IMG/VR virus record: IMGVR_UViG_3300047554_000854
Span: 1-53,918 of that record
Length of the DNA stretch: 53,918 bases
Source of the DNA: a virus
Direction: 5' to 3' (one strand)
The position numbers were made by a program, and so were the translations under genes. Each line of letters starts with the position of its first letter. Position 1 is the stretch's first letter. This document shows positions 1 through 53,918 of the stretch, piece after piece. Under the pieces are notes generated by a model. The model was given only the letters and a program-made list of their open reading frames with translations, did not search any database and had not been told where the DNA came from.

Positions 1-527
1 GCGTTCGAGCGTTCGCTGGAGTGGAGTTCTTTGGTCGTCAATCATGTAAGAAGTCTAACAGTTTGGGGCGAAATCGTCTTGGCTCCTAAGGTTAAAAGAG
101 GAAGCGGAGTGGAGATACTAGCAAGAAATTTTAGGGTTGAAGTATAGCATAGTGGGGCTGGAGTGTACTAGGGTTGGAGGGGAAAAGTCAAGGGGGAAGG
201 GGGAAAAGATACTAGCAGAGAAAAGTGGAGGGGAGAGAAAAAAGTGCTAGTACGTGGCAAAAGGTACTAGCAGGAAAAAATGTTTTCGGCGGAGCAAAAA
301 GTGCTAGTACCTAACTAAACTGAATAAACCAACAAAGAAACTACTACGCGCATGGAAATCAGATTTCGCGGTAGTACTTTTCTCAGTTGGTTCATTTTTT
401 CAGTTGTTCTAGGTTGTTTAGGTTGGTTTCAGTTATGCTAGACTGGAGGGGTGGCAGAGCCACTTGACAAAACTTTTTTTGCAAGTCGGGTTTGCTTTCG
501 ATAACGGAAAATGCTAAGGTTGAAAAC
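1..527. other. Non-coding, purine-rich left segment with CTAGTAC/GTACTAG words
   Basis: No credible ORF is present. From about 100 to 310 the + strand is almost all G and A. Embedded in it are a repeated word and its inverse: GATACTAGCA near 113-122 and 208-216, GTGCTAGTAC at 244-253 and 301-310, and GGTACTAGCA near 263-272, with a partial GTAGTAC near 374. The central CTAGTAC/GTACTAG half-sites look like protein-binding sites or a packaging or terminal element, but nothing identifies the binder. A possible promoter -10 (TATGCTAGACT) sits near 434-444, ahead of the first gene. Confidence 0.5.
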
Positions 528-974
528 ATGAGTGCTTTTGATAAGTTAGGCGTTAGTGCAGATGATGCCAAAAACGCTTTGGAGAGAATCCAAGAAGAGA
601 GTGGCCGTAAGGATGGACGCATTTGCATCTGTGGTCACTCAAACGGTAGACACAGGATTGGGTACGCAGGTCTTATGACTTGCCAAGCAGCCAAACAGTT
701 CTGCCCATGTAAACAAGTTCGTCTGGTAATTACTGCCTCCGACACCAGACCCTTCCTTCGGAAGAGTTCTGGTGGAGATGGATTCCACGCTTTGATTCAG
801 GGTATCGCTGCTGCTGAAGAAAAGGGAATCGAGATTGAGTGGTTAGTTGACCCTAAGTGCGACAAGTGCGGAAGTGCTGAGAACATCTCGGTCGTAACGG
901 TAGATGCCAACGGATTCGAGTTGACAGAATCGAAGGGCTATGATATCTTTGTCTGTAGCCAGTGTAGAAACTAA
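528..974 (+). CDS. Hypothetical zinc-ribbon protein
   Basis: 149-residue protein of unknown function. The N-terminal third is helical. It is followed by a cysteine/histidine cluster (CICGH, then CPC) and a C-terminal zinc ribbon made of two CxxC knuckles (CDKC and CSQC). I chose ATG 528 over the upstream TTG 492 because the N-terminus then reads as a normal soluble protein; the ribosome site is weak. It is the first of five closely packed genes (528-2361) that share short spacing or overlap and are probably co-transcribed. Zinc binding is inferred from cysteine spacing only. Confidence 0.6.
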   Translation: MSAFDKLGVSADDAKNALERIQEESGRKDGRICICGHSNGRHRIGYAGLMTCQAAKQFCPCKQVRLVITASDTRPFLRKSSGGDGFHALIQGIAAAEEKGIEIEWLVDPKCDKCGSAENISVVTVDANGFELTESKGYDIFVCSQCRN

Positions 975-1000
975 CTGACACCAGCAGGAAGAGAGACGAA

Positions 1001-1477
1001 ATGACAACAGTTCTAAATCCAGCCAAAGCGCAACAGGTTATCTGGATAAAGCAGGAACCAGGGTTCCACAATCCTGGTGGAGCACCAAACACGATTTGGG
1101 TAGACAAACTAACTGAGCACAATGACGAAGTTCGTGTTTGCTTTGTTTCAGCATTTCTAGATGCGCCTGTCTCGGTAACATCCGAATGGCGTAGCAGTGA
1201 TGGTATCTTCTTCTGCGTCACGCTGGAGTATGTCCTTCGCGATGTCGATGATGTCTGCTTTGAAGACTTGATTGACGAAGCAGTTGAGAATCTGCCAGAA
1301 GGTATGAGCCTTCTACGAGTCGAGAACTACGACACCTTGGATGGCGGAATCTGGCGCAAGTGTGAAGATTGCCGTGGAGTTGGAACTAGAACCTCGTTCT
1401 CCTCTTATGGCAAAGACCGAGAAGTTACCTGCCTACCTTGTGGCGGCTATGGCAAACGTCAGGTTACGGAAGTCTAA
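1001..1477 (+). CDS. Hypothetical protein with DnaJ-type CxxCxGxG motif
   Basis: 158 residues. The C-terminus carries CEDCRGVG and, about 20 residues later, CLPCGGYG. This is the paired CxxCxGxG knuckle of DnaJ zinc-finger domains, which in phage proteins often occurs alone. There is no J-domain, so it is not a chaperone DnaJ. ATG 1001 is preceded by an AGGAAGAGAG ribosome site. The stop codon overlaps the next start (TAATG at 1475-1479), suggesting translational coupling. Function unknown; a nucleic-acid or protein-binding zinc module is the most that can be said. Confidence 0.65.
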   Translation: MTTVLNPAKAQQVIWIKQEPGFHNPGGAPNTIWVDKLTEHNDEVRVCFVSAFLDAPVSVTSEWRSSDGIFFCVTLEYVLRDVDDVCFEDLIDEAVENLPEGMSLLRVENYDTLDGGIWRKCEDCRGVGTRTSFSSYGKDREVTCLPCGGYGKRQVTEV

Positions 1478-1677
1478 TGGCACGAGGCTCTAATGGCACA
1501 ACCAAGTGTGGTTGGTGTATGACTGGTGAGCACGAGAGTTGCAAGCCAGAAGTCAAGTATTACGAAAAGATTTGGTACTGCACCTGTGAGCAGTGCCACC
1601 CAGAGAAAGAAAAGGAAGCACAAAATGAAGTGGCTGAAGAACCTACTGCAGAAGTTCAAGAAGAAGCAGAAGCCTAA
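1477..1677 (+). CDS. Small hypothetical cysteine-rich protein
   Basis: 66 residues. The N-terminal half has a CGWC pair and a CTCEQC cluster consistent with a small zinc-binding fold. The C-terminal 20 residues are almost entirely acidic (E-rich). ATG 1477 shares a base with the previous stop and has GGAAG upstream. A longer reading from 1438 was rejected because it would start inside the preceding gene without a ribosome site. The following gene begins inside this one. Confidence 0.5.
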   Translation: MARGSNGTTKCGWCMTGEHESCKPEVKYYEKIWYCTCEQCHPEKEKEAQNEVAEEPTAEVQEEAEA

Positions 1678-1909
1678 CGGATATCCAACCCAAGCAGATG
1701 TGAACCGAATGGTCGCTGACTATCACAAGTTCCTTGAAAGCATCAAGCGTGACGAAAAGGGTCGTTGGATTTTCCCAGACAATCAGGTTGTAAAAACTCC
1801 AGCAAGGTTTCAAGCGATTATTGATTCGAAGTGGAACGAAGCTAAGGGTACCCTAAGTAACCAGTGCGGATGTAACAATGGCGAGGGTTGCAAATGCAAG
1901 AAGATTTAA
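1625..1909 (+). CDS. Small basic hypothetical protein
   Basis: 94 residues starting MKWLKNLLQKFKKKQ, an amphipathic basic N-terminal helix. The C-terminus contains a CGCNNGEGCKC cysteine cluster. ATG 1625 follows an AAGGAAG ribosome site and lies 53 bases inside the preceding ORF; the end overlaps the next gene by 16 bases. Such nested overlap supports an operon. The role is unknown; membrane-surface or nucleic-acid association would fit the basic helix but is not shown. Confidence 0.5.
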   Translation: MKWLKNLLQKFKKKQKPNGYPTQADVNRMVADYHKFLESIKRDEKGRWIFPDNQVVKTPARFQAIIDSKWNEAKGTLSNQCGCNNGEGCKCKKI

Positions 1910-2361
1910 TCTTCCCTCAAGAGGCTGCCAAGAAGTTCTACGTTTCGCCCAGCATGATTTACTACTGGATTAAGAAAGGGCGAATCAAGAAATACTATCT
2001 TGAGAAGCCAGTGAACTTTCAGCCTTACAAGGTGAGCATCTCTGAGATTGAAGCTGCCAAGGGCGATTGGAAAGACCACGTTGCCCAGCAGAATCCGAAC
2101 CTCATGTCTCGGAAAGACGCTGCCGAGTTGATTGGCGTTTCCCCGAATCAGATTACTTACTACGCCAAGATGGGATACCTGAAACGGTACTACCTACTCG
2201 GCAATGACAAGCACTACCTCGTTGACCGAGAAGAAGTTCTCCAACAGCCAGCCCGAGTTCTTGCGATGTACCGCTCCGAGGAACGGCGAGAACACTTACG
2301 TCAGATTGCCAAAGCAGCACCGAGAGACGGCAAGCTCTTCATCAAGAAGACCGCCGAATAA
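1894..2361 (+). CDS. Tandem MerR/excisionase-like helix-turn-helix protein
   Basis: 155 residues containing two copies of the same unit. Residues about 5-45 (FPQEAAKKFYVSPSMIYYWI, then KKGRIKKYYL) and about 72-115 (MSRKDAAELIGVSPNQITYY, then AKMGYLKRYYL) align with each other. Both resemble the winged helix-turn-helix of excisionase/MerR-type proteins, with the conserved pattern A-A-x-x-x-V-S-x-x-x-I-x-Y-Y. A tandem pair suggests binding to two adjacent half-sites. ATG 1894 has GAGGG seven bases upstream. The gene ends the first operon and is followed by a terminator. It is probably a DNA-binding regulator; no integrase is present to make it a true excisionase. Confidence 0.7.
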   Translation: MQEDLIFPQEAAKKFYVSPSMIYYWIKKGRIKKYYLEKPVNFQPYKVSISEIEAAKGDWKDHVAQQNPNLMSRKDAAELIGVSPNQITYYAKMGYLKRYYLLGNDKHYLVDREEVLQQPARVLAMYRSEERREHLRQIAKAAPRDGKLFIKKTAE

Positions 2362-2375
2362 CCTACCACCGACAG

Positions 2376-2409
2376 CCCCGAGCACCGAAATGGTCTCGGG
2401 GTTTCGTCA
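2376..2409 (+). terminator. Intrinsic terminator
   Basis: CCCCGAG/CTCGGGG stem with an inner ACC-GAAA-TGGT hairpin, followed by TTTCGTC. It lies 14 bases after the stop of the first gene group. Confidence 0.75.
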
Positions 2410-2731
2410 TTCTTAAGGTATCAAAACTTCAACGGAGTGGTTCTTTTGAACGGCCTGTCTAGAACAGATAACCGCTTTGGAAGTGAAATGTTGTTTATGA
2501 GGGGGAAAATGCCTGCCGTCGCCCTCACCACGCGCAAAAAATCGTCCCGACGAAAATAATGTACACTACGATTTGTACAACCGATTCGCAAGATAGTAAC
2601 CTTACCAGCCGTGATAAACTTAGTACGAAGGCAGCTTCGTCACAGTCCTCTCCCCAGCTGACGGAGCTGTCTTCACTTATCGGCGAGCACGAACTACTAA
2701 CTAATACGAAGTTGAAAGTTGCTAACCGCAC
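2410..2731. other. Intergenic region upstream of the GC-rich block
   Basis: 322 bases without an ORF. It contains short inverted repeats: GAAGGCAGCTTCGTC near 2627, CAGCTGACGGAGCTG near 2656, and TGTAC words near 2561 and 2574. No confident sigma-70 promoter was found, although one must exist for the following gene. Confidence 0.4.
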
Positions 2732-3661
2732 ATGACCGATGAATTTTTTAAGAGCGGCGAGGATGAACGCGCCGAATACGTAATTGACGAACCGCTAGAC
2801 CTTAGACCGAACTTGTCTGACCTCGGTATCGAAGAAGTTGACAAAGGTGTATGTGAGGATACATTTGAGAACCGTCAAGTCTTGCGGCGAGCGCAACTGA
2901 ACTGGGACCCAGTTTATTCAACTAACGGAATCCCAACGGGTCTCATCAAGGCCCGCTCGAAACAAACAACCGTTGAACGTCGCATCATGTCTCTTGCTGA
3001 GAAGAAGCCAATCATGGTTGACCCTGAGAACCGTAACTCAGACTTCCTAACGGGTCTCGACTTAATCGCAGAAGAGAAAACCGATTACCTGGTACCGCCT
3101 TGGGTTATTGGCGCTACCCGACTTTGGCTTAAGGAACAAGACGAAGGCGGCCCGCGCAGTGAAAAGCGTCAACCGCTTGCATTGCCGCACCGATGCAGAC
3201 AAATCAAGGATGACGGTATCCGCTGCATGCTTTGGTCCAGTGGACGTCTGAAGGATGACGGCCTGTGCCGTATCCATCTGCGCAGCACCAAACACAAAAC
3301 CTCGGACGACATCGAACGGGCCCGCGCGAAACTAGTACAGTCCGCGCCTTATGCCGTCGACGTTCTTGAAGAGTTGATGGAAACCGCTGAGTCAGAACCT
3401 GTTAAGCTCAAAGCAGCAACCGAGATTCTTGACCGTGCTGGTGTACGTGGTGGAATCGAAATTGACTCGACCGTCAACATTGACGTAAGACCAGCGGCCA
3501 GCATCATTGCAGAACGTTTGAACCGACTCGCCGTCGGAGCTTCCGAAGCTGCAGCTAAGTTGGTCGACGCAGGTGTTATGGTTGAAGCTGACAAAGAAAT
3601 CATCGACGCTGAAGTTATCGAAGACAACGGCCAGGAAGAGAGCTCCCCAACAAATGATTAA
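2732..3661 (+). CDS. Small-terminase-like / zinc-finger DNA-binding protein
   Basis: 309 residues. The central part has a compact zinc-finger-like stretch: C-x6-C (CRQIKDDGIRC), then LCRIHLRS. The C-terminal half is helical and contains ESEPVKLKAATEILDRAGVR followed by DVRPAASIIAERLNRLA. That pattern of repeated helices ending in K-A-A-x-x-I-L-D-R-A-G is one I associate with actinophage small terminase or related DNA-binding proteins. The large terminase lies 36 kb downstream, so the assignment as TerS is uncertain; a general DNA-binding protein is the alternative. ATG 2732 has only a weak ribosome site. The end overlaps the next gene by eight bases. Confidence 0.5.
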   Translation: MTDEFFKSGEDERAEYVIDEPLDLRPNLSDLGIEEVDKGVCEDTFENRQVLRRAQLNWDPVYSTNGIPTGLIKARSKQTTVERRIMSLAEKKPIMVDPENRNSDFLTGLDLIAEEKTDYLVPPWVIGATRLWLKEQDEGGPRSEKRQPLALPHRCRQIKDDGIRCMLWSSGRLKDDGLCRIHLRSTKHKTSDDIERARAKLVQSAPYAVDVLEELMETAESEPVKLKAATEILDRAGVRGGIEIDSTVNIDVRPAASIIAERLNRLAVGASEAAAKLVDAGVMVEADKEIIDAEVIEDNGQEESSPTND

Positions 3662-3893
3662 CATTGAGAACATCATTGATGCGGCCCGCGTTCACAGAGA
3701 TAACATAACCGCGGACATCAACAACGCATCAACGCGTCTCGAGCATGTACGTCTAACCGCACTTGCCCAGGAAGCCGAGAACCTTCTGACCGAGCTTGAG
3801 AATTTTGCCTACGGACTGGTATACTCGCACTCATCAACCGCAATTGAGCAACGTAAATTCGAAGAGCTCAGCGGCCTGGAGCTCGAAGGGTAA
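3654..3893 (+). CDS. Small helical hypothetical protein
   Basis: 79 residues, predicted all helical with heptad-like spacing, consistent with a short coiled coil. The start is ATG 3654, inside the end of the previous gene (eight-base overlap), which implies coupling. No family recognised. Confidence 0.5.
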   Translation: MINIENIIDAARVHRDNITADINNASTRLEHVRLTALAQEAENLLTELENFAYGLVYSHSSTAIEQRKFEELSGLELEG

Positions 3894-3903
3894 CTTCACA
3901 TTA

Positions 3904-4743
3904 ATGTTTAGAAAGACGATTGCCGCCAGGGCCGCCAGGTTTACAGCAACGGCGAGCGCTTTTGCTGGGTACCAGGCAGGCCCGCTGCTTAGGAACCAAT
4001 TCGGAGAACGGGTTGGGTACAACAATCAACCTTGGGCTGGGTCCTTCATTGATGTGGTGGCCAGAGACAGCGGCCTGCATCTACCATCTTTCGCTTATAC
4101 CCCGACCGCACTAGCTGAGCTCAGCAAGAACGGATTAATCCGAAGTACACCGCTGCCTGGTGATGTCGTCTTCTTCAACTTCTCATCAGAGAATGCGGGG
4201 AACCCATTTGGGATGCCGCACGTAGGAATCGTTGTTGATACACGTGAATTCAAGACGACGGGAAGATTCTTAACGGTCGAAGGAAATGTGCGGCCCGCTA
4301 ATGCGAAGTACGGCCAGGATACCGACGGCGTGCACCAACGGGTACGTTACGACGGGGATGTCTTAGCATTTGCTCGAGTCGCGAAACCCATCGGCCCGCG
4401 GCCAGGACAACTTCTCACTAAGCTTATTGCGAAGCTCAGCTCAGCGGCCAGACTCGAAGCGCAAGCTTTTGAAGAAGCGGCCCGCGAACACAGGAACGTC
4501 GTAACCGCTGCGCTTAAACCAGGTTTACGTAACCGCCAGATTGAGACCGTGCAGCTTGCACTAGGTGTGACCGTTGGTCTGAAGTCTGCGACGCCAGGTA
4601 TCTGGGATGCTGCAACCGTCAATGCCTGTGCCAGGTACCAACGGAGCATCGGGTACGTAGGGACCGACGCCTCAGGAATTCCAAACCGAGCCACATTGCT
4701 GCGGCTAGCATCGGACACTGGACTGTTCCAGGTAGCGGACTGA
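3904..4743 (+). CDS. CHAP-like protein lacking the catalytic cysteine, with C-terminal peptidoglycan-binding-like domain
   Basis: 279 residues. Residues about 25-160 resemble a CHAP amidase/peptidase fold: NNQPWAGSFIDVV at 40-52, PGDVVFFNF, H106 in MPHVGIV, and VEGN at 125-128. In active CHAP enzymes the residue after the PW pair is the nucleophilic cysteine. Here codon 4036-4038 is GCT (Ala45), so the usual nucleophile is absent while the histidine and Asn region remain. The C-terminal 70 residues resemble a peptidoglycan-binding repeat (VQLALG, ATVNACARYQRSIG). It may be a catalytically dead or diverged wall-binding protein. ATG 3904 lies inside a copy of the AACTTC repeat (3892-3906). Confidence 0.6.
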   Translation: MFRKTIAARAARFTATASAFAGYQAGPLLRNQFGERVGYNNQPWAGSFIDVVARDSGLHLPSFAYTPTALAELSKNGLIRSTPLPGDVVFFNFSSENAGNPFGMPHVGIVVDTREFKTTGRFLTVEGNVRPANAKYGQDTDGVHQRVRYDGDVLAFARVAKPIGPRPGQLLTKLIAKLSSAARLEAQAFEEAAREHRNVVTAALKPGLRNRQIETVQLALGVTVGLKSATPGIWDAATVNACARYQRSIGYVGTDASGIPNRATLLRLASDTGLFQVAD

Positions 4744-4973
4744 CGAGTCCCCCAGACAAACTTCTCACTAACGATGTCGCGTGCGGCCCGCCGCGAAGGC
4801 CGCCAGGTCAACTTCGCATTAACGCTGATGGGAAGCTCGAGCTCGACGGCGAGCTCAGCTCGAAGCTGCAACTTCGCATTAACGGATGGAAGATTCCGCC
4901 GAACGCGCCTTCCAGGCCTAGGCGGGTTCTAGACCGACTTGACATCGACGGCGAGCGCTGCTACATTTGAAGA
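4744..4973. other. Repeat-rich intergenic region
   Basis: Non-coding. It holds three copies of the AACTTCKCAYTAACG repeat (4759-4773, 4810-4824, 4870-4884), a GCGGCCCGC word, and an AGCTCGAGCTCGACGGCGAG stretch with dyad symmetry. It ends in a strong promoter for the next gene. Confidence 0.6.
4939..4967 (+). promoter_or_regulatory. Sigma-70 promoter, leaderless start
   Basis: TTGACA (4939-4944), 17-bp spacer, TACATT (4962-4967). The next ATG (4974) is six bases past the -10, so transcription should start at or next to the start codon. Confidence 0.75.
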
Positions 4974-5213
4974 ATGAATCTTTTTGAATGCATCGACTGC
5001 AGTGTGGTCACCACGGATATCGACGAGTACTACATGGTCCATGATGGAATTTGGATGACGGCTTGTCCCAAGAAGAGCGGCATGCTTTGCATCGGGTGCC
5101 TGGAAGCGCGGCTTGGGAGGACTCTAACCGCTGCTGATTTCACGGATGCGCCAATTAACCACGGAGTCTTTCCTCAGTCTGAACGGCTAGCGGCCCGCCT
5201 AGCTGCGCACTAA
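4974..5213 (+). CDS. Small zinc-ribbon hypothetical protein
   Basis: 79 residues. It has two CxxC pairs (CIDC at residues 6-9, CIGC near 39-42) about 30 residues apart, typical of a small treble-clef or ribbon fold. A perfectly spaced promoter ends six bases before ATG 4974, implying a leaderless mRNA. The C-terminus overlaps an AACTTTGCACTAACG repeat at 5212-5226. No family recognised. Confidence 0.6.
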   Translation: MNLFECIDCSVVTTDIDEYYMVHDGIWMTACPKKSGMLCIGCLEARLGRTLTAADFTDAPINHGVFPQSERLAARLAAH

Positions 5214-5293
5214 CTTTGCACTAACGGCTTGCCTGGAAGACGGCGAGCGCTTCCCAGGAATCACTATTCCGAGAACCTAGTATGCTCAACCGT

Positions 5294-5581
5294 ATGAGAC
5301 ACATCGAGCTACACGTAATCGAAACCGAGTCCGACGCGGCAAGCGCAGAACGGAGCGGCCTGCCAGCTGACGCCAACCTGGTAACCGCTTGCGCTGACTG
5401 CGGGGATGACGTCGGAGCACTGGTCCCCTTCGAACCGTACTGCGTTGTACTAGACGGAGTCGCTGAGTGGTACCTCTGTACGTACTGCGCTGAGCCTGTA
5501 ACCGACCCTCAGCTAGACTCGGACCTGTACAGCGCTGAGCCGCTAGATGATGATGATGACTTCGTCGAGATAGACGACTAG
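5294..5581 (+). CDS. Small acidic zinc-ribbon hypothetical protein
   Basis: 95 residues with CADC and CTYC pairs about 30 residues apart, followed by an extremely acidic tail (DDDDD). The arrangement resembles the preceding 79-residue gene, so the two may be distant paralogues. An in-frame ATG also exists at 5282. I prefer 5294 because the TAGTAT -10-like element (5278-5283) would place the transcription start next to it, as in neighbouring leaderless genes. Confidence 0.55.
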   Translation: MRHIELHVIETESDAASAERSGLPADANLVTACADCGDDVGALVPFEPYCVVLDGVAEWYLCTYCAEPVTDPQLDSDLYSAEPLDDDDDFVEIDD

Positions 5582-5716
5582 CCGCTTTATTGAGTTGTCC
5601 CTGTAACCGAGAGTTACGCCTCAGACCTGAGCCGCCTTCCACAACTTCCGATTACTAATAAGAAGTATACACCATCTCGCGAACTTCGCAACAGTTTTCT
5701 TTGATTTCTTTCCCGC

Positions 5717-5756
5717 GGAAAAAACGAATACAAGCGTCAGCGGAAAAAACGAATAC
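5717..5756 (-). repeat. Tandem pair of the 15-bp intergenic repeat (reverse orientation)
   Basis: GGAAAAAACGAATAC at 5717-5731 and again at 5742-5756, 25 bp apart. This is the only tandem pair of the repeat otherwise found singly between genes from 10 to 36.5 kb. Confidence 0.9.
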
Positions 5757-5785
5757 AGGGTGACACGCCGACTTCGGATTAGGAT

Positions 5786-5815
5786 TTGCGTAAATGTCCT
5801 AAGTCGTGATACGCT
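5786..5815 (+). promoter_or_regulatory. Promoter with leaderless start
   Basis: TTGCGT (5786-5791), 18 bp, TACGCT (5810-5815), then ATG at 5822. A diverged AACTTC-type repeat (ACTTCGGATTAGG, 5771-5783) lies immediately upstream. Confidence 0.55.
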
Positions 5816-5821
5816 CTCGGT

Positions 5822-6379
5822 ATGACGGAAATCAAATACGAACTAACCAACCTTGACGACACCCAGCGTGCTATGCGTGCTAGGGGAACACACAACAACG
5901 CCTCTGGTAGTGAGGAGGTGTGGCTTGGCGAACACTTCGGCATAGATGTATGGGCTGGCATTGACATTGGCAACTACCCTGACTATGGCGATAGTGGCAA
6001 GTATCTCAAAGAGAACTACACAGAGAAACAACTCAAGACTTACAGCAACTACCTAAGCCCTTACAGCATTTCTAGGATTATCTCTGGCGAGGTAAAGGCA
6101 ACTGAATACGACCTCAAATGGACGCTCGCAGATGTAAGCCTCTACTTCTATGTAATGAACACAGAGGTAGCAGAGAGTTACCTGTTTGCGACCAAGCAAG
6201 AGTTCGCATTTTGCCCAGAGGCGAACATTGTTGCTCTTGACGAGCCACAGGCGTTCGGCGTTCTAGATGTAGTCAGGAACGCTGTGCGTGGAAATGTCAG
6301 CCTGTTCGACTACGCTGTGAACAAAGCACTAGTGGAGGCGAAATCACTAGCCAGCGACATTTCCAGAAAACTCACCTAA
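5822..6379 (+). CDS. Hypothetical protein
   Basis: 185 residues, soluble, rich in aromatic residues. No conserved motif recognised. ATG 5822 is six bases after a -10 element and lacks a ribosome site, so the mRNA is probably leaderless. It is the first gene after the tandem repeat pair and precedes the AAA+/VWA module, but has its own promoter. Confidence 0.6.
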   Translation: MTEIKYELTNLDDTQRAMRARGTHNNASGSEEVWLGEHFGIDVWAGIDIGNYPDYGDSGKYLKENYTEKQLKTYSNYLSPYSISRIISGEVKATEYDLKWTLADVSLYFYVMNTEVAESYLFATKQEFAFCPEANIVALDEPQAFGVLDVVRNAVRGNVSLFDYAVNKALVEAKSLASDISRKLT

Positions 6380-6388
6380 AAATAGATT

Positions 6389-6415
6389 TGACAACTTCGC
6401 ATTAGTCGTGCTAAG
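6389..6415 (+). promoter_or_regulatory. Promoter with AACTTC repeat in the spacer
   Basis: TTGACA (6389-6394) with a -10 in TGCTAAGTT around 6409-6417. The repeat AACTTCGCATTAGTCG (6393-6408) fills the spacer and overlaps the end of the -35, the position expected for an operator. Confidence 0.7.
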
Positions 6416-6469
6416 TTTGACCTTGTTGGAAACCTCCAGCAATAAACCCCCGAAAGGACGGAAACACAA

Positions 6470-6949
6470 ATGGCAGTAGGAACTATTGTCGGCAAGGGAC
6501 TTTACCTAGAGTTCGTGCCAACCACTCCCAAGAGTGGCAACCCTGTATTACAACTCCTCTTTACCCCAGAGGGCTTTGACGAGAAAGGTGCTTACACGCC
6601 TTTCTGCCTACACTCTCGCACTATCTCGGAGAACTCGCCAAGAAAACAATGGAGAGTTACCAAGTGCGGAACTGACAACAAAGAACTCCTAGCCTCTGGC
6701 GAACCTGTTGGTCAGGTCAAGGCACAGGAACTCGCTGTTCAGATGTTAGAGCGATTTGAAATGTCGGTTCAGAAAGCGATTTTCCCAAAGGGAACTGACG
6801 CAGAGTGGTCGCTACGCTCAAAGCCTATCGCTGTTGAAATCACCTCGTTCGACCTCCTAGAGGTGAACGAATACAAAACCCCAGCCCCAGCACTTCGGCG
6901 TATCCAGAAGTGTCGTGTAGCACTTGACTTCCCAGAGAAGTTAGTCTAA
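6470..6949 (+). CDS. Hypothetical protein upstream of the AAA+ ATPase
   Basis: 159 residues, mixed alpha/beta, no motif recognised. The start has GAAAGGACGG upstream. It ends 37 bases before the AAA+ ATPase gene with no terminator between, so the two are probably co-transcribed from the promoter near 6389. It may be a partner or substrate of the ATPase, by context only. Confidence 0.6.
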   Translation: MAVGTIVGKGLYLEFVPTTPKSGNPVLQLLFTPEGFDEKGAYTPFCLHSRTISENSPRKQWRVTKCGTDNKELLASGEPVGQVKAQELAVQMLERFEMSVQKAIFPKGTDAEWSLRSKPIAVEITSFDLLEVNEYKTPAPALRRIQKCRVALDFPEKLV

Positions 6950-6986
6950 GGTCTAACTAAACAATCCACTAAGGACGGAAACTGAA

Positions 6987-8006
6987 ATGACAACAACCAC
7001 AGCACCAGAAACCAAGTCGCTAGACGACATTTACCCAGACCTCTCCAAGTTGGTCTATGGGGTAGCAATCCAGAGCCTAGACGCAGGTTCTATTCCCTCG
7101 GGACTAGAGAGCCTAATGCCTACTGCTGGTCGTGCTAACCTTAGAGCAAAGGGCGGAGAGAAATCAGCAAGCACCCCAAAGGCAAAGGCAGAGAAAATGG
7201 TGGACGCACTCGTAGGTGAGGAGAAATACACTCGCCCTAATGGTCGTGACTACTACGCTCGCAAGTGGGGCGAACACACCGACATTGAGGTTCTACGCAA
7301 GGCTCGTGAGGCAAAGCAGTATGTTCTGCTCTATGGCAACCCGGGCTGTGGCAAAACTGCTCTCGTTGAGGGTGCTTTCGGGGACGACCTCTACACCATT
7401 ATTGGAACAGGCGACACAGAGGTAGGCGACTTCCTCGGTGGCTATGTCCAGACCCCAAGTGGCGGTTTTGAGTGGGTGGACGGAGTTCTGACCAAAGCAG
7501 TTGAGGAGGGCAAAGTCCTACTCATTGACGAGATTGGTCTGATTGACCCAAAGGTTCTCTCGCTTGTCTATGGTCTTATGGACGGACGAGATGAACTCAC
7601 GATTACAGCCAACCCCGAGCGTGGCACTATCAAAGCCAAAGAGGGCTTTTATGTAATCTCGGCTACCAACCCGAACGCCCCAGGGGTTCGCTTGTCGGAG
7701 GCTCTGCTCTCTCGCCACTCAATCCACGCAGAAATGACTACTGATTGGGGTCTTGCTCGCAAGTTGGGTGTCCCTGTTTCGGCAGTTACTCTGGCACAGA
7801 ACCTCGCCAAGAAACAGGTCGCAGGTGAAGTTTCGTGGTCGCCAGCGTTCCGAGAGTTGGAGGCGTTTAGGGACTTGGCTACCACCTTTGGAACTCGGTG
7901 GGCTGTCCAGAACCTCCTAGCAACTGCCCCAGAAATGGACAGGTCAGTTGTGGCGGAACTCGCTACTCGTATCTTTGGCGAGGAGTGCCGACCAGCAAAG
8001 ATTTAG
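6987..8006 (+). CDS. AAA+ ATPase, CobS/MoxR-like
   Basis: 339 residues. Walker A GNPGCGKT at residues 117-124 and Walker B VLLIDEI (D181, E182) are both clear. A GDFLGGYVQ segment follows the first, and a sensor-like ISATNPNAPG precedes an arginine-containing LLSRH. This is the MoxR/CobS branch of AAA+ ATPases, which typically pairs with a VWA-domain protein; the next gene is exactly that. Such pairs remodel or insert metal into target complexes, while phage cobS/cobT-type genes have no settled function. ATG 6987 has AAGGACGG upstream. The product is expected to be cytoplasmic and hexameric. Confidence 0.85.
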   Translation: MTTTTAPETKSLDDIYPDLSKLVYGVAIQSLDAGSIPSGLESLMPTAGRANLRAKGGEKSASTPKAKAEKMVDALVGEEKYTRPNGRDYYARKWGEHTDIEVLRKAREAKQYVLLYGNPGCGKTALVEGAFGDDLYTIIGTGDTEVGDFLGGYVQTPSGGFEWVDGVLTKAVEEGKVLLIDEIGLIDPKVLSLVYGLMDGRDELTITANPERGTIKAKEGFYVISATNPNAPGVRLSEALLSRHSIHAEMTTDWGLARKLGVPVSAVTLAQNLAKKQVAGEVSWSPAFRELEAFRDLATTFGTRWAVQNLLATAPEMDRSVVAELATRIFGEECRPAKI

Positions 8007-8057
8007 TTTCCGTCCGAAACTAAAAGTGGAGGGTGTCAAGAAAGTTGCGAAATGGAC

Positions 8058-8087
8058 TTGACACCTTTCCACGACCTATGCTAAGGT
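8058..8087 (+). promoter_or_regulatory. Promoter for the VWA gene
   Basis: TTGACA (8058-8063), 18 bp, TAAGGT (8082-8087), downstream of the ATPase stop. The VWA partner can therefore be transcribed independently. Confidence 0.65.
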
Positions 8088-8129
8088 CTTACTAGCAACA
8101 ACAAACGAAGTCGGGAAAGGACTTTACAA

Positions 8130-9926
8130 ATGGGACACACTTCAAGATTGGCGACACGCACTAGTGCCACGCCTCCTGCTTGGCTAAAGGTTTGCTCGCA
8201 GATTGGCGAACAGGCTAACGCTTGGGCAGACAGAGGCGACCTCGCTGTTTATGGTGGAGAGGACGCAGGTATGGGTCAAGCCCTCGCTTGCTTTATCCAC
8301 GACACAGCAGAAATCGAAATCAACCTACCTATCGCTTTCGGCAAAGCCACCACTCCAGAAATGGTTGGCGACCTACGCCTACGCAAAAATCAGTATGAGT
8401 TCCCAGAGGCGACAGGCGTAATCCTCCACGAGGCATTTCACGCTCGCTACTCTGGCTGGGACTACCCTCGCCTAGAGAGCCTAGACCCAAAGGTGTCTGA
8501 CGCTTTTATGCTCTTGGAGGAGGCTCGCATTGAGGGGCTGGCTGTTTACCACTACCCACAGAACGCTCTGTTCCTACGAGCCTCGGCTATGGGACTTTCG
8601 TTCGCAGAGGCAGAGGAGAGTATGGAGGGCAAATCCACCACTAGTGCTTTCGCTCACCTTTCGGCTCTGACCCTCGCACGAGTGGACGCTGGCGTTCTGG
8701 ACGAGTTTGATGTTGCGAACTTGGAACGACTTATCCTGACCAAGATTAGCGAGGCTACTCTGGACACGCTACGAGAAATCTGGCGTGAGTTCCAGACCCT
8801 AAATGTTTCCCAGATTGCTCGGGGTATCGAACTTGCCGAGGCTTGGGTCAAGGCTGTTGCGGAACAGGCAGAGGCTAATGGCGAACCTGCCGAGCCAACA
8901 GAGGCAGAGAAAGAGGCTATGGCAGAGGCTATGGCACAGGCTCTCTCCGAGATTATGGACGCTCTGGGTGAGGCTATGGGAGATGTTGCCAGCGACAACG
9001 CTGACGCTCTCGCTGACCAAGAGCAGGACGAGAAACGCAAAGAGGAGGCAAAGGAACGAGCCTCTGCGAGCAAGGAGAAAGCCAAGCGTGAGGCAGAGGC
9101 AGAAAAGGTTTTCGCCTCGCCTAGTTCTGGTTCGCCTAGTGGCTCTGGCTCTCGTTCACGCCTACACCAAACTCGCCAGCCAAAAGGCGGAGAGCGAGCA
9201 GGGGCGGTCAAGTTGGCACAGATGTTAGAGAAAGCCAAGTATGTCGAACGCTCGGTTACAGAGGTGGACAGCGTAATCCCACAGGGTCGCCTCCGTCCTC
9301 GTGCTTTGGTTCAGAAAAAGGCGTTGGAGAGCAAGGGCGTTCGCTCTGACCTCCCGACTTGGAGAGCAACCAAGCGTAAGCACACAGACGACCCAGAACT
9401 TTCGATTGGCGTTATGGTGGACATTTCTGGTTCTATGGGTTCGGCTATGGAGAGTATGGCGAGTATCGCTTGGATTTTGTCCGAGGCAGGTCGCAGGGTT
9501 CAGGCTAGAACTGCTATGGTCTATTTCGGCTCGGGCGTATTCCCTACGCTCAAGGTCGGACAGCACCTCCCCGAAGTCAAGGTGTTCACAGCACCAGACG
9601 GAACAGAGGAGTTTGAAACAGGCTACAAAGCACTTGACGGAGTTCTCGGGCTGACCTACCGCTCGGGCGTGAAGTTGCTCGTAATCGTTTCGGACGGACA
9701 CTACCGCCACGACCAGACCGAGGCTCTGGACAAGGCACTCGCCGAGTGCGAGCGTTCAGGCGTGGGCGTTCTATGGATTACTCCGAAAGAGTGCTACTCG
9801 GGGATTGAGCGACAACTCGCCAGCACCCACGCAGAACACCTAACCGCCACCGACACCGACACGATTGCTATGGCTATCGGGAACTCGGTGAGCAAGGCAC
9901 TCGCTAGGATTGGAGGGAGGGTGTAA
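8130..9926 (+). CDS. VWA-domain / putative metallopeptidase protein (CobT- or DUF2201-like)
   Basis: 598 residues. The N-terminal domain contains HEAFH at 100-104, an HExxH zinc-protease signature. The middle (about 230-330) is a highly charged, E/K/A-rich helical linker. The C-terminal VWA domain has an intact MIDAS start, DISGS (D431, S433, S435), and a second aspartate in IVSDGHY. HExxH plus VWA is the arrangement of DUF2201-type predicted metallopeptidases and is also reminiscent of CobT. It lies directly after an AAA+ ATPase of the matching family, so the two products probably act together. ATG 8130 has GGAAAGGAC upstream. Confidence 0.8.
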   Translation: MGHTSRLATRTSATPPAWLKVCSQIGEQANAWADRGDLAVYGGEDAGMGQALACFIHDTAEIEINLPIAFGKATTPEMVGDLRLRKNQYEFPEATGVILHEAFHARYSGWDYPRLESLDPKVSDAFMLLEEARIEGLAVYHYPQNALFLRASAMGLSFAEAEESMEGKSTTSAFAHLSALTLARVDAGVLDEFDVANLERLILTKISEATLDTLREIWREFQTLNVSQIARGIELAEAWVKAVAEQAEANGEPAEPTEAEKEAMAEAMAQALSEIMDALGEAMGDVASDNADALADQEQDEKRKEEAKERASASKEKAKREAEAEKVFASPSSGSPSGSGSRSRLHQTRQPKGGERAGAVKLAQMLEKAKYVERSVTEVDSVIPQGRLRPRALVQKKALESKGVRSDLPTWRATKRKHTDDPELSIGVMVDISGSMGSAMESMASIAWILSEAGRRVQARTAMVYFGSGVFPTLKVGQHLPEVKVFTAPDGTEEFETGYKALDGVLGLTYRSGVKLLVIVSDGHYRHDQTEALDKALAECERSGVGVLWITPKECYSGIERQLASTHAEHLTATDTDTIAMAIGNSVSKALARIGGRV

Positions 9927-9975
9927 GCCTCCCCCACAAGAACCCGATAGGGATTGAGCAACCGAGGAGTTTCCG

Positions 9976-10056
9976 TCCCCTTTCACCTCACCTGCTCTCC
10001 CTGTCGGTCAGAGAACCCCCGAGATTTCCTTCCCATTTCTCTCGGGGGTTTTCGCT
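9976..10056 (+). terminator. Terminator with upstream CCCCTTTC segment
   Basis: CCCCCGAGA (10016-10024) pairs with TCTCGGGGG (10040-10048), followed by TTTTCG. About 35 bases before it the 3' UTR carries CCCCTTTC (9978-9985), a word found in C-rich RNA loops elsewhere in the window. Confidence 0.75.
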
Positions 10057-10142
10057 TACCCCCGAGCCTGTATTCGTTTTTTCCTGAAGGCGGCAAGCAA
10101 CTTCTCATTAGTGTTGGAAAGTTTTACTGAAGGGGGTTGTTG

Positions 10143-10175
10143 ACAACTTCGCACTAGTGGTGTAAGGTCTAGGTA
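10143..10175 (+). promoter_or_regulatory. Promoter with AACTTC repeat in the spacer
   Basis: TTGACA overlapping AACTTCGCACTAGTGG (10145-10160), then a TAAGGT -10 near 10162-10167. A second copy, AACTTCTCATTAGTG, lies 46 bp upstream at 10099-10113. Confidence 0.7.
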
Positions 10176-10200
10176 AGGACGAAACGAAAGGACGGCAAGC

Positions 10201-10602
10201 GTGATTGACACAATGCCATTCCCATACCTCAACGAGTATGACCTAAACATCTGGATAGATGATGACGGATACTTACGAGCTAGTGCTTACCAACTCTGCC
10301 TTGATAAATCTATTGGGGTGGACGAACACGGAGAGCCTACCTACCAGCCTACGAACTACGGCTGTTCTGACGCATTTACTTTGGTCTGTATCCACGAACA
10401 CGAATACATTGGGATTGACAGGGACGAACTATACGCTCGCCTTGATGATGAGTGGGACACTATTACAGGGTTCTTGTCTGACCCTCGTGAGTGGAAGTCA
10501 GACTTCCCCGAGTTCTACGAGTTGGTCTGTGACGCAATCAAAGAGGAACTTATGGACGAGTTCGGAAACCTGAAGTATTACGAGGCTTGCCAACACGCCT
10601 AA
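10201..10602 (+). CDS. Hypothetical acidic protein
   Basis: 133 residues, strongly acidic, no recognised motif. I chose GTG 10201 because AAAGGA (10187-10192) sits eight bases upstream; ATG 10213 would be too far from it. It has its own repeat-containing promoter and is followed by another promoter of the same type. Confidence 0.6.
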   Translation: MIDTMPFPYLNEYDLNIWIDDDGYLRASAYQLCLDKSIGVDEHGEPTYQPTNYGCSDAFTLVCIHEHEYIGIDRDELYARLDDEWDTITGFLSDPREWKSDFPEFYELVCDAIKEELMDEFGNLKYYEACQHA

Positions 10603-10612
10603 AAATGAACTT

Positions 10613-10642
10613 GACAACTTCTCACTAATCGTGGTAAGGTCT
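10613..10642 (+). promoter_or_regulatory. Promoter with AACTTC repeat in the spacer
   Basis: TTGACA directly overlapping AACTTCTCACTAATCG (10616-10631), then TAAGGT about 17-18 bp downstream. This is the third promoter of this kind in the region. Confidence 0.7.
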
Positions 10643-10668
10643 AAGTATCTCCTAGAAAGGGAAATGAA

Positions 10669-10953
10669 ATGGACGACAAAGAACTAGCCCTCTCGGCAAT
10701 CGTGCTGTTGGGCGTTACCATTGAGAGCCACACAGACATAGGGCTATCTACGCCTCTGTTCTATGACGCTCTTACTGGGGCAATCGAACTAGCACAGCAC
10801 CTCGGCATTGAGGAACTGACCACACGCCTACAATCTCTACAAATCGAAGTTGGCGAGATGAACCTAACTCTCGCCGAGAAAGCAAAGAAACTCGCCAGCG
10901 ACTTTGGCGACCTACACGAAGTATTGGAACAACTAGGTTCGGAGGAGAACTAA
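10669..10953 (+). CDS. Hypothetical helical protein
   Basis: 94 residues, largely helical with a coiled-coil-like C-terminal half. The ribosome site is AAAGGGAAATGAA. The stop overlaps the next start (TAATG), so translation of the DUF1281-like protein is coupled to it. No family recognised. Confidence 0.6.
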   Translation: MDDKELALSAIVLLGVTIESHTDIGLSTPLFYDALTGAIELAQHLGIEELTTRLQSLQIEVGEMNLTLAEKAKKLASDFGDLHEVLEQLGSEEN

Positions 10954-12026
10954 TGCCAAACTGGGTTTACAACTATGTATCTATCTCTGGTAAGACAGAG
11001 GACTTGATTGCTTTTGCTAGGAAAGCAGAACAGCAACACGAAACTCAATGGCTCTCGGAGGAGTGGGTTCGCAACGAGGACGGAACTAACACTCGTATCC
11101 CCGAGGAGGAACGCAAGGTAGAGATAGAACTATCTGGCAAGAGCGACCTATCATTCTGGAACTTCATACGACCAACTGACGAGGAACTGCCTTACTACTT
11201 TGGGCACTTGGTCAAGGAGGAGGACAAGCCTGACCCTGACGCAACTTTGGACGAGCGTATGGCTAAGGCTATGTTGTTCTCTGGGTCTGGTTGGTATGAC
11301 TGGAACATACGCAACTGGGGTTGTAAGTGGGACGCTAGTGACGCAGAGTTGAGCACCGACCTTGCTGAACTAGACGGACACATAAACAACACCCTCTCCT
11401 ATCGGTTCTCTACGGCGTGGTCTGTTCCTCAACCTATCTTTGAGGCTATGGTCAAGCAACACCCCGAGTTGGACTTCGACTTTGAGAGCGAGGAGGAACA
11501 GGGCTGGGGCGTGAAGTTTACTTCGTCTGACGGCGAGGAGGACGGCGAGGAACGCTCGCTAATCGAAACCGAGAGTTGGGACATACCAGCAAGCCACGCC
11601 GACTATGTGGCGAGGGACAACATTGACGGCTGTGTTTGTAACTGGGGAGATGAGGAGGACGATTGGTTTGAGGATTGCCCTCGCCCTGAAAAGGACTTCT
11701 ATGTGGTCATTACCAAGACCTACCGAGTAACCACTCACTCTGCCGAGAACGCTTGGGAACTCGCACAGGACAACGACCCTGACGAGCAAATGGAACTCCT
11801 AGACGAAACTCAAATCTGGGTCAAGGGCGAGAACGGCGAGCGTCTGTATCCGACACTCGGGGACGGCGAGCCAACCGAGAAACTCTGTAACCACAGGTTC
11901 GTCCCTCGCTATGTCGCTGACGAGAACGGAGAGGGTTCTGTGTATTCAGGCGTGCTTGCTTGTGTGTTCTGTAACGAGGAACGAGCGAGCGAAACGGACG
12001 AGATTGTGACGGAGGTGAACAAATGA
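10953..12026 (+). CDS. DUF1281 / Api92-like protein
   Basis: 357 residues. The N-terminus MPNWVYNYVSISG matches the hallmark opening of DUF1281 (Api92-like, ferredoxin-fold) proteins common in phages and plasmids. Aromatic-rich motifs follow (WYDWNIRNWGCKWD near residue 110 and YRFSTAWSVP near 150), also as in that family. The C-terminal 130 residues are extra and end with a CNHRF...CVFC zinc-binding-like pair. Function of the family is unknown. It is coupled to both neighbours by four-base or smaller overlaps. Confidence 0.7.
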   Translation: MPNWVYNYVSISGKTEDLIAFARKAEQQHETQWLSEEWVRNEDGTNTRIPEEERKVEIELSGKSDLSFWNFIRPTDEELPYYFGHLVKEEDKPDPDATLDERMAKAMLFSGSGWYDWNIRNWGCKWDASDAELSTDLAELDGHINNTLSYRFSTAWSVPQPIFEAMVKQHPELDFDFESEEEQGWGVKFTSSDGEEDGEERSLIETESWDIPASHADYVARDNIDGCVCNWGDEEDDWFEDCPRPEKDFYVVITKTYRVTTHSAENAWELAQDNDPDEQMELLDETQIWVKGENGERLYPTLGDGEPTEKLCNHRFVPRYVADENGEGSVYSGVLACVFCNEERASETDEIVTEVNK

Positions 12027-12223
12027 GCAACCGAGTAATCAAGGTAGGTGTCACCTTTGAGTTCTACCCTGACGGAGAACACTCTGACCTGTTTGACGAG
12101 GAGGACACGCTGGACGAGATAATCGCCTACGCAAAGTCAATGACCTCCGAGGACATAGACCGCCTCGTGAAATACAACGAGGTCTGGGACGCACTCCAAG
12201 TGGAAGTCCTGACCGAGGAATAG
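12023..12223 (+). CDS. Small hypothetical protein
   Basis: 66 residues, acidic, starting in a four-base ATGA overlap with the DUF1281-like gene. It begins with a short beta-like segment (KVGVTFEFYP) followed by helices. It is the last gene of the 10669-12223 operon. No family recognised. Confidence 0.55.
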   Translation: MSNRVIKVGVTFEFYPDGEHSDLFDEEDTLDEIIAYAKSMTSEDIDRLVKYNEVWDALQVEVLTEE

Positions 12224-12434
12224 ACCAACCCCCAGTAGAGGGTGACACCTGAGCAAGTGTTCTAAACTGCTCACCCAAACTTTAGCCACCTCTGTATTCG
12301 TTTTTTCCCCACGAAAAACTCGTTGGAAAATGGATTTGACATTAGAGAGCAGATGTGGTTCAATAGTTCTTGTCAGGTTCAGATAGCCTGATGAAACGCA
12401 AAGCCCAATGATACACGAGTAGAAAGTAAATCAA

Positions 12435-12809
12435 ATGGCAACTGCTATCAAGACAGCTGGACAGACAGCACAGGCAACACAGGCAGAGGCAGAGGTTCGT
12501 ATCTCTCCCAAAGCCCAGAAAGCGGTAAAGGCTCTCGCCTCTGCTCACGAGCAGGAGAAAGTCATTGACGCAATCATCAAGGAAAGTCGTGAGGCTATCC
12601 TCGCTGAACTCGGCAACGACACCAGCAAGTTTGGTGTGGACGCACGAGGCAAGCGTCTAGTCAAGGTTCAGGTCGTAATGCCCAAAGACCCTACTCGCTA
12701 CGACACAGCAGAGTTGGTCAAGTTCCTTGCCAAGACCCAGCCAGAAATCTTGGCTATGTTCAAGGCAGAGGACGCTAAGGCGACCACACGAGTTCTGACC
12801 CTCAACTAG
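12435..12809 (+). CDS. Hypothetical protein, member of a three-copy helical family
   Basis: 124 residues: an Ala/Thr-rich N-terminus, a helix (VKALASAHEQEKVIDAII), then AILAELGN and a beta-rich C-terminal half with D-P-T-R-Y-D-T-A-x-L. The same architecture appears in the genes at 19626 and 32504: helix, LRAELG, a short beta segment, then R/D-L-x-x-x-x-P-E. The three are probably paralogues. The ORF follows its own promoter (TTGACA near 12337). Its 3' UTR carries a C-rich-loop hairpin. Confidence 0.6.
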   Translation: MATAIKTAGQTAQATQAEAEVRISPKAQKAVKALASAHEQEKVIDAIIKESREAILAELGNDTSKFGVDARGKRLVKVQVVMPKDPTRYDTAELVKFLAKTQPEILAMFKAEDAKATTRVLTLN

Positions 12810-12820
12810 GGTCAGACCCG

Positions 12821-12922
12821 AGGGGCGACAGAGAAACCCCCCTTTCGCTCTGTCGCCTCTCCCCAAAGCAAACGCTCTCTGGATAGATACTGCTACCTCT
12901 ATCCAGAGGGCGTTTCTTTTCA
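12821..12922 (+). ncRNA. 3' UTR with C-rich-loop hairpin plus terminator (6C-like arrangement)
   Basis: Hairpin 1: AGGGGCGACAGAG (12821-12833) pairs with CTCTGTCGCCTCT (12848-12860), 13 bp including a wobble pair. Its 14-nt loop reads AAACCCCCCTTTCG, containing six cytosines. Hairpin 2: an 18-bp terminator stem (12870-12887 with 12898-12915) followed by TTTCTTTT. A C-rich hairpin followed by a second hairpin ending in U residues is the layout of actinobacterial 6C RNAs. Confidence 0.6.
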
Positions 12923-13026
12923 CTCGGGCTGTATTCGTTTTTTCCCACGCCGAGTGTGCGAACGCCACGACTTTTGATTAGTGATTGGTTGTTGCGAAAT
13001 GTCTTAGGGTCTGGTAAGGTTTAGGT

Positions 13027-13494
13027 ATGGCAAAAGACAACTTGGCTCACTACTGCGAAATCTGTGGCTACACGCTACCAGAGGACGCTATTGAACCCTG
13101 CCCTTGTGTGAACAGACAGGACAGCGCGTTCTACACAGACGAGGCTGGACACGAGGTAGTTTGGTCTAGGTATGGCGAAGTTGCTTACCAAGTTATTCGT
13201 AATGGGGAAATGAAAATCCACTACACAGACCCCGAGGGAAAAGAACACACGATTAGATACACAGGCGACCTAGACGACTTGGGTATTGACACAGACGAGA
13301 AACTCTACGAGATGAACACGCTTGACGAGGAGAAATGGTCTTGGGTTCATAACTCTTGGTTTGAGGTATGGGACGCACAGGACGGGACTTTTGAGTTGGA
13401 CGAATACTACTCTGAACCTATTGACACACTTGACGAGGCTGTGGCTTATGCCTTAGAGTTACACGAGCAATACATCAAAGAGAGGACAAAGTAA
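13027..13494 (+). CDS. Hypothetical protein with N-terminal zinc knuckle, leaderless
   Basis: 155 residues. The N-terminus has CEIC and CPC separated by 16 residues, a likely zinc-binding knuckle. The rest is beta-rich and aromatic. A -10 (TAAGGT near 13015-13020) ends seven bases before ATG 13027 and no ribosome site exists, so the transcript is probably leaderless. The gene abuts the ClgR-like regulator with no gap. Confidence 0.6.
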   Translation: MAKDNLAHYCEICGYTLPEDAIEPCPCVNRQDSAFYTDEAGHEVVWSRYGEVAYQVIRNGEMKIHYTDPEGKEHTIRYTGDLDDLGIDTDEKLYEMNTLDEEKWSWVHNSWFEVWDAQDGTFELDEYYSEPIDTLDEAVAYALELHEQYIKERTK

Positions 13495-13785
13495 ATGCTT
13501 TACAGACACGCACTAGGAGAAGTTCTCCGAGAGGAACGCCACGCACAGGGTAAGACCCTACGCACGATTTCAGGCACAGGGCGTATCGCTCTGGGATACC
13601 TCTCCGAGATTGAGAGAGGCGACAAGGAGATTTCATCTGAAATCCTCGCTGGGGTTGCTGACGCTCTGGGACTACAAACCTCCGACATCATCATCAGGGC
13701 AGGTCTGCGTATGGCTGGGCTATTAGTTCCCGACACGGCAGAAACGCTACTTGACGAATACGCCGACCTTGTGGTAAGGTCTTAG
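13495..13785 (+). CDS. ClgR-like XRE-family transcription regulator
   Basis: 96 residues. The N-terminal 65 residues form an XRE helix-turn-helix: RHALGEVLREERHAQGKTLR, then GYLSEIERGDKEISSEILAG, then VADALGL. This combination, especially GYLSEIERG-x-K-E-x-S-S-E, is characteristic of the actinobacterial ClgR group, which activates Clp protease and stress genes. The C-terminal tail is shorter than in many cellular ClgR proteins and does not end in the usual degradation signal I would expect. It starts one base after the previous stop and is co-transcribed with it. It may redirect host proteolysis or control phage promoters; the target is not visible. Confidence 0.75.
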   Translation: MLYRHALGEVLREERHAQGKTLRTISGTGRIALGYLSEIERGDKEISSEILAGVADALGLQTSDIIIRAGLRMAGLLVPDTAETLLDEYADLVVRS

Positions 13786-13809
13786 TAAGACATTCGGGAA
13801 GGAATGGAA

Positions 13810-13941
13810 ATGGAACAGACAACCTGCTACAAGTGCGACACCGAGATACAAGCACCAGAGAACGCGGTTCACCCGCTTTGCTCTGATTGCGACACCGCCT
13901 TTGACGATTGGTTCGCATTGGCTTTGGAGGGTAAGGCGTGA
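13810..13941 (+). CDS. 43-residue zinc-ribbon peptide
   Basis: A short gene encoding a peptide with CYKC and CSDC pairs, a minimal zinc ribbon. GGAAGG lies eight bases before ATG 13810. An ATG at 13804 is too close to it. The stop overlaps the following GTG start in a GTGA junction, strongly suggesting real coupled translation. Confidence 0.6.
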   Translation: MEQTTCYKCDTEIQAPENAVHPLCSDCDTAFDDWFALALEGKA

Positions 13942-14123
13942 GCAAACAGGTTTACTTTGTAGTCGCTGTGGATTTGGAAACAGGCGAGGTTGAGTTTGAT
14001 AACGACACCGCTGACGCTCGCTTCCCTGACGGACTACTCTGGGACGGCGAGGCTTGGCGAGCAGAAACCGAGGACGAGTTCCAAGAGGCTTACGCTAAGG
14101 TCAGACCGATACTTGATAACTAA
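13938..14123 (+). CDS. Small hypothetical protein
   Basis: 61 residues, acidic, GTG start overlapping the preceding stop by four bases. It begins with a beta-strand segment (VYFVVAVDLETGEVEF) and has a helical C-terminus. It is the last gene of the 13027-14123 group. No family recognised. Confidence 0.55.
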   Translation: MSKQVYFVVAVDLETGEVEFDNDTADARFPDGLLWDGEAWRAETEDEFQEAYAKVRPILDN

Positions 14124-14345
14124 ATAGACTTGCCTAGCACGGAAAACCCCGACGGTCGCCGAGGTGTTGGTGTGGGTATTCGGATACTAGTAAAGACGGA
14201 TACCTGCTGACCAACTGCCTTTTATGCTAGGGAAACCGACCGAGTATGTCGCTAAACTATGAAACGCTACACCAACGGCAATCCAGAAGTAATGGCGGAG
14301 TAACTCTCCGTATGAAAATGCGACCGAGGTTGTAGCGTTTCTCCT
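14124..14345 (+). ncRNA. Candidate structured RNA region without ORF
   Basis: No protein-coding potential. CCTAGCA (14133-14139) pairs with TGCTAGG (14225-14231), closing a roughly 85-nt domain with an inner GGTAT/ATACC helix. Downstream AAACGCTAC (14262-14270) pairs with GTAGCGTTT (14332-14340), enclosing a GGAG-TAACT-CTCC hairpin and followed by a pyrimidine tract. It could be a free RNA or a structured 3' UTR; no known family recognised. Confidence 0.4.
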
Positions 14346-14491
14346 TTCTGGGGCGTGTATTCGTTTTTTCCCAGAAGAAAAATCTGAACCTGTCTAACTT
14401 CGCATTAGTGTTTTGATGTTGCGAAAATGTCCTAGCCTGTGGTAAGGTTGATTTGTTGTCGGAAAGGCTGGCAACAGAAAGGGATAGTCCA

Positions 14492-14974
14492 ATGGGGCTA
14501 GACATGTATTTAGAGGCTCGGAAGTATGTTTCGGGTTACGCACACAGACCTCTTGACGACCAGAACGAGTATGAGGAAACTCTGGCTCTAATGGGTCTGA
14601 CTAAGGCTGACTTCTCATCAGAGGCAAGCCCGTTTGGAAGTATCAGTTTGGGTGTCGCTTATTGGCGTAAGGCTAATCAGATACACGCTTGGTTCATCAA
14701 CAACCACGCACCAGAGGGCGTGGACGATTGCCGACCTTTCTTTGTGGGTGGCAAGGACGAACTACTTGTCCTACGAAACTTGTGTCAGGAAGTCTTAGAC
14801 GACCACGACAAGGCAGAGGAACTTCTACCTGTGGGCGAGGGCTTTTTCTTTGGGTCATACGAGTATGACGAGTATTACTTCTCTGACCTCACCAACACGA
14901 TTGAGCAGTTAGACCTACTCATCAAGAACCCGAAGTTTGATAACTTTGATTTTGTTTATCACGCAAGTTGGTAA
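14492..14974 (+). CDS. Conserved phage protein of the MGLDMYL family
   Basis: 160 residues. The N-terminus MGLDMYLEARKYVSGY and the internal YWRKANQIHAWF are the signature of a small protein family widespread in phages and mobile elements, with no assigned function. ATG 14492 is preceded by AGAAAGGGATAG; the earlier TTG at 14453 lacks a ribosome site. The promoter has a TTGCGA -35 and GGTAAGGTT -10 near 14418-14448, with an AACTTCGCATTAGTG repeat just upstream (14396-14410). Confidence 0.7.
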   Translation: MGLDMYLEARKYVSGYAHRPLDDQNEYEETLALMGLTKADFSSEASPFGSISLGVAYWRKANQIHAWFINNHAPEGVDDCRPFFVGGKDELLVLRNLCQEVLDDHDKAEELLPVGEGFFFGSYEYDEYYFSDLTNTIEQLDLLIKNPKFDNFDFVYHASW

Positions 14975-14991
14975 ACCCCTAAACTGAAAGA

Positions 14992-15021
14992 CCCCTAGCG
15001 CACACTAGGGGTTTTTCTTTT
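14992..15021 (+). terminator. Intrinsic terminator
   Basis: CCCCTAG/CTAGGGG stem followed by TTTTTCTTTT. Confidence 0.85.
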
Positions 15022-15156
15022 GGCTGGGTATGTATTCGTTTTTTCCCGCAGCTCAAAAACGCGGGTTCAACTTCGCATTAGTATTTGCTTTTTGAATACA
15101 GGCGTGGTAGAGTGTAGGTATCAACAGGACGAAGCCAAGTAGTCCGAAAGGGAACA

Positions 15157-15534
15157 ATGTTCACAGAAACCATTACCGTTACAGGTTTGATTGCTACTAC
15201 GCCACGACACCTAGTTACGCAGGACGGCTTGCCGATTACCTCGTTCCGTCTAGCGTCAAGCAAGCGAACTTTCGACCGAGCCTCTATGGAGTGGAAAGAC
15301 GGAGATACCAATTGGTTCACCATCACTTCCTTCAAGAAACTCGCTATCAACGCCGCCAACAGCCTAAGCAAAGGCGAGCGCATTGTTGTAACAGGAACGC
15401 TTAGAGTGCGTGATTGGGACAACGGCGAGCGTTCTGGAACTTCCGTAGAAATCGAAGCCGACAGTATCGGACACGACTTATCGTGGGGAACCGCCACCTT
15501 TACACGAACCGTTCTCGTTCAGGACGCCGACTAG
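15157..15534 (+). CDS. ssb: Single-stranded DNA-binding protein
   Basis: 125 residues forming one OB-fold of the bacterial SSB type. Markers in order: TITVTGLIATTPRH at the N-terminus, SFRLASSKR, WFTITSFKKLAINAANSLSKG, RIVVTGTLRVRDW and a C-terminal beta strand with SIGHDL. It lacks the long disordered tail and the acidic DDDIPF-type tip of cellular SSB, so it may not recruit host partners the same way. It would coat single-stranded DNA during phage replication. The gene is preceded by both intergenic repeats (15032-15046 and 15069-15083) and followed by an unusual run of hairpins. Confidence 0.85.
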   Translation: MFTETITVTGLIATTPRHLVTQDGLPITSFRLASSKRTFDRASMEWKDGDTNWFTITSFKKLAINAANSLSKGERIVVTGTLRVRDWDNGERSGTSVEIEADSIGHDLSWGTATFTRTVLVQDAD

Positions 15535-15554
15535 ACGGCGAGCCTAACGGCGTG

Positions 15555-15675
15555 GGTAGGTGAGCCTAACGGCTCGCCTACCTGCGCTCAACGGCAAGCC
15601 TGACGGCTTGCCTATGACCGACCATTGGCAAGCGTAACCGCTTGACAACAGGCAAGCCTAAGTGGTAGGCTTGCC
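15555..15675 (+). repeat. Run of four hairpins after ssb
   Basis: Four inverted repeats in 121 bases: a 12-bp stem with TAAC loop (15555-15582), an 8-bp stem with TGAC loop (15593-15612), a 6-bp stem with TAAC loop (15629-15644) and a 10-bp stem with AGTGG loop (15651-15675). All are built from GGCAAGCC/GGCGAGCC words. Only the last lies near a weak T-run, so they are not ordinary terminators. They may be RNA structures or DNA-binding dyads. Confidence 0.75.
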
Positions 15676-15703
15676 CTAACCGCTACAACCGACAAGGACA
15701 GAA

Positions 15704-15949
15704 ATGACGACCGCTGAACTAACCGCTCTCGTGGAGAGCAAGACCGACAAGAGCAAGCAAGTAATCGCCCTCTACAACAAGGACGACCGCCTAGTAGGTG
15801 TCGTGAACGGATGGAGAGTTGCTGACGGAGTGATGGAGATGGACGCTACTATCAAGCGAGCCGTCTTGACCGCCGAACTATCGCCAGCCGAACTCTATGA
15901 GATTGACGACCAGATTGCCCGACTTCGGGATTTGAGAGGAACTCTCTAA
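15704..15949 (+). CDS. Small hypothetical protein
   Basis: 81 residues, acidic, alpha/beta, no motif recognised. The AAGGACAG ribosome site precedes ATG 15704. It lies between the hairpin run and a strong terminator. The C-terminal helix (ELYEIDDQIARLRDLRG) is coiled-coil-like. Confidence 0.6.
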   Translation: MTTAELTALVESKTDKSKQVIALYNKDDRLVGVVNGWRVADGVMEMDATIKRAVLTAELSPAELYEIDDQIARLRDLRGTL

Positions 15950-15963
15950 AAGCCTAGACCCGA

Positions 15964-15997
15964 CCCCCGACATTTTGTTCGGGGGTTTTGGTTTTTC
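15964..15997 (+). terminator. Intrinsic terminator
   Basis: CCCCCGA/TTCGGGGG stem followed by TTTTGGTTTTT. Confidence 0.85.
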
Positions 15998-16113
15998 GGG
16001 AGTGTGTATTCGTTTTTTCCGTAGCCCGAAACTTTTTTGGTTTTGGTTCTTGACTTGTCTGTGGGTGCTGGTATTATGGGAAGTGTTGGAAACTCCAACG
16101 AGAAAGGGCAGTA

Positions 16114-16311
16114 ATGAAGTTTATGTTTCGTAGATTGCTACTAGGCGTAGTAATCGTTCCACTTATCGCTGTTGTCTATTTTGTGTTCTACGCTTTGTTA
16201 GTTGGTGGCGGTGCTGAACCAACAGCAACGCCTATCGAAGTTTGGAACAATGGACTTATGTTCGGCGTAGGGGTAACCCTAGTGTTCGCAGTATCGGCGG
16301 TGTTTGAGTAA
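16114..16311 (+). CDS. Small two-span membrane protein
   Basis: 65 residues. Two hydrophobic segments, about residues 8-30 and 48-63, flank a short polar loop. The N-terminus is basic (FRR), consistent with an N-in orientation. The leader contains a GTTGG-AAACT-CCAAC hairpin. The stop overlaps the next start (TAATG), so the two membrane proteins are made together. A holin-like or membrane-remodelling role is possible but not shown. Confidence 0.6.
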   Translation: MKFMFRRLLLGVVIVPLIAVVYFVFYALLVGGGAEPTATPIEVWNNGLMFGVGVTLVFAVSAVFE

Positions 16312-16514
16312 TGGCGTGGAAGTATGTAACTTTTCTAATCGCTTGCTACACGATTATTCTTTCTACGCTCTCCACGCTTAGGCAGTTTGAGAGTGGCGAA
16401 CTAGATAAAACGAGTTTGCTTTTTATGTGGCTACTCTCTCTTGCGTGGCTATTTGTTTCGCTAGTGCTACAAGTCGCAGACTTGCCACGAAAGCGAAAAA
16501 GACGCAGACGCTAA
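16311..16514 (+). CDS. Small two-span membrane protein with basic tail
   Basis: 67 residues. Two hydrophobic segments (about 5-22 and 36-57) are followed by a strongly basic C-terminus (RKRKRRRR). Start overlaps the preceding membrane-protein gene by one base. The basic tail suggests the C-terminus stays in the cytoplasm. Confidence 0.6.
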   Translation: MAWKYVTFLIACYTIILSTLSTLRQFESGELDKTSLLFMWLLSLAWLFVSLVLQVADLPRKRKRRRR

Positions 16515-16518
16515 CACG

Positions 16519-16554
16519 AATACGCTCGCAGAAATGCGAGCGTATTTTTTTTTG
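16519..16554 (+). terminator. Intrinsic terminator
   Basis: Perfect 12-bp AATACGCTCGCA stem with GAAA loop and a long T-run. Confidence 0.9.
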
Positions 16555-16691
16555 TCTAGGTGTGTATTCGTTTTTTCCCGAAGGCACGCCACAACAACAC
16601 ACGACTAATCCAATGTCGCAAAATGTCGTAGGGGTGCGATAAAATCTAAGTGTTGGTGAAATCGAAGTAATCAACAAGGAGAACGATACAG

Positions 16692-16925
16692 ATGCTTCAA
16701 GACGAAGTAATCGCACTACGCAACACGCTCAAAGCCTACAAGCGAGTAATCGCTGACCTAGAAAGTCAGGCAGACACCTACGAGCCAAACGCTCTGGATG
16801 AAACTCTGTCCAAACTCAACTATCGAGTTTGGGAGATTGAGAACATCTGGGGAGATGAGTTGGCGAAACTAGAAGCGTCTATGAAACGCCACCCTAGTCA
16901 CCCTGACTTTATGGGGTTCATCTAG
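16692..16925 (+). CDS. Small coiled-coil hypothetical protein
   Basis: 77 residues, nearly all helical with heptad spacing (VIALRNTLKAYKRVIADLES). AAGGAG lies ten bases before ATG 16692. No family recognised. Confidence 0.6.
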   Translation: MLQDEVIALRNTLKAYKRVIADLESQADTYEPNALDETLSKLNYRVWEIENIWGDELAKLEASMKRHPSHPDFMGFI

Positions 16926-16940
16926 AAACACAGCAAGGGG

Positions 16941-16974
16941 AACACGCTCGCAGAAATGCGGGCGTTTTCTTTTT
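16941..16974 (+). terminator. Intrinsic terminator
   Basis: ACGCTCGCA-GAAA-TGCGGGCGT stem followed by TTTCTTTTT. Confidence 0.85.
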
Positions 16975-17100
16975 ACCCGAACACGAGTGGTGTATTCGTT
17001 TTTTCCGCCACACGAAACACGCTGGCAAATGGATTTGCGTTCAGGGCGGAACTATGCAATAATGGACTTGTTGCCGAAAGGGTCGGCACGAAAGGGAACT

Positions 17101-17418
17101 ATGAAAGAACTACCAATCTGCCCGAAGTGTTCGGGCTTTATTCCAAACAACGAAACCCCTGGGGCTTACTCTGGGGCTATCTCACGAGTAGATAACAAGA
17201 CTGAGATTTGCTCATCTTGCGGCACACAGGAAGCCCTAGACGCTTTCTTCGGCGAGCGAAACGAAGTAGAGCAAGCAGAAGACGAACTCTGGAACGCAAT
17301 CTTGAACTTCGCTAACAACACCGACACAACGCAATCCAGCGCACTTGCCGAAGATGTAAGCACGGCAATCATCAACCTAAAAAATGTTGTTCACCTAAGC
17401 AGAAAGGCAGGTGTCTAA
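17101..17418 (+). CDS. Zinc-ribbon hypothetical protein
   Basis: 105 residues. CPKC near the N-terminus and CSSC about 30 residues on form a ribbon; the rest is helical. ATG 17101 follows CGAAAGGGAA. The leader begins with a TGCCGA-AAGGG-TCGGCA hairpin. Its stop overlaps the start of the next gene (TAATG). Confidence 0.6.
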   Translation: MKELPICPKCSGFIPNNETPGAYSGAISRVDNKTEICSSCGTQEALDAFFGERNEVEQAEDELWNAILNFANNTDTTQSSALAEDVSTAIINLKNVVHLSRKAGV

Positions 17419-17765
17419 TGGGAAACAGGTCTTCCATTGTTGTTGAGAGCGAGCGTTTCAAAGCGCCGATTACTCTCTATGGTCACTGGTCAGGCGCGGA
17501 AAACTTGGCGAGCGTGGCGAGCGTATTAGAGCGCACGGGCAGGGTAGGCGACCCGTCTTATCTCACGGCGCAACTCTTCTACGAGTTTGCCGTAGTGCGT
17601 GGCAAGTATGACGGCGAGTTGTCTTTCGGGATTGACGCTTTCGGCGGAACGCCAGACGAAGTAGATAAATGGATGGATGTGCCGACCATTGTAGTCAATG
17701 CCGATAACGGCACTTGGCGTTGGGCGATACCGCCAGAGCCAGCGGAAGAAGTCGTATTCGGGTAA
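17418..17765 (+). CDS. Hypothetical protein
   Basis: 115 residues, translationally coupled to the preceding zinc-ribbon gene. It opens with beta-strand-like VVESERFKAPITLYGHWSG; the pattern ITLYGHW is shared by some phage proteins of unknown role. The last codons lie inside the first arm of a C-rich-loop hairpin, and the stop codon sits in its loop. Confidence 0.6.
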   Translation: MGNRSSIVVESERFKAPITLYGHWSGAENLASVASVLERTGRVGDPSYLTAQLFYEFAVVRGKYDGELSFGIDAFGGTPDEVDKWMDVPTIVVNADNGTWRWAIPPEPAEEVVFG

Positions 17766-17850
17766 CCCCCTTTCCCCGAATACGAGTGGCGTGAGTTATC
17801 CGCCAAAACAGAACGGCAACCTTATCCCCTTTCGGTTGCCGTTTTGTTTT
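17754..17850 (+). ncRNA. 6C-like double C-rich hairpin overlapping a gene end
   Basis: Hairpin 1: GTATTCGGG (17754-17762) pairs with CCCGAATAC (17775-17783) around a 12-nt loop TAACCCCCTTTC. Hairpin 2: CGGCAACC (17814-17821) pairs with GGTTGCCG (17834-17841) around a 12-nt loop TTATCCCCTTTC, then TTTTGTTTT. Two stem-loops with C-rich loops, the second acting as terminator, is the architecture of the actinobacterial 6C RNA. The second loop is identical to a loop of the RNA at 33351. It could be released from the mRNA 3' end or simply be a structured terminator. Confidence 0.6.
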
Positions 17851-17979
17851 ACCCTGTGGCGTATTCGTTTTTTCCTTACGCCGACAGATAACTTCTCATT
17901 AGTGTTGCGAAGTTGCGTAATGACGGCTCGCTATGGTAAACTCTTGGTATGGCGAAAGGCTCGCCAGAAAGGGACACAG

Positions 17980-18387
17980 ATGAAACTAGAAACAAGCATT
18001 TCGACAGGTTGTAACGGTTGCGAGTATTATGACGAGGACACCGATACTTACACCGAGGCGGACAGTTGCCAAGGGTATTGCTACGAAGATGCCGTTGAAG
18101 ACTACACCGAGAACCTGTTGAAACCTTGGCTAGAAGCCAAGGCGATTATGGCGGATAGTCCTGTTCGTATCCACGGCTCGGGTATGACTTGGCTACGCCG
18201 TTCAGGACACGCCGACACTTCGGCTCGCGCTATCTTGGACACACTTGCTATCAACGGTGACTTCACCATAAAAGCCGTCTATGAAGACGGCGAGTTGTCG
18301 TTCGTTCGCTACTCTCACGATGAACCGACAGGAGCGAGTTTCACCGTTGAGCCTATCTCGCTTGACGGAGAAACGGAGTGGGTGTGA
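17980..18387 (+). CDS. Hypothetical cysteine-rich protein
   Basis: 135 residues with an N-terminal cluster CNGC...C...C containing four to five cysteines in the first 40 residues, likely metal binding. The remainder is alpha/beta. ATG 17980 follows GAAAGGG. The leader has a GGCGA-AAGGC-TCGCC hairpin. The promoter region carries an AACTTCTCATTAGTG repeat (17890-17904). Its stop overlaps a tiny downstream gene (ATGA). Confidence 0.6.
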   Translation: MKLETSISTGCNGCEYYDEDTDTYTEADSCQGYCYEDAVEDYTENLLKPWLEAKAIMADSPVRIHGSGMTWLRRSGHADTSARAILDTLAINGDFTIKAVYEDGELSFVRYSHDEPTGASFTVEPISLDGETEWV

Positions 18388-18494
18388 TGACCGAACCAAT
18401 GACCCTGACGGATGAGCAACTAGACGAGTTGATAGTGAGCCTATCGAACCGACTAGGGTTAGTGTTGGACACCGAACCTATCGAAGCGTTCTAA
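18387..18494 (+). CDS. 35-residue acidic peptide
   Basis: Begins in an ATGA overlap with the previous stop. The peptide is helical (LTDEQLDELIVSLSNRLG) and acidic. It is supported by the coupled start and by a strong terminator right after its stop; it could still be chance. Confidence 0.4.
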   Translation: MTEPMTLTDEQLDELIVSLSNRLGLVLDTEPIEAF

Positions 18495-18496
18495 CC

Positions 18497-18532
18497 GAGA
18501 AACCCGACAACGAAAGTTGTCGGGTATTCTCT
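18497..18532 (+). terminator. Intrinsic terminator
   Basis: GAGAAACCCGACAAC stem with GAAA loop, then ATTCTCTTG. Confidence 0.8.
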
Positions 18533-18671
18533 TGCTCGGCAAGCGTATTCGTTTTTTCCGCTACAACACCACACAAAAATAAAATACTAAATGGATTTGA
18601 CTTACACGACCATAGCCACTAAGATAGACTATGTAGCCAGAAAGTCTGGTTACAGAAAGGGGTTCTCCATT

Positions 18672-18986
18672 ATGGAAAACCAAACTCTAAATGGTGTCGA
18701 ACTCGCTACACTAGGCGACCTAGCCACCATGCTCGACATGAAGTATGTAACTGTTGTTGCTTGGCGTAATCGTTACAGCGACTTTCCAGCACCACTAATC
18801 ACGCTCAACGCTGGCGGAGAGCGACCACGACCTTTGTTTGACGCTAACGCAGTAAAGGCGTGGGCAGACGGGAAAGAAGTCCGAACTCGTGGCTACGCTG
18901 GCAAACTTGGAGCTAAGGTTCTGAACCTAGAAGCCACCAATCCAGAAGCGTTCGCTACGATTATGGAACTACTCAACGAGAAGTAG
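18672..18986 (+). CDS. Helix-turn-helix DNA-binding protein
   Basis: 104 residues. TLGDLATMLDMKYVTVVAWR followed by YSDFPAPL and LFDANAVKAWAD is the pattern of small winged-helix proteins (AlpA/MerR-like) that read short operator sites. ATG 18672 follows AGAAAGGGG. The leader forms a GTAGCCAG-AAAGT-CTGGTTAC hairpin. It is one candidate for the factor that binds the shared intergenic repeats. Confidence 0.7.
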   Translation: MENQTLNGVELATLGDLATMLDMKYVTVVAWRNRYSDFPAPLITLNAGGERPRPLFDANAVKAWADGKEVRTRGYAGKLGAKVLNLEATNPEAFATIMELLNEK

Positions 18987-18999
18987 CCACACGAAAGAA

Positions 19000-19031
19000 G
19001 TCCCCCGAGCAATCGGGGGATTTTCTTTTTT
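19000..19031 (+). terminator. Intrinsic terminator
   Basis: TCCCCCGA/TCGGGGGA stem followed by TTTTCTTTTTT. Confidence 0.85.
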
Positions 19032-19125
19032 CACGGGGGTTGGCGAGTGTATTCGTTTTTTCCAGCACGACACGACTTTCTAAAATGGATTAGGTTTTTT
19101 GAAGTAATCGTGATAGACTTTAGGG

Positions 19126-19435
19126 GTAGCAGAGAAGTCCTAGGTTTCTCTAACTACTAGCGGGGAGTCGGCGAAGCAGACCTAGCGACATTACGGCGAA
19201 TCAGTATCCGAGGCCCTTGCGGAGTAGGGCAGAGCAGACATCTAGAAGGTCGGGTTGAACAGCGAGCCAGAACAGCGAGGAAGCACCAGCCGAGAGTGCG
19301 GGGTTACAACAGCCCGTAGGCATACGGGTTGGGTTGGCTGAGAGTCGCTCTCTCGGTGCGGGTTCGAATCCCGCTGACCTGCGAAAGTCCCCCGACTTTT
19401 TTTGCTCATACTTTCTTTGGCGGGGGACTTTCCAA
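19126..19435 (+). ncRNA. Structured RNA ending in a tRNA-type T-arm (tmRNA-like or degenerate tRNA)
   Basis: No ORF. A TAGACT -10 (19114-19119) starts the unit. The 5' end forms a GTAG-AGAGAA / TTCTCT-CTAC hairpin. Further in are CCCGTA-GGCA-TACGGG (near 19313-19328) and CTGAGAG-TCGCT-CTCTCGG (19338-19356). Then comes a perfect T-arm: GCGGG, TTCGAAT loop, CCCGC (19358-19374). The next bases would be a 3' acceptor strand, and a strong terminator follows (19384-19431). I did not find a convincing 5' acceptor partner, a tmRNA TTCGAC motif or an anticodon arm, and no CCA is encoded. Identity remains open. Confidence 0.5.
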
Positions 19436-19440
19436 TTTTT
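19384..19440 (+). terminator. Intrinsic terminator of the T-arm RNA
   Basis: AAAGTCCCCCG (19384-19394) pairs with CGGGGGACTTT (19421-19431), followed by CCAATTTTT. Confidence 0.75.
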
Positions 19441-19625
19441 CCGACACGACAGCGTGTATTCGTTTTTTCCGCTGGACTATCTCCGTTATCAAAATGTTAC
19501 CTAATAACACGCCTAGGATTTGCTAAATGTCTATCGCATAGGGTAAGATTACTAATGTAATCGAAGTTCAAAAGCGGAAGTCCCGCCAGAGAGATTACCT
19601 AGACCTCACGAAAGGGGTTGGTAGT

Positions 19626-19976
19626 ATGGCTAAGTCAGCCACTACCCCAGCCGTAGCAACCGCTACCGCTGTCGTTACCGAGAACACTCGCAAGGTGTCC
19701 AAGGTTCTAGTTGCCAAGGTGGCCGAAATGGCACACCTACGCACCGAGATTGCCCGCTTGGAAAAGTTGGCTAAGTCGTTGCGTGCCGAAGTGCTTGACG
19801 AAGTCGGCACTGACCCTGTTGTGCTAATCCACAACAACATCAAGGTTGCGAAGTTGTCGGTCGTAATCACCGAGCGTGCTGACCTTGACGCTCTACGCAA
19901 GGCGTTCCCTGACGCTTGGAGTGCCGTCAAATACGACAGCCCTAGCGTCAAGGTGTCGCTAATCCACGAAGTCTAG
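19626..19976 (+). CDS. Hypothetical protein, member of a three-copy helical family
   Basis: 116 residues. An Ala/Thr/Val-rich N-terminus leads into a long coiled-coil-like helix (LRTEIARLEKLAKSLRAEVL), then a short beta segment and DLDALRKAFPDAW. This matches the layout of the products at 12435 and 32504. CGAAAGGGG lies upstream. The promoter has TAAGAT (19544-19549) with a GATTAC-TAAT-GTAATC dyad overlapping it. Confidence 0.6.
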   Translation: MAKSATTPAVATATAVVTENTRKVSKVLVAKVAEMAHLRTEIARLEKLAKSLRAEVLDEVGTDPVVLIHNNIKVAKLSVVITERADLDALRKAFPDAWSAVKYDSPSVKVSLIHEV

Positions 19977-19991
19977 GCGACAGCCACCGAG

Positions 19992-20021
19992 CCAGCCAGC
20001 CCGAAAGGGTTGGCTGGTTTT
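19992..20021 (+). terminator. Intrinsic terminator
   Basis: CCAGCCAGCCC-GAAA-GGGTTGGCTGG stem followed by TTTTGG. Confidence 0.8.
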
Positions 20022-20177
20022 GGCGTTCCCGATACGGCAGGTCGGGGAGTGTATTCGTTTTTTCCGCAGGGACACGACACTAAAAGAAATAACTTGCGTT
20101 GTCGGTGGATAGGAGTATAATGGAGTATGTAGTCAGGAAGCCAAGGTGGTTGAGGATTACACGAAAGGGCAATCAAG

Positions 20178-20549
20178 ATGCTTGATTGGAACGCAGTAGA
20201 AGACGCAGTAGAGAACGCAAGGGGCATTGCGTTTGAGAACTGCCACAAGATTTATGTTCTTATGGACACTTACCAAGTTGCCCTAATGCGTGAATACGAA
20301 TACGAGTTTGTAATCACCGACCAAGAGCAGACACCGAGCGAAATGCTCGCCACGCTAAAAGAGTGGTTTGAGCAGTCTTGCCCGCTACGCTTCATTGAAG
20401 CAGTAGCCACTAACCACGAAGACCCGAACGCTGGCTTTACCACGCTGATTGGTCAGTTTGAGCAAGACGATTGCGAAGACTGTGGTGAGCGCGGTTGCGC
20501 TGGGGTTTGCGCTGATGACGACTACGAAGACGAAGACGAAGACGAGTAG
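20178..20549 (+). CDS. Hypothetical protein with cysteine cluster and acidic tail
   Basis: 123 residues. Mixed alpha/beta N-terminal part, then CEDCGERGCAGVC and a run of D/E/Y to the end. The cysteine cluster may bind metal. CGAAAGGGC lies upstream of ATG 20178. No family recognised. Confidence 0.6.
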   Translation: MLDWNAVEDAVENARGIAFENCHKIYVLMDTYQVALMREYEYEFVITDQEQTPSEMLATLKEWFEQSCPLRFIEAVATNHEDPNAGFTTLIGQFEQDDCEDCGERGCAGVCADDDYEDEDEDE

Positions 20550-20560
20550 CCCTAATCACG

Positions 20561-20596
20561 AAACGCCCGCTGGAAAATCGGCGGGCGTTTTCTTTT
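20561..20596 (+). terminator. Intrinsic terminator
   Basis: AAACGCCCGC/GCGGGCGTTT stem followed by TCTTTT. Confidence 0.85.
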
Positions 20597-20742
20597 GCGC
20601 TGGCGAACACGGAAGCCCGCGGAAAAAACGAATACTCCTGGCGCGACACGGGGGCCAATGGATTTGACTTCCGCTCGAAAATGCTGTAAAGTCTATCTTG
20701 TAATCAACAACGATTACCTAAGCAAAGGGAAGCACCGAGATT

Positions 20743-20985
20743 ATGAACCTACTACAAGCCAGACTTCTAGTTCACAGTCTAGAAATGGAAATCAAGTTCG
20801 AAGGCAAGTTCCAGATGACCCGAGAGCCAGCAATGCGGGCACTTGGTCGCCTATGTGGCTTTGACGCATACGCCACCTTCGGCAAGGGCGTAAAGGGTCG
20901 CCAGAAGGCTCTGGATTGGTTGAACGAAACCATTACCGAGAACGAAAAGATTTACGGCTTAGAGCCAGGCGAAACCTTCGCCTAA
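20743..20985 (+). CDS. Hypothetical protein
   Basis: 80 residues, alpha/beta, containing RLCGFDAYATFGKGVKGRQK. No family recognised. CAAAGGGA precedes the start at a suitable distance. The leader contains a GTAATC-AACAAC-GATTAC hairpin. Confidence 0.6.
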   Translation: MNLLQARLLVHSLEMEIKFEGKFQMTREPAMRALGRLCGFDAYATFGKGVKGRQKALDWLNETITENEKIYGLEPGETFA

Positions 20986-20999
20986 GCCAACACGATAGC

Positions 21000-21026
21000 C
21001 CCCGCAGAAATGCGGGGGTTATTTTG
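21000..21026 (+). terminator. Intrinsic terminator
   Basis: CCCCCGCA-GAAA-TGCGGGGG stem followed by TTATTTTG. Confidence 0.85.
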
Positions 21027-21127
21027 TTGCCGAAAAATTTTTTAGGGGTGTATTCGTTTTTTCCGCTGAAAAAGCTGATACGGCGTGGCACTGGCAAAAT
21101 GTCGGGGGTATAGAGTATTATTTAGTT

Positions 21128-21346
21128 ATGGCAAACAACTACTCAAAACTGATGAAGTCAGTTATCGCTCTGGCTATCCAACATGGTTGGACAGTCAGCA
21201 TGACGAACAAGGGGCACTACAAGTTCGTATCACCAGACAAGACGCAACCCGTCATACACCTAAGCGGAACGCCTAGCGACCACATGACCTACATGTGTAG
21301 CATGGCGCAACTACGCAGACACGGGCTACCCGTTCCCAAGAAGTAA
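21128..21346 (+). CDS. HicA/YcfA-fold-like small protein
   Basis: 72 residues. The pattern GW...(T)NKGHYKF..P followed by GTPSDH and a final LRRHGLP resembles the dsRBD-like HicA/YcfA fold, including the histidine at the GH position. No HicB-type antitoxin follows, so it is an orphan; phage orphans of this type may bind RNA. There is no ribosome site, and the start lies close to a TATTAT-type -10, suggesting a leaderless mRNA. Confidence 0.6.
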   Translation: MANNYSKLMKSVIALAIQHGWTVSMTNKGHYKFVSPDKTQPVIHLSGTPSDHMTYMCSMAQLRRHGLPVPKK

Positions 21347-21352
21347 TCAAGG

Positions 21353-21389
21353 GGAACGCCGATACTGAAAAGTGTCGGCGTTCTTTTTT
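21353..21389 (+). terminator. Intrinsic terminator
   Basis: GAACGCCGATACT/AGTGTCGGCGTTC stem followed by TTTTTT. Confidence 0.85.
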
Positions 21390-21534
21390 GCTCGGCGTAG
21401 ATGTATTCGTTTTTTCCGCTGTAAAAAGTTTTTCGTGTTTCGATTTGCTTTTGTCTATGGTGTATGCTACGATGTATGTATCAGCACTTCAGCTGATACT
21501 TTGATAACTACATAGAGAAAAGGGGTTGAGTCTT

Positions 21535-21867
21535 ATGACTGAACAACAAACTTATCTTCCACGACCATACGAAGTGGGGGACGGCGACTTCGTAGATGTA
21601 GTCTGCGAGGACTGTGCTGTAAAGTTTGCCGAGGAGCGAGGACTGGTCTGGCGTGGCAACACTTCTCACCACTCGTTCACCGAGGACTCCGAGGAAAAGG
21701 GTTCATACGCTTCGTGCATTGAATCATACGCCCTTGGGGACGCTGACGCTCCCTACTCGTGTTGTGGGGTCTACCTAGACACGAACCTAACCCGAGACGG
21801 TTTTGACTACTTGGAGGAACACGACTTCCCCGAGTGGGTCAAGGAACTTTACGGGGCAACCAAGTAG
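21535..21867 (+). CDS. Hypothetical cysteine-rich protein
   Basis: 110 residues. CEDC near residue 27 and later C and SCCG residues suggest a zinc-binding fold, with a His pair (SHHSF) between. ATG 21535 lies nine bases after AAAAGGGG; the TTG at 21526 is closer than ideal. The 5' end of the mRNA forms a GTATCAGC-ACTTCA-GCTGATAC hairpin. Confidence 0.6.
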   Translation: MTEQQTYLPRPYEVGDGDFVDVVCEDCAVKFAEERGLVWRGNTSHHSFTEDSEEKGSYASCIESYALGDADAPYSCCGVYLDTNLTRDGFDYLEEHDFPEWVKELYGATK

Positions 21868-21870
21868 CGT

Positions 21871-21910
21871 GAAGAACCTACACCCTTCGGGGTGTGGGTT
21901 CTTTTTTTTT
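21871..21910 (+). terminator. Intrinsic terminator
   Basis: AAGAACCTACACCC-TTCG-GGGTGTGGGTTCTT stem followed by a T-run. Confidence 0.9.
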
Positions 21911-22049
21911 GCGGGGAAGTATGTATTCGTTTTTTCCGCAGAATAAAATAAATACGAAATAGATTTGACTTTGTGTTGGGGCTATGCTACGCTGTATGTA
22001 TCAGCGATTTCCACTCGGGAAATACTGAATAGTGCCTAAGGGGGCAACT

Positions 22050-22292
22050 ATGAGCTCACCAGCTCACACCAGCGGTTCAACCGCCGTTCCGTTCACAGAG
22101 CGTCAAATGAACGCTATCCACTCAGCGTTGCTAAGTGAAGTCTTCAACTTGCGTGGACTTCTTGAAGCATCCACCGACTCGCTCGTTGCAAACTACTTGC
22201 ACTGCGAACTTGCGGAAGCAGTCCAGACTGAAGCGGACTTCCGTAACTTCTGGCGTAACGCAATCACCGCTGACGCACTAGGGGGTGAGTAG
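22050..22292 (+). CDS. Small helical hypothetical protein
   Basis: 80 residues, mainly helical. ATG 22050 is nine bases after AAGGGGG; the GTG at 22032 was rejected. The leader holds a nested hairpin (ATTTCC-ACTCG-GGAAAT). It overlaps the following gene. Confidence 0.55.
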   Translation: MSSPAHTSGSTAVPFTERQMNAIHSALLSEVFNLRGLLEASTDSLVANYLHCELAEAVQTEADFRNFWRNAITADALGGE

Positions 22293-22509
22293 TTTGACTG
22301 CGTTCATTTACAGACTGCGTGACCCGAAGTTCGCACCGTTCATCACCGCCCGTATCTTGGGGGAGTATCACTACCCCTATAAGGGCTTGACCTACTTCGA
22401 AATCGAAATCACGGATAGCCGTAAGCCAGTCGGTCTCCAGACTTCAATCACGCCTATTTGGGGCGGTAAGCACTTCCGTGAAGTTTTCGAGATTGACGGA
22501 CTAGCCTAA
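22285..22509 (+). CDS. Small beta-rich hypothetical protein
   Basis: 74 residues, beta-rich (YFEIEIT, FREVFEI). GTG 22285 overlaps the previous gene's stop. TTG 22294 is an equally possible start because GGGGGTG then sits at ribosome-site distance. No family recognised. Confidence 0.5.
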   Translation: MSSLTAFIYRLRDPKFAPFITARILGEYHYPYKGLTYFEIEITDSRKPVGLQTSITPIWGGKHFREVFEIDGLA

Positions 22510-22526
22510 CCCGCTATCACCAAAAG

Positions 22527-22556
22527 CACCCCCGCCAAAGTGCGGGGGTTCTTTTT
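22527..22556 (+). terminator. Intrinsic terminator
   Basis: CACCCCCGC/GCGGGGGTTC stem followed by TTTTTT. Confidence 0.85.
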
Positions 22557-22790
22557 TGCCCCCGTCAGCGACCCGCTGGCGGGTTTTCAGCGTCTAGGTG
22601 GAGTGATTACCCGTCTAGACACTTCGACCCGTCTACGGGGCGCTGGTGGCGTTCTAGGGCATTGACCTACAAAACACGGGGGGGTAGATGACGCTTTTCG
22701 GGGGTGCGAGCTGGTGTATTCGTTTTTTCCCGCAACTAGACACGATTGCCCTAGGATTTTGTATTTTCGAATAATCGTGCTAAGATGTAG
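22557..22790. other. Non-coding spacer with extra inverted repeats
   Basis: After the terminator, a CCCGC-TGG-CGGG-type hairpin and several CCCGTCTA/TAGACGGG-like words occur before the 15-bp repeat at 22716-22730. There is no ORF. The length is unusual for this compact region. Confidence 0.4.
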
Positions 22791-22795
22791 GTATC

Positions 22796-22899
22796 AAGTA
22801 AAACGCTTGATACTGCTGGTCATCCATCAGGTAAGAACGGGATAGGGATAGATGGCTTCTCCCCGACACCTAGCAGTTCCATCAAAGTAAAGGGCAACT
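22796..22899 (+). promoter_or_regulatory. Long structured leader RNA
   Basis: A TAAGAT -10 near 22780 starts a leader of about 105 nt. It opens with GTATCAAG-TAAAACG-CTTGATAC. It then folds as ACTGCTGG pairing with CCTAGCAGT, enclosing CCATC/GATGG. Other genes here have leaders of 25-60 nt. A riboswitch or protein-binding leader is possible; no known class recognised. Confidence 0.45.
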
Positions 22900-23109
22900 A
22901 TGAGTTCGATTCAACTAGTCCCCGCATACGGGCGGGACTACAAAAGTCAGCGTGAAGTTCAAGAAGCGTGGGACGCTAATAAGGACTTTTGGACTGCCGA
23001 CATCATCAATGGCTATGGTGCGGCAACCAATAAGCAGGACTGCGACTCAATGGGTCTGCGTGTGGTTATTCGCTACGCACGCGGTATGAAACTCTACGCA
23101 GTCAAGTAA
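22900..23109 (+). CDS. Small conserved-looking hypothetical protein
   Basis: 69 residues. The sequence QLVPAYGRDYKSQREVQEAW followed by FW and a C-terminal VVIRYARGMKLYAVK resembles small phage/plasmid proteins that carry the PAYGRDY opening, none with known function. TAAAGGGC lies upstream. It is preceded by the long structured leader. Confidence 0.6.
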   Translation: MSSIQLVPAYGRDYKSQREVQEAWDANKDFWTADIINGYGAATNKQDCDSMGLRVVIRYARGMKLYAVK

Positions 23110-23113
23110 AAGC

Positions 23114-23158
23114 CACGGGGATAGGTGTTTCCAATCACGCCTATCCCCGTTTTACTTT
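23114..23158 (+). terminator. Intrinsic terminator
   Basis: ACGGGGATAGG/CCTATCCCCGT stem followed by TTTACTTTT. Confidence 0.85.
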
Positions 23159-23270
23159 TGCCGCAGGGTGTATTCGTTTTTTCCTCTGGCGGGAACACGA
23201 TTGCGGGGTGATTTGATTTTGTCGGTGGTATCGTGTAAACTTGCCTTATCAAGTTGAAAGGGGTAGCCAA

Positions 23271-23717
23271 ATGGCAACCATCGAAACATACTCACCAGAC
23301 CACCGACCACAGCGTAAGCAGGAGTTCCTGTTGCTTACCGAGTTCGAACCTAAGATGGCGTTCGAAACTCACGAACTACTTGCGGGCGCGATTATCGCCA
23401 ACCCTGCGGGATTTGGCATTGACGGACTAGTGCTACGCGTAGAGGACTACTTCGGTAGCGTCAGCGCGGTCTATGTTCCAGAGGACTGCGAGCGCGAGCA
23501 CTGCGAATGCTCTTGGGCGCTGTATGAGTCAAAACGCCGTAGTATCGCTCGCTCACTCGCCGAAGGCGCTTCGTCTGTGACTTGGGTAGGCGGTCAAATC
23601 TACACGGAACCACTTCCCGAACTTGCGGTTGAGGATGTAGAGCGCGACCCCGAACACTGCGAACAGAGCGCCGAGTTTGAAACCGAGTGGGTGGAAATCT
23701 ACACGCCGACCCGATAG
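23271..23717 (+). CDS. Hypothetical acidic protein
   Basis: 148 residues. A histidine/cysteine group (CEREHCEC) lies mid-protein and a second CE pair near the end; the C-terminal half is acidic. ATG 23271 follows GAAAGGGG; the TTG at 23241 was rejected. The leader has an AACTTG-CCTTAT-CAAGTT dyad. Confidence 0.6.
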   Translation: MATIETYSPDHRPQRKQEFLLLTEFEPKMAFETHELLAGAIIANPAGFGIDGLVLRVEDYFGSVSAVYVPEDCEREHCECSWALYESKRRSIARSLAEGASSVTWVGGQIYTEPLPELAVEDVERDPEHCEQSAEFETEWVEIYTPTR

Positions 23718-23728
23718 CGACTAGCGCG

Positions 23729-23761
23729 AGACCCCTGCCGATTTCGGCGGGGGTTTTGCTC
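23729..23761 (+). terminator. Intrinsic terminator
   Basis: CCCCTGCCGA/TCGGCGGGGG stem followed by TTTTGCTCT. Confidence 0.8.
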
Positions 23762-23895
23762 TATCCCCGCGCCCGCCGAGTGTATTCGTTTTTTCCGTGC
23801 GACACGCTGGACACGGGGGCGATTAGGTTATTTGCTGGTTATGGTGTATACTAGAATCACAACAGGGCGAAAACGAAGTAGCCCAAAGGGGCATT

Positions 23896-24144
23896 ATGAA
23901 CATCTACGAAATAATCGAATCCTACGGCTTTCCTATGTTCGGTAACGAGGAACTAGGCACGCTAATCACTTGGAACGGCTCTAACACTTTCCTATGGTGG
24001 AACAGGGACTACTCGGTAGGCAACTGGACTAACTCGGACATTCGCACGAACTACGACCCTATGACGCTTCAGCAAGCAGAGGCAGAGGCTAAACGCTGGT
24101 TCGCTCAGGAAGTCGAAGCACTAGACGAAGCCCTAGACGCTTAG
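23896..24144 (+). CDS. Small hypothetical protein
   Basis: 82 residues, aromatic-rich N-terminal half (LWWNRDYSVGNW) and helical C-terminus. CAAAGGGGC precedes ATG 23896. No family recognised. Confidence 0.6.
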   Translation: MNIYEIIESYGFPMFGNEELGTLITWNGSNTFLWWNRDYSVGNWTNSDIRTNYDPMTLQQAEAEAKRWFAQEVEALDEALDA

Positions 24145-24160
24145 TTAGAAGTCGAAGCAA

Positions 24161-24190
24161 GCCCCCGCAGAAATGCGGGGGTTTTGTTTT
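24161..24190 (+). terminator. Intrinsic terminator
   Basis: GCCCCCGCA-GAAA-TGCGGGGG stem followed by TTTTGTTTT. Confidence 0.9.
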
Positions 24191-24305
24191 GCTCGGCGTG
24201 CTGGTAGGTGTATTCGTTTTTTCCCGAGACAGACACGGCGGGTGTGGGCGACTTGACTTTACTTCCTGGTCGTGGTAGACTTTCCTTGAAGGAAAGGAGG
24301 ACACA

Positions 24306-24434
24306 ATGCTTTCATACGAGTTCACTGGAACTTACACCCTCATTCTCGAGGCGGAGTCTGCTGAGGCTGCTCAGCAGGAGGCGGAGGACATCCTGGGCAA
24401 TACCGTCTGGGACTACACCATCGAGGAGGCGTAA
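24306..24434 (+). CDS. 42-residue acidic peptide
   Basis: A short ORF with a near-ideal ribosome site (GGAAAGGAGG) upstream of ATG 24306, its own promoter and its own terminator. The peptide has the form of a beta strand followed by an acidic helix (AESAEAAQQEAEDILG). It is a full transcription unit despite its size, so it is likely real. Confidence 0.65.
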   Translation: MLSYEFTGTYTLILEAESAEAAQQEAEDILGNTVWDYTIEEA

Positions 24435-24448
24435 GCCACCAGCAGGAA

Positions 24449-24478
24449 GCCCCTGCCCCGAAAGGGGTGGGGGTTTTC
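24449..24478 (+). terminator. Intrinsic terminator
   Basis: CCCCTGCCCC-GAAA-GGGGTGGGGG stem followed by TTTTCTA. Confidence 0.8.
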
Positions 24479-24627
24479 TACTACCTGGTAGTAAAACCAG
24501 CGTATTCGTTTTTTCCTGCGCGAGCGACACAATGCGGAATGGATTTGACTTTGAAAATAAAACCTGGTAGACTCTACCTTGTAATCAAAAGATTACATCA
24601 GGGCAACACCAAACAAAGGGGAGCAAG

Positions 24628-24780
24628 ATGATTGTTCGGGTTCGTAAACTAAAGGGCGAAGGCCACCACGATTTCTATGACTGCGTTGAGTGCGGTCGCC
24701 GTTGGAAGTCAAGCGACAAAAAGATTGGACACACCCAGGTCGCGTGCGCACGATACAGGAAGCGCGTATACGGCTGGTAG
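24628..24780 (+). CDS. 50-residue basic zinc-knuckle peptide
   Basis: Encodes CVEC, then H and C further on (HTQVAC), a plausible Cys3His zinc knuckle in a strongly basic peptide. CAAAGGGGAGC lies upstream of ATG 24628. The leader forms GTAATC-AAAA-GATTAC. It has its own promoter and terminator. Confidence 0.65.
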   Translation: MIVRVRKLKGEGHHDFYDCVECGRRWKSSDKKIGHTQVACARYRKRVYGW

Positions 24781-24792
24781 CCAACCTGGCGA

Positions 24793-24828
24793 GAACCTGG
24801 AAGCAGAGCGCTTCCAGGTTTTCTTTTT
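24793..24828 (+). terminator. Intrinsic terminator
   Basis: AACCTGGAAGC/GCTTCCAGGTT stem followed by TTCTTTTT. Confidence 0.9.
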
Positions 24829-24983
24829 GCCTAATGCGAAGTTGTGCGCCAGGTGCGTATTCGTTTTTTCCGTAGGGTGGACACGATACTAAATGGATTT
24901 GACTTGGGGGATAATCTATGGGAGAATAGAGGGGTAGTCAGGAGAGCAAGGGGCTTGAGGGCTACGAAAGGGAGTGGTCAGAA

Positions 24984-25232
24984 ATGACTAACGCAGTATT
25001 CGTTCTCACCGCCACCTCGCAGGGCGAGCGTGGACAGGCAGGACACAAGAAGGTCTACGAGATTATCGTAGAAGGCAACTGGGTAACTCTACGCTGGGGC
25101 AAGGCGGAAGAGATGACCCGACAGACGCAACGCAAGTGGTTCACGAACTCAAACCTCGCCCTCAACTTCGCACGAGAGAAGAAGTGGGCGAAGGTCGATA
25201 AGGGTTATGTAGTGGCTTACCAAGCACTCTAA
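24984..25232 (+). CDS. WGR-domain-like protein
   Basis: 82 residues. The order KVYEI, GNWVTLRWGKA, QRKWFTNSNLALNFAREK and KGYVV follows the WGR domain, with the motif present as RWGKA. WGR domains occur in PARP-type and other DNA-associated proteins and are thought to bind nucleic acid; here the domain stands alone. CGAAAGGGAG precedes ATG 24984. Given the ADP-ribosyltransferase-like domain at the other end of the window a link is tempting but unsupported. Confidence 0.65.
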   Translation: MTNAVFVLTATSQGERGQAGHKKVYEIIVEGNWVTLRWGKAEEMTRQTQRKWFTNSNLALNFAREKKWAKVDKGYVVAYQAL

Positions 25233-25244
25233 CCCCCGAAAGCC

Positions 25245-25321
25245 CAGCGGGGTTATTGCCCCCCTTTCGCCCCGCTGATGAGAAGCCCGCCAGTTCCCCC
25301 TACTGGCGGGTTTCGCTTTTC
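25245..25321 (+). ncRNA. 3' UTR with six-C loop hairpin plus terminator (6C-like arrangement)
   Basis: CAGCGGGG (25245-25252) pairs with CCCCGCTG (25270-25277) around a 17-nt loop that contains CCCCCCTTTC. A second stem, CCCGCCAGT (25286-25294) with ACTGGCGGG (25302-25310), has loop TCCCCCT and is followed by TTTCGCTTTT. Confidence 0.6.
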
Positions 25322-25380
25322 TCTGGACACTCAGGGCGTATTCGTTTTTTCCCTAGCGACACGCTTGGTCGTGGCGTGAT

Positions 25381-25422
25381 TTGACTTGGCTTTGAAAATC
25401 CTGTAAGATTACTAATGTAATC
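25381..25422 (+). promoter_or_regulatory. Consensus promoter with dyad over the -10
   Basis: TTGACT (25381-25386), 17 bp, TAAGAT (25404-25409). The dyad GATTAC-TAAT-GTAATC (25407-25422) begins inside the -10. Confidence 0.75.
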
Positions 25423-25467
25423 AGGAAGCCAAGGGGGCGGAGGGTTACGGAAAGGGTAGGGGTTCCA

Positions 25468-25806
25468 ATGGGACTTCTAATCAGCATTTACCGCAGTGAC
25501 TACGACAGCACGATGAACGTTTTCCACGGAAAGCGTCAGTTGGTTCTGGTCAATGTTTCAGGACCGTTTGAGCCTTCGGAAGACGCACCAGCAGCCAAGT
25601 TGGTTCAGGGCTACCGCAACACTGCGATTATCGTTCCAGCAGACGAATACGCAGACGGCGTTCAGATGAGCGGTGGAACTTTCGGTTCGACCAGCGACAG
25701 CCGTTTCAGTGAAGCCGTCAAGGCTCTCACGGGGTCTTCACACTTCGCCGTGGCAATCCACGACCGCCGTGAAACTTGGGAAGAATACGAGCGGTTCAGC
25801 ATCTAG
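25468..25806 (+). CDS. Hypothetical protein
   Basis: 112 residues, alpha/beta, with an N-terminal MGLLISIYRSDYD. No family recognised. GGAAAGGG lies about 13 bases upstream of ATG 25468. Confidence 0.6.
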   Translation: MGLLISIYRSDYDSTMNVFHGKRQLVLVNVSGPFEPSEDAPAAKLVQGYRNTAIIVPADEYADGVQMSGGTFGSTSDSRFSEAVKALTGSSHFAVAIHDRRETWEEYERFSI

Positions 25807-25818
25807 CAACCAGCAAGA

Positions 25819-25852
25819 CGCTCACCCGAAAGGGTGGGCGTTTTTGCGTTTC
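25819..25852 (+). terminator. Intrinsic terminator
   Basis: ACGCTCACCC-GAAA-GGGTGGGCGT stem followed by TTTTGCGTTT. Confidence 0.8.
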
Positions 25853-25930
25853 TGGGGTGGCGTGCGTGTGTCCCGAAAAAACGAATACGCACGCACACGG
25901 GAGTAGCTTGGGGAGTGCGAGTGTGGCGAT

Positions 25931-25971
25931 TTGACTTTTCTCCGTTTGGGGTGTAGGCTATTCACATAGCC
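25931..25971 (+). promoter_or_regulatory. Consensus promoter with dyad over the -10
   Basis: TTGACT (25931-25936), 17 bp, TAGGCT (25954-25959). The dyad GGCTAT-TCAC-ATAGCC (25956-25971) overlaps the -10. Confidence 0.75.
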
Positions 25972-25999
25972 AGAAGGTCTGGTTCGAAAGGGGTCTTGG

Positions 26000-26458
26000 A
26001 TGTCCAAGCCAGCAAGCGAAAAGCAGGTTGCTTTTCTTTCTACGCTCGTGAGCGAGCGTCAGCACACCGAGAGCGTCAATCTTGACGCTCTAACTTCTGC
26101 CGAGGCTTCGGCTCTCATCACCACGCTTCTAAACGCACCACGCAAGGTTGGCGGTTCGGTTGAGCGTGTTACCGAGGTTGGCGTTTATCGCAACGCCGAG
26201 GGCGACATCTTTCGTGTCCAGAAGTCGCGCCAGAGCGGTAACCTCTACGCCAAGAAACTAGACATCTTTGATGGCGGTTTCCTCTATGTTCAGGGTGCTA
26301 TGCGTTTCATCAAGCCTAGCGACAAGATGACCCTAGACGAAGCCAAAGCCTTTGGCGTTCAGTTCGGTATCTGTTGCTGGTGCGGTGCTACCCTCACCGA
26401 CCCTGTGAGCGTTGAGCAGGGTATCGGTCCTGTCTGCGTGAAGCGTTGGGGCAGATAG
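26000..26458 (+). CDS. DUF6011-like zinc-binding protein
   Basis: 152 residues. The N-terminus (SEKQVAFLSTLVSERQ) resembles a small helical domain frequent in phage proteins. The C-terminus GICCWCGATLTDPVSVEQGIGPVCVKRWG is a Cys4 zinc finger matching the DUF6011 pattern (C-x-x-C, LTDP-x-S, GIGP-x-C). The family is common in actinobacteria and their phages and is of unknown function, probably nucleic-acid binding. CGAAAGGGG lies upstream of ATG 26000. Confidence 0.75.
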   Translation: MSKPASEKQVAFLSTLVSERQHTESVNLDALTSAEASALITTLLNAPRKVGGSVERVTEVGVYRNAEGDIFRVQKSRQSGNLYAKKLDIFDGGFLYVQGAMRFIKPSDKMTLDEAKAFGVQFGICCWCGATLTDPVSVEQGIGPVCVKRWGR

Positions 26459-26472
26459 TCCGTAAGTAGTAA

Positions 26473-26509
26473 AGCCCCCCTTGCCAAACGGCAGGGGGGG
26501 TTTCTTTTC
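26473..26509 (+). terminator. Intrinsic terminator
   Basis: CCCCCCTTGCC/GGCAGGGGGGG stem followed by TTTCTTTTCTT. Confidence 0.85.
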
Positions 26510-26646
26510 TTAGTGCGAAGTCGAGCTACTCACGGCAGCGTATTCGTTTTTTCCCGCCTATTTGACAAAGTTGAAAATCGGGGGTATCATTTAGTTATAA
26601 CTAAATAGATACACAAATCCACTACCAGAGATAAGGGGCAACACCA

Positions 26647-26907
26647 ATGACCACCACCACCTACGCAAGCGACCTAGGCAAGTGCTACAACAAGACCGAG
26701 GACGGCGGATACCGCCTCTACCGCGAGGATGGAAAGCCAAACGGCGCTTGGGTTATCTACTTCGTCTACAAGGGCGACAGCGGACGGCTGGAAGCCTACC
26801 CAGGCGGATACCTCTCCGACCCAGACAACTTCGACATCGGGGTTTACGAGTTGGAGTGCGAGAGCCGAGAGTTGGAGCGACAGGCTAGAGCAGAGTTCGG
26901 GTTCTAA
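26647..26907 (+). CDS. Small hypothetical protein
   Basis: 86 residues, beta-rich and aromatic (YRLYREDGKPNGAWVIYFVY). ATAAGGGGC lies upstream. The promoter TTGACA-17-TATCAT is followed by a perfect 18-bp palindrome (ATTTAGTTATAACTAAAT, near 26589-26606). No family recognised. Confidence 0.6.
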   Translation: MTTTTYASDLGKCYNKTEDGGYRLYREDGKPNGAWVIYFVYKGDSGRLEAYPGGYLSDPDNFDIGVYELECESRELERQARAEFGF

Positions 26908-26932
26908 AAGTGTAGCTACACTTTCAGCGAGA

Positions 26933-26966
26933 GCCTCCCGCCACGGCGGGGGGTTCTTGCGTTTTT
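26933..26966 (+). terminator. Intrinsic terminator
   Basis: CCCGCC/GGCGGG-type stem with T-rich 3' side (CTTGCGTTTTT). Confidence 0.65.
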
Positions 26967-27116
26967 CGGTTGCTGGTTAGTAATCGGAAAAAACGAATAC
27001 CTGAACCCCGCCCCGACACGCCGAGGATTAGGTGATTTGGGAAATCTATGGTAACCTGGTTATGTAACCAGGACGGCAGATAGCAAGAGGGTTACTTGAA
27101 AGGGGATAGAAGTCTT

Positions 27117-27479
27117 ATGACTACTATTCAAATCTCGGTTGAAGTTTCGGACGAGGTCATCGACCAGGTCATCGACTCGGCTGGCTACTACATTGACTAC
27201 TGGGCAACCAAAGGTCAGCAGGACACCGAGGCCAAGACCTATAAGGTCTGGCTGGACGAAGAGGCTCGTGAAGAGCGTGGCGAGAAGAGCGTAACGCTCA
27301 CCTACGCCGACCTCGCTCTCGCTGGCGAGAAGTTGCTCACGGGCAGGGTCAAGGTTCGCTCGGACATTCGTGAGGCTCTCTCCGCTGGGTTCATCGCTGG
27401 GGATGCTGGCTCCATTGACGGCGAGGTGGCCGATGTTGTGGTTCAGGTTGCTATCTTCGGGGACATTATCTTCGGTTAG
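27117..27479 (+). CDS. Hypothetical protein
   Basis: 120 residues, acidic, alpha/beta (DEVIDQVIDSAGYYIDYWA). ATG 27117 follows GAAAGGGGATAG; TTG 27096 is the only alternative and lies within the ribosome site. The leader carries a CCTGGTTA-TG-TAACCAGG dyad. Its 3' flank holds the DnaA-box cluster. Confidence 0.6.
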   Translation: MTTIQISVEVSDEVIDQVIDSAGYYIDYWATKGQQDTEAKTYKVWLDEEAREERGEKSVTLTYADLALAGEKLLTGRVKVRSDIREALSAGFIAGDAGSIDGEVADVVVQVAIFGDIIFG

Positions 27480-27489
27480 TGATACGGAA

Positions 27490-27514
27490 GCCCCCTGGCG
27501 AAAGCCAGGGGGTT
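27490..27514 (+). terminator. Terminator hairpin adjoining DnaA boxes
   Basis: CCCCCTGGC-GAAA-GCCAGGGGG stem. Its 3' side runs directly into TTATCCACA rather than into a clean T-run. Confidence 0.65.
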
Positions 27515-27566
27515 ATCCACACCTGTGGATAAGTTATCCACACCCTGTGGATAAGTCTGTGGATAA
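27513..27566. promoter_or_regulatory. Cluster of five perfect DnaA boxes
   Basis: TTATCCACA occurs on the + strand at 27513-27521 and 27534-27542. Its complement TGTGGATAA occurs at 27524-27532, 27546-27554 and 27558-27566. Five exact 9-mers in 54 bases, spaced 10-12 bp (about one helical turn), cannot be chance. AT-rich sequence follows to about 27660. It is a candidate DnaA-dependent origin or a DnaA-titrating site. Confidence 0.85.
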
Positions 27567-27723
27567 CTTTTTTCACGGCTGGTATTCGTTTTTTCCGTAG
27601 AGTATGCTTCCGTTACCAATTCGTTACAGAAATAATGCGGATAATTCGTAAATTGTCGGATACCTATGGTATCCTTGTAGTAGTTGAAGTTGAAAGGTTC
27701 AACTCAACTGGAAGGGGAAACTA

Positions 27724-28005
27724 ATGGCAATGCCTAGTGTTTCGAAAATCCGCAAGGATGAGTGGCAGACTCTCTATGAGAGTGGATTAGTCAAGGTTGA
27801 GCGTGCGGAAGTCTATCTAGTGAATGTAATGGGCAGTAAGTATGAAATTTGCTCGCACGACACTCACGGAGCGTTTTACGCAGACTTTTACCGCATTACG
27901 AATGTTCGCACGAACAAGGTGAAAATCTTTTGGGGAGAAACTGGCTGGATGGACGCCCGCCGTTTCGCTAGCGACCTAGACTTCGGAGCGTTCGGCAGTA
28001 TCTAA
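27724..28005 (+). CDS. Small hypothetical protein
   Basis: 93 residues, alpha/beta, basic N-terminal half (VSKIRKDEWQTLYESGLVKV). GGAAGGGGAAAC precedes ATG 27724. It is the first gene downstream of the DnaA boxes. The promoter carries GGATAC-CTAT-GGTATCC and the leader a GTTGAA/TTCAAC hairpin. Confidence 0.6.
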   Translation: MAMPSVSKIRKDEWQTLYESGLVKVERAEVYLVNVMGSKYEICSHDTHGAFYADFYRITNVRTNKVKIFWGETGWMDARRFASDLDFGAFGSI

Positions 28006-28018
28006 GCCACGCACCGAA

Positions 28019-28055
28019 CAAGGGAGTAAGCCTTCGGGCTTGCTCCCTTTTCGCT
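28019..28055 (+). terminator. Intrinsic terminator
   Basis: AAGGGAGTAAGCC-TTCG-GGCTTGCTCCCTT stem followed by TTCGCTT. Confidence 0.85.
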
Positions 28056-28208
28056 TGCTCGCTTCGGCTTCTTTCTCTCGCGGGCGGGCGTATTCGTTTT
28101 TTCAATGGCCACGACACTATACGGAATGGATTATGATTTTTCGGCCATCTATGTTACGATTGTAGTAACAAGCAAGGGCGAATAGAAGTAGCCCAAAAGG
28201 GGAAACAA

Positions 28209-28343
28209 ATGAACACTTGTCCACTATGCGGAAACGCAACTCACTCGCACCTCGGAGTCTATTTCGAGATTGAGTATGTAGACACAAACGAAGTTGTAAA
28301 AGATGTCTGCCGTCAATGCTACGATAAAGCCCTAGGCCGATAA
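28209..28343 (+). CDS. 44-residue zinc-ribbon peptide
   Basis: CPLC and CRQC pairs with a His pair (THSH) between, a compact treble-clef-like zinc peptide. AAAAGGGG lies upstream of ATG 28209. The next gene follows 11 bases later with AAGGAG in between, so the two form a small operon. Confidence 0.65.
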   Translation: MNTCPLCGNATHSHLGVYFEIEYVDTNEVVKDVCRQCYDKALGR

Positions 28344-28354
28344 GGAGAATGGCG

Positions 28355-28588
28355 ATGAGCAACTACGAAGGTTCAATGATGGGGTCGGGTATCTACTCAG
28401 AGGAGATTACCCGAGTAGTCGAATGCCCTAGCGAGAAGTGTGACTACAACGGCGAAGTGGAGTTAGTCACGGATGACTGGAAACGCTACGCATACGGCGA
28501 ATGCCCGAAGTGTGACGGCGACATCGAACTAGACATTAGCCCTGATGAGGATGAATACGAAACTCACTTCAACAATGACGGCGAGTAG
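28355..28588 (+). CDS. Small zinc-ribbon acidic protein
   Basis: 77 residues. CPSEKC and CPKC form a ribbon; the C-terminus is acidic (DISPDEDEYE). ATG 28355 is eight bases past AAGGAG; the ATG at 28349 is too close to it. Co-transcribed with the preceding zinc peptide. Confidence 0.6.
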   Translation: MSNYEGSMMGSGIYSEEITRVVECPSEKCDYNGEVELVTDDWKRYAYGECPKCDGDIELDISPDEDEYETHFNNDGE

Positions 28589-28608
28589 TCGTCCATAGGC
28601 CGAAGTAA

Positions 28609-28638
28609 GCCCTTGCGGAAACGCAAGGGTTTTCTTTT
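28609..28638 (+). terminator. Intrinsic terminator
   Basis: CCCTTGCG-GAAA-CGCAAGGG stem followed by TTTTCTTTT. Confidence 0.9.
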
Positions 28639-28775
28639 GACTTCCACGGCGTATTCGTTTTTTCCGTAATCACGACACACAAAAATAGATAGCTAAATAA
28701 GTTGCGCTATCTGGCGTTTGTTTGGTAGAATCTAGGTAGCAACAAAAAACCAAACCAAACAAAGGGGCAAACAAA

Positions 28776-29084
28776 ATGGGAAACACAAACGCAGGAGTAG
28801 TAACTAAGGCTCTAAAAGCGAACGGCTTTGAGCAAGCGCAGTGGAACAAGGTCGGCGTAACTACTTGGAATGACGGCTTTATCACCGAGCGTGCTGGCAA
28901 CTTCAACAACTCGGTCGCGGTTAGCTGGTTGTTCGCTGGCTCTTACCGCACTCTCACCGCCGATGAAGTGGCAATCACCAAACAGAACCTAGCCGAAATG
29001 GCGATAACCCTAAACAAGCGTGGCTACGCAACAAAGATTATGGGCGGGAACGAGCCTTGGCTCTTGGTGAGCAAGTCCGCCTAA
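28776..29084 (+). CDS. Hypothetical protein
   Basis: 102 residues. Pattern: helix, aromatic beta strands (WNKVGVTTWNDGFITERAG), then a helix (AITKQNLAEMAITLNKRGY). ACAAAGGGGC lies upstream of ATG 28776. No family recognised. Confidence 0.6.
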   Translation: MGNTNAGVVTKALKANGFEQAQWNKVGVTTWNDGFITERAGNFNNSVAVSWLFAGSYRTLTADEVAITKQNLAEMAITLNKRGYATKIMGGNEPWLLVSKSA

Positions 29085-29099
29085 TCGTTCAGTATCAGG

Positions 29100-29133
29100 A
29101 ACGCTCTGCCGATAGGCAGGGCGTTTCTTTTTT
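29100..29133 (+). terminator. Intrinsic terminator
   Basis: ACGCTCTGCC/GGCAGGGCGT stem followed by TTCTTTTTTG. Confidence 0.85.
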
Positions 29134-29321
29134 GCTAATGCGAAGTGGCGTTATGTGGAAGTGCGCTCCCGTAGTCGCTGGCTCACGGGTCGTATTCGTT
29201 TTTTCCGTATGCGAGGACACGACAACAAAAAAGATAATCTATTGACTTGACTTATGCGATACAAAATGTTAGACTTGCTCCGTGCCAACGGCGCAACCAA
29301 ATCCTAGAAAGGGGATTTCAA

Positions 29322-29567
29322 ATGTCTGAACTTCTATCCGTTCGTGCGGTGTTCAAATACCGCAAGGTAGCCGAGCGTAATGTGTTCAAACTCTATCCGT
29401 CCTCGGGTATCACATTCAACGCCCTAGACATTAGGGTCGTCCACCAATGGGGCGTTTACTTCGTTGGTCATGTCGTCACGCCCGAAGCAGTCGCAACGAG
29501 TTGGATAAACCCGAAAGACTTGATTGAGATTGCGGACTACGCTGACTCGCGCTCTATGAAAGATTAG
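29322..29567 (+). CDS. Small beta-rich hypothetical protein
   Basis: 81 residues, predominantly beta. ATG 29322 follows GAAAGGGGATTT. No family recognised. No clear hairpin terminator follows its stop before the 15-bp repeat at 29586-29600, which is unusual here. Confidence 0.6.
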   Translation: MSELLSVRAVFKYRKVAERNVFKLYPSSGITFNALDIRVVHQWGVYFVGHVVTPEAVATSWINPKDLIEIADYADSRSMKD

Positions 29568-29694
29568 AGTTGCGGTTCGCAAGTTGTATTCGTTTTTTCC
29601 GTATGCTCTGTGGACACGGCTGGCTGGGGATTCGATTTGCGCTTTGTCGGTGGGTCGTGATAGACTGGTCGCAGACCAGTTGAAAGGGGTTCAA

Positions 29695-29862
29695 ATGAAC
29701 AAGGCAAACGAAGCCAGACGCAAGGCAGAAGCAAACGCACTTGCGCTAATCCTGCGTGAGCGTTCACGCTCTAACGCTTCTGGCGTTCACGGCAACAAGG
29801 CAACCAAGCGTGCGAACACCCGTTCCGCAAGCAAGGCTAAGGCACTAAGGGAGTGGGCGTAA
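29695..29862 (+). CDS. 55-residue basic peptide
   Basis: Strongly basic, Ala/Arg/Lys-rich, likely helical (NEARRKAEANALALILRERS) and potentially nucleic-acid binding. ATG 29695 follows GAAAGGGG. The stop overlaps the next start (TAATG), coupling it to the kinase-like gene. The promoter has TTGCGC / 18 bp / TAGACT with the dyad ACTGGT-CGCAG-ACCAGT. Confidence 0.6.
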   Translation: MNKANEARRKAEANALALILRERSRSNASGVHGNKATKRANTRSASKAKALREWA

Positions 29863-30290
29863 TGGCGAAACTTCTAGTGCTTCAAGGGCTACCCGCTAGT
29901 GGCAAGTCTACCTATGCTCGCGAGTTGCTGGCTTCGTATCCTGCGGGCTACGCTCTGCGGGTGAATAATGATGACCTAGCCACGATGCTATTTGGCACGG
30001 CGTTTGGTGGCGGAGAAAAGTCGGCGCAACTTCTAGGCAAAGTGCGTGCGGACTTGGTGCGTCAAGCGTTTCGCAATGGCTACGCTCTGGTGATTATGGA
30101 CAACACAAACCTAAACCCGAAGGCAGTCAAGGCGTTAGAGAAACTTGCGGAGAGTTGCGGGGCGGAGTTTGAGTTAGACAACTCATTTACTAGCGTGCCG
30201 ATTAGAGAGTGTCTGCGGAGAAATGCCACACGGGAAAATCCTGTTCCCGAAAAAGTCATTCTGGAAATGGCTCGCTTCATCGGGGACTAA
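29862..30290 (+). CDS. P-loop kinase, polynucleotide-kinase-like
   Basis: 142 residues. Walker A GLPASGKST at residues 9-17, then VNNDDLATML and VIMDNTNLNP. These are the landmarks of the 5'-kinase domain of T4 Pnk-type and related zeta-toxin-like P-loop kinases. There is no C-terminal phosphatase domain. A role in nucleic-acid end repair or tRNA repair is plausible, but no RNA ligase is in the window. It is translationally coupled to the upstream basic peptide, which might assist substrate binding. Confidence 0.75.
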   Translation: MAKLLVLQGLPASGKSTYARELLASYPAGYALRVNNDDLATMLFGTAFGGGEKSAQLLGKVRADLVRQAFRNGYALVIMDNTNLNPKAVKALEKLAESCGAEFELDNSFTSVPIRECLRRNATRENPVPEKVILEMARFIGD

Positions 30291-30348
30291 TCACCAAAAC
30301 CAGAAACCTTTACAATAGAACCACACTAACAATAGAGAGTAGGTTGCT

Positions 30349-30543
30349 ATGGTTTGGATTCAAACGAACTTCACCGCAGAGTCTATGAACACGGGTCAGG
30401 CTAAGAAGCCTGCTGTTGCCGAGGTGAAGCCTGTTGTTGCCAAGAAAAAGGCAACCAAGGTTGAGCCAGTCGCTACACCCGTAGTCGCAGAACCCGAAGC
30501 CGTTGCTGTTGAGCCAGAGGTCGTTGAACCCGAAGCAGAGTAG
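30349..30543 (+). CDS. Small low-complexity protein
   Basis: 64 residues. A basic Lys/Ala/Val-rich middle (KKPAVAEVKPVVAKKKATKV) is followed by an acidic Pro-Glu-Val repeat tail. No fold is predicted. The start lacks a strong ribosome site (AGTAGGTTGCT upstream). It may be a linker-type or charge-patterned protein. Confidence 0.45.
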   Translation: MVWIQTNFTAESMNTGQAKKPAVAEVKPVVAKKKATKVEPVATPVVAEPEAVAVEPEVVEPEAE

Positions 30544-30559
30544 TAGCAAGGCTTAGAAA

Positions 30560-30592
30560 ATCCCCCGCTGAAAAGTTGGGGGATTTTTCTTT
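30560..30592 (+). terminator. Intrinsic terminator
   Basis: ATCCCCC/GGGGGAT stem followed by TTTTCTTTG. Confidence 0.8.
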
Positions 30593-30666
30593 GCGGTGAG
30601 CGTATTCGTTTTTTCGCTATCATCTCACGGTAAACTTTCAACTAATAAAAAGTTTTGCGTTTGAAC

Positions 30667-30862
30667 TTGACTTTTCGTTCTAGGGGTGGTAGACTGCTTT
30701 TAGCAGTCGTGGCAAGGCTCCCTCGGGATTGTCCGCCTCGCACCTGTCGGTTCTTTCAAAACTCCATACGCACGAGATTTCGCCCCCGAAAACTTCGGGG
30801 TTCTTCTGGTATCAACATAGACGGGCTAGCACCCATAACTGCTGTGAAAGGGGTTGATTTTT
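30667..30862 (+). promoter_or_regulatory. Promoter and long leader with internal terminator-like hairpin
   Basis: TTGACT (30667-30672), 17 bp, TAGACT (30690-30695), with a GACTGC-TTTTA-GCAGTC dyad across the start. The leader is about 160 nt, far longer than its neighbours'. It contains CCCCGAA-AAC-TTCGGGG followed by TTCTTCT (about 30784-30807), an attenuator-like element, before the ribosome site GAAAGGGG. Confidence 0.5.
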
Positions 30863-30973
30863 ATGGAAGATGATTTCTACGAACCTGACGAAAGTTGGTT
30901 TGACGCAGACGCTCTGGCTTCTGCGGGGTTTGGCACTGATGAAGATTACGGCTACTTTGGCGGTGATGAATAG
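30863..30973 (+). CDS. 36-residue acidic peptide
   Basis: Very acidic and aromatic peptide with no cysteines. GAAAGGGG precedes ATG 30863 at good distance and a long structured leader precedes it. No clear terminator hairpin follows. Confidence 0.5.
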   Translation: MEDDFYEPDESWFDADALASAGFGTDEDYGYFGGDE

Positions 30974-31094
30974 TTAGACCTCTCTTGTGCGTATGGGGTT
31001 ACGAAAGAACCTAGTTTTTTTGTGCGGTTGATGTATTCGTTTTTTCCGTATCGTGTGGGGACACGGCGAGTTTTGGCGTGATGGCTTGCTATTG

Positions 31095-31126
31095 TCTGCG
31101 GTATGTGATAGACTACTTGTGTAGTC
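31095..31126 (+). promoter_or_regulatory. Promoter -10 with dyad
   Basis: TAGACT (31109-31114) with dyad GACTAC-TTGT-GTAGTC (31111-31126). TCTGCGGT (31095-31102) lies in the spacer. Confidence 0.65.
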
Positions 31127-31157
31127 AAATGGCTACCTAAATGAAAGGGCAGTAAAA

Positions 31158-31358
31158 ATGATTCACAGTCTAGTTGTCGAAATCGAACAGGCAAACGGAA
31201 ACACCTTGACCCCAATCTACGAGTGCCACGGCGCACGCAAGTTTGCCGAGTTTGTTGAGTGGCACGAGCAGAACCTAAGCGAGGGTTCTACGGCAGTGCT
31301 AAAAGGTTTCGACTACAACCAAGAAACCCCCGAAGTTGTTTGGACTATCAAGCGATAG
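31158..31358 (+). CDS. Small hypothetical protein, paralogue of the 33555 gene
   Basis: 66 residues. It shares with the 33555 product the segments HSLVVEIE/HTLSVEIH, PIYECH, KFAEFVEWHE, LLKGFDYN-type LKGFDYN and a C-terminal PEVV/PEIV. Clearly a duplicated gene. GAAAGGGC lies upstream of ATG 31158. Function unknown. Confidence 0.7.
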   Translation: MIHSLVVEIEQANGNTLTPIYECHGARKFAEFVEWHEQNLSEGSTAVLKGFDYNQETPEVVWTIKR

Positions 31359-31369
31359 CCGAAAGCGAG

Positions 31370-31402
31370 AAGCCCCCTGCGAAAGCGGGGGGTTTCTTTT
31401 TT
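31370..31402 (+). terminator. Intrinsic terminator
   Basis: CCCCCTGC-GAAA-GCGGGGGG stem followed by TTTCTTTTTTG. Confidence 0.85.
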
Positions 31403-31564
31403 GTCTGCGGGTTAGTGCTAAGTTGCGGGGAAGCGTGCTGAAAAAACGAATACACTACACGGCAGCCAGACGACGCCTGGGGTGTGTCGATTTGCTTTGT
31501 GTCGGTGGTTCGTGGTAGGCTTAGGTCATAAGCCGAAAGGTTCGGCAGAAAGCAAAGGGACAAA

Positions 31565-31855
31565 ATGAAACTTCTAACTCAGGAAATCCGCAAGGCACTT
31601 CCAGCACTCTACTCGCAGGACGGACTAGGAACTAACCAAGTTGCCGTAGTCAAGTTCTTCGACCCTACGGGTTCTTGGACTTGGTATGCGAGCGAGTTTG
31701 ACGGCGAGGACTTGTTCTTCGGACTTGTGGACGGGTTCGAAAAGGAACTTGGCTACTTCTCGCTAAGCGAGTTGGAAAGCCTAGAACTTCCGTTTGGGCT
31801 ACGGATTGAGCGTGACCTACACTTCACGCCTAGACCAATCAGCGAGCTTCTCTAA
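31565..31855 (+). CDS. DUF2958-like protein
   Basis: 96 residues. The pattern [20 protein letters not shown], then [40 protein letters not shown] and [11 protein letters not shown] closely follows a family (DUF2958) found on mobile elements and phages. CAAAGGGA lies upstream. The promoter has TAGGCT (31516-31521) with dyad GGCTTA-GGTCA-TAAGCC. Confidence 0.75.
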
Positions 31856-31868
31856 GCCAGCGAGCGAG

Positions 31869-31902
31869 CGACCGCCTAGCCGAAAGGTTGGGCGGTTTCT
31901 TG
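31869..31902 (+). terminator. Intrinsic terminator
   Basis: ACCGCCTAGCC-GAAA-GGTTGGGCGGT stem followed by TTCTTG. Confidence 0.8.
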
Positions 31903-32026
31903 CGTGCGGGAGTGCGTATTCGTTTTTTCCGTTGCTCTCACCGCGACACGCTGGACACGGAGAGATGTAGCAAAATGTCTGCGGGGTATGGTAGGCTTGA
32001 CTTACAAGCCAGAGAAAGGGTAACAA

Positions 32027-32278
32027 ATGGCAAGCAGTATCGTAGTAGAGCAGAACCAGCAGACCGCTATGGCGTTTGTGCGTAGGTTGGTAGGCGGGGA
32101 CTTACTCGCCTATTTCCAGAGCGAGCAAGCAATCGCAAAGGCGTTTGCGGAGTGCGGGCGTAACACGGACATCCAGCGACTAACCACGAACTATGTCTGG
32201 GGTTCGTATGACCGAGCAAGCCACAATAAGCAAGCCCTAGAAGCCAAGTTGCGGGAAGTGTTCGGGCTACCCGCCTAG
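32027..32278 (+). CDS. Small helical hypothetical protein
   Basis: 83 residues, helical. GAAAGGGT lies upstream of ATG 32027. The promoter has TAGGCT (31992-31997) with dyad GGCTTG-ACTTA-CAAGCC. No family recognised. Confidence 0.6.
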   Translation: MASSIVVEQNQQTAMAFVRRLVGGDLLAYFQSEQAIAKAFAECGRNTDIQRLTTNYVWGSYDRASHNKQALEAKLREVFGLPA

Positions 32279-32294
32279 CCGAGCAGAACTAGCA

Positions 32295-32327
32295 GACCCC
32301 TAGCGAGAGTGCTAGGGGTTTTGCTTT
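32295..32327 (+). terminator. Intrinsic terminator
   Basis: ACCCCTAGC/GCTAGGGGT stem followed by TTTGCTTT. Confidence 0.85.
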
Positions 32328-32418
32328 ATGCGGGTTAGTGCGAAGTTGCGGGTGTGTCTGCGGGTGTATTCGTTTTTTCCGTAGCGTGCGACACGGGCAA
32401 ACTTTTTGGCGTATGGAT

Positions 32419-32459
32419 TTGACTTCACCGCCAAACTAAGGTAGGCTATGGGTATAGCC
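32419..32459 (+). promoter_or_regulatory. Consensus promoter with dyad over the -10
   Basis: TTGACT (32419-32424), 17 bp, TAGGCT (32442-32447). Dyad GGCTAT-GGGT-ATAGCC (32444-32459). Confidence 0.75.
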
Positions 32460-32503
32460 AAAAGGTTATAGCAATACACACCACTAGAAGCAAAGGGAAA
32501 CAA

Positions 32504-32824
32504 ATGACCACCAAAGTAGCAACCAAGACCCAGACCGCCACCACTTCGGTAGAACTTACCGCTAAGGGCGTGCGTGCGTTGAAGGCGTTCACGAAGGCAA
32601 AAGAAGCCGAAGCGAAGGCGAAGGCACTCAAAGCAAAGGCAGAAGCAATCCTGCGTGCGGAACTAGGCGAAGCAACTAAGGCGACCATTGAAGGCGTTGC
32701 GGTTGCGAGCGTAGTTGCGAGCGTGAACACTTCGTTTGACCGCGACCTAATGAAGGCGGTTTATCCAGAAGCCTTCGGTGCTTGCTTGAAGGCAACACCA
32801 TACACCTACATCAAGACCGCCTAG
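32504..32824 (+). CDS. Hypothetical protein, member of a three-copy helical family
   Basis: 106 residues: Thr/Ala-rich N-terminus, a Lys/Ala/Glu helix (AEAKAKALKAKAEAILRAEL), then a short beta segment and FDRDLMKAVYPEAFGAC. It matches the layout of the 12435 and 19626 products. The C-terminal half resembles small beta domains seen in phage recombination-associated proteins, but this is only suggestive. CAAAGGGA lies upstream. Confidence 0.6.
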   Translation: MTTKVATKTQTATTSVELTAKGVRALKAFTKAKEAEAKAKALKAKAEAILRAELGEATKATIEGVAVASVVASVNTSFDRDLMKAVYPEAFGACLKATPYTYIKTA

Positions 32825-32842
32825 CGGTTCGTGCGGTTCGCC

Positions 32843-32872
32843 CGCTAGCCCTTCGGGGTTAGCGGGTGTTCG
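32843..32872 (+). terminator. Intrinsic terminator-like hairpin
   Basis: CCCGCTAGCCC-TTCG-GGGTTAGCGGG stem followed by TGTTCGTG; the T-run is poor. Confidence 0.6.
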
Positions 32873-32993
32873 TGCGTTTGCGGGTGTTCGTGCGTGCGTG
32901 CGGTGTATTCGTTTTTTCCGTATCGCAAACACGGCGAGCAACACGGCTGGGCTTGGACTTGACTTGGGCGAGCTTCGGGTGTAGGCTTTGAGT

Positions 32994-33134
32994 ATGGTGA
33001 ACATTACAAAGATTAGAAACACTTTTGGGCGAGTGCTTGCGGGCTTCGTCAAGCGTATCGGTAGCGTGGGCTTTACGGCTTGGAAGGCTTGCGAGTGGGC
33101 AAGTTTTCGACTACACCGCTGGGCGAGCAAGTGA
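32994..33134 (+). CDS. 46-residue basic peptide, leaderless
   Basis: Basic amphipathic peptide (ITKIRNTFGRVLAGFVKRIG) with aromatic residues, resembling a membrane-active helix. TAGGCT (about 32982-32987) ends just before ATG 32994, suggesting a leaderless transcript. The stop overlaps the GTG of the following membrane protein (GTGA), so the pair is coupled. Confidence 0.5.
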   Translation: MVNITKIRNTFGRVLAGFVKRIGSVGFTAWKACEWASFRLHRWASK

Positions 33135-33328
33135 GTAACTTGGCGGGCGTTGCCTTCGTGCTTAGGTGCGTAGGTGGCGGGCTAGTCTTTATGTGGCTAG
33201 CGTCTTTCGTTATTGGCTATCAAGCCGATAGCGTGCGACCAATGTTTTTCTTTCTTGCGGTGGCGTTTTATTTCGTTGCTTGGCAAGTGAGCAAGGCAGA
33301 CACCGAAAGGCAAGACATCACGGATTAG
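33131..33328 (+). CDS. Small membrane protein
   Basis: 65 residues with two hydrophobic segments (about 5-27 and 36-53) and a polar acidic tail. GTG 33131 overlaps the previous stop by four bases. The coupled basic-peptide/membrane-protein arrangement is of unknown function; it could act at the cell envelope. Confidence 0.55.
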   Translation: MSNLAGVAFVLRCVGGGLVFMWLASFVIGYQADSVRPMFFFLAVAFYFVAWQVSKADTERQDITD

Positions 33329-33338
33329 TCTGCGGTGC

Positions 33339-33344
33339 TATAAT
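33339..33344 (+). promoter_or_regulatory. -10 element of the 6C-like small RNA
   Basis: Perfect TATAAT at 33339-33344, the only exact consensus -10 noticed in this region. The -35 is weak; TCTGCGGT (33329-33336) lies directly upstream. Confidence 0.65.
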
Positions 33345-33350
33345 AGAATC

Positions 33351-33456
33351 TCCCCTAGGCTTATCCCCTTTCGCCTAGGTGAGTAGAGTGCGGGAATGTT
33401 CGCCCCTTTCTCCCCGCGACTCCGAAAAAGGCTAGGCTTTTGTCTAGCCTTTTTTG
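33351..33456 (+). ncRNA. 6C-like small RNA with two CCCCTTTC loops
   Basis: No ORF. Transcription should start near 33351. Hairpin 1: CCTAGGC (33354-33360) pairs with GCCTAGG (33373-33379) around the 12-nt loop TTATCCCCTTTC. Hairpin 2: GAGTGCGGG (33386-33394) pairs with CCCGC-G-ACTC (33413-33422), with one bulge, around an 18-nt loop containing CCCCTTTC. A terminator follows: AAAGGCTAG / CTAGCCTTT with T-run (33427-33456). Two C-rich stem-loops followed by a terminator is the 6C RNA architecture known from actinobacteria. Both loops are complementary to the GAAAGGGG ribosome site used by most nearby genes. Confidence 0.75.
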
Positions 33457-33480
33457 TTACCCTTTTGTTATCGTATTGAC

Positions 33481-33521
33481 TTGACTTTTATGCGGTTAGG
33501 TGTTAGACTACTTATGTAGTC
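33481..33521 (+). promoter_or_regulatory. Consensus promoter with dyad over the -10
   Basis: TTGACT (33481-33486), 17 bp, TAGACT (33504-33509). Dyad GACTAC-TTAT-GTAGTC (33506-33521). Confidence 0.75.
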
Positions 33522-33554
33522 AAAAGGATTACACAAAACGAAAGGGCAACAAAA

Positions 33555-33758
33555 ATGGCAATCCACACTCTAAGCGTAGAAATCCACTACCACAACGGCG
33601 ACAAACTAAACCCAATCTACGAGTGCCACTCGGAAGAAAAGTTTGCTGAGTTTGTGGCTTGGCACGAAGCGAACTTGCCGATGAACACAACTACACTTCT
33701 AAAAGGTTTTGACTACAACAACTCGATTCCTGAAATCGTGCGGATAATCGTCAAGTAG
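33555..33758 (+). CDS. Small hypothetical protein, paralogue of the 31158 gene
   Basis: 67 residues, aligning end to end with the 31158 product (shared PIYECH, KFAEFV-WHE, LLKGFDYN). The duplicates keep the same promoter design, including identical GACTAC/GTAGTC arms. GAAAGGGC lies upstream of ATG 33555. Confidence 0.7.
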   Translation: MAIHTLSVEIHYHNGDKLNPIYECHSEEKFAEFVAWHEANLPMNTTTLLKGFDYNNSIPEIVRIIVK

Positions 33759-33768
33759 TTAGGCAAGA

Positions 33769-33800
33769 AAAACCCTCGCTGAAAGGCGGGGGTTTTTTCT
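33769..33800 (+). terminator. Intrinsic terminator
   Basis: ACCCTCGC-TGAA-AGGCGGGGGT-type stem followed by TTTTTCTTTTG. Confidence 0.8.
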
Positions 33801-33908
33801 TTTGTCTGAACTTCTGATTAGTCTGCGGTTAGGCGTATTCGTTTTTTCACGAGTGCTTGGCGGGCGGGCGGGTGAGCGAGTGCGTTACTATTTTGTTATC
33901 TTTGTAAC

Positions 33909-33951
33909 TTGACTTTATGCGGTGAGAGTGTTAGGCTTATAGCAAGCCTAA
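33909..33951 (+). promoter_or_regulatory. Consensus promoter with dyad over the -10
   Basis: TTGACT (33909-33914), 17 bp, TAGGCT (33932-33937). Dyad TTAGGCTT-ATAGC-AAGCCTAA (33931-33951). Confidence 0.75.
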
Positions 33952-33968
33952 TGAAAGGGGTAAAAGAA

Positions 33969-34190
33969 ATGTTAGTCAAAGTTATTCCGCGTTGTAACAA
34001 CCTAGTAACCGACACAACTAAGGCGGGCAATGTTGCTTGTTGCGGTAGGGTCGCTTGGTTCGGGATTACCCTAGCGAGTGGCGTAATCCATAACGCTTGC
34101 GTGGACTGCGTGGCAAAACGCTTGGCTATTCTTGCGGATAGCCTAGACACCGCTAGCGTTGTGTTCTACATAAAGGACAAAAAAGATTAG
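33969..34190 (+). CDS. Small cysteine-containing hypothetical protein
   Basis: 73 residues with C, CC, and C-x-x-C residues spaced through the protein (VACCGRVAWFG, NACVDC), a possible zinc site. ATG 33969 follows GAAAGGGGTAAA. No terminator hairpin is evident after the stop. Confidence 0.6.
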   Translation: MLVKVIPRCNNLVTDTTKAGNVACCGRVAWFGITLASGVIHNACVDCVAKRLAILADSLDTASVVFYIKDKKD

Positions 34191-34273
34191 TCAAGTCGCT
34201 TGACTTTTCTAGTCTGCGGTGATAGAATAAACTTAGTTGCTACTTGGCAACTTGATTAGAGAAAAGGGAACAA

Positions 34274-34552
34274 ATGATTTTCAATCGTGACTACTTCGAA
34301 AAGGGCGAGGTTGCGGGCGGGCTAGTTGTAAGGGTAAAAGATTACGCTGGCTTAGTCGTAGACACCCGAACCTTTATCGGCGAACCTGCGGGCAAGTATG
34401 TTCTAACGCTTGCTTGGAGTGGCGGGCGAGAAACCAAACACTTCGACACCTTCGCAAAAGCCTTGGCTATGTCTGGCGGGTATTGGGCAAGGCAAGCAAT
34501 CTGGCACGAAACTTCGGAAGGCAAAAGAAAGCGAGTGCTTCGCTGGCAGTAG
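34274..34552 (+). CDS. Small hypothetical protein
   Basis: 92 residues, beta-rich N-terminal part and basic C-terminus (SEGKRKRVLRWQ). AAAAGGGA lies upstream. The leader has GTTGC-TACTTG-GCAAC. No family recognised. Confidence 0.6.
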   Translation: MIFNRDYFEKGEVAGGLVVRVKDYAGLVVDTRTFIGEPAGKYVLTLAWSGGRETKHFDTFAKALAMSGGYWARQAIWHETSEGKRKRVLRWQ

Positions 34553-34564
34553 CCTAGCAAATAG

Positions 34565-34603
34565 CAACCCGTCAAGTTGAACACTTGGCGGGTTTGCTTT
34601 TGT
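34565..34603 (+). terminator. Intrinsic terminator
   Basis: AACCCGTCAAGT/ACTTGGCGGGTT stem followed by TGCTTTTG. Confidence 0.85.
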
Positions 34604-34752
34604 CTGCGGTGAAAGCGTGAAAGAAAGTTTTAGTTTCTTTCACAACTTCGCATTAGTGTTAGCGTGAAGAAATCGTTTGGACACAAACGAGTTTGCTCTG
34701 CGGTAAGCGTTCAGAGTGTTATCGTTTTGTTATAAATGTTTGCTAGTATAAC

Positions 34753-34794
34753 TTGACTTTTTTTGTCTGCGGTGTTAGACTTACCCCATAAGTC
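34753..34794 (+). promoter_or_regulatory. Consensus promoter with dyad over the -10
   Basis: TTGACT (34753-34758), 17 bp containing TCTGCGGT (34766-34773), TAGACT (34776-34781). Dyad GACTTA-CCCCA-TAAGTC (34778-34794). Confidence 0.75.
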
Positions 34795-34822
34795 GAAAGG
34801 TTCGGCTTATGAAAGGGAAGAA

Positions 34823-35023
34823 ATGAACAAGTTAGTTATCGTGAAATCGGTGGCAATCGTCAAGGCAGTCGCTAAGGGCGTGGCAGTCGCAACCGAAAAG
34901 AAAGCAACTACAAACCGAACCGCTAAGGTTGCTAACGAGGTGGCTAAGTGCGTTGCTGACTTGGGACTAAACCCCGTCAAGAGTATTGAGAGAGTGAACA
35001 AACTAATCGAAACCCTGCGGTAA
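34823..35023 (+). CDS. Small basic Ala/Val/Lys-rich protein
   Basis: 66 residues, helical, basic (VIVKSVAIVKAVAKGVAVA). ATG 34823 follows GAAAGGGA. No family recognised; a histone-like or membrane-surface helix is possible. Confidence 0.55.
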   Translation: MNKLVIVKSVAIVKAVAKGVAVATEKKATTNRTAKVANEVAKCVADLGLNPVKSIERVNKLIETLR

Positions 35024-35033
35024 TCGTTTAGAC

Positions 35034-35072
35034 AAACCCCGCTTAGTCGAAAGGCTAGGCGGGTTTTGTTTT
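35034..35072 (+). terminator. Intrinsic terminator
   Basis: AACCCCGCTTAG/CTAGGCGGGTT stem followed by TTGTTTTG. Confidence 0.85.
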
Positions 35073-35169
35073 GCTCGCTTGCTTGCTTTGTCTGCGGTGG
35101 CTAGTGTATTCGTTTTTTCTGTATGCTCGGCGGGCGGGCTAGTAAGTAGAAAGTTTTTTATTTAGGTGC

Positions 35170-35210
35170 TTGACTTTCTGCGGTGAGAGTGTTAGACTAC
35201 TAGTGTAGTC
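35170..35210 (+). promoter_or_regulatory. Consensus promoter with dyad over the -10
   Basis: TTGACT (35170-35175), 17 bp containing TCTGCGGT (35177-35184), TAGACT (35193-35198). Dyad GACTAC-TAGT-GTAGTC (35195-35210). Confidence 0.75.
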
Positions 35211-35238
35211 AAAAGGCTACTAAACGAAAGGGTAAAGA

Positions 35239-35451
35239 ATGAACAACAAGGCGAGAGAAACAAGGGCGGGCTTTGCGTTAGGTTCGCTAGGCTTGGCTAT
35301 GTTTTTAGGTGCTGATGCTTGGGCTAATCGCTTCACTTCGGACTATTATCACGAACAAGCAACACTAACAATCTTGGGCTTCGTTGCGGTGAGTGCTTCG
35401 CTATTCACTTGGAACGCTATCCAATACGCCCGACACCTTCGCAACAAGTAA
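35239..35451 (+). CDS. Small two-span membrane protein
   Basis: 70 residues with hydrophobic segments at about 11-28 and 43-61 and a short polar loop. GAAAGGGT lies upstream of ATG 35239. It is the last gene before the large non-coding tract. Function unknown. Confidence 0.6.
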   Translation: MNNKARETRAGFALGSLGLAMFLGADAWANRFTSDYYHEQATLTILGFVAVSASLFTWNAIQYARHLRNK

Positions 35452-35462
35452 CGCCTAGCGAG

Positions 35463-35498
35463 TGAACGCCTAGCCAAAAGGCTAGGCGTTTGCTTTTG
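35463..35498 (+). terminator. Intrinsic terminator
   Basis: AACGCCTAGCC-AAAA-GGCTAGGCGTT stem followed by TGCTTTTG. Confidence 0.9.
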
Positions 35499-36391
35499 TC
35501 TGCGGTGAGTGCTTCGCTTGACTTTGTTAGTTGCTTGCTTCTTTGTAGTTGCTTCGCTAGGCGTGCTTGCTTCTTTGTCTGCGGTAATGCTTTGCTAGGT
35601 TACTTTGCTTCTTGCTTGCTTGCCTAGGCTAGTGCTTGGGCAGTTGCTTCTTGCTTAGTGCTTAGTTTGTAGTGTTATCACTTTGTTATCTAATACACTT
35701 GACTTTTATCTAACTACTGATAGAATAGTGATAGGCAGACTTCTTAGTGCGGTAAGCGTCTAGGCTTCGCTTCTTTGTGCTTTGCTTCTTGCTTCTAACT
35801 TCTTTGCTTTGTTTGTTAGTTGCTTGCTTTGCTTCGCTTTGCTTAGTGCTTTGCTTCTTTGTGCGGTGCTTGCTTCTAGGCGTATGCCTACACACCTACA
35901 CACCTACACACCTAGGCACTCATACACCTACACACCTAGGCACTTGCTTAGTGCTTAGTGCTACACACCTATACACCTACACGCCTAAGCTTTGCGGTAA
36001 TGCTTCACCCTACTCGCCTAGTGTTTGCGGTAATAGTGCTTAGAGTATCTAGCAACGCCTAGGCTTCACCTAACTAACTAGGTTGCTTCACTAGTGGCTT
36101 GGCTAGTGGCTTGGCTTGACTAACACTAACTATTGTTATACACTACTAGGCTACTAGGCTACACTCATACACTACTATTATACCTAGGCAATAGTGATTA
36201 GTCAAGTCTATTTCTGCGGTGATTACTTCTAGGCGTATGCCTAGCCTAGCCTAGTGTTAGGTGATACACCTAGGCACTCACCTACTTACCTACTCACCTA
36301 CTCACCTACTCACCTAGTCATTGACTTACTCACTCACCTACTCACTCACTCAACTACTCAACTACTCAACTACTCAACTAGTCATCACTAA
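35499..36391. repeat. Low-complexity non-coding tract
   Basis: About 900 bases with no credible ORF. The first half is T/G/C-rich (repeats of TTGCTT, CTTCTTTG and TCTGCGGT). The second half is made of short C/A/T tandem words: ACACCTACACACC near 35890-35960, CTCACCTACTCACC near 36280-36310, and CAACTACTCAACTA near 36350-36380, with many CTAGG. Strand composition is strongly skewed. It separates the early region from the late module. Confidence 0.7.
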
Positions 36392-36603
36392 TCATTTGCT
36401 TCCTAATGACTTGACTAGTCATCACTAATCATTTGCTTCCTAATGAAAGTCATTTGCTTCCTAACGAAAGTCATTTGTATCCTAATGATTAGTGGCGAGT
36501 GAAAAAACGAATACTAATCGTTCGTATCCAAACGATAATCGTTCGTATCCAAACGAAAACTAGGTCATTCGTATCCAAACGAAAGTCATTCGTATCCTAA
36601 TGA
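36392..36603 (+). repeat. Array of eight 18-bp iterons, mostly 21 bp apart
   Basis: Repeat unit resembles TCATTYGYWTCCWAAYGA, imperfectly palindromic. Copies start at 36392, 36429, 36450, 36471, 36518, 36539, 36565 and 36586. Examples: TCATTTGCTTCCTAATGA (36392, 36429), TCGTTCGTATCCAAACGA (36518, 36539), TCATTCGTATCCTAATGA (36586). Four of the seven spacings are exactly 21 bp. The outer arms covary (TCATT/AATGA versus TCGTT/AACGA). A copy of the 15-bp intergenic repeat (reverse, 36501-36514) sits between the two halves. It looks like an origin-type iteron array or a cooperative operator. Confidence 0.85.
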
Positions 36604-36723
36604 CCCCGACCCCGAAACAAATCGGCCGAAGTGCTCGTAGAGACGGAGCCGTCTCACCCGTCAAAAGCAGTTGACGTTAAGGTATCAATTTTTTAGCACA
36701 GTAGAGCCGCTATCCGTGCTAGT
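36604..36723. promoter_or_regulatory. Region between iterons and the late module
   Basis: Contains GAGACGG-AG-CCGTCTC (near 36637-36652), a perfect dyad, and TTGACG near 36672. TATCCG (36711-36716) may act as a -10 for a leaderless start at 36724. Confidence 0.45.
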
Positions 36724-37236
36724 ATGTACCTTATGGAGAGAAGACCCGCAAGGAAACAGCCCCTTCCACCAAAGGAAGCCGCTTACCTAAATACCCTCAA
36801 CCAGGACGACCTCATGGCTCGCGCCTACGAACTTTACAATGCAGGCTGGACGCTGCAGGCCATTGGGGATGCGCTTGAGCCGCCACGCCCACGCTCAACT
36901 GTGCGTTCCTGGCTGCTGCGTTATCAGCTTCCCGTAGACGCAAGTAAGCCCAGCAAAATCCCGTCACCTCTCTATAAGACTCACCAGGATGGCTACCAGA
37001 AGAAGAAGCACTCCCCAGGTATCCAGCCAGACGAGTTGGCTCTTATTCAGGAACTTGCTCCGCTTGCCCGCACCTATCGAGCCAAGATGTCTACGAACTC
37101 GACTGCAGCTGTGGCAAACGACCAGCTGACTGCTATCTGCGTCCGCCTACACGCTACTGGCGTCACCACATCCGAACTTGCAAAAGCCGCTGGAGTGACG
37201 TATCGTGCTATGGTGAAGCGTCTAGGAAAACGCTAG
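36724..37236 (+). CDS. Double helix-turn-helix DNA-binding protein
   Basis: 170 residues. N-terminal HTH: ARAYELYNAGWTLQAIGDAL followed by RSTVRSWLLRY. C-terminal HTH: GVTTSELAKAAGVTYRAMVK. Between them a linker includes ELAPLARTYRAK. The same two-HTH plan with a similar linker (ELQPYAQQVR) occurs in the 39107 product, so they are probably paralogues. It begins the late side of the iteron array, so it could bind it or activate late genes. Start uncertain between ATG 36724 and 36733. Confidence 0.65.
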   Translation: MYLMERRPARKQPLPPKEAAYLNTLNQDDLMARAYELYNAGWTLQAIGDALEPPRPRSTVRSWLLRYQLPVDASKPSKIPSPLYKTHQDGYQKKKHSPGIQPDELALIQELAPLARTYRAKMSTNSTAAVANDQLTAICVRLHATGVTTSELAKAAGVTYRAMVKRLGKR

Positions 37237-37406
37237 ATTTGACACAAACCCCGTGAGGGTGTGCTAGGCTTTTAAGTGGAGAGCATATCGACCACTAAAA
37301 GGTAGGTATGCTCTTTCGCATAACCAACACAACTGAAAAGTGAAAGCAACAAGTCAACCAAGACAAAACGCGACCAAGTACTAACGCAAGGAAAGGTAGG
37401 TCGAAT
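37237..37406 (+). promoter_or_regulatory. Promoter and leader with dyad
   Basis: TTGACA near 37239-37244 and a TGCTAGGCT -10-like element about 18-20 bp downstream. A GAGCATA/TATGCTC inverted repeat follows (about 37280-37313), ending in TTTC. It may be an attenuator or operator for the hydrolase gene. Confidence 0.5.
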
Positions 37407-38033
37407 ATGAAATGGCTAATTGGAATAGTCACCGCATCGGTGGTAATGCTTCCAGGGTGTGTAACCCCGACAGCATCTGCCGCTAATGTTCAGTTTGTAG
37501 TTGCCAAAGAGAAGGCTCCGAAAAATATTCAGAGCTTTGTCTTTGGAGGTGAGACAGTTACAAACGACTCGTATGTTGTCTCAGCTGAGATTGCAAAGGC
37601 AAGAATGCTAAAGCAAGCAAAGCTGACCAGCAACGCCAAGAGAGTAAGTAAAGCTGTAAAGGCTCTACTGAACTCTCAGAGAAAGCACCGAACATGGTAT
37701 GCCTTCTCAGGTTCTAGCCCACGAGGCTGGGACTGCTCAGGATTGGTCCTCTGGACCTACCAGCAGATTGGCGTAGAGTTGCCCCACAGGGCATCTGAGC
37801 AAGGCGAACTTGGTAGAAAGGTCAACACCAAAAATGGTGAGAAGCCTAAATACGGAGACATCGTCGTGTTCAAATACAAAGGTTCTTCTTCGGCGTACCA
37901 CGTCGGAATCTACCTGAGTAAGGATAAGATGATGCACGCTCCTCGACCAGGGTCTAGCACCAGGGTTGAGTCCATCAGAACTTTTGGTGGAAACTACAGC
38001 AAAGTGTCGTACATCCGAGTTCTAGAGAACTGA
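37407..38033 (+). CDS. Secreted NlpC/P60 cell-wall hydrolase
   Basis: 208 residues. The N-terminus is a signal peptide (MKWLIGIVTASVVMLPGC). LPGC ending at C18 could be a lipobox, though Pro is atypical; a signal peptidase I site near ASA-AN is the alternative. Residues about 85-208 are an NlpC/P60 domain with Cys110 (WDCSGL), His165 (YHVGIYL) and His177, so the triad is complete. It would cleave peptide cross-links in peptidoglycan. Possible roles are endolysin, superinfection control or wall remodelling. It is followed by small membrane proteins, which suits a lysis cassette. AAGGTAGG lies upstream of ATG 37407. Confidence 0.8.
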   Translation: MKWLIGIVTASVVMLPGCVTPTASAANVQFVVAKEKAPKNIQSFVFGGETVTNDSYVVSAEIAKARMLKQAKLTSNAKRVSKAVKALLNSQRKHRTWYAFSGSSPRGWDCSGLVLWTYQQIGVELPHRASEQGELGRKVNTKNGEKPKYGDIVVFKYKGSSSAYHVGIYLSKDKMMHAPRPGSSTRVESIRTFGGNYSKVSYIRVLEN

Positions 38034-38087
38034 CGAATACGCAACTAAACAAAGTCCTGGGCCATGACTAAAAACTGGCCCACTTTC

Positions 38088-38117
38088 TTGCACATTGCTA
38101 ACTTTACCCTGTAGGAT
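38088..38117 (+). promoter_or_regulatory. Promoter with leaderless start
   Basis: TTGCAC (38088-38093), 18 bp, TAGGAT (38112-38117), six bases before ATG 38124. Confidence 0.65.
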
Positions 38118-38123
38118 GTAAAC

Positions 38124-38390
38124 ATGACAGAATACACATGGGCTCTCGTAGCCGCACTTATTGCAACCACCGTTGGCGTCTCTCTAGTCGCCATCCGACA
38201 GACCAAGCGTCTAGTCGCCCTTAAGAAAGAGAAAGCACACTCGGACGCACTAGCTCGCCTAGCCGAGAAAGAGCTTGCTCTAGCAAAGCACCGCGAAGCA
38301 GCCAAGAAGGCTCTGAACGACACTAAGCAGAAGCCAAAGCAGGCACCTCTCCTTGGCGTAGTCGAACCTAAGAAGAAAGGCACCAAGTAA
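38124..38390 (+). CDS. Membrane-anchored coiled-coil protein
   Basis: 88 residues. One transmembrane helix (about 7-24) is followed by a long charged helix (LVALKKEKAHSDALARLAEK) and a basic tail. N-out/C-in topology with a cytoplasmic coiled coil is likely. This is the shape of some phage holin-associated or spanin-like accessory proteins, but the family is not recognised. Its stop overlaps the next start (TAATG). Confidence 0.6.
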   Translation: MTEYTWALVAALIATTVGVSLVAIRQTKRLVALKKEKAHSDALARLAEKELALAKHREAAKKALNDTKQKPKQAPLLGVVEPKKKGTK

Positions 38391-38554
38391 TGACCCGCTT
38401 CATCACCTTCCTACGTTCCCTCATCTGGACCTCGGTCTTCTCGGTCGCAGCGGTTCTAGTAGCAACACTACTTGCGCTGACCAACTTCAACCCAACCGTT
38501 CCAATCACGTTAGCCATCTCAGCAGTAGCTCTGGCTATTCTTTCTAAGGACTAA
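38390..38554 (+). CDS. 54-residue two-span membrane protein
   Basis: Two hydrophobic segments (about 9-31 and 38-51). It starts inside a TAATG junction with the upstream coiled-coil gene. Size and topology fit a small holin; no direct evidence. Confidence 0.55.
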   Translation: MTRFITFLRSLIWTSVFSVAAVLVATLLALTNFNPTVPITLAISAVALAILSKD

Positions 38555-38558
38555 CCCC

Positions 38559-38723
38559 ATGCTTGACGCATTGCTAACAACGGCTACCTGGATTGGACTT
38601 ACAGTCTTAGGTACGGCTGTCATCTTCATTCTTGCGATGGTTGCCGCCTTTGTTGCCACCATCTTTGGTGCAGACAAAGCCGATGGATTCGACTTCTACA
38701 AAGGAGACCTAGACGATGACTAG
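38559..38723 (+). CDS. 54-residue single-span membrane protein
   Basis: One long hydrophobic segment (about 9-37) and an acidic C-terminus (GFDFYKGDLDDD). It starts four bases after the previous stop and overlaps the next gene by eight bases, so the three membrane genes form one operon. Possible holin component or envelope modifier. Confidence 0.55.
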   Translation: MLDALLTTATWIGLTVLGTAVIFILAMVAAFVATIFGADKADGFDFYKGDLDDD

Positions 38724-38985
38724 TTCTATCAACTTGATTGTCCACAGCGCGGAAGAGTTCCGAGCAGCTCTGCCAGAAAGCGGATTGTTCGACATGTACG
38801 ACTGCGCGATGCAGATGGAAGTTCCGACAGACGCTCCTGTTCAGGAAATTGAAGAAATGACCAAGACTCTGCAGTCTTTCATTCACGTAACTGACGTTGA
38901 GGTCATTCCAGTTCCAGACAGCCTCGGTCAGTATTACATCTCGATTGTGGAGACTCCATTTTCAAAGAGAAAACCTAAATCCTAG
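38716..38985 (+). CDS. Small hypothetical protein
   Basis: 89 residues, soluble, ferredoxin-like alternation of strands and helices (INLIVHSAEEFRAAL, then TDVEVIPVPD and YYISIVE). It overlaps the preceding membrane gene. No family recognised. Confidence 0.55.
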   Translation: MTSSINLIVHSAEEFRAALPESGLFDMYDCAMQMEVPTDAPVQEIEEMTKTLQSFIHVTDVEVIPVPDSLGQYYISIVETPFSKRKPKS

Positions 38986-39042
38986 AACGACCCCTTTTCG
39001 AAAAATCCGAAAAAAATTTTTTCAAAAAATTTCGTTCCAGAC

Positions 39043-39071
39043 TTGCGCTTAGCAAATCTACCTCATACACT
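39043..39071 (+). promoter_or_regulatory. Promoter of the packaging/head module
   Basis: TTGCGC (39043-39048), 17 bp, TACACT (39066-39071). An A/T-rich tract at 39001-39034, made of A-runs and T-runs, lies just upstream and could act as an UP element. Confidence 0.65.
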
Positions 39072-39106
39072 GGAAACATAACGACGCCCTACAAGGAGAA
39101 AAAGAC

Positions 39107-39658
39107 ATGCCTACCCCATACATCAAGAAGCACCAGGTTCTACCTCAGAACGTTAAGGAAGCCTTCAGCTCAATTCTTGACACCGAGACTAGAGACGAAT
39201 ACATCCGCTCACTACGCAAGGCAGACTGGACTCTAGAATCCATCGCTGCAGCTGCGGAACTTACTCGCGAGCGTGTTCGCCAGATTAGCCTCAGCCCGTC
39301 AACCTCGGAACTACCTGAAGACTTCAGCGTTCCAACCCCACCGCTAAAGCCAGAGCGTCCAAAGCCTGTTTACATCGAGCCAAGCCCAGAGACTCTAGCC
39401 CGACTACTCGAGCTACAGCCTTACGCTCAGCAGGTCCGCTCTAACGGAACCAAGTACCGCGCCGAGGCAGAAGAGTACACAGCACTGCTCAACCACGCTC
39501 ACGTCAACGAGGGTGTAACTCTGTACCGCCTAGCAAAGCGTCTCGGTGTTACTCACGGTGCTCTACGCTTCCGCCTTGTACGCTACGGCTACAAGACTCC
39601 AGTAAACGCAACCTCTAAGGTTTACACCCGCATTCTTGACGAGAACCGAGCACGATAA
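39107..39658 (+). CDS. Double helix-turn-helix protein upstream of terminase
   Basis: 183 residues. N-terminal HTH (RSLRKADWTLESIAAAAELT, then RERVRQI), proline-rich linker, then a helical unit with ELQPYAQQVR and a C-terminal HTH (VTLYRLAKRLGVTHGALRFR). It shares its plan with the 36724 product. Its position two genes before the large terminase makes it a second candidate for a small-terminase or pac/cos-binding role; a late regulator is the alternative. CAAGGAGAAAAAG lies upstream. Confidence 0.65.
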   Translation: MPTPYIKKHQVLPQNVKEAFSSILDTETRDEYIRSLRKADWTLESIAAAAELTRERVRQISLSPSTSELPEDFSVPTPPLKPERPKPVYIEPSPETLARLLELQPYAQQVRSNGTKYRAEAEEYTALLNHAHVNEGVTLYRLAKRLGVTHGALRFRLVRYGYKTPVNATSKVYTRILDENRAR

Positions 39659-39921
39659 TGAGCGAAGAACTTACTACTCAAGAAGCCCGCGAAAAGGGTA
39701 TCGGCTACAACTTCACAGTCAAGGACCAGGCAGACGGCTACCGCAAGGATGACACGTTGTGGTTTGGAACCTGCACTTCCTGCGGAGAACGTGTTGTTAA
39801 CTCGCTCCGCGACGGCAAGTGGATGCACGAAGAAATCATTGAAGCCGAATACCACCCAGATGGTCAGCTCTTCACAAAGAAGACTCGCCAGCTAGATTAC
39901 TGCCCAACATCGGAGGTGTAA
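39658..39921 (+). CDS. Small zinc-binding hypothetical protein
   Basis: 87 residues. CTSCGERV plus a later C near the end suggest a zinc site. Starts in a TAATG overlap with the HTH gene. Its C-terminus is followed by the terminase start 35 bases later. No family recognised. Confidence 0.6.
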   Translation: MSEELTTQEAREKGIGYNFTVKDQADGYRKDDTLWFGTCTSCGERVVNSLRDGKWMHEEIIEAEYHPDGQLFTKKTRQLDYCPTSEV

Positions 39922-39956
39922 ATCTACGTCCTACAAAAGAGGACTAGAATATACCT

Positions 39957-41345
39957 ATGGGTAAATCAATCATGGAGCAGCTTGCTCTCCTCTCGCCAGA
40001 AGAGCAGGCTGAAGCTCTACGCGGTATGGACCCAGACCAACTCCTGTGGGACTGGTCTGTATGGGGTCGCCCAGAACAACAGGCTCCCGAAGGTGACTGG
40101 AACGTATGGCTCGTACTTGCGGGTCGTGGTTTTGGTAAAACCCGTCTTGCATCTGAGTGGGTTCGCGAACAAGCTAAATACACAAATACGGGCCAACGCC
40201 GTTTCGGTCTAGTTGCCCGTACCGCTGGTGACGTGCGTGACGTTATCGTTGAAGGTGAATCTGGAATCCTTAACGTTACGCCTCCTAGCGAGCGTCCGCT
40301 CTACGAGCCGTCTAAGCGACGCCTAACCTGGCCCAACGGAAACGTAGCCTCTCTCTTTACCGCTGACGAGCCTGACTCGCTCCGTGGTCCTCAGTTCACT
40401 CACGCCTGGGGCGATGAGATTGCAGCCTGGCGACAGACTCCTGACGCTGCAGGTATGACCGCGTTCGACAACTTGCGTGTTGGTACTCGTCTAGGAGCCA
40501 ACCCTAAAATTCTTGTTACCACCACCCCGAAACGAACTCCACTGCTTTACAAGCTCATTGAAGAGTCGAAAGGTGGTGGCGTTGCAATCACCCGTGGTTC
40601 GACCATGGACAACGCTGGTAACCTTTCTGGCGCATACCTCGACACAATGCTTGGCGTTTACGAGGGAACCTCTCTCGCCCGCCAGGAACTTTATGGTGAA
40701 ATGCTCGAGGCCATGGAAGGCGCAATGTGGACGGAAGAGCTTATCGAGCGTAGCCGTCACTCGTACATGCCTCAGAGTGCTCCGATGCGTGTAATCGGCG
40801 TTGACCCTAGCGTTGCCGAAAACCCACGAGACGAATGTGGAATTGTTGTTGTTGGCTCGACTTCGGAGTACGACCTCTACAAGCGTCAAGCCTGGGTTTT
40901 GGAGGACGCATCGGTTCTCGGCTCGCCAGACGTTTGGGCACGCAAAGTTGTTGAGATGGCTCGTAAGTGGGGTTGCCCTGTTGTAGCCGAAGTAAACCAG
41001 GGTGGAGCCTTGGTTCGAAACGCCATCAACACAATCGACCCAACCATCAAGGTTCTTGAAGTCCACTCAAAGCAGGGTAAGCAGCTCCGCGCTGAGCCAA
41101 TCACCATGGCATATGAGCAAGACCGCGTTCACCACGTTGGAAAGAGCATGGTTGACCTCGAAACTCAGATGATTACGTGGATTCCAGGCGAGGGAAAGTC
41201 TCCAGACCGCGTCGACGCACTGGTTCACGCCCTCACTGCACTACTTATTAAGCCTCCAGCAGGCTTCTCGGGCGGAAAAATCCGTGCTAGAAGCCTTGCT
41301 GCACGCCGTTTACCAGGTTCTAGCTCAACTTTTAGGGTTCGATAG
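39957..41345 (+). CDS. terL: Terminase large subunit
   Basis: 462 residues. ATPase domain: GRGFGKT (56-62) as Walker A, HAWGDE (149-154) as Walker B with catalytic E154, then ILVTTTPKR as the coupling motif. Nuclease domain: GVDPSV with the first metal aspartate, VVAEVNQGG in the middle, and PDRVDALVHALTALL with the last acidic residue. This is the phage packaging motor that cuts and pumps DNA into the prohead. Length is normal for the family. Start uncertain: ATG 39957 has no ribosome site but follows a TAGAAT element; ATG 39972 is the alternative. Confidence 0.92.
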   Translation: MGKSIMEQLALLSPEEQAEALRGMDPDQLLWDWSVWGRPEQQAPEGDWNVWLVLAGRGFGKTRLASEWVREQAKYTNTGQRRFGLVARTAGDVRDVIVEGESGILNVTPPSERPLYEPSKRRLTWPNGNVASLFTADEPDSLRGPQFTHAWGDEIAAWRQTPDAAGMTAFDNLRVGTRLGANPKILVTTTPKRTPLLYKLIEESKGGGVAITRGSTMDNAGNLSGAYLDTMLGVYEGTSLARQELYGEMLEAMEGAMWTEELIERSRHSYMPQSAPMRVIGVDPSVAENPRDECGIVVVGSTSEYDLYKRQAWVLEDASVLGSPDVWARKVVEMARKWGCPVVAEVNQGGALVRNAINTIDPTIKVLEVHSKQGKQLRAEPITMAYEQDRVHHVGKSMVDLETQMITWIPGEGKSPDRVDALVHALTALLIKPPAGFSGGKIRARSLAARRLPGSSSTFRVR

Positions 41346-41346
41346 C

Positions 41347-41706
41347 ATGAAAATCATCAAAGATTTGTTTCCTTGCCACGTTGTAGCCGTTGCTGCGGGC
41401 ATTTTTGACGACCCAAGAGACATTACGAGCTACCAACCGAGCCCAGAAGGCACTTATGTTGGAAAAACACGCGTAGTTTTGACCGATGAAGCCATTGTTA
41501 TCGCTGTTGACGGGGCTACAGGCCCTGTTGTTGCCTTCCAAGAGCGTTATGTTGACTACTTTGCCGCCGAAAAAGACACCGAAGACAGCCATGTCATCAC
41601 AAAATCGGGCAAAATGATTGCTTTTAAGAAGGATACGAGCTGCGGATGTGGCTCAAGGCTCCGTTCTTGGCACGCTTACAACACTTTGACTGCGCTAGGA
41701 TACTAA
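41347..41706 (+). CDS. Hypothetical protein between terminase and portal
   Basis: 119 residues, mostly beta, ending with SCGCGSRLRSWHAYNTL, a small cysteine/histidine cluster resembling the family of short phage proteins with a C-G-C-G-S-R-L motif. ATG 41347 lies one base after the terminase stop. Co-transcribed with the head genes. Confidence 0.6.
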   Translation: MKIIKDLFPCHVVAVAAGIFDDPRDITSYQPSPEGTYVGKTRVVLTDEAIVIAVDGATGPVVAFQERYVDYFAAEKDTEDSHVITKSGKMIAFKKDTSCGCGSRLRSWHAYNTLTALGY

Positions 41707-41707
41707 T

Positions 41708-41995
41708 ATGCCTATCGACGCCCTAAATTTCCTAATTCTTGCGCTTGCCATCTTCAGATTGACCCGTTTGGTTACAACTGACACGATTTTTAACGAATTG
41801 CGGGAGAAAATCTGGAACAAGTTTCCTCCTAACCGAATCAACATCGGTTATTTGATTACTTGCGACTGGTGTACAAGTATTTGGGTGGCCGCTGGCTACG
41901 TTCCACTCGCTCTCCTCTTTCCACAAGTGGTTTTTGTGGTATCATTAGTTCTAGCAACCTCCGCCGTTGTTGGAATCTTAGCCGCACGATTCTAA
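41708..41995 (+). CDS. DUF1360 membrane protein
   Basis: 95 residues. FRLTRLVTTDTIFNELRE and GYLITCDWCTSIWVA are the conserved segments of DUF1360, including the CxxC. Two or three membrane helices are likely. The family is frequent in actinophage head modules and in spore-formers; its role is unknown. Starts one base after the previous stop. Confidence 0.8.
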   Translation: MPIDALNFLILALAIFRLTRLVTTDTIFNELREKIWNKFPPNRINIGYLITCDWCTSIWVAAGYVPLALLFPQVVFVVSLVLATSAVVGILAARF

Positions 41996-42028
41996 TGAGT
42001 CGTTCCGTTATCGAAGACAGGACCCACC

Positions 42029-43834
42029 TTGGGAATTTTTAAACGTGATGGTGGCAATCAGCCGCGCAAGCAATCACCTAACGGCGTTCGTGCTACCAGC
42101 CCTGGCATGAGACCTACTCAGCCTCCTGTATTTCGCGATTCTTTTGGAATTGTCTACGCTACCCCTGCTGCTTTCAACGAACCACGCCCTCTAACTGCTG
42201 CTGCAGCTCAAATTAAGATTGGCGACCAGGGCGAGGCCCTAATTTTCAAGTCTCGACGTCAATCGGCGTCTTCTGCATGGCAGAAGGAGGCTTGGGAGTA
42301 CTACGACGCGATTGGAGAAATCAAATATGCGTTTAACCTCGTTGCTTCAGTTGTATCACGTATCCGACTCTATGCTGCTAGCGTTGATGACCCAGCAGAG
42401 GCTCCTGTTACGGTACGTAAATCAGAGGTAGTCAAGCCAGAGCTTGCTGCCGCAGCTGAGCGAGCCCTTGCTCGCCTAGATAGTGCCTACGGAGGCCAGT
42501 CAGGTTTGCTCAAAGACTGTGCTCTAAACCTTCAGGTTACTGGCGAGTGCTATCTTGTTCAGGTTCCAGAGCGTATTGGCTCTGGCTTGCCTGAGTCTTG
42601 GGATATCCGCTCGACTGACGAGCTTCAGGTTGATGCCAAGGGTAACTACATCATTAACCCACGCCGCGAGGTTGGTAATGGTGGAGCCAGCATCATGTCT
42701 GGTGGTGGCGCAGAGGTCATCAGACTCCCTAAGGACGCTTTTATCGGCCGTATGTGGAAAGCACACCCACGCTACTCCCAGGAGTCTGACAGCTCGCTAC
42801 GTGGCCTCCTAGACCTATGTGCGGAGCTCTTGCTCCTCAACCGCACCTTCCGTGCGACCGCCCGCTCTCGCCTCAACGCTGGTGCTCTTTACTTGCCAGA
42901 CGGCCTCTCGGTTGCAGCTACCGCTGACCCTGACTACCCTTACGACGAAGAGGGAAACTACAACGAGCAGTACAACGCTGAAGAGGCTGCTGACGATTTC
43001 GAAGACCAGCTCATCGATGCGATGACCACTCCTATCAAGGACGAGGACTCGGCATCTGCAGTTGTTCCACTTATCATCCGTGGTCCTGCTGAACTTGGCG
43101 ACAAGATTAAGCAGTTCAAGTTTGAGCGTTCATTCGACCCTGCTCTAGCCGAGCGTTCAGAGCGTGTCCTAGAACGCATCATGCAGGGCCTAGACGTTCC
43201 TAAGGACATCGTTTCGGGTCTGGCTAACGTCAAGTACTCAAATGCCCTCCAGATTGACGAGAGCCTCTACAAGGCCCACATTGAGCCACTGATGTTGCTC
43301 ATTGCTGACGCCATCACAGTTGTCTACTTGCGCCCATACCTTATCGCCAACGGCTATCCAGAGGCAGAGGTAAACCGCCTTGTTATCTGGTACGACCCAA
43401 GCCAGGTTGCTACTCGCAACGACCGCGCTGCAGACGCAGACGCAGGCTTCAACAACATGGCGGTATCCTACGAAACTTGGAGACGTGCTCACGGCTTCTC
43501 GGACCAGGACGCTCCTACTCCTATGGAGTTGGCTCTTCGTCTTGTAATCAATAAGGGTGCTATCACCCCTGAACTTACCGAAGCAATGCTTGGTGCTGTT
43601 GCTCCAGAAATCATGGAGAAGATTAAGGGCATCCAGCAGGCTAACTCGGTAGCACCAGTTCCGCCAGAGGTCGAGGCAGCTCTCGCCCAGGCGGCTCCAA
43701 CTGGACCAATTAACCCAACCGAATCAGCGGAAGGTCAGGAAGTTACCGCACCCGAGGGACTTCTAGCTGAGCCATCTGCCGCTCCAACCGAGGCTGCTCC
43801 TCCAGGGCTAGCCGAACCAACCCCTGAAGGATAA
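42029..43834 (+). CDS. Portal protein
   Basis: 601 residues. It matches the actinophage portal type: a basic N-terminus, WEYYDAIGEIKYAFNLVASV, then a long mixed region with GECYLVQVPERIG, DSSLRGLLDLCAELLLLNRT, and a helical C-terminal part with LDVPKDIVSGLANVKYSNAL. The C-terminal 80 residues are Pro/Ala/Glu-rich. The protein forms the dodecameric ring through which DNA passes. The start is TTG 42029 with AGGA upstream; no in-frame ATG lies nearby. Its position after terminase supports the call. Confidence 0.85.
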   Translation: MGIFKRDGGNQPRKQSPNGVRATSPGMRPTQPPVFRDSFGIVYATPAAFNEPRPLTAAAAQIKIGDQGEALIFKSRRQSASSAWQKEAWEYYDAIGEIKYAFNLVASVVSRIRLYAASVDDPAEAPVTVRKSEVVKPELAAAAERALARLDSAYGGQSGLLKDCALNLQVTGECYLVQVPERIGSGLPESWDIRSTDELQVDAKGNYIINPRREVGNGGASIMSGGGAEVIRLPKDAFIGRMWKAHPRYSQESDSSLRGLLDLCAELLLLNRTFRATARSRLNAGALYLPDGLSVAATADPDYPYDEEGNYNEQYNAEEAADDFEDQLIDAMTTPIKDEDSASAVVPLIIRGPAELGDKIKQFKFERSFDPALAERSERVLERIMQGLDVPKDIVSGLANVKYSNALQIDESLYKAHIEPLMLLIADAITVVYLRPYLIANGYPEAEVNRLVIWYDPSQVATRNDRAADADAGFNNMAVSYETWRRAHGFSDQDAPTPMELALRLVINKGAITPELTEAMLGAVAPEIMEKIKGIQQANSVAPVPPEVEAALAQAAPTGPINPTESAEGQEVTAPEGLLAEPSAAPTEAAPPGLAEPTPEG

Positions 43835-43836
43835 CC

Positions 43837-44319
43837 ATGCACGACCTAAACAACCCAATGGCAATGAAGGGCAGCCCAGCACTAGCTCAGTCGCTGGCTA
43901 AGTTCCTTGCGTCTACCGTTGTACTCAAGTTCACCGCTCACGGCTTCCACTGGAACGTCAAGGGCAAAGACTTCCGCGAGATGCACGACTTCTTTGGCGA
44001 CATCTACGAGGACCTAGAAGGCTCGCTAGACGCTATTGGCGAGAACATCCTTAAGCTCGGCTACGACGCACCTTACATGCTGACTGACTTCCTAGAGCTT
44101 TCGTGCATCGAGCCATGCGACCGCATCTCTGACGGCGACCACCACAAGATGCTGCAGCGTCTACACGCTGACAACCACAAGCTACTCAAGGAAGCCTTCG
44201 AGGCTTTCAAGATTGCTAGCGACTGCAACGAGCAGGGCATTGCTGACTTCCTAGCTGGACGCATTGACATGCTTCAGAAGTGGAACTGGCAGCTCTCGGC
44301 AACACTCAACATCCAGTAG
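43837..44319 (+). CDS. dps: Dps-like ferritin
   Basis: 160 residues. The Dps signature is plain: KFTAHGFHWNVKGKDFREMH followed by DFFGDIYEDLEGSLDAIGE. Ferroxidase ligands H38, H50, D54, D65 and E69 occupy the family spacing, so the iron-binding site looks intact. Dps forms 12-subunit shells that oxidise iron with peroxide and can bind DNA. The N-terminus is short and not strongly basic, so DNA binding is less certain. It sits two bases after portal and before virion candidates, so the product might be packaged or protect DNA during assembly. Confidence 0.9.
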   Translation: MHDLNNPMAMKGSPALAQSLAKFLASTVVLKFTAHGFHWNVKGKDFREMHDFFGDIYEDLEGSLDAIGENILKLGYDAPYMLTDFLELSCIEPCDRISDGDHHKMLQRLHADNHKLLKEAFEAFKIASDCNEQGIADFLAGRIDMLQKWNWQLSATLNIQ

Positions 44320-44329
44320 AAGGTAACTC

Positions 44330-45088
44330 ATGTCTAAGTATCTCTCCGACGTCCTGAAGGCCAGTCCCGCGACTGTAGCCCAGACGTTAGCTGCACCTGC
44401 GGTAGAGGAAGAGCCAATCACTGCTAGCGGTGGTGCTGGAGCTCCTGCTGAAGTTCTAGTTGAAGGCGCTGTCAAGAAGCCTTCTAAGGGAGAGAAACTG
44501 AAAGCCCCTACTGGCAAAGACGCTCGCAAGGTTGCTTTCTCAAAGGCAGTCCAGAATGTTCTAGCCAACAAGGTCAAGGAATGCAACGTTGACGCTTTCG
44601 ATGGCCGTGAGGCTACCTACGAAATGCTCAGTGCTGTTTACCGCCGTGGAGCTGGTTCTTACTCTGCATCGGACAACGGAGCCATGAGCCGCCACGAATG
44701 GGCTATGACCCGCGTCAACGCATTTGTATCTTTGCTGCAGGGCGTAGACGGACTAAACCCAAGCTACACCGCAGACTTTGACCTACTTCCTGTAAACCAC
44801 CCTCACTCGGAGATGGTTCTCACTGCTGGAGCTGGTGAGTACAACTACGAAGACGAGTTGACTGTTCACCTTTACGACAGTGAAGAAGACTACGAGTCAC
44901 AGGAACACGCAATCTTCAGCCTGGCTGAATTCTCTGGCCTTGGCTACGAGACAATCCCCGCAATCCGAGCAGCATGGATGCGTGGAATCAAAAACAATGA
45001 AAACCCATACGAGCGTGCGGCAGTTCTTGCTTCGGCTCTCTACGACAGCCCAGACGCTGACCTGCTCCCTAAGAAAGGCATTCTCTAA
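44330..45088 (+). CDS. Head-module protein with YRRGAGSYS motif
   Basis: 252 residues. The N-terminal 80 are Ala/Pro/Lys-rich and probably disordered. The conserved-looking core is EMLSAVYRRGAGSYS followed by SRHEWAMTRVNAFVSLLQG and DFDLLP. That motif (RRGAG-x-Y, W-A-x-x-R-V-N-x-F) recurs in actinophage and actinobacterial proteins of unknown function. It may be a virion or scaffold-related protein. AGAAGGTAAC precedes ATG 44330. Confidence 0.6.
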   Translation: MSKYLSDVLKASPATVAQTLAAPAVEEEPITASGGAGAPAEVLVEGAVKKPSKGEKLKAPTGKDARKVAFSKAVQNVLANKVKECNVDAFDGREATYEMLSAVYRRGAGSYSASDNGAMSRHEWAMTRVNAFVSLLQGVDGLNPSYTADFDLLPVNHPHSEMVLTAGAGEYNYEDELTVHLYDSEEDYESQEHAIFSLAEFSGLGYETIPAIRAAWMRGIKNNENPYERAAVLASALYDSPDADLLPKKGIL

Positions 45089-45090
45089 AA

Positions 45091-46215
45091 ATGAGCACTA
45101 CTCCTGAAATCATTGAAACCGACGAGGTAGTCAGCGTTGACCCTGACACCTTTACCCAGGCGGAACTGAACTCGCTAATCGCTTCGGCTAACGCATCGGT
45201 GCTTCACCCTACCCGTAAGGTAAAGCGCGAGTTTGTTGACGAAGTAGTTCAGCGTACCTACATCGAGACCGAGGGTCTGTCGTTGCAGTCTCGCAACTTT
45301 GCAATTCGCAAGGCTGTGCAGAACTACATTGACCTACAGACCAAGGGTATCGTTGCCAGCGCATCGGTGAACCACTTCGACGTTCTACCTCCAGCCAACC
45401 CGTACTCGACCTCTGACACAGTCTGGTCTGAAGAGAAGGTCCGCGAGGCACGTGCTCAGTGGATTGCTGCCGAGCCTGGTATTGCTCCAGAGCACCGCTC
45501 GATTGTTGCTTCTGCCTACGCTCAGGTTCCTGGCAGCCTCGAGGCTATGCACGCAGAGGTTCGTGTTATGGCTCTCACTGCTACTGGTGCTGTTCCTGTA
45601 AAGGTCACCGAGTACAGCCAGGCAATCACAGCCAGCGGTTCTTATGACCGAGTCCCTAGCCTAGAAGAGCAGCTAGATGCATACAACCAAGCACGCTACG
45701 ACCTAATCGAAGTTGTAGACAGCCAGGTTGCCCTCACTGCTGGTGGACAGCACCTCTACGACTACCGTGGAGACCTTTCTCACCGTATTGAGCGTGGCGA
45801 CAGCCGCGAGTCCATTCTTGCTTACCTAGGACGCAGCCCACGCTTCCAGGAGAGCTTGTCGACCATGAACCTCGACCTAAGCAACGCTGACCCATACACC
45901 CAGTTCGGTCAGGAGCAGTTCCGCTTGTTCTACAACATGCTAGAGAACCTGCCTAACTCGCCAGTCCCTGTTGACTACGTAAAGCGAGCAGTAGATGCTG
46001 TTAAGTCTTACGACGTTGATGGTTCGGCTACCGATGCAATTGTTGCAGGCGCAGGCTCGGAGTTTGTTCTGAGCAAGCTTGAGAAGTCTTCTGCATGGAA
46101 AGCTGCACTGGCCGAATCTAGTGATGAGTTCATTGCTCACTACGCTGCGATTACTGACTTGGATTCGCTGCCTGTAGGGTTCCACTCGTTCGAAGATGTG
46201 CTTCCAGCCAAATAA
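45091..46215 (+). CDS. Hypothetical head-module protein
   Basis: 374 residues, acidic, mainly helical, with no recognised domain. It starts two bases after the previous stop. Internal segments such as VREARAQWIAAEPGIAPEHR suggest a structured helical body. Given its position it is likely a virion or assembly protein; capsid protease, scaffold and internal protein remain possible. Confidence 0.5.
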   Translation: MSTTPEIIETDEVVSVDPDTFTQAELNSLIASANASVLHPTRKVKREFVDEVVQRTYIETEGLSLQSRNFAIRKAVQNYIDLQTKGIVASASVNHFDVLPPANPYSTSDTVWSEEKVREARAQWIAAEPGIAPEHRSIVASAYAQVPGSLEAMHAEVRVMALTATGAVPVKVTEYSQAITASGSYDRVPSLEEQLDAYNQARYDLIEVVDSQVALTAGGQHLYDYRGDLSHRIERGDSRESILAYLGRSPRFQESLSTMNLDLSNADPYTQFGQEQFRLFYNMLENLPNSPVPVDYVKRAVDAVKSYDVDGSATDAIVAGAGSEFVLSKLEKSSAWKAALAESSDEFIAHYAAITDLDSLPVGFHSFEDVLPAK

Positions 46216-46298
46216 CCTTCTTCAAAGTTCTATACACTTTTAGTAGGTAACTTTTTTGGGATACATTTCCCTCGACGACCTTAACTGAAGGAATCTTA
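46216..46298. other. Short gap before the giant gene
   Basis: 83 bases with a possible promoter (TTCTATACACTTTTAG near 46228-46243) and a CTGAAGGAATC ribosome site. Confidence 0.35.
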
Positions 46299-49200
46299 AT
46301 GTCTGACTACATGGACAATCTCTACGAGAACTTGAACGAGGAAAGCCTCGCAGCCATCACTGCCTCCCTTGGATATAACGATGGAGCTAACAAGGGCTTC
46401 TGGCGTAAGCAGCCTCGCAAGAAGTGGGGTAAGGGCAAGGGTCAGTGGATTGAGATGGGTGCGAGACTTCGTGCTCTCTTCAAGATTGAGGGACAGCTAA
46501 AGAGCATCACTGGTCGTTCTGGTGGTTCTGACGGTACTCCTGACGGCGTTCGTTTCCTTCCAGACGCAGGTCAGCCAGGTGTTGACAGCAACAAGATTTA
46601 TGGCGTAAAGACCGAGCACGTCGAAGAGATTCAGGCTACTCTTCCAGAGAACTACGTTGAGGCTCAGGGCGTTGACGTTGACCGTCAGCAGACTGGTACT
46701 GGCAGCGTTGTTTCTACTGCTAACATCCCAGACATCGAAGACATGGAGACTGCTGACGTAACTCCTGACGACATCCGCATGATTGACGAGGGTGTCAACT
46801 CTGTAGAGGGTCAGGAAGCAGAAAACTACAAGAACACTGACGAAGGTAAGCAAGTTGCTAGCCTTGACCAGGAAGCCGCAGAGGGCGTCCTTGAGACCCC
46901 AACCGAGATTCAGAACCTCCTAGACCAGGGCGGTCAGGAGATGTTTAGGGACGAGCCATCTTCGGCCGTACCGACTCCAGAAGACCTTGGTGACATTGCT
47001 GCGCCTAAGAAGTACAAGGGTCTAAAGGAAATTGCTCCTGGCGTTTTTGAGTATAAAGATGGCTCTGACCGCTACCGTATGCGCCAGGGCAAGGATGGCA
47101 GATGGAGAATTGACTCCGAAGCTAGCAACTCTGACTATGACTTCGATAGTGCTGCCGATAGAAGAGGCGCTAAAGACTCGTGGTACAAGTTGGACGGCTC
47201 GTTTGACAGCGTAGACGACGTTATGGAAAACTTCTTTGCCGTTGAGCCTATCGCCCCTAGAGGCGCTAAGAAAGCTCCAGAGGATGTTATTCCTCTTAGC
47301 GATGCTACGGACAAAGAAAAAGCCGTAACCGAACAAATTTCAAAAGCTGCTAGCGACATCGCTGCTCTCCAGATGAATGCCTCGACACGTAACGATGCTC
47401 CAGAGGCAATGAGAAAAGCTGTTGAAGGTCTAGACCTTACCGACGTTAGACCAGGATATCTAGAAAGCCTCAAGACTGTAAACGAGTCACTAGGTGAACT
47501 AGATACTCGCGTTAGCCAAAGCACTAAGTTTGAAAGAGAAAACGAAGCTAAAATTGCTGAAGCTGCTCTAGCAAAACTACAAGGTCCTGCCCAGGGTGGC
47601 GACCTAACCAGCCCTAAGACTCTCAAAGACTTCGCTGGCTTTGACGCTGTAGACCGTACTGTAGCTGACGTTGTACTCAACAGCCCATCACACTATTGGG
47701 GCGACAACGCTGACATAGAAAACTACAGCAAAGCAGAGTTTGACGCTACTGAAGCAGTCCTTAAGAAGTTCTCTGAGCTAGAAGATTCTGACCTTCCTGA
47801 CTCTGAGATGGTTCCAGAGTTTAGGGACTTTGTTCAGAACTTGGACGGTCTAGAGGGGGGCCTTCGTAGCGATATCCTATCTTCGCTTGACTACTACGAC
47901 AAAGAAAACAAGAAGAAGATTGCAGCCCTAGAACAAGCTGACGACCTAGTCCAGCGTGCCATGGATGGCGAGCCTATCAACATTGACGACGCTCTAAGAA
48001 GCCGCCCTCTAGGCGCAGATGTCGATGACGAAGACGAGTTCGACTACGACAAGGAAGAGCCTTCTGAAGAAGACCTAGCTCGACTTGAAAGTGTAGAGCC
48101 TGACTTTGATATGGACGCTGACTGGAACGACCAGCGTCGTACCGTCGATGTTGTAACACCTTACGACGTATCTCCTGGAGACTACATCCTCACCAAGGAT
48201 GGTCGAGTAGGTCTTGTTCGCGACATTGAAGAGAAAAATGATGGCGACTTCCGAGTAACTTACGTCGAGTCTGAAGATGGCGGAGAGCAGTCCTTCAACC
48301 AGCCATGGGACGGCAACATGAAGCTTGTCACCCTTGGTGTTGGTCCAGAGCCTAAGAAGGTAGACACACCTGCTCCTGCCCCAGCTAAGACTCCTGACGT
48401 AACTCCAGATGTAACTCCTGACGATGACGAAGAAGAGGTACTGGACACCCCCGCTCCAGACACCGCCAGAAGTGACTATGCCCCAGAGGACATCGAGCCT
48501 GGCGACGAGTTCTACACCAAAGACGGTTCTAAGATGCTTGGAACTGTTGTTTGGATTAGAAAGAGCTCGACTCAGCGTGGCCAGTGGGAGATGAAGATTG
48601 CTGACCCAGAGACTGGTCGCCCTATGAGCGGTACATGGCCGTTCACGCAGGGAGAGACTCTCATCAACAAGCCAAACGGTGAGAAGCAGCCTGAGCCAGA
48701 AGTAACTCCAGAACCAGAGGCAGTCGCAACACCTGAACCAGAAGTTACTCCAGAGCCAGAGGTAGTTAACCCTGAGCCAGAGCCAATTCCTCTAGTTGTT
48801 GCTGAGCCAGAGGCTCCAGCTGTAGCTATTCCTGATGCTGGTCCAGCTGTAGTACCTGCTACTAAGCGTACTAAGCCTAAGGTCGACAAGACCGAGCGCA
48901 GACTACCTGAGCCAGTCAAACCTACCGAGATGGAGACTGATGATGGTCAGTCTGAAATTTACTTTCCTCCTGGCGGCGGAGGCCTGGGCGGTCCTGATGA
49001 CCCAGAGGGTCCGAACGGTATCCGTAACGCCAAGGTAGACGTTCTTCGTGATGTAAATGGAAACGTCATTTACGAAGCCGACGAAGATGGTAACCCAATC
49101 TACGTAAACGGTAAGAAGATTCCTATGCTTGACCCTGAAGCGGTCAAGGCTCTTATTAAGAAGTTCTTCCCTAACGCAAAGATTACCCCAGATGGCTTGG

Positions 49201-50573
49201 GTATTAACATCTGGCGTCAGTCGATTGACGGCAACACCTTCGAGATGGGTATTAAGCGCACTGACGCTGGTAACCACGTTGTTGTAGTTGCAGTCACAGA
49301 CGACGCTACTGGTGAGCGTAAAGAGTACATCAGCATTGGTGACCGTAAGTCATGGCAGTCGGTATGGAACTTCCGTAAGGACGGTGGAGGTAACAGCCCA
49401 TTCGCTATTCACCGACTAATTACTGGCACAGCTAAGAGTGCTAAGTTCGGTCGTGACGACTACTCTAAGAAGCCAACCGCTCTAGAGCGTTTCCAATACT
49501 ACCGTCGTCAGAAGAGCATCACCCCTGGTGTACCTCGCTTTGCTACGGCTCAGGAATTCTTCAACGGTATCGTGAATGGTCGCGAAGAGAAGCTAAACTT
49601 CTCGCTACCTATGAACCCTAAGACTGGTATGCGTTACACAATGGATGAGTGGATGGACCCATCCAACCTCCAGGCACGTCTCGACAGCCCTACTTGGATG
49701 ACAGTTAGAGCTGCTCAAGTTGGCTCTTTGAAGAGTGCTATGGATAAGGGTCTTGCTACTGGAGACTACACCGATGCATACTTCTTGATGCTACAGATGA
49801 AGGGTCGTCTACCTCAGGACTTGAACTCGCTTGCTAATCTTCGCAACATGTTCACTGACTACTTTAAGGAGAACTTCCCTAAGGCTAGCCAGCAGAAGAT
49901 TTCTGGTGTTGTTACCTCTGTATCGAACCTCATTACTAGCGGTTTGAAGAGCCCTTCGAAGCTTGAGACCCCATACATCAGTGCTGACGGTCACACCGAA
50001 ATCAAACCTGGTATGTGGATTAAGTACAAGAACATCATGGGTAAGTGGTCTGTCGGTAAAGTTGTGGACCGCCGTCCAAGCGACGACATTGCTCGACCTA
50101 AGCAGACTCCTGATGGTGCATCGTTCCAGCACCACGACCAAGTTGTCGTTGAGTTTGCCAACGGTGAGAAAATCGACCAGATTACTTCTGAGCACCTATA
50201 CCCTCTGAAGAAGACTGACCCAGAGTACAACAACCCTACCAAGTATGAAGGTAAGCCAGAAAAGAGCGAGCGTATCGCTGAGCGTGAGGCCATTATGGGT
50301 CTTCTCTCGGAGATGTACGATGGCGATGGTGACAACGAAGGCGATGAGGATGGCGATGGCCCTACTCCGCCAGCTGGCCCATCTAAGGTCGATGACCTAG
50401 CCCCTGGTGATGGTTTCTACTCTAAGTCTGGTGACCTACTAGGCGAGGTTGTAAAGATTCAGCCAATCAACTCTGGTGGTAAGGCTGGATTTGCTATCGC
50501 CTACGTAACTCCTGAAGGTGAGACCAAGGTTGTTAAGGTTGCAGCTGGAGAACTCCGCGGCCCAAAAGCGTAG
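46299..50573 (+). CDS. Giant polyvalent protein, zero-frame part
   Basis: 1424 residues before a TAG at 50571-50573. A basic N-terminal segment (FWRKQPRKKWGKGKGQWIEM, about 34-53) is followed by acidic low-complexity sequence. Four short beta-barrel-like repeats each begin with x-PGD or PGM: SPGDYILTKDGR (about 623), EPGDEFYTKDGS (about 732), KPGMWIKYKN (about 1234) and APGDGFYSKSGD (about 1367). A PEPEV repeat linker lies at about 797-833. The middle (about 900-1220) is unrecognised. Near the stop the sequence contains a canonical -1 slippery heptamer, and the next frame continues as conserved coding sequence. Probably an injected or head-associated multi-domain protein. Confidence 0.75.
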   Translation: MSDYMDNLYENLNEESLAAITASLGYNDGANKGFWRKQPRKKWGKGKGQWIEMGARLRALFKIEGQLKSITGRSGGSDGTPDGVRFLPDAGQPGVDSNKIYGVKTEHVEEIQATLPENYVEAQGVDVDRQQTGTGSVVSTANIPDIEDMETADVTPDDIRMIDEGVNSVEGQEAENYKNTDEGKQVASLDQEAAEGVLETPTEIQNLLDQGGQEMFRDEPSSAVPTPEDLGDIAAPKKYKGLKEIAPGVFEYKDGSDRYRMRQGKDGRWRIDSEASNSDYDFDSAADRRGAKDSWYKLDGSFDSVDDVMENFFAVEPIAPRGAKKAPEDVIPLSDATDKEKAVTEQISKAASDIAALQMNASTRNDAPEAMRKAVEGLDLTDVRPGYLESLKTVNESLGELDTRVSQSTKFERENEAKIAEAALAKLQGPAQGGDLTSPKTLKDFAGFDAVDRTVADVVLNSPSHYWGDNADIENYSKAEFDATEAVLKKFSELEDSDLPDSEMVPEFRDFVQNLDGLEGGLRSDILSSLDYYDKENKKKIAALEQADDLVQRAMDGEPINIDDALRSRPLGADVDDEDEFDYDKEEPSEEDLARLESVEPDFDMDADWNDQRRTVDVVTPYDVSPGDYILTKDGRVGLVRDIEEKNDGDFRVTYVESEDGGEQSFNQPWDGNMKLVTLGVGPEPKKVDTPAPAPAKTPDVTPDVTPDDDEEEVLDTPAPDTARSDYAPEDIEPGDEFYTKDGSKMLGTVVWIRKSSTQRGQWEMKIADPETGRPMSGTWPFTQGETLINKPNGEKQPEPEVTPEPEAVATPEPEVTPEPEVVNPEPEPIPLVVAEPEAPAVAIPDAGPAVVPATKRTKPKVDKTERRLPEPVKPTEMETDDGQSEIYFPPGGGGLGGPDDPEGPNGIRNAKVDVLRDVNGNVIYEADEDGNPIYVNGKKIPMLDPEAVKALIKKFFPNAKITPDGLGINIWRQSIDGNTFEMGIKRTDAGNHVVVVAVTDDATGERKEYISIGDRKSWQSVWNFRKDGGGNSPFAIHRLITGTAKSAKFGRDDYSKKPTALERFQYYRRQKSITPGVPRFATAQEFFNGIVNGREEKLNFSLPMNPKTGMRYTMDEWMDPSNLQARLDSPTWMTVRAAQVGSLKSAMDKGLATGDYTDAYFLMLQMKGRLPQDLNSLANLRNMFTDYFKENFPKASQQKISGVVTSVSNLITSGLKSPSKLETPYISADGHTEIKPGMWIKYKNIMGKWSVGKVVDRRPSDDIARPKQTPDGASFQHHDQVVVEFANGEKIDQITSEHLYPLKKTDPEYNNPTKYEGKPEKSERIAEREAIMGLLSEMYDGDGDNEGDEDGDGPTPPAGPSKVDDLAPGDGFYSKSGDLLGEVVKIQPINSGGKAGFAIAYVTPEGETKVVKVAAGELRGPKA

Positions 50574-50606
50574 AGGCTTCTGACTCTACGCCTCGGGCTG
50601 CCGAGG
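50561..50606 (+). promoter_or_regulatory. Programmed -1 frameshift site
   Basis: Slippery heptamer C-CCA-AAA (50561-50567), in phase with the zero frame. It is followed at once by GCGTAGAG (50568-50575) pairing with CTCTACGC (50584-50591), and by CCTCGG-GCTG-CCGAGG (50591-50606). The zero-frame TAG lies inside the first stem. The two hairpins share one base and could stack. The spacer to stem 1 is zero rather than the usual 5-9 nt, so stem 2 or a rearranged fold may be the actual stimulator. Confidence 0.8.
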
Positions 50607-53600
50607 CAACCCCAGAAGCCCCGCGTAAGACTGGACTCTTCAATGAATACTCTTCCGACCGTCTAAATCAGGCTACCGCTGAGAGCACCCCTCTCACGGA
50701 GCTGGGGTTTGACCCAGAAGAAGAGATTACCGTCTATCGTGGCGTACCCGAAGGCGCTGAAGGAATTAATCCTGGCGATTGGGTAACTGACAACAAGCAG
50801 TTGGCTCAGGACTACGCTGGCACTGGCAAGGTTGTCTCGATGAAAGTCAAGGCAAAAGACCTACTAGCTGATAAGTCATCTGGAGAAGGTGCTTACACCG
50901 AAGAGATGGTCTATCGTCCAGCTAAAGCTCTAGACAGCCTAGGCATCGACTTCCAGTCAGCAACTATGGATGCTAGCGGTACTCGCTTGCCTACTCCTGG
51001 AGCCTTCACTGGCCGCTTCCAGAAAATTATGGAAGGTGCTAAGAACTGGAAAGACGTTGCTAAGCGTCTAAAAGGTGAGACAGTAACCTACTTTGACTTC
51101 GAAACAACTGGTATCCCAGACTACGACGGTCAGAACATTACCAACGACCCAGTGCAGCTTGGCGCAGTTCAGGTTAAAGATGGAAAGATTGTAAAGCGTT
51201 TCAACGTCTACATCAATCCAGAAAGCAAACTATCTGATTGGTCAGCTAATAACCTCAAGCGTGACGTTGTAGATGAGAATGGCGACAGAGTTCTTGATGA
51301 GAACGGACGTCCAGAGTCTACGCTAGTCACTCCAGAGTGGTTGGCTCAGCAGACCAGCCAGGAACAGGCTCTGAAGGACTTCATTGAGTTCATCGGACCT
51401 AACGCTTTGCTTGGTGGTCAGAATGTCCCATTCGATGTTGAGATTCTAAAGCGCATGGCTGACAAGTTCGGCATTGACCTAGACATCGCTGGAACCATCG
51501 ACTCGAAGGACCTTGCTTCACTTCTTCCTAAGTATGACCCAGAGAAGGGAATCGACGGACCTAAGGCTCCAGACCGCAAGACTGGTGAGATTAGAGCAAC
51601 CTCTAGCCTCGGTCCAGTTGCAAACTTCCTAGGCTTTGAGCCAGCTAACTGGCACTCAGCTGATGGTGACGCGGAAGACTCCTACAACTTGGTCTCGAAG
51701 ATTATCGACCGTGCTGGTAAGGAAGGCAACGAGGACCTAAGCCTCCTCGACTTCCCTGCAATGGCAGAGCGTTACAAGCAGCGTATGGACGAGTTCAAGG
51801 CTGTTGTTTCCCCTGACAGCCCAATCACCGAGGCTCAGCAGCGTGCTCTACAGAACTTTGCTGACTCCGAATCTTTGAACGTCTCTGACAAAGCTAAGGA
51901 GGCTCTTGCTAACGCATCAACCCGTGGTGAAGCGGCAAAGGCATTAGCAGATATCCACGCTGAAGATGAAGCAGATAGAGCTAGGTCAAATCGACCTCTA
52001 GGTGCTAACCCAGAGAATGGAACCCCTGAGTCATTTGAGCCAGATTTCGATGACGAAGAGTCTGACCCTGACTTTGATGATGTAGACCTTTCTGACTTCC
52101 TAGCCGAGATTAACGAGACCCCTATCCCGCAGCCAGCACCTAAGCCAGTTGCAAAACCTGCAGCTGTTGCTGGTTCAGTCAGAGAAAAGGCCTCAGAGTT
52201 TTCAGCTAGACGCCGTCTAGGTATGAAGCGCAATGAGATTCCTAAGCTGGCTATTGATGTAGAGAATTTGACAGAACTTAGAATCCCTGGTGCTAAACCA
52301 CGTGTAAGGGCTTATGCCCCAACCAGCGAGGCAATAGAGGTTAAAGATGAGATGGTGGCTCTAGGTAGAGAGCTAGTAGACCAGTCTCTAGCCGAGGTAA
52401 CAGCCGAGCTAAAGTCAGAAGGAATTATTGACGAATCTTTCGAGACTGTAGACGAGGCAGTTCAAGCATTTAGTGCCATGAACCTAGAGGCAAACCAAGA
52501 GCTTACAGATACTCAGCGGTTGATGGTTCCGACCATTAGAACCCTGAGAATGGATGCTTTTGATGAACTTACCGCCGAGCAGCGCAAAGAGATTGCCAAC
52601 GAGCTAAACTCAAAGCTTGGTCTTGAAATGACAGAAGCTCAGGTTTTGGATTTTATGGAATCTGGCGACCCAATAGAAATAAAAGACAAGAGCGAATACA
52701 ACAGCATTTGGGATACAGAGAAGCTTTCCGAGGAGCAGCTGGAGGCCAACAAGCTCATCAACGTTAAGCGTAGAGCTGTCAGAGAAAAAATTGAAGACTT
52801 GATTAATGAGAAAGTCTTTAAAACTCCTGTTGGCGATTACAAACTAACCGACAATGAGTGGGGGATTGTCAGGGAACTGCATCTAAAAGAGTTAGCTGGC
52901 ATTGTAGCTCTACAAAAGAGCGATGAAAAGCTTGCTCAGATTCAGAAATTAGCTGACTCCATGAATGAACTAGGGAAAACTAGAAGAAAATTTGACCCTG
53001 ACACCTTAACCAAAGAGATAAACAAACGCCTTCGCGATAAGGCAATGAAGACGCTTAAGGATAATGGATTTAAGTTTGACTCGGTACCACTAAGCGCGTG
53101 GGATGGAGTATTAATCTCTTCTGGCAGTGGACGTAAACCTATTAGCGAGCGAAGCGCTCTAGGTAAGATGTTGCTTGAAGCTTTCCAGTATGTCCCGCAG
53201 AATGTGCTCCTTGCGTCTATTGACATGTTGAAGCTAAATAAACGTAAGCTGACCATTAGGCAGACTAAACCACATGTTCGCGCTCATTTCATGGAACGTG
53301 ACCTCCTAATTAGAGGCGGAACTGCTGACTTTTTGCTACATGAGTTCTGGCACTTTGTCCAATCTGGTAATAAAAATATTCGTGCCCTCGAACACGCATG
53401 GCTTTATGGGAGAATGGCAGATAAAGACGGACAGCTTCCTGGTCTTATTGCAACTGGAGCTTCGAGCGCCGAGCAAGCTTTTGCTGTTAACGGATTGAAC
53501 GAAACATACATTTCTAAGCAGTACGAGGATTTCCGCAGCGGATGGGCCTTTTTCCACCCAAAGAACTCTGCCACCGAGGTAACTACTACATTGATGCAGG

Positions 53601-53857
53601 ACTTGTTTACTGATGTTGGAAGATACTCAAAGCCAAAGGGAAGAACGGCAAAGACAGGTAATGGCCCTAGTACTAAGGTCTATGAGGACCCTTACTACGA
53701 TGAGGCAACTGGCATCTGGTATGCTGACAGTACCAAACAAACAGTAATCCAGCCTAGACTTGTCTATGGTCGCGATGCCTCTCAGGGCATAGACTATGAC
53801 TTCAAAGCTTTTGGATTCGGTCTGCTTATGGCACTACACGACTGGGATGCAAAATGA
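50567..53857 (+). CDS. Giant polyvalent protein, -1 frame part: ART, DEDDh exonuclease, HExxH
   Basis: 1096 residues in the -1 frame, giving a roughly 2519-residue fusion with the 46299 ORF. The frame is open from 50537, but has no ATG, GTG or TTG before 50801, which falls inside a domain; so frameshifting is the best explanation. Fused numbering: an ADP-ribosyltransferase-like domain with VYRG (R1481), INPGDWVTD and GAYTEEMVYRP. Next a DEDDh 3'-5' exonuclease with FDFETTG (D1600, E1602), GGQNVPFDVEIL and WHSADGDAEDSYNL. Then acidic and helical linkers, and a zinc-protease-like HEFWH (2348-2352). This matches polyvalent proteins of phages. The stop overlaps the next gene (ATGA). Confidence 0.75.
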   Translation, partial: SVEASDSTPRAAEATPEAPRKTGLFNEYSSDRLNQATAESTPLTELGFDPEEEITVYRGVPEGAEGINPGDWVTDNKQLAQDYAGTGKVVSMKVKAKDLLADKSSGEGAYTEEMVYRPAKALDSLGIDFQSATMDASGTRLPTPGAFTGRFQKIMEGAKNWKDVAKRLKGETVTYFDFETTGIPDYDGQNITNDPVQLGAVQVKDGKIVKRFNVYINPESKLSDWSANNLKRDVVDENGDRVLDENGRPESTLVTPEWLAQQTSQEQALKDFIEFIGPNALLGGQNVPFDVEILKRMADKFGIDLDIAGTIDSKDLASLLPKYDPEKGIDGPKAPDRKTGEIRATSSLGPVANFLGFEPANWHSADGDAEDSYNLVSKIIDRAGKEGNEDLSLLDFPAMAERYKQRMDEFKAVVSPDSPITEAQQRALQNFADSESLNVSDKAKEALANASTRGEAAKALADIHAEDEADRARSNRPLGANPENGTPESFEPDFDDEESDPDFDDVDLSDFLAEINETPIPQPAPKPVAKPAAVAGSVREKASEFSARRRLGMKRNEIPKLAIDVENLTELRIPGAKPRVRAYAPTSEAIEVKDEMVALGRELVDQSLAEVTAELKSEGIIDESFETVDEAVQAFSAMNLEANQELTDTQRLMVPTIRTLRMDAFDELTAEQRKEIANELNSKLGLEMTEAQVLDFMESGDPIEIKDKSEYNSIWDTEKLSEEQLEANKLINVKRRAVREKIEDLINEKVFKTPVGDYKLTDNEWGIVRELHLKELAGIVALQKSDEKLAQIQKLADSMNELGKTRRKFDPDTLTKEINKRLRDKAMKTLKDNGFKFDSVPLSAWDGVLISSGSGRKPISERSALGKMLLEAFQYVPQNVLLASIDMLKLNKRKLTIRQTKPHVRAHFMERDLLIRGGTADFLLHEFWHFVQSGNKNIRALEHAWLYGRMADKDGQLPGLIATGASSAEQAFAVNGLNETYISKQYEDFRSGWAFFHPKNSATEVTTTLMQDLFTDVGRYSKPKGRTAKTGNGPSTKVYEDPYYDEATGIWYADSTKQTVIQPRLVYGRDASQGIDYDFKAFGFGLLMALHDWDAK

Positions 53858-53918
53858 GTATATTAGATAGCTACGAATACGGAATCAATTCAACCAGTGC
53901 AGGCTTCTCTAAGTTGGA
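53854..53918 (+). CDS. Start of a further gene (partial)
   Basis: ATG 53854 overlaps the TGA of the giant gene (ATGA). Only 21 residues are visible (MSILDSYEYGINSTSAGFSK and on) before the window ends, too few to identify it. Confidence 0.5.
   Translation, partial: MSILDSYEYGINSTSAGFSKL

Follow-up and report, generated by a model that had tools for sequence, protein, structure and literature searches.

Most known cases of frameshifting in tailed phages concern tail chaperones and coat proteins. The window analyzed here, which is the whole 53,918-nucleotide stretch of IMG/VR virus record IMGVR_UViG_3300047554_000854, raises the question of how a giant gene of the head module is connected to the long −1 frame that runs on from its end. 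On the basis of sequence comparison, the two ORFs are very probably joined by programmed −1 frameshifting, as the first-pass annotation had proposed, with a slippery site, spacing, structure, and a selected −1 frame without an early start codon conserved across 24 junction clusters. The reading frames and the signals at their junction are the following:

46299..50573, + strand: ORF1 (0 frame), giant head-module polyvalent protein; short product of 1424 aa
50547..50550, + strand: GGAG, Shine-Dalgarno (SD)-like by anti-SD duplex energy, 10 nt 5′ of the heptamer
50561..50567, + strand: slippery heptamer C-CCA-AAA (CCCAAAA), in phase and conserved in homologues
50571..50573, + strand: 0-frame stop codon TAG, 3 nt past the heptamer
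50567..53857, + strand: −1 frame extension of 1096 aa, predicted to be joined by frameshifting into a long product of 2519 aa

Both the heptamer and the stop of the 1424-residue ORF lie exactly where they were first annotated. Most ribosomes would end at TAG 50571 and yield the 1424-aa protein, while a fraction would slip by −1 on C-CCA-AAA as tRNA-Pro and tRNA-Lys re-pair to CCC-AAA. The slip would be aided by RNA structure from 8 nt downstream and perhaps by the SD-like GGAG 10 nt upstream. Slipped ribosomes would read the −1 frame and produce a 2519-aa protein with ART-like, DnaQ-like exonuclease, and HExxH zincin-like domains. The N-terminal half shared by both products may target the protein to the procapsid; the frameshift would thus set the number of copies that carry the protease and effector enzymes, to be processed and/or injected with the DNA.

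The gene order of the window is terminase-portal-polyvalent. ORF1 is placed after the portal and Dps genes and, in annotated relatives, before the capsid maturation protease and MCP genes. The relevant features are:

42029..43834, + strand: portal protein, used as genomic anchor (phrog_776, E 1.6e-105)
43837..44319, + strand: Dps/ferritin-like protein adjoining the portal, context (Pfam Ferritin, E 9e-16)
46383..46682, + strand: N-terminal domain of ORF1, GANKGFWRxQPRD..GRW.E.GA
50385..50567, + strand: C-terminal SH3/Tudor-like domain of ORF1, ending in RGPK directly before the stop (alignment A1)

ORF1 as a whole (46299..50573) has zero matches in Pfam and PHROG. In relatives, its N-terminal domain is found again in another polyvalent gene, which lies upstream of the portal, and it is a possible virion-targeting module. 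The AlphaFold model of the C-terminus gives weak SH3/Tudor-type Foldseek matches, none with E ≤ 0.001. A fluoride riboswitch match at 50343 scores below the gathering score.

The −1 extension is composed of the following candidate domains:

50711..50926, + strand: ART-like domain (phrog_2579, E 4e-10; 66-69% identity to a domain in homologous loci L053, L057, and L078)
51059..51787, + strand: DnaQ-like DEDDh exonuclease domain (RNase_T, E 5e-11; phrog_192, E 3e-17)
53015..53857, + strand: conserved C-terminal region in which HEFWH occupies 53339-53353; probable zincin metallopeptidase, from the motif and homologues

The exonuclease motifs FDFET, NVPFD, and HSADGDA are intact when read by eye. 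The C-terminus of the window protein is a putative zincin metallopeptidase, in which HEFWH and a downstream Glu are invariant in four homologues. The region has no match in Pfam, its AlphaFold model is of poor quality, and a profile comparison with another zincin group gives a Prob of 9.9, which is overall not significant. The zincin and ART assignments in the window are putative ones, based on motifs and on weak or unnamed family matches. Among relatives, the appended extensions span 265-1098 aa and consist mostly of enzymatic domains. A zincin-type HExxH is present in all complete extensions except those of L046 and L102, where a search did not find it, and it occurs whether or not ART, exonuclease, or ArdC domains accompany it; it was not found in the examined 0-frame ORFs of frameshift loci. 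MPTase-PolyVal/ArdC domains are present in the extensions of L032, L057, and L065 (E 1e-37 to 1e-49). The most constant appended part is, as far as these motifs indicate, the zincin-like domain with HExxH, and not the ART domain to which the first-pass annotation gave prominence.

Such an architecture has the features of a "polyvalent protein", namely several effector or enzyme domains per polypeptide, encoded with virion or portal-terminase genes. Polyvalent proteins, known from phages and conjugative elements, include ArdC, MPTase-PolyVal, DdrB, and the N4 vRNAP, and the MPTase has been proposed to autoprocess them before packaging (PMC5512222). The proteins described here resemble them as giant multidomain head-module proteins that carry domains of the ART, nuclease, zincin, and ArdC types, but in many lineages it is −1 frameshifting that appends the enzyme part, whereas the main text of that study never uses the word frameshift (PMC5512222). 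The group appears to comprise little-known, uncultured bacterial viruses in which only some copies of the protein would carry enzyme domains. A tentative reading is that these are a clade of tailed phages with a strategy like that of Gag/Gag-Pro-Pol, in which the frameshift would fix the procapsid stoichiometry between an enzyme-free cargo or scaffold form and one that has a zincin protease and injected host-takeover enzymes tethered to it; during maturation, the target of the protease would be the short form or the protease itself. It is rather unlikely, if a serious alternative, that frameshifting is real and the long form is cytoplasmic or structural, with no packaged protease or effector role. 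These phages do have separately annotated capsid maturation proteases, as that alternative would have it, but the gene sits after the portal, its N-terminal domain is common to another polyvalent gene, and the ArdC, MPTase-PolyVal, and ART domains are typical of polyvalent proteins predicted to be packaged.

Several other frameshifted genes are comparable. As in retroviral Gag/Gag-Pro-Pol (PMC5009743), a heptamer is followed by a downstream structure, and by analogy the front part may be virion-associated and the protease/enzyme back part made at a lower level. The differences are that the host of the element is a DNA phage, the putative protease is zincin-like rather than aspartic, and there is no reverse transcriptase; no homology was found, and a Pfam search for Gag or Pol domains gave no matches. 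The parallel with Gag-Pol in DNA viruses would be functional. Frameshift-extended head proteins of tailed phages are represented by the coat-protein frameshifts of T7 (10A/10B), T3, Lactobacillus A2, and Listeria PSA (PMC5009743). Those extend an abundant coat or tail protein, with an Ig-like domain in T3 and A2 (PMC5009743), whereas here a non-coat polyvalent protein is extended. The lambda G/GT-type tail assembly chaperones likewise use a −1 frameshift on a slippery heptamer but differ in gene, size, and position, since the polyvalent gene follows the portal and precedes the MCP rather than standing before the tape measure gene. PRFect predictions list VIP2-ART and MuF-like pairs among unverified "false positives", a computational hint of frameshifted head-linked ART genes, with conservation and mechanism not given there (PMC10885494). 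The element described here would serve giant polyvalent proteins with protease, ADP-ribosylation-like, nuclease, and anti-restriction domains as a conserved switch and, if these are packaged, offer a natural means of dosing packaged effectors. Gene callers will split such proteins and lose the connection.

The case for frameshifting itself begins with the −1 frame. It is open from 50537 to TGA 53855-53857, and its first ATG, GTG, or TTG is a TTG at 50801, where 50537 and 50801 are exactly the positions first annotated; the predicted fused product is 1423+1096 = 2519 aa, the length originally estimated, with the junction ...RGPK|SVEASDS. Termination-reinitiation is common in phages, and ORF2 could be a separate gene with a start of its own at TTG 50801 or at a non-canonical codon, used for example by ribosomes that re-initiate past the TAG. 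This is very unlikely. No SD-like sequence was found upstream of 50801, and a start there would cut the ART domain. As the first-pass annotation had recognized, this domain begins before the first possible start codon; it does so at 50711, 90 nt upstream, and the stretch with homology and purifying selection sets in 174 nt before 50801. The part of the window's ART region before the start codon has a pN/pS of 0.31-0.35, and relatives have values of 0.30-0.46 across about 100 pre-start codons. The first start codon in relatives falls anywhere from codon 19 to codon 132 of the −1 frame with no conserved position, and a separate gene would leave unexplained the conserved heptamer and its loss in fused relatives.

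Direct protein searches of IMG/VR with ORF2 returned no relatives, searches of cultured phages with ORF1 and ORF2 found almost nothing (the ORF1 C-terminus has no detectable homologue there), and a scan of bacterial genomes for relatives found none. Because the ORF searches gave almost no relatives, the portal was chosen as the anchor for gathering homologues from IMG/VR. The full alignment A1 is too divergent for scanning, and subsets A2 and A3 are usable. Thirty junctions have a heptamer separated from the stop by 0 or 3 nt (CCCAAAA, n = 19; AAAAAAA, n = 11), each followed by a long −1 frame; they form 24 clusters at <80% DNA identity and come from many metagenomes. Among 1393 distinct ORF ends in the fetched loci, 31 carry either heptamer at this distance, and 30 of the 31 belong to the polyvalent gene, which argues against chance. 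The P-K codon pair is elsewhere written C|CCA|AAA in 11 of 648 cases. L003-L005 also have a CCCAAAG at a pair of genes of 252 and 374 aa, but this is taken to be chance, as the second of the two starts with an ATG of its own. The homologue comparison suggested in the first-pass annotation reveals that the slippery heptamer, the immediate stop, and a structure at the classical distance downstream are all retained. Across these loci, the element is not unique to the window phage.

The A7 runs at 11 of the 30 junctions might instead suggest RNA polymerase slippage, giving mixed mRNAs rather than ribosomal slippage. That explanation is hardly credible, since the run in the window and at 18 other junctions is no longer than C3A4, which is too short for efficient transcriptional slippage, and structure at +6 to +9 suits ribosomal frameshifting. 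Some homologues are a single in-frame ORF, with the same RGPK/RAPK motif in non-slippery codons (GGA CCT AAG or GCA CCT AAA); those ORFs that reach their end have HExxH near the C-terminus. Because the fused protein is the sole product in some relatives, the short form is apparently not essential in every lineage. Single-ORF homologues might also point to a sequencing or assembly indel or a recently broken gene, but this is almost certainly wrong, given that this −1 layout and its slippery site turn up repeatedly, in 24 junction clusters drawn from many metagenomes, and that selection acts on the −1 frame.

Downstream of the heptamer, the RNA is predicted to fold as follows:

50568..50574, + strand: spacer GCGTAGA, 7 nt
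50575..50582, + strand: main stimulatory stem, 5′ arm GGCUUCUG, pairing with 50613-50620
50590..50607, + strand: inner hairpin GCCUCGG-GCUG-CCGAGGC, enclosed by the main stem
50613..50620, + strand: main stimulatory stem, 3′ arm CAGAAGCC, pairing with 50575-50582

The window fold has a z of −3.55, with 0 of 200 shuffles equally stable. Both stems of the first-pass annotation, an 8-bp stem and a 6-bp stem (CCTCGG/CCGAGG), are present, but the former is probably not the stimulator. The 8-bp stem GCGTAGAG/CTCTACGC (50568-50575/50584-50591) is absent from the MFE fold and competes with the longer main stem; it is rejected as main stimulator on three grounds: its overlap with the MFE stem, its position directly against the heptamer, and a sequence that the nearest homologue, L004, does not retain. 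The likelier stimulator is the stem 50575-50582/50613-50620, which starts 8 nt past the heptamer, encloses the hairpin 50590-50607, and is kept and lengthened in L004 as GGCUUCUGAG/CUCAGAGGCC. Structure begins +6 to +9 nt past the heptamer in 29 of 30 junctions, and the mean junction MFE is −21.0 kcal/mol versus −9.7 kcal/mol in random stretches. The hairpins of different junctions are unrelated in register, and a few have modest z-scores. On the 5′ side, GGAG (50547..50550) is a possible stimulator, and the SD-like enrichment may stem from conserved Gly-Glu codons; the mean anti-SD duplex energy is −5.7 kcal/mol at the 24 junctions versus −2.5 kcal/mol in controls.

Near the end of the giant head-module polyvalent gene of the window, a slippery heptamer precedes the stop codon and overlaps an open -1 frame, and re-reading of the sequence bore out the coordinates of the first-pass annotation. 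The joined ORF1 and -1 product is 2519 aa long. The features are as follows.

39957-41345, terminase large subunit (right end of the window)
42029-43834, portal (right end of the window)
43837-44319, Dps-like (Dps/ferritin-like) protein, directly after the portal
46299-50573, ORF1, the 0-frame giant gene
50537-53857, open -1 frame, first ATG/GTG/TTG at 50801
50561-50567, slippery heptamer C-CCA-AAA
50571-50573, 0-frame stop TAG
50575-50582 with 50613-50620, main stem of the best fold, GGCUUCUG paired with CAGAAGCC

An Rfam fluoride riboswitch match within the coding sequence (50343-50426; 19.1 bits, below the gathering threshold of 34) is probably due to chance.

Relatives were gathered by an IMG/VR scan with the window portal, which returned 80 loci (numbered with the prefix L), many of them with an ORF1 homologue; ORF1 ends were read in these portal loci, and two more scans used ORF1 C-terminal alignments. 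The heptamer, which the first-pass annotation had suggested comparing among homologues, is kept in 30 junctions (24 clusters below 80% nucleotide identity) as CCCAAAA (19) or AAAAAAA (11), with 0 or 3 nt between its last base and the stop, and the -1 frame behind it spans 265-1098 codons, in some cases truncated where the contig ends. Among all fetched loci, such a heptamer at this position occurs in 31 of 1393 distinct ORF ends, 30 of which belong to the giant gene. Pro-Lys pairs elsewhere are spelled C-CCA-AAA in only 11 of 648 cases. Several relatives provide a natural control, with the giant gene as one uninterrupted ORF; there the RGPK/RAPK motif is spelled GGA CCT AAG, GGA CCT AAT (giving RGPN), or GCA CCT AAA, none of which is slippery.

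Predicted structure begins 6-9 nt past the heptamer in 29 of the 30 junctions. Over 55 nt, folding energy averages -21.0 kcal/mol at junctions versus -9.7 kcal/mol in random stretches drawn from the same loci; only 1.3% of these controls fold as stably as the median junction. Hairpin sequences vary (some are CCCCC-n5-GGGGG types, others have long GGGCTG...CAGCCC arms), so position and pairing, rather than letters, are conserved. The main stem in the window surrounds a hairpin at 50590-50607, is set off from the upstream heptamer by a 7-nt spacer, and is retained and longer in relative L004 (GGCUUCUGAG/CUCAGAGGCC). The 8-bp stem of the first-pass annotation was rejected as main stimulator because it directly abuts the heptamer, with no spacer, and would therefore lie inside the ribosome during slippage, and because it is mutually exclusive with the better fold. 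A Shine-Dalgarno-like stretch, as also found upstream of the dnaX frameshift site, is enriched ahead of the heptamer (-5.7 versus -2.5 kcal/mol in controls), which conserved Gly-Glu codons could explain.

Judged by its substitution pattern, the -1 frame upstream of the first start is genuine coding sequence. Over about 100 pre-start codons, pN/pS is 0.30-0.46 (L112, L114, and L113 compared). An ART-type domain had been placed well before 50801, and the region 50627-50800 indeed aligns at 62-68% identity (pN 0.23-0.26, pS 0.74-0.76) with an ART-like domain that ends a different protein in L078, L057, and L053. In the window, this domain appears to have been shifted into the -1 extension, and the N-terminus common to the giant gene and a second polyvalent gene of relatives may be a virion-targeting tag.

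The window extension comprises the following domains.

ART-like domain (phrog_2579)
DnaQ-like exonuclease (RNase_T match at 5e-11, with DEDDh motifs identified by eye)
C-terminal region with HEFWH

Each extension of L032, L057, and L065 carries two tandem ArdC-N + MPTase-PolyVal pairs, which suggests a duplicated anti-restriction module; that of L029 carries another zincin, of Peptidase_Mx1 type, and that of L074 an RNase_T exonuclease. Zincin identity is firm, at the level of Pfam matches, for the matched relatives; for the window region it is putative and motif-based, and an AlphaFold model of that region gave no confirmation. In the portal loci examined, no 0-frame ORF of a frameshifted locus showed HExxH, and in fused homologues that the contig covers to their end the motif lies near the C-terminus. 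It is present in all complete extensions but two, those of L046 and L102, which are short; what the frameshift most regularly separates is therefore an enzyme-free form from a probable-protease form. The two exceptions (L046:8386-9180 and L102:6473-7267, 265 aa) resemble the L098/L097 extension over no more than its first 265 residues and by eye look like an acetyltransferase-type domain, so frameshifting can apparently add non-protease cargo.

-1 frameshifting itself is classical. In Gag/Gag-Pol, frameshifting links enzymes to a capsid component so that they are packaged, and phages with frameshifted coat proteins include T7, T3, A2, and Listeria phages (PMC5009743); the logic of the phage giant gene resembles that of Gag/Gag-Pol without homology. 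VIP2-ART and MuF-like pairs are among the unverified predictions of PRFect (PMC10885494). In the open-access literature searched, no paper was found that connects frameshifting to polyvalent proteins in this way. The carriers of the junction are uncultured viruses. Sequence comparison establishes the slippery site, spacing, predicted structure, and selected -1 frame. In the proposed mechanism, Pro and Lys tRNAs would slip in tandem at the heptamer to give a low level of long product, the common N-terminal domain would direct the protein to the head, and the long form would be autoprocessed and injected, these last steps being as Iyer and colleagues proposed for phage polyvalent proteins (PMC5512222).

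At the right end of this 53.9 kb virus contig, the gene order is terminase large subunit, portal, Dps-like, two small genes, and giant gene. The nearest portal relatives are actinobacteriophages, namely Actinomycetia phage DSL-LC01 (74% identity) and Microbacterium jumbo phages (58-65%), in which the slot from portal to capsid protease/major capsid protein is filled by large ORFs that either have no assigned function or are annotated as ADP-ribosyltransferase/helicase. The Dps/ferritin-like gene, between portal and giant gene, is oddly located for a DNA-protection protein, and its product is possibly packaged. In L078 and L053, an intein-like sequence, ALALDTKIATPTGFVSMADVKVGD, splits the terminase ORF, which follows a second polyvalent gene, immediately behind VRDVIVEGE; L057 lacks this sequence.
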